From: a virus
DNA length: 23,607 nt
Reading direction: 5' to 3' (one strand)
Virus record (IMG/VR): IMGVR_UViG_3300047496_000434
Location: 1-23,607 of that record
Every line of letters begins with the position of its first letter. The stretch's first letter is position 1. The notes below the pieces were generated by a model. That model was not told the DNA's origin. It was given only the letters and a program-made list of their open reading frames with translations, and searched no databases. Of the stretch, positions 1 through 23,607 are shown piece after piece. The translations under genes were made by a program, and so were the position numbers.

Positions 1-1395
1 TTGGAGAACTTCGCGGACAAAATCGGCCGCGAGTTCCTGTTACGCAAAGATATTCGAACGAGTTTACTGGCGTGGGCGCACTTTGCACTTGCACCGAAAG
101 GCCAGGTGCCGGCAGCGCACCACCGCATGATCATTACGGCGCTTGAAGCGCTGAGCCGCGGCGAGACGCGGCGATTACTGGTTTTGATGCCGCCGGGATC
201 CGCGAAGAGCACGTACGCGAGCCTGCTGTTCCCGGCCTGGTGGATGGCATGCCATCCCGGTGGCGCAATCATCCTGGCAAGCCACACGGCAAGCCTGGCT
301 ACACATTTTGGCCGCGGCGTGCGGTCGCTGGCCCAGGAGCACACGGCACGGCTGCAACTCGGAATTCGCGATGACTCGCGGGCGGCGGGGCGGTTTGCAA
401 CTCACCAGGGCGGCGAATTTTTTGCCGTTGGGGTGAACGGCGCGGTGACCGGGAGACGCGCCGACCTGGCGTTGCTGGACGACCCGATTGCCTCGTTCCT
501 TGACGCGGAAAGCGTGGCGGCGCGTGACCGGCTATGGAATTGGTATCGCTCAGAGTTTGTTACGCGTTTGAAACCGCAGGCCTGCATGGTGGTGACGATG
601 ACGCGCTGGCACCGCGACGATCTGGCGGCGCGGCTTATGCAGCAGGGCACCTGGACGACATTGCGCCTGCCGGCGCTGGCGGAAACGGATGACCCGATGA
701 ACCGAGTTCCAGGGGCAGCGCTTTGGCCTGATTGGGAGACCCGCGAAGACCTGCTGGCCAAACAGTTGCTACTGGGCGATCCCGCATTCGCCTCGTTATT
801 TCAGCAGTCGCCCGAGCCCGAGAGCGGCAAGTTATTCGATATGAGCAAGCTGGCTCTGTGCGATGAAACACCAATCGGCGATGCTGTGCGGGCTTGGGAT
901 TTGGCCGGCACGACTGAATCAGCGCATGATCCTGATTGGACGGCCGGTGTAAAACTGGTGCGCGGGGCGGACGGAAGATTTGTGGTGGATGACGTGTGCC
1001 GCGTGCGCGTCGGCAGCGGCGATTTGTGCCAACTGCTGCGCGGCTTCGCCGAGCGTGACGGGCTGGCGGTGACCGTGGGGCTACCGCGTGATCCTGGCCA
1101 GGCAGGGCTGTATCAAGTGCAAATGCTGACTAGGGAACTGAGTGGCTATCACGTAGTATGCGGCCTGGAAGCGGGTTCCAAGGCGTTGCGGGCGCGCGGC
1201 GTGGCATCGCAAATTTGTAACGGCAACGTGGCACTGCGGCGGGCGGAATGGAACGAGATATTTCGTGCGGAGCTCGCATCTTTTCCACATGGCCGCAAGG
1301 ACGATCAGGTAGATGCCCTATCACGTGCGTTCACGCTGCTGACGACCGGCGGCGCGACGGCGCGCTATACGTTCGTGCCATACTTGGGCCGCTAG
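1..1395 (+). CDS. Phage terminase large subunit (TerL)
   Basis: This is the ATP-driven DNA packaging motor and nuclease that cuts concatemeric phage DNA and pumps it through the portal. The 464-residue protein shows the expected two-domain order. In the ATPase domain, a Walker A motif PPGSAKST lies at about residues 64-71, a hydrophobic Walker B with two acidic residues (LALLDDP) at 156-162, and a coupling-type motif TMTRWHRDD at 199-207. In the RNase H-like nuclease domain, candidate metal-binding Asp residues are D300 (AWDLAG), D364 (PRDPGQ) and D434/D435/D438 (KDDQVDAL). Length is normal for the family. The first base of the window is a TTG that opens the frame, so the true start could lie upstream; no small subunit can be seen because the window begins here. 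The portal gene follows after 9 bases, the classic terL-portal order. Family assignment is confident; exact start is not. Confidence 0.95.
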   Translation: MENFADKIGREFLLRKDIRTSLLAWAHFALAPKGQVPAAHHRMIITALEALSRGETRRLLVLMPPGSAKSTYASLLFPAWWMACHPGGAIILASHTASLATHFGRGVRSLAQEHTARLQLGIRDDSRAAGRFATHQGGEFFAVGVNGAVTGRRADLALLDDPIASFLDAESVAARDRLWNWYRSEFVTRLKPQACMVVTMTRWHRDDLAARLMQQGTWTTLRLPALAETDDPMNRVPGAALWPDWETREDLLAKQLLLGDPAFASLFQQSPEPESGKLFDMSKLALCDETPIGDAVRAWDLAGTTESAHDPDWTAGVKLVRGADGRFVVDDVCRVRVGSGDLCQLLRGFAERDGLAVTVGLPRDPGQAGLYQVQMLTRELSGYHVVCGLEAGSKALRARGVASQICNGNVALRRAEWNEIFRAELASFPHGRKDDQVDALSRAFTLLTTGGATARYTFVPYLGR

Positions 1396-1404
1396 GAGTG
1401 CACC

Positions 1405-2796
1405 GTGCTCAGTACAATTTGCGGTTTAATCCCGGTTGACCGGGACTTCCCGGCGCGTACGCGGAAGCTGGATATCTTCCGGCGTGTTCTGAATGGCAGT
1501 CTTTACGACGTTTTGCCATATTCGTTCCACGACGAGCGCACTGGTTCGGGCGAGTATATTCCGCTGCGGCAGCGCCAGCCATCGGTTCGGTATACGTTGG
1601 CGCGAATCGTGGTGGAAGATAGCGCTGCGTTGTTGTTCAGTGAAGGGCATTTTCCCGCCATAGTCTCACCAGATCGGGCCGTGCGCGATGCGATCGCTGC
1701 GCTGGCGCGTGCTACGCGCCTGAACAGCATTATGATGTCGGCCGCCTTGCGCGGCAGCATCGGCTCCGTGGCCATATTGCTACGCGTGCTGCGGGGGCAA
1801 GTACATCTCGATGTCATGGACACGCCCTACCTTACACCGGTGTGGTGGGCTGATGCGCCAGATACGCTGCAGAGCGTAACGGAATGCTACAAGGTTGACG
1901 GCCCGGATCTGATTGCGCGGGGTTACACCGTTGCCAACCGTGACACCGAATACTGGTTCATGCGGCGATGGGATCAGACGTGGGAGCATTGGTATTGCCC
2001 GACCCAGGTCGGTGGTGCATTACCCTCCGTGATCGATGGGGATCGCAGCGTGCGGCACGGCATGGGTTTTGTGCCCATTGCATGGATACGCAACCTGCCA
2101 GGCGGCACCGAGGTGGACGGCCGTTGCACATTCGAGGCGGCAATTGAAACCACTATCGAAATCGATTATCAGCTTAGCCAGGCCGGTCGCGGATTGAAAT
2201 ACAGCAGCGATCCGACATTGCTGATACGCGAACCCGCAGGCATGGACGGCACGATGATACGTGGTGCCGCCAACGCCCTGGTGGTAAGCGAAAAAGGCGA
2301 CGCCAAGTTGTTGGAAATAGGCGGCACGGCGAGCCAAGCAGTAATAGATTATGTTCGGACATTACGGGAACTGGCGCTTGAGAACGTGCATGGCAATCGC
2401 GCCGAGGCAAACCGATTGACCGCTCCCGCCAGTGGGCGCGCTCTGGAATTAATGAACCAGGGCCTGGTTTGGCTGGCCGACAACCTCCGCGTGAGCTACG
2501 GCGAAGCTGGCATTCTAGCAATCGCTCGGATGATGCTGCGTGCGCACAGTATCTACAAACTCAAGGTCGATGGGCACACTTTGCCTGAGCTCGACAGAGA
2601 GGCCCCGATGATCCTGCGGTGGCCGGATTGGTATCCCGCCGATGCAGCCGACCGCCAGCGGGACGCACAAACTATCATCGCCTTGGTACAGGAGGGCCTG
2701 ATAGCCCATGAGGATGGGCGGCATATGATTGCAGTAAATTACAACATTGAAGCACCGCCAGCAGGCAATGAGGCTATCACCGAGGTAACTAAATGA
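1405..2796 (+). CDS. Phage portal protein
   Basis: The portal forms the dodecameric ring at one capsid vertex through which DNA enters and leaves, and it nucleates capsid assembly. The 463-residue product lies directly after terL and has the look of SPP1 gp6-type portals: an N-terminal wing-like region (about 1-130), a central beta-rich part, and a C-terminal half with the long helical stem/crown region (about 300-400, rich in ELALENV / NRAEANR-type helices). I cannot point to a catalytic motif, since the family has none. The GTG start is preceded by GGAG at 1395-1398. Its end overlaps the next gene by four bases (ATGA), which implies translational coupling with the small protein that follows. 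Assignment rests on position, length and general sequence character. Confidence 0.85.
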   Translation: MLSTICGLIPVDRDFPARTRKLDIFRRVLNGSLYDVLPYSFHDERTGSGEYIPLRQRQPSVRYTLARIVVEDSAALLFSEGHFPAIVSPDRAVRDAIAALARATRLNSIMMSAALRGSIGSVAILLRVLRGQVHLDVMDTPYLTPVWWADAPDTLQSVTECYKVDGPDLIARGYTVANRDTEYWFMRRWDQTWEHWYCPTQVGGALPSVIDGDRSVRHGMGFVPIAWIRNLPGGTEVDGRCTFEAAIETTIEIDYQLSQAGRGLKYSSDPTLLIREPAGMDGTMIRGAANALVVSEKGDAKLLEIGGTASQAVIDYVRTLRELALENVHGNRAEANRLTAPASGRALELMNQGLVWLADNLRVSYGEAGILAIARMMLRAHSIYKLKVDGHTLPELDREAPMILRWPDWYPADAADRQRDAQTIIALVQEGLIAHEDGRHMIAVNYNIEAPPAGNEAITEVTK

Positions 2797-3197
2797 ATGA
2801 GGCAGAGCCGGCTGTGGACGTGGGCGACGATCCGATCGCTCTCAAGCAGCGCAATGAGCAGCTGGTAGTCGAATTACGAGAAACGCGGCGTAATGCGGAT
2901 CAGCGCCTGATCCAGGCGATGTTGAAGGCGGCAGCGTTGAGAGATGGAATGATCGATCTTGACGGTCTGAAGCTTGCTGAAACCACTCACCTTGAGGTCG
3001 ACACGAGTGGCGAGGTGCCGGGAGCGGCGGCGGTTATTGGCCGCCTTCGCCGTGCAAAACCCTGGCTGTTCGCGGGCGCCAATTCAAGCAGCCTGACCAG
3101 CCCGCCAGCAACAGCAGAACATCGAACAAAGCTTGCGACCGAAATGAGCTTGCAGGAGTGGCGGTCCGCACGCTCGGACCTCGTTCGTCGGCGGTAG
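2793..3197 (+). CDS. Small scaffold/GP20-like protein
   Basis: This 134-residue protein lies between portal and major capsid genes, where tailed phages usually encode an internal scaffold. Residues 13-60 are charged and helix-forming (ALKQRNEQLVVELRETRRNA), as in a scaffold coiled coil. They are followed by a pattern seen in phage GP20-type scaffolds: a dispensable linker, a stretch VDTSGEVPGAAAVIGRLRRA at about 70-89, and KPWLF shortly after. The C-terminal 40 residues are polar and probably disordered. It overlaps the portal stop by four bases. It would act inside the procapsid by guiding coat assembly and then be expelled or degraded. No protease gene is visible nearby, so how it would be removed is unclear. 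The scaffold role is inferred from position plus helix and motif pattern, not proven. Confidence 0.65.
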   Translation: MNEAEPAVDVGDDPIALKQRNEQLVVELRETRRNADQRLIQAMLKAAALRDGMIDLDGLKLAETTHLEVDTSGEVPGAAAVIGRLRRAKPWLFAGANSSSLTSPPATAEHRTKLATEMSLQEWRSARSDLVRRR

Positions 3198-3275
3198 GCA
3201 CAATTCCGCCGGACAGCCGGCGCATACCGATCTTATCAACCCTGGGCCGACGGCTCGCTGCATTGAGGTGCTTAC

Positions 3276-4604
3276 ATGGGAATTCAGAATTTTCCGCCGG
3301 CGCTACAACCAATCATTCAACAGGGGTTTCTTGAGCGCGAGTTTCAGGAAGCCCTGCGCTCGCGCCTGGGCTACCGCGCCGTCGCGGACCGCGAGGAGTT
3401 CGCGGTTGGAATTGGTGAGACCTTGACGAAGACAAGGGCTGGGTTGCGGCCAGCCGTCACGGTGCCGCTGGCACCAAATGCCAATACGAACCTCGACAAT
3501 GGCTTGACCCCGGGCAGCTGGGGCGTGGAGCAATATACCCTTACGCTGAACAATTATGCGTCGACCATGGATCTCAACATGGTGACGTCGCGTGTTGGTA
3601 TCGCGAGCCAGTTTCTACAGAATGCATACGTAAACGGCGAGCAGGCGGCGCGAAGCCTCGATGACCTGGCGCGCAACTCGCTGTTTGCCGCCTATTTCGC
3701 AGGAAATACGCGGGTACGGACGACACTCGGCGCAACGGGGCCGGCAATCACCGTTGACGATGTCCGCGGGTTCCAGACGGGGTTCGTGTACGGTGTGCAG
3801 CAGGCAGTTTCACCGACCAACGTGCTTGCCGTGACGGTGGGTGCAAATGTATATACGTTAATCGGCGCTACGATCGACACGGTCAATGTCTCGACGGCGC
3901 CTGGTGGCGTTTCTGGTGTGCTGACGTTCTCGGCTAATGTTACCGTCAGCGACGCAACCGCGGGGAATACCGTGGCGTCGTCCACATCGTCCCTGGTGCT
4001 GCGGCCAAATGGCCGCACCAATAGCCTGCAGCTTCAGGTAGGCGATACACTGGCAATGGCAAATGTCCTTGACGCTGTAGCGAACTTGCGACTGAACGCA
4101 GTGCCGGACATGGATGGCGCCTACAATTGCTATCTCGATCCCATTAGCGCCCGTCAATTGTTTGCCGACCAGGATTTTCAGCGGCTGTTCGTTGGCGCGT
4201 CATCGGCGAATGAGATCTTCCGGCCAGGCCAGGGCGTGGTAAATGAATTCTTGGGCTTGCGCTTTGTTTTGACAAACGAATCCTACGTCCAGGCCCATCC
4301 CACACTTCCTGCCACGGTAATCCGGCGACCAATTGTGGTTGGAAAGGGCGCCCTTATAGAGGGCGATTTCGCAGGAATGGCAGCTGACGAGGTGGCGCCG
4401 GCCAACTCTATCGTTTCACTCGTCGACGGTGTATGCATGGTTACGCGTGAGCCAATTGATCGGCTGCAGCAGATCATTGCTCAATCTTGGTATTGGATCG
4501 GCGGATTTTGCGCGCCGTCCGATACGACAACCAATAGCTCGACGGTTGCGACGGCTACCAATGCCAACTACAAACGCGCAGTAATGATCGAACACCTTGG
4601 CTAA
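3276..4604 (+). CDS. Major capsid protein (HK97-fold type, with beta-rich insertion)
   Basis: This 442-residue protein is the probable shell subunit. A good ribosome-binding site, GAGGTG at 3265-3270, lies five bases before the ATG. The N-terminal part (1-60) has an N-arm and E-loop-like region. Residues 80-150 resemble a spine-helix region (GEQAARSLDDLARNSLFAAY). Residues about 155-255 form a Thr/Val/Ser-rich, beta-strand-like block (NVYTLIGATIDTVNV, GVLTFSANVTVSDATAGNT), which looks like an extra insertion domain inserted in the coat core. Residues 280-410 return to an A-domain/P-domain-like pattern ending DGVCMVTREPIDRLQQII. It resembles the N4 gp56/P22-like coat group more than a plain HK97 gp5. 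No protease domain is fused. The coat call is strong from position and length; the fold class is inference. Confidence 0.85.
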   Translation: MGIQNFPPALQPIIQQGFLEREFQEALRSRLGYRAVADREEFAVGIGETLTKTRAGLRPAVTVPLAPNANTNLDNGLTPGSWGVEQYTLTLNNYASTMDLNMVTSRVGIASQFLQNAYVNGEQAARSLDDLARNSLFAAYFAGNTRVRTTLGATGPAITVDDVRGFQTGFVYGVQQAVSPTNVLAVTVGANVYTLIGATIDTVNVSTAPGGVSGVLTFSANVTVSDATAGNTVASSTSSLVLRPNGRTNSLQLQVGDTLAMANVLDAVANLRLNAVPDMDGAYNCYLDPISARQLFADQDFQRLFVGASSANEIFRPGQGVVNEFLGLRFVLTNESYVQAHPTLPATVIRRPIVVGKGALIEGDFAGMAADEVAPANSIVSLVDGVCMVTREPIDRLQQIIAQSWYWIGGFCAPSDTTTNSSTVATATNANYKRAVMIEHLG

Positions 4605-4635
4605 GGGCGCTCTTTCTGAGTGCTCCGCCATGACA

Positions 4636-4655
4636 AGCCAGGCGAAGTGCTGGCT
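4636..4655 (+). other. Small hairpin in the capsid-neck intergenic gap
   Basis: AGCCAG at 4636-4641 is the exact reverse complement of CTGGCT at 4650-4655, with an 8-nt loop. It is not followed by a T-run, so it is not a typical intrinsic terminator. It may tune mRNA stability or read-through between the highly expressed capsid gene and the neck genes. A 6-bp stem can arise by chance. Confidence 0.3.
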
Positions 4656-4688
4656 AGGCGTTCGAATGATTGCGTGAGTGCAGGTGAG

Positions 4689-5063
4689 ATGTTTACCGAT
4701 CAGCAAAAGACTGACATTAGGCGCTATTGCGGATACCCGGCTTATGGTGCCGACGCCGCCGGAAATCTCGGATGGAGATTTTTCACAGCGTACGGCACTT
4801 TGGAGTACCGCATGAATAATCTCAGCCCTGCTGAGGAAGCGGCCACGATGGGATACCTTACAACCCTAAACCTGCTTGAACAGGCGGTGCCATCTGCGGG
4901 GGCCAATCTTGACACCGAGAGCGCGGCGGAATGGCAGCGTAATCCAAACGAACTGACGGATCGGCTGCGGCTGTTCGATGGGTGGCGGCGGCGGCTCTGC
5001 GCATTTCTCGGTGTGCCGCCGGGGGATGGCCTGGGGTGCAGCGGCGTTTCCTGGGTGGTGTGA
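4689..5063 (+). CDS. Unrecognised neck-region protein, possible head-tail adaptor
   Basis: I do not recognise a named family. The product from the ATG at 4689 is 124 residues. Upstream in-frame GTG (4674) and ATG (4620) are possible but less natural, because the segment MFTDQQKTDIRRYCGYP looks like a genuine N-terminus and AGGTGAG precedes it, although very close. The protein is predicted mostly helical (NLSPAEEAATMGYLTTLNLLEQAV at mid-length; DRLRLFDGWRRRLCAFLGV near the C-terminus). A small helical protein directly after the coat gene fits the connector adaptor of the SPP1 gp15 / lambda gpW type, but that role is inferred from position only. Its stop TGA overlaps the ATG of the next gene by one base (TGATG), so the two are likely translated in a coupled way. 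Confidence 0.6.
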   Translation: MFTDQQKTDIRRYCGYPAYGADAAGNLGWRFFTAYGTLEYRMNNLSPAEEAATMGYLTTLNLLEQAVPSAGANLDTESAAEWQRNPNELTDRLRLFDGWRRRLCAFLGVPPGDGLGCSGVSWVV

Positions 5064-5686
5064 TGGACGGATCCACGATTCAGGATCGCCGAAGCAGGGC
5101 CTGGGGACTCGTTGCGCGCTATATCGGCCAGCAGTATATCGTATACAAACCAAACGGCAGCGCCAACCCGGTAGCAAGCCGCAATCGTGTTATTAAACTC
5201 ACAGCTCGGTTTACGCCTGGAAACGCCGGAGCACCGGGCGTTTTGGGGTACGGTGGCGTGCTATGGCGCGGCACATTCGATTCTCTTTATACGAAACCTG
5301 GCTACTATCTGGTGGATAACGATGCCACTTTCTTTGTTGCATCGCAATGGTCGCTGCAGCCGATACAGTGCATTCGAACGACTGACACGATTACAATTGC
5401 GCGCACACAAATGACACCGCCAGGGGCCTATAGTGGCTTCGTGTCCGAATTGGCACAGCAAATCATCGTATCGTGGCCCGCCTGCCTGATGGCCAACTCC
5501 ACGCATATTGGCGGCGGGCTGCCGGAGGCAAGTTTCGGTAACTGGACAGCGTATTTGCCGGTATTGCCCGCGCAACCTCAGGTCGCCGACGTGGTGACCG
5601 ACTTGCAGGGGCGCTTCTTTGTTGTGAGCTCGGCCCAACTCAGTTCATTAGGCTGGCGCCTGACAATGCGACAGATAGACGGCTAA
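5063..5686 (+). CDS. Unrecognised neck-region protein, possible head closure/stopper
   Basis: From the ATG at 5063 the product is 207 residues; a longer reading starting at 4982 would overlap the previous gene by 82 bases and is unlikely. The sequence is beta-rich, with no signal peptide or membrane segment. The C-terminal part (VADVVTDLQGRFFVVSSAQL and then SLGWRLTMRQ) has the small beta-barrel cadence seen in head-closure/stopper proteins such as SPP1 gp16-type. The middle part (residues about 60-120) is not familiar. Position between a probable helical adaptor and the tail genes supports a role in sealing the filled head or joining it to the tail. This is inference by order and secondary-structure feel; I could not match it to a family by eye. 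Confidence 0.6.
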   Translation: MDGSTIQDRRSRAWGLVARYIGQQYIVYKPNGSANPVASRNRVIKLTARFTPGNAGAPGVLGYGGVLWRGTFDSLYTKPGYYLVDNDATFFVASQWSLQPIQCIRTTDTITIARTQMTPPGAYSGFVSELAQQIIVSWPACLMANSTHIGGGLPEASFGNWTAYLPVLPAQPQVADVVTDLQGRFFVVSSAQLSSLGWRLTMRQIDG

Positions 5687-5752
5687 ACAATGTAACTCTG
5701 TTAATGGCTGCGGTTAGCGTAATCGGCTGCCATGGTCTTCATCGTGCGACAA

Positions 5753-5760
5753 GAGGAAGG
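5753..5760 (+). promoter_or_regulatory. Strong ribosome-binding site deciding a TTG start
   Basis: GAGGAAGG at 5753-5760 lies eight bases before the TTG at 5769. This supports initiation at TTG over the nearby GTG at 5775. Confidence 0.65.
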
Positions 5761-5768
5761 CCGGAAAG

Positions 5769-6704
5769 TTGTCAGTGGATCGCTTACATGTCATTACCGC
5801 GAGGTTCAATCCGCTAAGGTGGCAGGCACCTGATCGGAACTACCGTGACTGGGTAACACACATCCTCGATTCCGGTGCGCTCTTAACCGTCGTTGAAGTG
5901 CAGTATGGCGCCCGACCGTTCGCATGTGAACTACCGAACGTAAATCATGTCGGATTGCGGGCTAACAGCTGGGCCTGGAGCAAGGAATGCGCGATCAACG
6001 AGGGCATTAAACGCCTTCCATCCGCTGAATACATTGCCTGGGGTGATGCTGACATATGGCATCGGAAGTGCGGTTGGGCAAATGAGACTGTGGAATACTT
6101 GCAACATTACCGTGTAATTCAAACTTGGACCCGGGCGTTGGATCTTGGTCCACACGATGAGTTAATTGGTGTACATAGCTCATTCTGCTCGCAATACCAT
6201 TTGGGCGCACCTCTGGTCGCGGACGGTCCGCGGTTTTGGGTGTTCGATGGCGGCTACGCCACGTATCCCCATAGCGGCTATTTTTGGGCCTGCAGACGTG
6301 AATTCCTTGACTGGACCGGCGGCCTATTCGAACTTGCTGGCATGGGAAGTGCAGACCACCACATGGCCCTCGCGCTGGTGGGCAAGGTGGATCGGAGCTA
6401 TCCGGCGCAGACCAATTCAACCTATCGCGATCATCTGCGCCGGTGGCAAAACAGAGCGCAACGTTATGTCAACGGACGTTTGGCGGCGTTGCCGGGAACT
6501 ATTGAACACAGATTTCATGGCAGTAAGCAGAATCGGGGCTATCTCGCGCGCTGGGAGATGTTTGTCCGACACGGATTTGATCCTGATACCGACCTGAAGC
6601 GCAACAGCTGGGGCGTGATCGAGTGGGCCGGCAACAAGCCGGAGCTGGAGCGGGAATGGGATCTTTACTTACGCGCCAGACGCGAAGACGACAATTTTGT
6701 GTGA
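5769..6704 (+). CDS. GT-A fold glycosyltransferase (galactosyltransferase-like)
   Basis: This 311-residue protein looks like a sugar transferase rather than a virion part. The N-terminus begins with a Rossmann-like strand (LHVITARFNP). WGDADIW at residues 91-97 supplies a DxD metal/nucleotide-sugar motif (D93, D95). At about 168-198 there is a block typical of the C-terminal domain of GT7/galactosyltransferases: GYFWACRREFL, then a G-rich turn and GMGSADHH, where an acidic residue usually acts as base. EHRFHGS near 246-252 adds conserved-looking His residues. No signal peptide or membrane segment is seen, so it probably acts in the cytoplasm on a nucleotide-sugar donor. It sits between neck and tail-terminator genes, ending nine bases before the latter. 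The acceptor is unknown: a phage structural protein or the host surface glycan are both possible. Family is fairly sure, role is not. Confidence 0.8.
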   Translation: MSVDRLHVITARFNPLRWQAPDRNYRDWVTHILDSGALLTVVEVQYGARPFACELPNVNHVGLRANSWAWSKECAINEGIKRLPSAEYIAWGDADIWHRKCGWANETVEYLQHYRVIQTWTRALDLGPHDELIGVHSSFCSQYHLGAPLVADGPRFWVFDGGYATYPHSGYFWACRREFLDWTGGLFELAGMGSADHHMALALVGKVDRSYPAQTNSTYRDHLRRWQNRAQRYVNGRLAALPGTIEHRFHGSKQNRGYLARWEMFVRHGFDPDTDLKRNSWGVIEWAGNKPELEREWDLYLRARREDDNFV

Positions 6705-6713
6705 GCAATCGCC

Positions 6714-7523
6714 ATGGCCGACATCGCGCACGTTGAAGCGGCACTGGTCGCAGCACTGGTTTCGGCACTGTACCCCAATGGATTAGAAACAGTAGGCGTG
6801 TTGGGAACTCCATTGCGCATTCATCGAGGTACGCTGAATAATACCGACTTGAGGTACGATCGCGGCAACCACATCGTCGATATTGGCGTTCATTTGCTGC
6901 CGGGCGGGGGGCGAAACACCACACGGTGGGGGGTGCAGGTGACCGAAATGCTGGGCACGCCCAGTCTGACGGTCGGGACTAGTGCAAATTCAGCCACGTT
7001 CTTCGGGCCAGCCGCCATCGGTGACCTTGCCGGCGTATTGATCGGGCAAATTGCCTATATCTACCAGGCCAATGCTGGGGATTCGGCTGGGCTAGTGTGT
7101 GCCGCGCTGGCTGATAGTATTCGAAGCACCATGATATGCTGGCTGACCGGATCAACACTTACTGTCCCTGGGGTCTCCAGTATTGTCGCCCGCTGCGCCC
7201 ATCAGGTTGATGCGCTCCAGGAATGGGGGAGGCAGGAACATGGATTTTGCGTCAGCATTGCCGCACAGACTGCCGATTTACGTGATGCGGTGGGTGGCGC
7301 TATCGTATCGGCACTGGCCCAGATCGCGTTTCTTACGCTAGCCGATGGAACGGGCGGCAGGCTGCGATATCACGGATTGACCGACAGGGACCGCGAGCAG
7401 GGCGCTTCAATCTACCGGCGTGACATCAGTTATGAAGTTGAATTCGGCACGACAAGCGTATCAACCAATCCAACAATGCTGTTTGCCGATCTTGCCTGGA
7501 ATGGCACAATTATATTAAGTTAG
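6714..7523 (+). CDS. Tail terminator/completion-like protein
   Basis: This 269-residue product precedes the sheath gene, where contractile phages encode the tail terminator that caps the tube and joins it to the head. Residues 1-25 (helical, ALVAALVSALYPNG) resemble the start of terminator/completion proteins. The C-terminal part, YHGLTDRDREQGASIYRRDI followed by YEVEFGTT at about 222-252, resembles the closing beta strands seen in that group. In between lie an alanine/glycine-rich middle region (about 75-150) with no recognisable motif. It is longer than lambda gpU-type terminators. There is no membrane segment or signal peptide that I would trust. The call is by position and partial pattern; a baseplate or neck role cannot be excluded. 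Confidence 0.55.
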   Translation: MADIAHVEAALVAALVSALYPNGLETVGVLGTPLRIHRGTLNNTDLRYDRGNHIVDIGVHLLPGGGRNTTRWGVQVTEMLGTPSLTVGTSANSATFFGPAAIGDLAGVLIGQIAYIYQANAGDSAGLVCAALADSIRSTMICWLTGSTLTVPGVSSIVARCAHQVDALQEWGRQEHGFCVSIAAQTADLRDAVGGAIVSALAQIAFLTLADGTGGRLRYHGLTDRDREQGASIYRRDISYEVEFGTTSVSTNPTMLFADLAWNGTIILS

Positions 7524-7536
7524 TGGAGAACCCGGC

Positions 7537-7701
7537 ATGGGCAACACTTTAATTGTTGTGCGACCGTTTGGTGCCTATAAAGTTGGTGCTGTGATAGACA
7601 ACCCAGCGCAGGTCCAAGAGACGCTCGCAGGCGAACATGCACACAACGTCGTACGAATAGCAAGACCTGGACGCAGCGCAGCGAAAAGCCTGGAGGGTTA
7701 G
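7537..7701 (+). CDS. 54-residue conserved-type small protein upstream of sheath
   Basis: A complete small gene: ATG at 7537, TAG at 7699-7701, with GGAG at 7525-7528 eight bases before the start. The product begins MGNTLIVVRPFGAYKVGAVI and continues to a basic C-terminus (RIARPGRSAAKS). The N-terminal pattern, a short beta hairpin of the form 'hydrophobic strand, PFG, Y.VG..I', is familiar from small proteins encoded immediately before the sheath gene in Mu-like phages. There it is usually annotated only as hypothetical. Its own stop lies two bases before the sheath ATG and its last codons carry the sheath ribosome-binding site (GGAGG at 7692-7696), so the two genes are tightly linked. Function unknown; it may be a small tail structural or assembly factor. 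Confidence 0.7.
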   Translation: MGNTLIVVRPFGAYKVGAVIDNPAQVQETLAGEHAHNVVRIARPGRSAAKSLEG

Positions 7702-7703
7702 GC

Positions 7704-9275
7704 ATGCCGGTATATTTGCAAGGCAACCTGAACACGACGGGGCTGGTTGTACCTGATCTGTACGTGCAAATCGTGGCGCCGCAGAATTTGCTGCTAAACG
7801 GCGTTCCTACCAACCTTATCGGTATCGTCGGCAGCGCTAGCTGGGGGCCTGTGAACCAGCCGGTGATCGTTGGGACAATGGCTGATTACGCCGCCAACTT
7901 TGGGCCCATTGTGGTCCGTAAGTTTGATATGGGCACAAATGCGGCTACGGCCATCCAACAGGGTGCGACAGGTTTTCGTTGCGTCCGCGTGGCAGATGGA
8001 TCGCAAACCGCGGCCAGCTTTGCAATCAACACCTTGAACGGAGCCTATTCGGCACTATTTACGGCGCAATACACCGGGGCTGTCGGCAACAGCATGACCC
8101 TGTCGATCTCGGCCGGATCGGCTCCCGGGACCTGGGCCTTTACGGTGATGTTACCAGGGCAGTTACCCGAGAAGTTCGACAACCTGGCAGCACCAACGCC
8201 GGCGCAGTTCTGGCAGAACCTGGTTAGCGCAGTAAATCTTGGTCAAGGTCCGTTTCGTGGCCCCTCGCAGCTTGTGGTCGCAACGATCGGGACATCGACT
8301 TCGGTGCCGCCAGCCCTGCTTGCGCCACAGCCGTTGATCGGCGGGACCGACGGTGCAGCGGCCTTGTCGGCTACTCTGCTCGTTGGTCAGGACACGGTGC
8401 CGCGCACTGGCATGTATGCGCTGCGTGCTCAGGGATGCAGTATTGGGTTGCTGTCTGATGCCGATGACCCCACGCAATGGGCTGCGCAGGCGACTTTCGG
8501 CAGCAGTGAGGGCCTGTACATGATCCTGACGGGGCCCGCGGGCGACAATATCGCCAATGCGGTGACGGTTATGCAGCAGGTGGGATTGAATTCATTCTCG
8601 GCCAAGCTGATGTTTGGCGACTGGATATTCTGGTCTGATCAAGTCAATGGCATGATCCGGCTCACCTCCCCGCAAGGGTTCGTAGCCGGCCGGCTGGCCA
8701 ATCTTTCGCCGCAGCAATCGAGCCTCAACAAGCCATTGAATAATGTTATTGGAACTCAACGATCAGGTACGCCCGGCAGCGGCCAATCCGCCACCTATAG
8801 CGAAGCTGAGCTGCAGGCACTTTTCAGTAACGGCATCGATGTCATTTCTAGTCCTCAACCTGGTGGCACCTATTGGGGTGTCCGGTGCGGGCACAACACC
8901 TCCTCGAATCCTGCGACGAATGGGGACAACTACACGCGGATGACCGACTTCATCGCCGCGACGCTGGCCGCCGGCATGGGCCAGTTTGTCGGCCAAGTCA
9001 TCAACGCCGGCTTGTTCAAGCGCATCCAGTCAACGCAGCTAAGTTTCTTAAACGCTCTGCTCCAACAGGGCATTTTGGGTAGTATTGACGGATCACTCCC
9101 GTTCGCCGTAATTTGCGATATTAGCAACAATCCCCCAAGCCGCACTGGCTTGGGGTATGTTCAAAGCGATGCACAAGTGCAATTTCAGGGTATTAACGAG
9201 AAGTTCATCGTGAACGTTGAGGGTGGGCAAACTGTCATCGTCCAGCGGCAAATTCTGCCTGGCGCAGGAAGTTGA
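7704..9275 (+). CDS. Contractile tail sheath protein
   Basis: The sheath subunit polymerises around the tail tube and contracts to drive the tube through the cell envelope. The 523-residue length is normal for sheath proteins. The N-terminus (PDLYVQIVAPQN, then LIGIVGSASWGPVNQPVIVG at about 37-56) matches the sheath opening, where a strand and loop lead into 'GIVG.A.WGP.n.p'. The C-terminal half has the conserved core domain: a loop region (TTYWGVRCGHNT-like, about 390-400), then TRMTDFIAATLAAGMGQFVG, and final strands that donate to the neighbouring subunit in the sheath mesh. The ATG at 7704 has GGAGG at 7692-7696. The tube gene follows after a 141-base gap, the usual sheath-tube order. High confidence. 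Confidence 0.95.
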   Translation: MPVYLQGNLNTTGLVVPDLYVQIVAPQNLLLNGVPTNLIGIVGSASWGPVNQPVIVGTMADYAANFGPIVVRKFDMGTNAATAIQQGATGFRCVRVADGSQTAASFAINTLNGAYSALFTAQYTGAVGNSMTLSISAGSAPGTWAFTVMLPGQLPEKFDNLAAPTPAQFWQNLVSAVNLGQGPFRGPSQLVVATIGTSTSVPPALLAPQPLIGGTDGAAALSATLLVGQDTVPRTGMYALRAQGCSIGLLSDADDPTQWAAQATFGSSEGLYMILTGPAGDNIANAVTVMQQVGLNSFSAKLMFGDWIFWSDQVNGMIRLTSPQGFVAGRLANLSPQQSSLNKPLNNVIGTQRSGTPGSGQSATYSEAELQALFSNGIDVISSPQPGGTYWGVRCGHNTSSNPATNGDNYTRMTDFIAATLAAGMGQFVGQVINAGLFKRIQSTQLSFLNALLQQGILGSIDGSLPFAVICDISNNPPSRTGLGYVQSDAQVQFQGINEKFIVNVEGGQTVIVQRQILPGAGS

Positions 9276-9416
9276 AGCACGCATTGCTCCTGACCCCACC
9301 TGTCCCGACGAATGCATAACAGCCGGCGCATTTTGCTCCACGGCGTAGCGCTTTGGGGTACCACTAACTAATGTCGGATCCATATCGTATCATGCGGTCG
9401 CGGAGGCTCGATTAAC

Positions 9417-9845
9417 ATGCCACTTAACTCATTCTCGATCGGCCGGGATTGCCAGCTCGTTTTGATGGGTCCCTTTGGACGTGTCGATCTAACCTATGTG
9501 ACGGGCTTCGAGAGCCGCCAGATTACTCATTCGGTCCGGCTTGATAGATTGGATGGTGTACCCATGGGTGCCGAATTGCCTAAGGGATGGGAGGGCAGCT
9601 TTGAGGTCGAGCGTGGGACCAGCGCGGTAGATGATTTCTTTGCTACCACCGAAAATGCATTCTTCAACCAGGGCTCGCTGCCGGCGGGCGTCGTTTACCA
9701 ATACATCGCCGAAGTAGATGGTTCTGTATCGACATATCAATATGTCGGCGTTGTCTTCAAGCTGGCGAACTCCGGCACTTGGCGGGGCGATGCGAGCGTG
9801 CGCCAAAAACTTGAATTCTATGCAACACAGAGGCAACGGCTGTGA
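9417..9845 (+). CDS. Tail tube protein
   Basis: A 142-residue protein directly after the sheath gene, the normal place and size for the contractile tail tube subunit. Its rings stack to form the DNA conduit inside the sheath. The sequence is beta-rich, with a turn-rich central part (LPKGWEGSFEVERGTSAVDDFF, about 55-76) and alternating hydrophobic strands near the end (VGVVFKLANSGTWRG), as expected for the tube beta-sandwich that lines the lumen. It resembles Mu gpM-type tubes. CGGAGG at 9401-9406 lies ten bases before the ATG. Its stop overlaps the GTG of the next gene by four bases (GTGA), a sign of coupling with the tail chaperone. No oddities seen. Confidence 0.9.
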   Translation: MPLNSFSIGRDCQLVLMGPFGRVDLTYVTGFESRQITHSVRLDRLDGVPMGAELPKGWEGSFEVERGTSAVDDFFATTENAFFNQGSLPAGVVYQYIAEVDGSVSTYQYVGVVFKLANSGTWRGDASVRQKLEFYATQRQRL

Positions 9846-10189
9846 CCGAGACACCGAGCGCGCGTTTGATCGCGGCTGCACAGCAGGTGGCATTCGTGCA
9901 CGATAAGATTGGCCGTATCTTAGGCTTGCGCCAGTTAACGGCGCTAGACCGGCTCAGGCTGTTTAAGGTTCTTGGTGCCGAGCTTTCACTGAATCCGGCA
10001 TATCTTGGTGTTGCAACATTGGCCTATTCTGTACAGGTCATTGACGATGTGCCGGTGCCGCCCCCCGTCACTGAGGCCGCGCTGGAGGGACTTGTTCATC
10101 GGTTGGGCGATGCCGGGCTCTCGGCAATTGCCGACGCGCTAACGGTTGCTGTAACGACTGATACGGAGCATGAAAACACGGGAAACTGA
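9842..10189 (+). CDS. Tail assembly chaperone, short (zero-frame) product
   Basis: This 115-residue protein is the short form of the tail assembly chaperone (analogue of P2 gpE, lambda gpG). Such chaperones coat the tape measure and bring tube subunits to it. It starts at GTG overlapping the tube stop. The sequence is mainly helical: residues 20-50 (HDKIGRILGLRQLTALDRLR, LFKVLGAEL), and a helical C-terminal segment ending EHENTGN. The -1 slippery site GGGAAAC sits in its last codons, immediately before the TGA, so a fraction of ribosomes will read on into a second frame. Its place between tube and tape-measure candidate is the standard one. The family is inferred from position and the frameshift signal, which is very specific to this gene. 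Confidence 0.85.
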   Translation: MTETPSARLIAAAQQVAFVHDKIGRILGLRQLTALDRLRLFKVLGAELSLNPAYLGVATLAYSVQVIDDVPVPPPVTEAALEGLVHRLGDAGLSAIADALTVAVTTDTEHENTGN

Positions 10190-10356
10190 GTAGGCACCCT
10201 GATCTAACCGACTGCCTCTACCTGGTCAGGAACGGGGTGCCCTTCGATGTCGCATTTTGCTTGCCACCTAACGATAGGTTGGCGTGGATGGTCGCCATCG
10301 CACGATTTGACGGCTTCGATTTTGATTTCGAACGATCACAATGGATAGAGACGTAG
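9842..10356 (+). CDS. Tail assembly chaperone, frameshifted extended product (E-E' fusion)
   Basis: The extended product reads the zero frame through the AAC codon at 10184-10186, slips back one base and continues CTG AGT AGG at 10186 onward to TAG at 10354-10356. That gives 115 + 56 = 171 residues. The 56-residue extension begins LSRHPDLTDCLYLVRNGVPF and includes VAFCLPPNDRLAWMVAIAR, a WM-rich helix and FDFERSQW near the end. This acidic/aromatic tail (NGVPFD, RLAW, FDFE..W) looks like the second part of tail chaperones in alphaproteobacterial phages. The short form alone would lack it. The ratio of the two forms is normally set by frameshift efficiency and is needed for correct tail length. 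The ORF has no good start codon of its own, which supports expression by frameshift. Confidence 0.8.
10180..10186 (+). promoter_or_regulatory. -1 ribosomal frameshift slippery heptamer
   Basis: GGGAAAC at 10180-10186 is in the required phase (G GGA AAC in the zero frame) and is followed at once by TGA. Both tRNAs can re-pair one base back (GGG, AAA). This is the X XXY YYZ form used in lambda G/GT (GGGAAAG). Confidence 0.85.
10193..10241 (+). promoter_or_regulatory. Frameshift-stimulating stem-loop
   Basis: Lower stem: GGCACCC at 10193-10199 pairs with GGGTGCC at 10235-10241 (7 bp). Upper stem: TGATC at 10200-10204 pairs with GGTCA at 10224-10228 including one G-U pair. A small bulge (10229-10234) separates them on the 3' side; C10199 could alternatively pair with G10229. 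The stem starts six bases after the heptamer, the usual spacing for a stimulatory structure. Confidence 0.7.
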
Positions 10357-10405
10357 GCATTTTAGCCGCTCGTGAATGCAGACAAGCATCGGGAGATCAT
10401 GATTG

Positions 10406-11548
10406 ATGGGCGAACGCTTCCTTGAAGCAACCGGGCAAGCCGCGGCATGGCTCACGAACGCACTTATAATTGGTCGCCGCGACCTTGGCATGGCGCATGT
10501 CAAACTCGTTGCGCCCTACGCTGCAGCTCTGTCAACGCGCCGCGTTGGCGGTGGGAGCATCGCGGGCGGAAGCGCCGCCCAACGCCCCAACCGCGCCTTG
10601 TCGCTGCATGGATCGCGTGGCAACGCTCTCGGCGCAGGGTCGATCAACGAACATACGTTGTACAGTGGGGAGAATTTCCGCGGCCTTACAGCACGAGGCG
10701 ACCAGCCCTATGCCGCTGCCGGCCAGATTTCGATCCGCGATCGGGGCACGCTCAAAGCAAGCCGCCCGACGCCGCATGGCAGCACCTCGGCTGCCGGCCT
10801 GCGTGACACACCGCTATCTCCGTCGGTTCAATCAGCTGCCGCAGGTGGTGCGGTAGCCGCCTTTGGCCTCGCCCAGCGACCGAATTGGGTTGAAGTTTTG
10901 GGCAAATCGCTCCCTAAGGGCAACCCAGGAAGCGGCGTGCAGAGTGCGCAACCTCGACGTGTAACGATAACGATGCAAGACGCAGCCATTTCCTCCCCAA
11001 CCAGGCGTCCTGCGACCTCCTCACTGCAACGCGTTGACAATTCGGCGCTGGATCCAACAACGAGTGAGGCCACAGTTGGTGGCCGCCGGGATGTTCCGCT
11101 GGCTGATGACCTCACTGCTAAGCACGTTCAGCCGAGAAGCATTGTGCAGCTTCCGGTTGCGGCAGGGAACAGCGCCGCCAGCACCCAATATCCGGGTGCG
11201 GGGCGCAGGCTCGCTCCGCCGGGTCGCGCCCCGGTCGCACAAATACAACAGTCTGCGGTCCGGCAAGGACACGACGTTCAGCTGCCCGCGCCGTTGGCAT
11301 CGGGCGCCGTTTCTTCTGGTTTGCAGATGGGCGCGACGGCAACAGCAGGAGCACCGGAGGGCCCCGGCGCGTCAGTATCGACGGAGCGCCAGACGCCAAC
11401 CGAAGGTGACGTCTATCTTGATGGGACACTCGTTGGGCGTTGGATGGCACGGACGCTGGGACGGGCGGCCGGCAGGCCGGCCAGCGGCGGAACCGCATTC
11501 GATGCGACACGAAATAGGCTTCCATCAGGCACCATGATTGGAGCCTGA
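10406..11548 (+). CDS. Candidate tape measure protein, short and low-complexity
   Basis: The gene is in the tape-measure position, after the tail chaperone and before baseplate genes. The ATG at 10406 has GGGAG at 10391-10395; a TTG at 10403 in the same frame is also possible. The 380-residue product is rich in Gly, Ala, Ser, Pro, Arg and Gln, with no convincing coiled coil, no transmembrane segment and no peptidase or lysozyme domain, unlike typical tape measures. Only its last 55 residues look conserved: GDVYLDGTLVGRWMARTLGR, then the 'A.GRP..G...FD' ending, which I recognise as the C-terminal pattern of tape-measure or tail proteins in this phage group. All three + frames are partly open here because of base composition, but only this one spans the whole gap between the chaperone and the next gene. 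If it is the tape measure, the tail is short. Role inferred from position and C-terminus. Confidence 0.6.
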   Translation: MGERFLEATGQAAAWLTNALIIGRRDLGMAHVKLVAPYAAALSTRRVGGGSIAGGSAAQRPNRALSLHGSRGNALGAGSINEHTLYSGENFRGLTARGDQPYAAAGQISIRDRGTLKASRPTPHGSTSAAGLRDTPLSPSVQSAAAGGAVAAFGLAQRPNWVEVLGKSLPKGNPGSGVQSAQPRRVTITMQDAAISSPTRRPATSSLQRVDNSALDPTTSEATVGGRRDVPLADDLTAKHVQPRSIVQLPVAAGNSAASTQYPGAGRRLAPPGRAPVAQIQQSAVRQGHDVQLPAPLASGAVSSGLQMGATATAGAPEGPGASVSTERQTPTEGDVYLDGTLVGRWMARTLGRAAGRPASGGTAFDATRNRLPSGTMIGA

Positions 11549-11551
11549 CGA

Positions 11552-12223
11552 ATGGGATTAACGCTCGGCGAGATATTGTTCACGGACTTCGAGGTTCCGG
11601 CGTCGATCACCTTTGGTGGTGATCAGACCGTGGCGCTACACCGGTTGCAAAGCGGCGCCCGGGTGATTGACACGTTGGGTCCGAACGATGCTGATATACG
11701 ATGGAGCGGCGTCATTTCGGGTGCAGATGCGGGCCTCCGCGCTCAAATGCTCGATCAATTACGCATAACAGGAACGGCGGCCAGTCTCACGTGGGACACC
11801 TTTTACTTTACAGTCATCATTACCGAGCTCCACTTTTCATTCAACAATAGCTGGTGGATCCCTTACAAGATCCGCTGCATTGTGGCAGATGACCCCAGCA
11901 TTGAAACCAGCACTAGTGCAATCTCAGTGCTGGCGGCGGTGACTGCTGACCTCGTAAGTGCGAGCGCCTACACGGACGCATCGGCAGCATTAGCCGCCGT
12001 AAATGTGGCTGGGGCCGCTGGAGCAGGTAATGCGGCCTACGCGACCGCCAGTACTGCGATTACTGCTTTGTATCAACGTACGTCGGCCTCACTGCAGTCC
12101 TTCAATTCATTTTCCGGAGCCGATGTTGCGGCGCTTGCGGCCTCTGCTGGCGCCATCGCGGCGCTGGCTGTCGCTCGCGGCTATATCGGCCGAGCCGCGA
12201 TCAACTATACGCAAACAGGATAG
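11552..12223 (+). CDS. gpU-like tail/baseplate protein
   Basis: This 223-residue product opens the baseplate gene block, with GGAG at 11540-11543 before its ATG. Residues 1-110 are beta-rich, with the pattern 'VIDTLGPNDADIRWSGVISG' then 'TWDTFYFTVIITELHFSF' and 'WIPYKIRCIV'. This matches P2 gpU / XkdP-like proteins that sit next to the LysM-like baseplate protein. Residues about 125-223 are very rich in Ala and Ser and predicted helical (SASAYTDASAALAAVNVAGA), probably an extension that packs against the hub. The next gene (LysM-like) begins two bases after the stop. The assignment is by domain pattern and order; the helical tail is of unknown use. Confidence 0.7.
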   Translation: MGLTLGEILFTDFEVPASITFGGDQTVALHRLQSGARVIDTLGPNDADIRWSGVISGADAGLRAQMLDQLRITGTAASLTWDTFYFTVIITELHFSFNNSWWIPYKIRCIVADDPSIETSTSAISVLAAVTADLVSASAYTDASAALAAVNVAGAAGAGNAAYATASTAITALYQRTSASLQSFNSFSGADVAALAASAGAIAALAVARGYIGRAAINYTQTG

Positions 12224-12225
12224 CG

Positions 12226-12411
12226 ATGCAGACCATAACGGTGACCGGCGGGAACCTATTTGATATTGCTAACAGATTTCTTGGCGACGCTACCGCATGG
12301 ACTACCATTGCGAGCGCTAATAAACTTACCGACCCTTGGCTCAACGGTGTTGCAACACTTGTAATCCCAACACCATCAAACGGATCGGTCATGGCAATTG
12401 TCAAGCAATGA
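12226..12411 (+). CDS. LysM-like (gpX-like) baseplate protein
   Basis: A 61-residue protein whose sequence is essentially one LysM-type motif: NLFDIANRFLGDATAW at residues 10-25, then a helix (TTIASANKLTDP) and a closing strand (GVATLVIPTP). P2 gpX and similar small proteins with this fold bind the tube-hub region of contractile tails. It lies between the gpU-like and gpD-like genes, the usual order. The next gene's TTG start falls inside its last codons (14-base overlap), implying coupling. Being so short, it has no other domain. The fold call is good. Confidence 0.85.
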   Translation: MQTITVTGGNLFDIANRFLGDATAWTTIASANKLTDPWLNGVATLVIPTPSNGSVMAIVKQ

Positions 12412-13408
12412 ACTTCGCCAGCCAAAACTATGCGTGACAGCCGACGGAATAGAATTGGCCGGCGTTTATGAGGCGGAAATACAATCGCACGCGTTTCTTG
12501 GTGCTGATCGCTTTAGCTTCGGTGCGTCATTAGGCGTGAATGAGGCAGTTGCGTACACCCGGGTCCCGTTACGAATAGAAATTACCATAGAATTGGAAGG
12601 CGCAATTTCCAAGCTGCTGACCGGACAGGCCGACAGAATTGATATCGATCCTGTACATAATGTTGTGCAGGTTGGTGGGCGCGACCTTACCGCCCAGATG
12701 ATAGGCGCACAGACGCGCGAAAGTTTTGACAATAAAACCTCGAGCGAGGTGGCGACATTGCTCGCAAACCGGCACGGGCTGACGGCAGCGGTTTCGGCTA
12801 CGTCTGCGCTCATTGGCCGTTATTACCAAAACTCGTATACCCGGACCGCCGTTAGCCAGCATGGCCGCGTCACCACCGAATGGGATCTTCTATGCTGGCT
12901 CGCTCAGCAAGAGGGATACGACGTTTGGGTTGATGGCACAACATTATGGTTTCAACCGACTGCACCGACAGCAGCACCGATCTCTCTTACGCCGGCGGAT
13001 TGCATTCATATGCAGCTGTCGCGCGACATGGACATCGCAAATGGCTTCAAAGTAGAGGTGAGAAGTTGGAACTGCGCCATGCAGCAACTAATCAGCGAGA
13101 CCGCCAGCTATCAATTAACTGCCGGCGCTTCTGCCAATATGATTACCTTGCGGCCGAACCTGTCGAGTGATGCCGCCAGGCAGCTGGCGCAACGCATCGC
13201 CGGCCAACTAGGCAACCACGAGCGCCAGGTCACATACGAAGTGCCGATAGACCTAACGACAACCGTACGGTCACTGCTGCAACTCTCAGCCACCAACACT
13301 GACTTCGATGGAGCGTACGTAGTTTCTGAGGTGATGCGAACTTTTTCATATCGCACCGGTTTTAGCCAGCGTGTCATTGCGAGGCAATTTACATGGACGA
13401 ATTCCTGA
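12398..13408 (+). CDS. gpD-like baseplate hub protein
   Basis: The 336-residue protein is a baseplate hub subunit (P2 gpD / Mu gpP / T4 gp27-like), which joins the tail tube to the central spike. It lies directly before the spike gene, as in P2-type tails. Residues 1-100 have beta-rich gp27-type character (AYTRVPLRIEITIELEG, VVQVGGRDLTAQMIG). The region TTEWDLLCWLAQQEGYDVWV at about 158-177 is a well-known hub motif. The C-terminal part ends with a barrel-like stretch (ATNTDFDGAYVVSEVMRTFS). It begins at TTG, overlapping the LysM gene by 14 bases with no strong ribosome-binding site; a GTG at 12434 is the next option. It overlaps the spike gene start by 16 bases. Confidence 0.8.
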   Translation: MSSNELRQPKLCVTADGIELAGVYEAEIQSHAFLGADRFSFGASLGVNEAVAYTRVPLRIEITIELEGAISKLLTGQADRIDIDPVHNVVQVGGRDLTAQMIGAQTRESFDNKTSSEVATLLANRHGLTAAVSATSALIGRYYQNSYTRTAVSQHGRVTTEWDLLCWLAQQEGYDVWVDGTTLWFQPTAPTAAPISLTPADCIHMQLSRDMDIANGFKVEVRSWNCAMQQLISETASYQLTAGASANMITLRPNLSSDAARQLAQRIAGQLGNHERQVTYEVPIDLTTTVRSLLQLSATNTDFDGAYVVSEVMRTFSYRTGFSQRVIARQFTWTNS

Positions 13409-13917
13409 ATCTCGTCAAAGGCCAGGCCACTCAGTTGGATCAAGCCTGGGCACAACCGCGCGTCGCGGTTGTCAGTTCTTGCGATGCCGCGACCTACACT
13501 GTGCGGGTGCTCATTCAACCCGAGGGAGTACTGTCCGGCTGGATTCCCGTAACAACGAACTGGGTGGGTAGCGGCTGGGGCCTTGCATGTTTGCCGCAGC
13601 CTGGTGACCAAGTTGTCGTTGTTTACCAGGAAGGAGACGCCGAACAGGGTATCGTCGTCGGCCGCCTCTGGTCAAATAATGTTCCTGCGCCGATTGCGCC
13701 GGTCGGTGAGTTGTGGTTGGTGCATGCCACCGGATCAACAATCCAACTAAAAAACGATGGTTCAATTCACACCCAAGGGTTGACATGGTTCCACCAGGGC
13801 GATCTGGCGGTGACAGGTAACATTTCCGACTACCATGGGTCTCTAGATGCCCTTAGAAATCACTACAATATACATGAACATCCGCCTGCCACCTCGCCAC
13901 CTGTGCCAATCGATTAA
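13393..13917 (+). CDS. gpV-like baseplate spike protein
   Basis: The trimeric central spike that pierces the host envelope. The 174-residue protein has an N-terminal OB-fold-like domain at about 20-95 (RVAVVSSCDAATYTVRVLIQ, PQPGDQVVVVYQEGDAEQG, GIVVGRLW), then a short beta-helix-like part (GSTIQLKNDGSIHTQG), and a C-terminal tip with NHYNIHEHPP at about 156-165. The HEH at 161-163 matches the His-x-His that binds iron in P2 gpV/phi92-type spike tips. The terminal P/V-rich segment after it is short. Length fits gpV. Its start (13393) lies inside the gpD gene's final codons. Confidence 0.85.
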   Translation: MDEFLNLVKGQATQLDQAWAQPRVAVVSSCDAATYTVRVLIQPEGVLSGWIPVTTNWVGSGWGLACLPQPGDQVVVVYQEGDAEQGIVVGRLWSNNVPAPIAPVGELWLVHATGSTIQLKNDGSIHTQGLTWFHQGDLAVTGNISDYHGSLDALRNHYNIHEHPPATSPPVPID

Positions 13918-13921
13918 GGAG
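13916..13921 (+). promoter_or_regulatory. Ribosome-binding site for TTG start of gp25-like gene
   Basis: AAGGAG at 13916-13921 overlaps the spike stop codon region and lies eight bases before the TTG at 13930. No closer ATG is in frame near it. Confidence 0.6.
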
Positions 13922-13929
13922 TTCTCGTT

Positions 13930-14298
13930 TTGCATGACGTTGACTTGCCTTGGGCCGAGGATATTCAACCCAGTCCTACAGGGGACATATTGCTTGTGTC
14001 GAATAGCGCCCTAGGCCAGCAACGTGTGCTACGCCGGCTGCTGACGAATGAAAATGATTACGTCTGGCAACCGCTATATGGTGCCGGTCTGGGCGAATTT
14101 GTCGGCGCAGTCACAGATTCCAGGCGTATCGTTGGTAGTATACGGAAGCAGTTGTTTGAAGAGGCAGTCGTGGCGCGGCTGCCGCATCCAGTTATAGATG
14201 TTACAATAATAGACTTTGGCAGTGTATATGTCGACCTCCGGTATTGTGATGCCGCATCGATAACAACGCAATTCTTGACATTTACAGTGAACGGTTGA
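13930..14298 (+). CDS. gp25-like baseplate wedge protein
   Basis: A 122-residue baseplate protein of the T4 gp25 / P2 gpW family. These conserved lysozyme-like-fold wedge components anchor the inner sheath ring to the baseplate. Length is typical. The centre LGQQRVLRRLLTNENDYVWQ and PLYGAGLGEFVGAVTD at about 28-63 carries the family's 'P.yGtgl..fv' hallmark. C-terminal strands follow (HPVIDVTIIDFGSVYVDLRY). It starts at TTG with a well-spaced ribosome-binding site and ends one base before the gpJ gene. I see no oddity beyond the TTG start. High confidence in family. Confidence 0.9.
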   Translation: MHDVDLPWAEDIQPSPTGDILLVSNSALGQQRVLRRLLTNENDYVWQPLYGAGLGEFVGAVTDSRRIVGSIRKQLFEEAVVARLPHPVIDVTIIDFGSVYVDLRYCDAASITTQFLTFTVNG

Positions 14299-14299
14299 C

Positions 14300-15421
14300 A
14301 TGCAACTTCCAGTTCAGACTTTCTCCGCATTTGTTGAGCAAATGGCCGCAACACTGCAGGGTACTTCATCGAAGCTTATAGACCTGACCGTTGGCAGCGT
14401 GCTGCGCGCGTTACTGGAGGCGTGTGCGTCAGTCGCATTGTGGCTACAGTGGATGATCCTGCAGGTGCTGGCAGTAACACGAGCCGCAACAAGTACCGGA
14501 AGCGATCTTGATAGTTGGATGGCAGACTTTCAGTTCTATCGATTGCCGGCGTCTAATTCGGTGGGAATAGCGACATTTGGCCGTTACGCACCAGGATTAC
14601 CCGCCACCGTTCCAGTGGGATCGACTGTGCGTGTGCAGAGCGGACCGCAAACGTTTGACGTGACGGCGCAGCCAACGAACCCGACTTGGAATGGTGCCAA
14701 TGGCTATACAATCCCGGCGGGGACTACGGCTATCGACGTTCCCGTTGCGAGCAGCCTGCCTGGCGCGTCCGGCAATGTGCAGGCAGGTGCGATTGTACTT
14801 CTAGCCTCACCGATAGCAGGAGTGGATACTGTCACTAACCTACTTCCGACAGTCGGCGGGGCCGATGCCGAAAACGATGCTGCATTTCGCAATCGTTTCA
14901 CGCTTTATATTAATTCCCGCTCCTTGGCAACGGCTGTTGCAGTTGAAAATGAATTGGCTAGCCTGCGGCAAGGTTTACGCTTTAATATTTTAGAGAATCA
15001 AACATTCCTCGCTGTGGCACAACCCGGGACATTTTCCGTTATCCTAGATGACGGGACAGGAAGCCCGAGCCAGGCCCTGTTGAGCGCCGCGGCGGCAGCG
15101 GTTGATACGGTCCGCCCGATCGGGTCCACTTTTAGCGTTAATGCACCCTCTATAACGCCAGCTTCAATCGAGGTCACGATCGAGACATCCAATCCCAATA
15201 CTCTAGCGGTGGTTGCAAGCGATATACAAACAGCTATTCTTGCATGGATATCGAGCTTGCCAATCGGCGGTACGCTAGCGGTATCCAAGTTGGAGGCAAT
15301 TGCACACATGACTGATGCAAGCGTAATAAGTGTAATCAGCGCCACAATCAATGGTACAACAACGGATTTGAGTGCGCCTTCGAATAGCATAATCTCGCCG
15401 CTCTCAGTCGTGGTAGGTTGA
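14300..15421 (+). CDS. gpJ-like baseplate protein
   Basis: This 373-residue baseplate protein follows the gp25-like gene in the standard wedge order (P2 W-J-I; Mu gp46-47-48). Residues 1-60 are helical (VEQMAATLQGTSSKL, LLEACASVALWLQWM). The stretch GSDLDSWMADFQFYRLPASN at about 67-86 is a hallmark of J/gp47-type proteins, followed by strands (VGIATFGRYAPGLPATVPVG). A segment with GADAENDAAFRNRF at about 184-197 is another J-family marker ('aDaEsdeayr.R'). The C-terminal part (about 240-373) is beta-rich. It would sit at the baseplate rim carrying the fibres. ATG at 14300, TGA at 15419-15421, next ATG two bases later. Confidence 0.9.
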   Translation: MQLPVQTFSAFVEQMAATLQGTSSKLIDLTVGSVLRALLEACASVALWLQWMILQVLAVTRAATSTGSDLDSWMADFQFYRLPASNSVGIATFGRYAPGLPATVPVGSTVRVQSGPQTFDVTAQPTNPTWNGANGYTIPAGTTAIDVPVASSLPGASGNVQAGAIVLLASPIAGVDTVTNLLPTVGGADAENDAAFRNRFTLYINSRSLATAVAVENELASLRQGLRFNILENQTFLAVAQPGTFSVILDDGTGSPSQALLSAAAAAVDTVRPIGSTFSVNAPSITPASIEVTIETSNPNTLAVVASDIQTAILAWISSLPIGGTLAVSKLEAIAHMTDASVISVISATINGTTTDLSAPSNSIISPLSVVVG

Positions 15422-15422
15422 A

Positions 15423-16061
15423 ATGTTGGGAGACCCCGCCGACATGGCGAAAAGGCTGCGGGCTATAATACCATTCGGATGGTTCAGTGACACGGCAACT
15501 ACCCTTCAGGGTCTGCTTGAAAGCGTTGGGACGGCGTGGTCGCTGGCATACGGGTTGATTCAATTTGTAATTCAACAGGCCCGGATCTTGACCGCGACAG
15601 GGTCGTTTCTCGACGCCATAAGCACTGACTTTTTTGCTACTAAATTGCAACGGCGGACTCTCGAGAACGATGGCGGATTTCTGACGAGAATTGAGGATGA
15701 ACTGCTAAGACCACGAGGAACCCGCGCAAGCATTAACCTGGCGCTTACACAACTGACAGGCAATGCACCAGTCATTTTCGAACCACGTCTTACATCGGAT
15801 ACCGGCGGGTACAGTAGCGGCGGAATTGGCTACAGCATTGCCGGCGGCTGGGGGAGTTTTTCGCTGCCCTTTCAATTCTTCATTACGGCGTTTCGGCCGC
15901 GTGGCGGCGGCATTGCACAGCTTGCGGGATATGGAACAGGTGGCGTTCCGACCTACGGTTCCCTCGGCATGGTACAGGCTCAGGTTTCCGATACTCAAAT
16001 ATTCGCATCGATTCCTCCGCTACTTCCAGCTGCAACCATCGCGTGGGCACGCATTCTTTAG
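15423..16061 (+). CDS. gpI-like baseplate/tail protein
   Basis: The 212-residue product is the P2 gpI / Mu gp48-type protein that follows gpJ in contractile tails and helps attach tail fibres to the baseplate. Residues 1-90 are helical and contain a segment FLDAISTDFFATKLQRRTLE at about 61-80 with the family's 'lD.la.dfFg..l.R' cadence, followed by the EDELLRPRGTRASINLALTQ region. The C-terminal half (110-200) is Gly-rich and beta-like (GGYSSGGIGYSIAGG), which may be a host-phage-specific extension. No signal peptide. It ends 63 bases before the glycine-rich fibre. Family confidence is good from order and motif. Confidence 0.8.
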   Translation: MLGDPADMAKRLRAIIPFGWFSDTATTLQGLLESVGTAWSLAYGLIQFVIQQARILTATGSFLDAISTDFFATKLQRRTLENDGGFLTRIEDELLRPRGTRASINLALTQLTGNAPVIFEPRLTSDTGGYSSGGIGYSIAGGWGSFSLPFQFFITAFRPRGGGIAQLAGYGTGGVPTYGSLGMVQAQVSDTQIFASIPPLLPAATIAWARIL

Positions 16062-16124
16062 TGCGCGCTGGCAGCACTTGCTTTCAAGTCAATTCCACTA
16101 ACTCATAATAAGGCAGATGACGCT

Positions 16125-17372
16125 ATGGACCGGCAAATTGTTTACCCCGGCTCGATCCCGCTCGACACGGATGTGCTAAATATCCAGCGTAATATTATGA
16201 TATCGATTGGCGCACTGGCGCAAGTTGTGCTCGGAACAAATATCGTGGTTGATGGGCTGGTTTGTTCACCAACGCAGCCCGCGTCAATGACGGTTTCGGT
16301 AGGAGCCGGCAGCATCACGCAGTATGGCGTCGTGGATAACAACCCGTTCGGGTCGTTACCGGCTTTGCCAAATGCGCCATTGTTACGTATTGCTGCAATC
16401 ATCACGCCCACGAGCTTCCAACTGACAGCGCCGTCGGGTTCCGGCCAGGCTATCAATTATTTGATCGAAGCCAGCTTTCTTGAAGCAGATGCAACACCTG
16501 TTGTGCTACCATACTATGACGCCGACAACCCCGCGATACCCTATAGTGGCCCGGGCAATTCTGGCGCTGCGCAGGACACGCAGCGACTGCAACAAGTGCA
16601 ATTGCAAATGAAGGCCGGGCCTCCTGCGCCAATCGGAAGTCAGTCCACGCCGGCCATCGATGCCGGGTGGGCGGGGCTTTATGTGCTCACTGTGGTAACC
16701 GGACAGACCACGGTGACCGGCGCGAATATTGTCAGATTTGCGACCGCGCCTTTTATTACGTGGAAGCTGCCACAATTGTCGCCCGGCACACAAAATCTTG
16801 TAACGTTCACGACCTCGACGCAGGGTAATTGGACGGTTCCGGCAGGTGTCGCGGCGGTTCGGCTGCGCCTTTGGGGCGGTGGTGGTGCCGGTGGCTCGGG
16901 CTTGGGCGGCGCCGGCGGTGGCGGCGCCGCTGGTGGCTATAGCGACGGATACTACAGTGTGGTGCCGGGCCAGACATTTGCCGTAACGGTTGGCGGCGGC
17001 GGAATTGGCAGCGGAACGGCGGGTGGGCCGTCCGCTTTTGGCTACCTTGCGTCGGCGACCGGCGGGCAGGCAGGCGGCAACGGGGCAAGTGGAATTGGTG
17101 GCGCCGGTGGCGCCAGTGGCGGAACGGGTTTCGGTTCAACCTTGCTTGTCGCGGGTCAGTCCGGGGGGGCTGCGCTGCTGGGGGCAACGCTCTGGGCAGG
17201 CGGCGCCGGTGGTGCCTCATTTGCTGGGTCCGGAGCGATGCCGGTTGCCGGCACGGCCGGTGGAACTACAGACGGACATAGCTGCTCATTGCCCGGTGGC
17301 GGCGGCGGCGGCGGCGTCGGCGGTGGACTTGGCGGCCAGGGTGGAGCGGGCCTGGTGCTCGTGGAGTGGTAG
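16125..17372 (+). CDS. Glycine-rich tail fibre/adhesin
   Basis: A 415-residue fibre-type protein at the start of the host-recognition block. Residues 1-230 have a phage fibre/collar-like character: DRQIVYPGSIPLDTD at the N-terminus, alternating strands, and a probable baseplate attachment role. Residues 236-260 (NWTVPAGVAAVRLRLWGGGG) introduce a glycine-rich block that runs to the C-terminus, about 170 residues made of Gly with Ala, Ser, Thr and few charged residues. This 'tVPaGv..v.v.vwGgGG' opening is common in tail-fibre glycine-rich domains. In known phage adhesins similar glycine-rich tracts pack as polyproline-II helices with the loops setting host range. The segment SCSLPGGGG near 385-393 and the terminal VLVEW end it. 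Receptor is unknown. Position after gpI supports a fibre. Confidence 0.75.
   Translation: MDRQIVYPGSIPLDTDVLNIQRNIMISIGALAQVVLGTNIVVDGLVCSPTQPASMTVSVGAGSITQYGVVDNNPFGSLPALPNAPLLRIAAIITPTSFQLTAPSGSGQAINYLIEASFLEADATPVVLPYYDADNPAIPYSGPGNSGAAQDTQRLQQVQLQMKAGPPAPIGSQSTPAIDAGWAGLYVLTVVTGQTTVTGANIVRFATAPFITWKLPQLSPGTQNLVTFTTSTQGNWTVPAGVAAVRLRLWGGGGAGGSGLGGAGGGGAAGGYSDGYYSVVPGQTFAVTVGGGGIGSGTAGGPSAFGYLASATGGQAGGNGASGIGGAGGASGGTGFGSTLLVAGQSGGAALLGATLWAGGAGGASFAGSGAMPVAGTAGGTTDGHSCSLPGGGGGGGVGGGLGGQGGAGLVLVEW
17163..17169 (+). repeat. Homopolymer G7 tract within fibre gene
   Basis: Seven consecutive G at 17163-17169, read as Ser-Gly-Gly-Ala codons. A slip of one base would enter an alternative frame that stays open to about 17394, so the gene could in principle switch or truncate its C-terminus. 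No evidence that it does. Confidence 0.5.
17298..17315 (+). repeat. GGC trinucleotide repeat in fibre gene
   Basis: Six perfect GGC units encode a polyglycine run just before GVGGGLGG. Whole-unit slippage keeps the frame and would only change loop length. Confidence 0.6.
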
Positions 17373-17504
17373 CGGCAGCCGCGCCCAGTTCTAGACCGAT
17401 GCAACAACATTGGCTAGCGCAGACCGGTATAGTAACGAAAGGTCACCTCTAGCGATATGAGCGGTTGATCACGCGCAATATGATAACATAAAGGTACATC
17501 GATC

Positions 17505-17990
17505 ATGGCCACGCAAGCTGTGTATTCGTGGATTGCGTCAACTGCCCGGGTCATCGTGCTGGACGGCTTTGGCACCGTCCCGCGAGGCACACCACAAGTT
17601 GTGCCACTTCCACTACAATGGCCGGTTAAGGATCCGTCGGACACACTCGACTATGTCTTGGATATTTCGGAGGCCATCGCCGGCAACGAGGGCGATGCGA
17701 TAAAGACCCTCGATGTTGTCATTGGCCCAAGCAATCCAGGAGACCTGACACTGCAGTCGGCGAGCGCTAGCGGATTTCAAGCGATATTGTGGCTGACTGC
17801 CGGGTTTGCCGGAACGATCTATGCCGTTACGGTTTCCATGGGTACCAATAGCGGCCGAATGCTGAGTCGCACGGTGCTGTTGCCGGTGCTTGGCTTGGCA
17901 ACGCCGCCGGTTCCTCCTGAGGCCATTATGGACCAGACAGGCGCACCGATTACGGATCAAACCGATCAGCCCATACTTGCTAGCGAATGA
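17505..17990 (+). CDS. Fibre-tail adaptor-type protein
   Basis: The 161-residue product matches the pattern of phage fibre-tail adaptor proteins. A charged N-terminal strand leads to 'KDPSDTLDYVLDISEAIAG' at about 42-60. A beta-sandwich core follows (TLDVVI, LTLQSASASGFQAILWLTAG), then 'GTIYAVTVSMGTNSGRMLSR' at about 105-124, where 'y.v...v.t..Gr....t' is the family's closing motif. The C-terminal tail has two imperfect units (MDQTGAPITDQTDQPI), a 'T..g.pI' pattern often seen at such ends. It is encoded just before the tailspike genes, so it probably links a spike or fibre to the baseplate. The ATG at 17505 has AAAGG ten bases upstream. It overlaps nothing and ends 12 bases before the spike gene. 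Confidence 0.75.
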   Translation: MATQAVYSWIASTARVIVLDGFGTVPRGTPQVVPLPLQWPVKDPSDTLDYVLDISEAIAGNEGDAIKTLDVVIGPSNPGDLTLQSASASGFQAILWLTAGFAGTIYAVTVSMGTNSGRMLSRTVLLPVLGLATPPVPPEAIMDQTGAPITDQTDQPILASE

Positions 17991-18002
17991 AAGACCGCAC
18001 GC

Positions 18003-20480
18003 ATGCCCACGGTTGATGAGCTTCCTGCCGCGACATCTGTTAGCGACACGGATGAAATGCTGGTATCGCAAACTGATATTGCGCGAAAGGCCACGCGCGC
18101 CCAATTACTGGCCGGCGTGCAGCCAGCTCTGGCGTTGCCACAAGGCTCATTGCTCGGCCGGATAAGCTCTGGAACCGGCGCGCCGGAGACAATATTAATC
18201 GGCGCGAATTTGACCGTTGCGAATGGCATCATAAGCGCACCGGGCGCATTCGATATCAACGCGCTGCCGGCAGCTGGGGCGCCGCAGGCCGGCGACCTGG
18301 TTGCCATCGCGCAGGGCGGCCAAAACGCGGCGGAGACCTATTCGGCATTCATGGGTGGATTAAGCACCATTGCCGGTATAGACGGCTCAAACCTATTGAC
18401 AAACGTCACCGACGGAATCGGAACACGGCGTGTTGCCGATGCTTTTTCGGATGCCATTACGCTCGAGAGCTTCGGTGGCATAGGCGATGGAGTTACGGAT
18501 AACACAAGCGCTCTGCTTGCAGCGTTGGCAACCGGTCGACCGGTTCGATTTGACGCGCGGGTATACATCGTTAACGGACCAATATTTGCTGATATCGGAT
18601 CGAGTTGGCTTGGTGTTGTGGGCGGCACAGTCATTCGGCGGCAGCAAGTGATCCAGTCCCAGCCGTGGATTGAGATTGCGGGGCCGAGCCTTTCTATGGA
18701 CGGTATCATTTTTGATGCTGCGAAATTGGCGGCGGGCGATTCTCCCGTCGTGCAAATAGATGCCGTCTGCACGGTTTCAAAAATTACCCGATGCGCGTTC
18801 ATCAATGCCTGGGGCCCAGTTACCGGATCGGGTCTGAGCATAAATTGTGGCACGAACAGCAATCATCAGCTTGTTCTTTGTCAAGCCCACAGCAATGCGT
18901 TGAGCGGACTTGCCGTAGGTGGCGGTGGAACCATCGTAGTGGATTTGTGCGAATTTCACGGAAATGGCGCTTGTGGAGTGCAGATCGCTGCCGAAAGTTC
19001 CTGTCGCCTTATTGATAACATCTGCTCAAGCAACAATATCGGCGTTTCGGTTGGCAACTGGCAGGCGGCCGCACCGCAATCTCCGACCAGCGTAGATTGT
19101 GTTATCGTGCGCAATACCTGTGCAGAGAATACCCTCTGGGGTATCGCTGCAAACTGCTACGGTGCCCTAATAGCCAGCAACTGTTTGGTATCTGATGGAA
19201 CACAATCCGCCGGTGGCGGGATGCTTGCGCATGTTGCTCTGTCCAGAGTGGCGGGCAATCAGGTAAGCGGTGGCAATATCGGAATTGACGCCAGTACAAG
19301 CTGGGGCAGCCAGGTTGCAGGGAACCACATCTCCGGAACCCAGATCGCTATCAGTTGTGCAGGCTGTGTGAACGTCAGTATAACCAGTAATTATCTTATA
19401 TCCAACGTATGGTCGGTGGACATCCCTGTCATTGCGGCATCTCTGACGACAACGTTGACCGGGCCGGTGACCGTCTCGGCCAACTGGATTGGTTTCACTA
19501 TTGCACAGGGTGGTGGTGTCTGGGCCCATGATGGAGTGCTCGGCGTCTGCGTTTCCGATAACGACTTCAATGGATGGGGCAGCGCGACTGTAGGGCAGGC
19601 GCTTTGGTTGCATACCGATCAAGCAGTTGTGAGCGGAAACCGATGGAACAACCAACCAAGGTTCAGTCTGCAAAGCAGTGAGGTTGCCGGCAAGCAGGCG
19701 CTCGTTCTCGCGGACCTAGCTGACGAAGGTATTGTGTTAACAGCGAGTGCAGCGATCCAATCATTGTTAACAAGCCATCAAATCGACACTCTCGGTCAAA
19801 TAACATTTATTCGCGTTGCCGCGGGTGGCTCGGGGTACACCAATGCCCAAATCGCGATTGCCGGAACCGGCCGCGGTGCAGCTGCCTCGGCCATAGTGGC
19901 GGCAGGGGGCATCGTCTGCATTATCGTGACGAATCCAGGTTCAGGTTACGGCGAGGTCGGTACGAATGCGTCGGTGACAATCACGGGCGACGGGACCGGT
20001 GCATCGGCTGTCGCGTTCGTTGGAGCGCCGGTGATTGAGGGCAGGCGATTGCGTTTGGCATGCAACTGCGCGGTTGTATTCGCCTTGGCCGGATCTGTGC
20101 CGCAGTTCGAAAGCTGGACGGGGTTCAATTCGACCGTTCCTGCCATGGGTGCCGTTGAATTGGAAGGCAGCTTCGGGAGCTGGCGCGCTGTATCGTTTCC
20201 TCCGGTTGACTACCTCCAGCCGACCGGGGATGGTGGTACAATTCTTACCAGTGTCTCAGGAGGGGATGTAACGTTACGTCCAAGCAGTGGTGGCGCGCTA
20301 CATCTCGGCAGCGGCGCGGAACCCGATGGTTGCACTTCATCCGTTGGGCGTGGCGCGCCGACCGGGTTTGTAGCAGCGCCGCCAGGATCAGACTTCCGCA
20401 ATTTGAATGGTGGTGCCGGCAACACTTTCTGGGTAAAACAAACTGGTATAGATACAAATGGCTGGCACGCAATCGCGTAA
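18003..20480 (+). CDS. Tailspike-type protein 1 (beta-helix)
   Basis: An 825-residue receptor-binding or depolymerase candidate. Residues 1-75 form an N-terminal anchor (MPTVDELPAATSVSDTDEML, VSQTDIARKATRAQLLAGVQ) that is clearly shared with the second spike. At 158-171, GGIGDGVTDNTSAL is the classic entry of the pectate-lyase-like right-handed beta-helix, which continues to about 540 with repeats of VSGN/ISSN-type turns and many Cys. The region about 608-672 has two SGY-containing beta repeats (GGSGYTNAQIAIAGTGRGAA and the GSGYGEVGTNASVTITGDGT segment), a motif common in fibre shafts. The C-terminal end has FRNLNGGAGNTFWVKQTG and NGWHAIA. No catalytic residue set can be confirmed by eye. Fold confidence is good; the target glycan is unknown. 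Confidence 0.85.
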   Translation: MPTVDELPAATSVSDTDEMLVSQTDIARKATRAQLLAGVQPALALPQGSLLGRISSGTGAPETILIGANLTVANGIISAPGAFDINALPAAGAPQAGDLVAIAQGGQNAAETYSAFMGGLSTIAGIDGSNLLTNVTDGIGTRRVADAFSDAITLESFGGIGDGVTDNTSALLAALATGRPVRFDARVYIVNGPIFADIGSSWLGVVGGTVIRRQQVIQSQPWIEIAGPSLSMDGIIFDAAKLAAGDSPVVQIDAVCTVSKITRCAFINAWGPVTGSGLSINCGTNSNHQLVLCQAHSNALSGLAVGGGGTIVVDLCEFHGNGACGVQIAAESSCRLIDNICSSNNIGVSVGNWQAAAPQSPTSVDCVIVRNTCAENTLWGIAANCYGALIASNCLVSDGTQSAGGGMLAHVALSRVAGNQVSGGNIGIDASTSWGSQVAGNHISGTQIAISCAGCVNVSITSNYLISNVWSVDIPVIAASLTTTLTGPVTVSANWIGFTIAQGGGVWAHDGVLGVCVSDNDFNGWGSATVGQALWLHTDQAVVSGNRWNNQPRFSLQSSEVAGKQALVLADLADEGIVLTASAAIQSLLTSHQIDTLGQITFIRVAAGGSGYTNAQIAIAGTGRGAAASAIVAAGGIVCIIVTNPGSGYGEVGTNASVTITGDGTGASAVAFVGAPVIEGRRLRLACNCAVVFALAGSVPQFESWTGFNSTVPAMGAVELEGSFGSWRAVSFPPVDYLQPTGDGGTILTSVSGGDVTLRPSSGGALHLGSGAEPDGCTSSVGRGAPTGFVAAPPGSDFRNLNGGAGNTFWVKQTGIDTNGWHAIA

Positions 20481-20625
20481 CGCTTGAGCCTAACGCGCCC
20501 AATATTGATCCTCGAGGTGGGTGGCTCGTCGAGGAAAACCAGAGGCTTTGCCTGCTGATCTTCCTGGATGCGTCAGTCGCAAGGTGGCTGTTTGTTAGAC
20601 CACTAACTCGAGCAGTCGCCTTCTG

Positions 20626-20647
20626 GCAGGTGAAAATTTCAACCTGC
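20626..20647. other. 22-bp imperfect palindrome between the two spike genes
   Basis: GCAGGT at 20626-20631 and ACCTGC at 20642-20647 are reverse complements, with AAATTT symmetric in the centre; 18 of 22 positions are self-complementary. It lies 22 bases before the spike 2 ATG. It could be an operator-like dyad or a short mRNA hairpin. No good -35/-10 pair is next to it. Confidence 0.35.
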
Positions 20648-20669
20648 GCAGTTCAAATCAGGAGTTGGC

Positions 20670-22940
20670 ATGCCGACTATTCCGGAATTACCGCAAGCCA
20701 ACATGACCGGCGGCCAGGATGAGCTGCCAGTTAGCCAATCCGGGATTACCAGGTCTGTCACAATTGCCGAACTCCTGGCCGGTACTCAGCCGGCCATCAT
20801 ATTGCCCAGTTCGACTTTGCTTGGAAGAGTTTCATTGGGCCCGGGTGGCCCTGAGCCGGTTCAGCTTGGTGCTGGTCTGGCGATAGAGGGACCGGAGATT
20901 GCCGCAAACGGAACGGATCATGCTGGTTTTCCGTTGGCGCCATCGCTCAACCTTGCGAACCAGGCGGTCATCAACGCGAACGGCGTGCCAATGTTGTTGG
21001 CGTTGTCGGCGCTACATGGCGTCTATAATGCGGGAGCCAACATATCGATAAATGGATCTGGCACGATTTCCGCGAGCACAGATCCTGTTGTTACGGCGGA
21101 CTTAAGCACTTTAACTACGGATTTAGCGACGACGGACGCGGAGGTGGCGGCATTGGCCGCGAAAATCCCGCCTGGCGGCTTTGTTGGCCTGAATGCGCAA
21201 GGACAGATTACCGATCCGATGGCCGGGTCGGTATCGTTGGGAACGGTGCAAGTAACACCATCGTCCCCCAGTCGGACGTTGGTTGCAAAAGCATTAGATA
21301 CCGTCAATGTTGTGGACTTCGGTGCCATGATCGGCATGAGCGACTCGGTGGCCGCTTTCAACGCAGCCTTTAACGCGCTGCCCGCAACCGGAGGGGAGAT
21401 TTTCGTTCCGTCAGGAAACTACTCTCTGCTGAGCTCTGTAACCTGGTCTGGCAAACCTTTCACGTTGCGGGGCGCCGGCAAGGGCGTGACACGTATCCAT
21501 TTGCGCCACAGTGGTATTGGCTTCGACATTTCCCAGACCGACCCGTTTGCCAAATGCGTCCTGCGGGACTTCTCGGCATACGCTGAAAATTTGTCCGGAC
21601 CGACAGCGGCGGTGGCGCGGCTGGTATATCCAGACGAGCCGTCTTTCGGCTACGTTTCGGCGTTCATTACGGATTTGGAGTGCTTCGGGTATCCCAACCC
21701 GAGCAACGGAATGCCGCCATATCCACAAACATTTACGCGCGGCATCATATTGAATAATTGTTGGAGCGTGCAGCTAAATAACATTAGTTGGTTTGGACCC
21801 GGCGCTACGCCGGGCGCGCTGGACTCCGCGGTAATCGAACTCAATCGTGCGTTCGACACTAGGATTACCGGCGTTCAAGCCTACTTTGGCGCAACAGTCG
21901 TGCTTCAGACTGGCTATTGCGAAGGAATTTATTTCACAAACCCCCTGGCGGTGGGAACAGATTTTTTATTCAAGCAAACTGACATAACACAATGGACAGG
22001 CTATGTGCCGGGCAAGCTAGTACTCCTTGGCTTCTGGCTGATGAACGGCGAAGTAAACACCAATCTTGGATTTGTGCAGGCGTCCAATGTGGCAGGTGGT
22101 TATGTCGTAGGCACGGACTTCTCACGCAACGGCGGTCCCAATTCGTCACGCACATTATTCGACTTTACAAGTGTGTCAAACTTCTACGTACTCGGTTGCG
22201 GCTTCAATGGCGGGCCCTCCAATGGTAACTCGCAAGACGTTGCATTCGGATTCACCAGTACGTTCAACTCATCAAGCAACATGATTGGCGGCTGCCAGTT
22301 TAGCAACATGGCAACTATCGTGCAGATCAACCAATCCAACGGTACCGTTGGACTTACAACGTTTGGAATCAATCCCGGGAACGTGCCGCTCTCCACGGCA
22401 TTCATTGATAATTCAAACGCTAGTGTAGGAAACTATCTGGTTTTTCAGAGCCCTGCAACCGCTACGGCGCCCGCGGGCATTGCCAACACAAAGGACCATG
22501 TCTTCGCCGCCGCAGACGGTACGCCGGTGTTCAGAATCACGTCGGTTCATGGCGCGGCCAACTATGTCCGTGCGCAGGCGGCCGTACCCAGCAATCCGCC
22601 GACGATTGTCTTTGACGGCACCGATGGCAACATAAATGGCGTCATTCAAACCAAGGGTGGCTCTCTTTTCATCAACGCTTCAGGGGGTACGAGCGGTAGC
22701 GGTAATCTGGTGACCCTGACCAATATGCCCGGATCCGTGAATTGGATCGTAATGCAGAACGCCACACAGGGAAATTTGAGCATGATTACAACAAATGCCG
22801 GAGGAATTGCCGTGCAACCGAAGGGCCAGCTCTACCTTTCGTCAGGCAGTGGAATTTTTCTCCCCGGACTACCCACGAGCCGCCCTCAAGCCGGCTCTGC
22901 CCAAATTTGGAATAATGGTGGCGTTGTGTCGATAGCCTGA
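20670..22940 (+). CDS. Tailspike-type protein 2 (beta-helix)
   Basis: A 756-residue receptor-binding candidate, second of two tandem spikes. Residues 1-75 align with spike 1 (MPTIPELPQANMTGGQDELP, VSQSGITRSVTIAELLAGTQ) and LLGRVS at 50-55 matches LLGRIS in spike 1, indicating a shared attachment domain. Residues 140-167 form a heptad-like helix (LSTLTTDLATTDAEVAALAAKI), plausibly a trimer-forming neck that spike 1 lacks. NVVDFGAMIGMSDSVAAFNA at 213-232, then FVPSGNYSL at 245-253, is a pectate-lyase-3-like helix entry in which the usual GDG.tD is altered to IGMSDS. The middle and C-terminal parts are beta-rich. The ATG has AGGAG at 20660-20664, five bases before it. Catalytic residues cannot be assigned by eye. 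Confidence 0.85.
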   Translation: MPTIPELPQANMTGGQDELPVSQSGITRSVTIAELLAGTQPAIILPSSTLLGRVSLGPGGPEPVQLGAGLAIEGPEIAANGTDHAGFPLAPSLNLANQAVINANGVPMLLALSALHGVYNAGANISINGSGTISASTDPVVTADLSTLTTDLATTDAEVAALAAKIPPGGFVGLNAQGQITDPMAGSVSLGTVQVTPSSPSRTLVAKALDTVNVVDFGAMIGMSDSVAAFNAAFNALPATGGEIFVPSGNYSLLSSVTWSGKPFTLRGAGKGVTRIHLRHSGIGFDISQTDPFAKCVLRDFSAYAENLSGPTAAVARLVYPDEPSFGYVSAFITDLECFGYPNPSNGMPPYPQTFTRGIILNNCWSVQLNNISWFGPGATPGALDSAVIELNRAFDTRITGVQAYFGATVVLQTGYCEGIYFTNPLAVGTDFLFKQTDITQWTGYVPGKLVLLGFWLMNGEVNTNLGFVQASNVAGGYVVGTDFSRNGGPNSSRTLFDFTSVSNFYVLGCGFNGGPSNGNSQDVAFGFTSTFNSSSNMIGGCQFSNMATIVQINQSNGTVGLTTFGINPGNVPLSTAFIDNSNASVGNYLVFQSPATATAPAGIANTKDHVFAAADGTPVFRITSVHGAANYVRAQAAVPSNPPTIVFDGTDGNINGVIQTKGGSLFINASGGTSGSGNLVTLTNMPGSVNWIVMQNATQGNLSMITTNAGGIAVQPKGQLYLSSGSGIFLPGLPTSRPQAGSAQIWNNGGVVSIA

Positions 22941-22993
22941 TGCAGATTTTCAGACATCGCCAATCACGGCATTTGCGGGTCTGATAACATTCC

Positions 22994-23147
22994 CCCTTGT
23001 GATTGGCCCATGAAGTAAGGCGGGGGCTCCGCCCCTCGACCCCGCCGGGCAGGGCCCGGACCCACTACTTAAGTAAACGGTCTGGGCCCTGCCCGGCGGG
23101 GTCGAGGCGCGGAGTCCCCGCCTTACTTCATGGGCCATTCACAAGGG
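22994..23147. repeat. 154-bp near-perfect palindrome (long inverted repeat)
   Basis: Two 64-nt arms, 22994-23057 and 23084-23147, are reverse complements with three mismatches (61 of 64). The centre is TACTTAAGTA at 23066-23075, itself palindromic, so the structure has almost no loop. Each arm also carries a small GC-rich hairpin (GGGGC TCC GCCCC at 23022-23034 on the left). The DNA is richer in GC than the genes before it. There is no T-run after it, so it is not a standard intrinsic terminator, yet as RNA it would be a very stable hairpin ending the late unit. No target-site duplication or transposase is seen. It could be a host REP/MITE-like element. Confidence 0.85.
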
Positions 23148-23166
23148 CGGTTGGTTTGAGTGATCG

Positions 23167-23607
23167 TTGCGGTGGGTATTGAAGTTGACACTTTCCGATC
23201 TTAACCCGCTCTATCAGCAAATGGGAGAAGTCCTGCAGGGCCTGCGCGCCTTGTCGGGGTCGATCGAGATCAGAGCCTCACAGGCCGAAAAGCTTCATGA
23301 TCTGCTCAGGGTTGACCTCGCCATCCTACGGCAGGATCAAAAGGATCTCGATGAAAAACTCGATTGCGTAATATGCGTTATGCAACATGATCTTGAGAGT
23401 ATACGCACGGACGGGCTGGCGCACGCGCATGAAATTGCCAAGCTGACCCAGGCAATCAAGGAACTCCGCCGCCCGGTCGCGGAAATCATTGCGCTACGTT
23501 CCAGAGCTGCCGGTATCATTCTGGGGCTTGGGGTATTTGGCAGCGCCTTGGGCTGGCTTGTCGAGCCGGTTTACCGTTGGTTCATGGAGCACCACGATTT
23601 CAAATAG
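23167..23607 (+). CDS. Coiled-coil protein with one C-terminal membrane segment (DUF1515-like)
   Basis: A 146-residue protein after the palindrome. Residues about 20-105 are charged and helical with heptad-like spacing (LRVDLAILRQDQKDLDEKLD, AHEIAKLTQAIKELRR), suggesting a coiled coil. Residues about 114-134 (AAGIILGLGVFGSALGWLVE) form one clear membrane segment, then a short basic/aromatic tail. It has no N-terminal signal peptide, so it would be a tail-anchored inner-membrane protein with the coiled coil in the cytoplasm, as in small DUF1515-type proteins that are found near phage lysis regions. Start is unsure: TTG at 23167, 23179 or 23185; GGTGGG at 23171-23176 sits eight bases before 23185. 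It ends at the last base of the window. Function unknown; a holin-like accessory or packaging/lysis helper is possible. Confidence 0.6.
   Translation: MRWVLKLTLSDLNPLYQQMGEVLQGLRALSGSIEIRASQAEKLHDLLRVDLAILRQDQKDLDEKLDCVICVMQHDLESIRTDGLAHAHEIAKLTQAIKELRRPVAEIIALRSRAAGIILGLGVFGSALGWLVEPVYRWFMEHHDFK

Follow-up and report, generated by a model that had tools for sequence, protein, structure and literature searches.

The window, that is, the whole stretch of DNA analysed, is a 23,607-base IMG/VR virus record whose source is a phage of acid-soil Acetobacteraceae. Its late genes are arranged in the order TerL, portal, a small gene, the major capsid protein (MCP; 3276–4604), two neck-region genes (4620–5063 and 4982–5686), a glycosyltransferase gene (GT; 5769–6704), a gene for a 269-aa protein (6714–7523), the tail sheath (7704–9275) and a probable tail tube (9417–9845), all located features being on the plus strand; further tail, baseplate and fibre genes lie beyond the tube. 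Ten window proteins were scanned against PHROGs, and named families were hit by the portal, the MCP (phrog_1357) and the sheath (phrog_23) only; labels of genes lacking a PHROG name were assigned by position. The neck-region genes match unnamed PHROGs (phrog_14539 and phrog_14605, respectively), so the label ‘neck’ follows from gene order, and the probable tube (unnamed phrog_12993) was placed by its position after the sheath. The second neck-region gene, the left border of the GT slot, is listed from 4982; an ATG near 5063 that overlaps the preceding gene's stop is probably its real start, because the PHROG match begins at residue 28.

The right border of the slot was assigned by fold. A model of the 269-aa protein (pLDDT 89.9) matched T5 p142 (Z 14.5), lambda gpU (12.9), the Mu counterpart (12.2) and T4 gp15 (10.8). 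Since the protein folds as a tail terminator, the first-pass annotation was right to place the GT gene between neck and tail-terminator genes, with ‘neck’ read from gene order. Residues ∼80–165 of the terminator form an inserted beta domain like part of GbpA; it also resembles a domain in tail and baseplate chains of Agrobacterium phage Milano (Z 5.8–7.8 overall). Relatives have terminator genes of similar length whether or not they possess GT.

The open reading frame at 5769–6704 is a real gene. It encodes 311 aa from a TTG start, with the ribosome-binding site AGGAAGG (5754–5760, plus strand) 8 nt upstream, and the position of the start codon is common to the relatives, where it appears as ATG, GTG or TTG; both the TTG start and the strong ribosome-binding site had been read correctly from the sequence. 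An intergenic stretch of 82 bp (5687–5768, plus strand) separates the neck gene from GT, and a consensus scan detected nothing above chance there resembling a promoter, nor a promoter or terminator of GT's own. The GT stop lies 9 bp ahead of the tail-terminator start, the strand is that of the late genes and the GC content resembles the genome's. We infer that GT is translated together with the head and tail proteins. In some relatives, an inverted repeat of the AAAGTCTTTTGGTTCTTTTCTTCAGAAAAGAAC type, or a related sequence, terminator-like in appearance, was seen within the intergenic slot (L100, 4384–4701; 5′ of GT in L005, L010 and L050).

In an alignment of 40 rows, with relatives 47–82% identical to the window protein, the invariant columns include D93, D95, G170, W173, R177, G193, D196, H198, H250 and G251; besides these, some 45 further columns are invariant. 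The DxD motif is located where it had been reported (WGDADIW, residues 91–97, with DAD at 93–95), followed by GYFWACRREFL (170–180) and by GMGSADHH, which contains D196. D93, D95 and D196 had been proposed as active-site residues; all three are fully conserved, and catalytic roles, such as that of D196 as the candidate catalytic Asp, would follow from the alignment. In a profile match to ceramide glucosyltransferase, itself weak (E 0.01), D196 pairs with the ED-motif Asp.

An AlphaFold model built from 40 sequences (pLDDT 90.5, pTM 0.90) bears out the GT-A fold expected earlier: the top structural matches listed were GT-A enzymes with Z of 12.6–15.2. They include a Leptospira glycosyltransferase (15.2), WrtF (14.3), SpsA (14.1), TarP (13.9) and, at 13.4 each, GalNAc-T2 and B4GALT7. 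A membrane segment is unlikely, the maximum 19-residue hydropathy being 0.96. Judged by the model, the protein is a soluble GT-A glycosyltransferase with a putative metal/donor-binding DxD site.

The GT2-type enzymes SpsA, WrtF and TarP share the fold at Z 13.9–14.3, but at 10–16% identity, and the Pfam GT2 profile (PF00535) scored the window protein below threshold (12.1 bits versus a gathering score of 23.3, E 0.19); among 24 aligned members, 17 had GT2 matches at E ≤ 1, the best at 3.6e-4. The C-terminal part had been described in the first-pass annotation as GT7-like. Its G-x-G-x-x-D block does resemble the acceptor loop of GT7 (beta-1,4-galactosyltransferase) and GT27 (GalNAc-T) enzymes, a loose likeness of motifs; the window protein lacks a lectin domain, and the Pfam GT7 profiles (Glyco_transf_7C/7N) gave no match at E ≤ 1 with it or with 23 relatives. 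Membership in GT7 is rejected on sequence (0 of 24 members). The GT7 enzyme B4GALT7, at Z 13.4, stands near the GT2 and GT27 rows (Z 13.3–15.2); since structures of the three families score alike, the fold gives no particular support to GT7. PHROGs and NCBIfam had no match to the window protein, PHROGs had no convincing match to any of 40 family members, and a PDB sequence search with the single protein returned nothing meaningful. Thus, GT belongs to an unnamed phage-borne family absent from PHROGs and NCBIfam, and naming it would help to annotate at least 230 viral contigs.

This last number comes from a profile scan, which detected at least 230 relatives in viral contigs (80 were retained); a scan with the single sequence had yielded 47 viral loci. 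Among sampled genomes of the Acetobacteraceae group, 20 of 299 carry GT. Four cellular contexts were read in detail: in three, phage genes adjoin GT, and in the fourth (L311), where a simple gene caller missed GT itself, there are phage tail genes at a distance of a few kb. One Acetobacteraceae metagenome-assembled genome (G050, containing L051) has two GT copies on contigs C71 and C115, possibly two prophages. BFVD contains two full-length structural matches, both longer than the window protein and of unnamed function: A0A6G6XPM6 (398 aa, TM 0.89, 31% identity) and A0A5K0U7Q5 of Yasminevirus, a giant virus (530 aa, TM 0.87, 26% identity).

The genomic positions of the relatives vary. In Mu-like phages, GT is located between a TerL-like gene and a Mu-type portal (L035, portal E 1e-74), and L067 and L091 have the same gene clusters around it; in four records (L059, L075, L237 and L238), it stands beside tail-fibre and GH108 endolysin genes. 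In L044, GT sits at the edge of a block on the opposite strand, structural in appearance when inspected by eye; several large phages have it among small genes, and in L062 it adjoins an apparent NAMPT gene. The common theme of these positions, across different virion types, is late regions.

Six records with GT homologues (the nearly identical L043–L047, and L319) have a 303-residue intein inserted at YPH|S, in the conserved block ahead of GYFWA. In L044, the intein (5125–6033, plus strand) matches Pfam Intein_splicing with E 2e-6, below the cut-off; in L319, it occupies 929–1837 of the record, within the GT homologue. Inside the intein DNA of L044, on the opposite strand, lies an apparent homing endonuclease ORF (5131–5970, minus strand), which by eye reads as a helix-turn-helix followed by a PD-(D/E)XK/VSR-like nuclease; neither Pfam nor PDB gave a match to it. 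Similarity on one strand drags that of the other strand with it, and it is for this reason that codon positions, compared in one pair (L044 and L319), are real evidence of coding. In intein residues 1–90 and 271–300, the changes fall at sense codon position 3 (sense identity 0.83–0.90), while in residues 91–240 most are at sense position 1 (equivalent to antisense position 3), with identity of 0.23–0.67 in the sense and 0.67–0.83 in the antisense translation; the exteins show ordinary sense-coding behaviour. In the one pair tested, this pattern indicates that both ends of the intein code in sense and its middle in antisense. Profile scanning for the endonuclease detected 121 relatives, and an opposite-strand intein was present in all 76 endonuclease loci tested (same-strand, 0 of 76); many such inteins are apparently in minor head protein genes. 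The arrangement was noted also in L320, L321 and L322–L393. A keyword search of open-access literature found no earlier description of an intein with an opposite-strand endonuclease, and the arrangement is possibly undescribed. In L320 (minus strand, reverse-complement ∼3458–5460), a further group of glycan genes may accompany structural genes: look-alikes of a family 2 glycosyltransferase, an alpha-1,2-fucosyltransferase and a methyltransferase were seen together by eye close to the minor head gene that contains the intein.

To survey the slot itself, we anchored the search on MCP and sheath, not on GT. Among 111 loci with a visible slot (some sharing a contig), 32 have GT there, and in the other 79 the neck gene and terminator are 3–317 bp apart. 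The first-pass annotation had raised the question of whether syntenic phages hold the gene in the same slot; about half of the distinct relatives do (23 of 48), and in the rest (25 of 48) the slot is nearly empty. When mapped on a tree (48 rows) from a concatenation of nine structural proteins, presence of GT has to change seven times, six of these changes being forced by strong branches. Three of 34 empty-slot records have a GT homologue elsewhere, near the record end; in the two mapped, its neighbour is an endolysin-type gene. Fifteen gaps read by eye contained no recognizable GT remnants, and phages with and without GT have a common structural gene set. GT is therefore an optional cassette in the lineage of the window. 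One Acetobacteraceae-group genome (L312, 4302–6146) has an ORF of 614 aa with the MCP at its start and a tail sheath match further on, reflecting a deletion in a decaying prophage or misassembly.

Where present, GT is as constrained as the MCP and is under strong purifying selection. In close pairs, Ka/Ks was 0.013–0.057 for GT and 0.031–0.064 for MCP, with 0.09–0.27 for the flanking neck and terminator genes; mean protein distances were 0.21 for GT, 0.18 for MCP, 0.14 for the tube, 0.48 for the terminator and 0.51 for the neck protein. The gene is thus dispensable over evolution yet strictly kept where present. Its protein distances correlate with those of neighbouring virion genes up to gpJ (rho 0.40–0.77), but at only 0.10 with gpI. 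Recent horizontal gain was rejected, as the GC content is near that of the genome and the distances follow those of most neighbours. The best fit is a single old gain with repeated loss later; repeated gain at one site is a possible alternative.

As to what the enzyme modifies, we lean, with real reservations, towards a virion protein. The late position and the structural neighbourhood favour such an acceptor. The enzyme would be produced alongside the head and tail proteins, would bind a host nucleotide sugar via D93/D95 and a metal, with D196 serving as catalytic Asp, and would place the sugar on an exposed surface of a virion protein during assembly, most likely the capsid or the tail tube (the MCP and the probable tube being the candidates in the window). 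Since phages with and without GT share their structural genes, the decoration would not be needed for assembly; it may be useful in some conditions, e.g. in virion protection or adsorption tuning, and usefulness of this kind would explain both the repeated loss and the strict conservation where the gene is kept. Virion proteins, along with host glycan, had been the acceptors suggested earlier from the late timing: the GT-A fold with a DxD site and the late-operon position stand, but no acceptor signature was found in 18 structural proteins. In 25,380 Fisher tests over these proteins, no residue was convincingly associated with GT presence (best p 4.5e-5; none significant after correction), such tests having low power with about seven independent changes. 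Ser/Thr content of whole proteins and C-terminal tails revealed no convincing GT-linked difference or enrichment; the lowest p, 0.022, was for MCP, with less Ser/Thr in phages having GT. The C-terminal tail of MCP, SDTTTNSxTVPTATN, was considered as an acceptor and rejected, as it is equally present without GT.

The family's occurrence in phages whose virions are unrelated counts against a virion acceptor, being easier to explain by a shared host molecule. We regard as possible, though doubtful, that GT alters a host surface glycan, a lipid-linked sugar or a cytoplasmic precursor as a moron-like late gene, either blocking the binding of progeny or sibling phage to the dying cell or its debris, or converting the lysogen. 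An optional cassette at the head/tail junction, repeatedly lost, fits such a role, as do the constraint on GT while neighbouring virion genes diverge and the presence among the best structural matches of the glycan and wall-polymer enzymes WrtF and TarP. However, expression in a lysogen is unsupported with no own promoter above chance, late timing would limit the benefit, the window has no GtrABC-like partner gene of flippase type to accompany an enzyme lacking a membrane segment, and the genome-like GC content speaks against this role too.

A host target in the cytoplasm, protein or small molecule, is improbable; here GT might, for instance, inactivate a late defence or regulatory factor. The enzyme is soluble, optional and found in unrelated phages, sometimes in metabolic neighbourhoods of large phages such as that with the NAMPT-like gene, but most contexts examined place it among late structural genes.

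Glycosylation of phage DNA bases is very unlikely: DNA hypermodification by phage glycosyltransferases is known (Pyle et al. 2024, as cited in PMC12619734), but a thymidylate synthase-type gene occurred in 1 of 29 GT-family records and a TET/JBP dioxygenase in one other, both phages of >160 kb outside the lineage of the window, hydroxymethyl-base or TET/JBP pathway genes were absent from all (partial) records searched in that lineage, and a late structural position ill suits a replication enzyme. Equally hard to credit is a fold retained as a non-catalytic structural part of the neck, which the position between neck and terminator genes might suggest, as the donor and catalytic motifs are invariant in 40 aligned sequences and roughly half of the relatives build this neck in the absence of GT.

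Returning to the virion protein as acceptor, a wider proposal is that this family, which spans contractile-tailed, Mu-like, podovirus-like and jumbo phages and has a full-length structural match in a giant virus, adds sugar to virions as an on/off trait, repeatedly lost from a fixed slot or carried elsewhere. In this full form the proposal is rather unlikely to hold; if true, soil phages would have virion glycosylation as an ecological character that can be switched. To our knowledge, the acceptor is known for very few phage glycosyltransferases. Close relatives with and without GT, having otherwise the same structural gene set, make the role of virion or host glycosylation directly testable.

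Several known systems can be compared. Lambdoid morons are extra genes between head and tail genes that are absent from close relatives; GT is likewise missing from close relatives that retain intact flanking genes (79 of 111 slots; 25 of 48 distinct relatives). Unlike a moron, it has no promoter or terminator of its own above chance in a consensus scan, has genome-like GC content, and is apparently old and mostly vertically inherited. A tblastn search of 50,697 deposited phages detected a sole homologue, XaC1_205 of the Xanthomonas jumbo phage XaC1 (OR258281), which is full-length (32% identity, E 1e-42) but resides among small unannotated genes away from any head/tail junction. In the same search, the glycosyltransferases of Corndog-type phages were not detected as homologues. 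These phages nevertheless offer a parallel in gene position, and they give a precedent for a location that the earlier remark had called uncommon for such enzymes: Corndog and other cluster O mycobacteriophages are described as having three glycosyltransferase genes (gp36–gp38) in the structural operon (PMC4351075), and for Corndog-type enzymes the reported targets of modification are capsid and tail tube (PMC11600133); what Freeman et al. 2023 claim is given here as quoted in two citing papers. As described in these sources, the Corndog arrangement differs in having three tandem genes with an O-methyltransferase, between portal and protease, and in having a reported virion acceptor, whereas that of the window enzyme is a proposal. 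Phage glycosyltransferases encoded in late operons are of a known kind; this family, as yet without a name, stands out by its unusually clear pattern of presence and absence.
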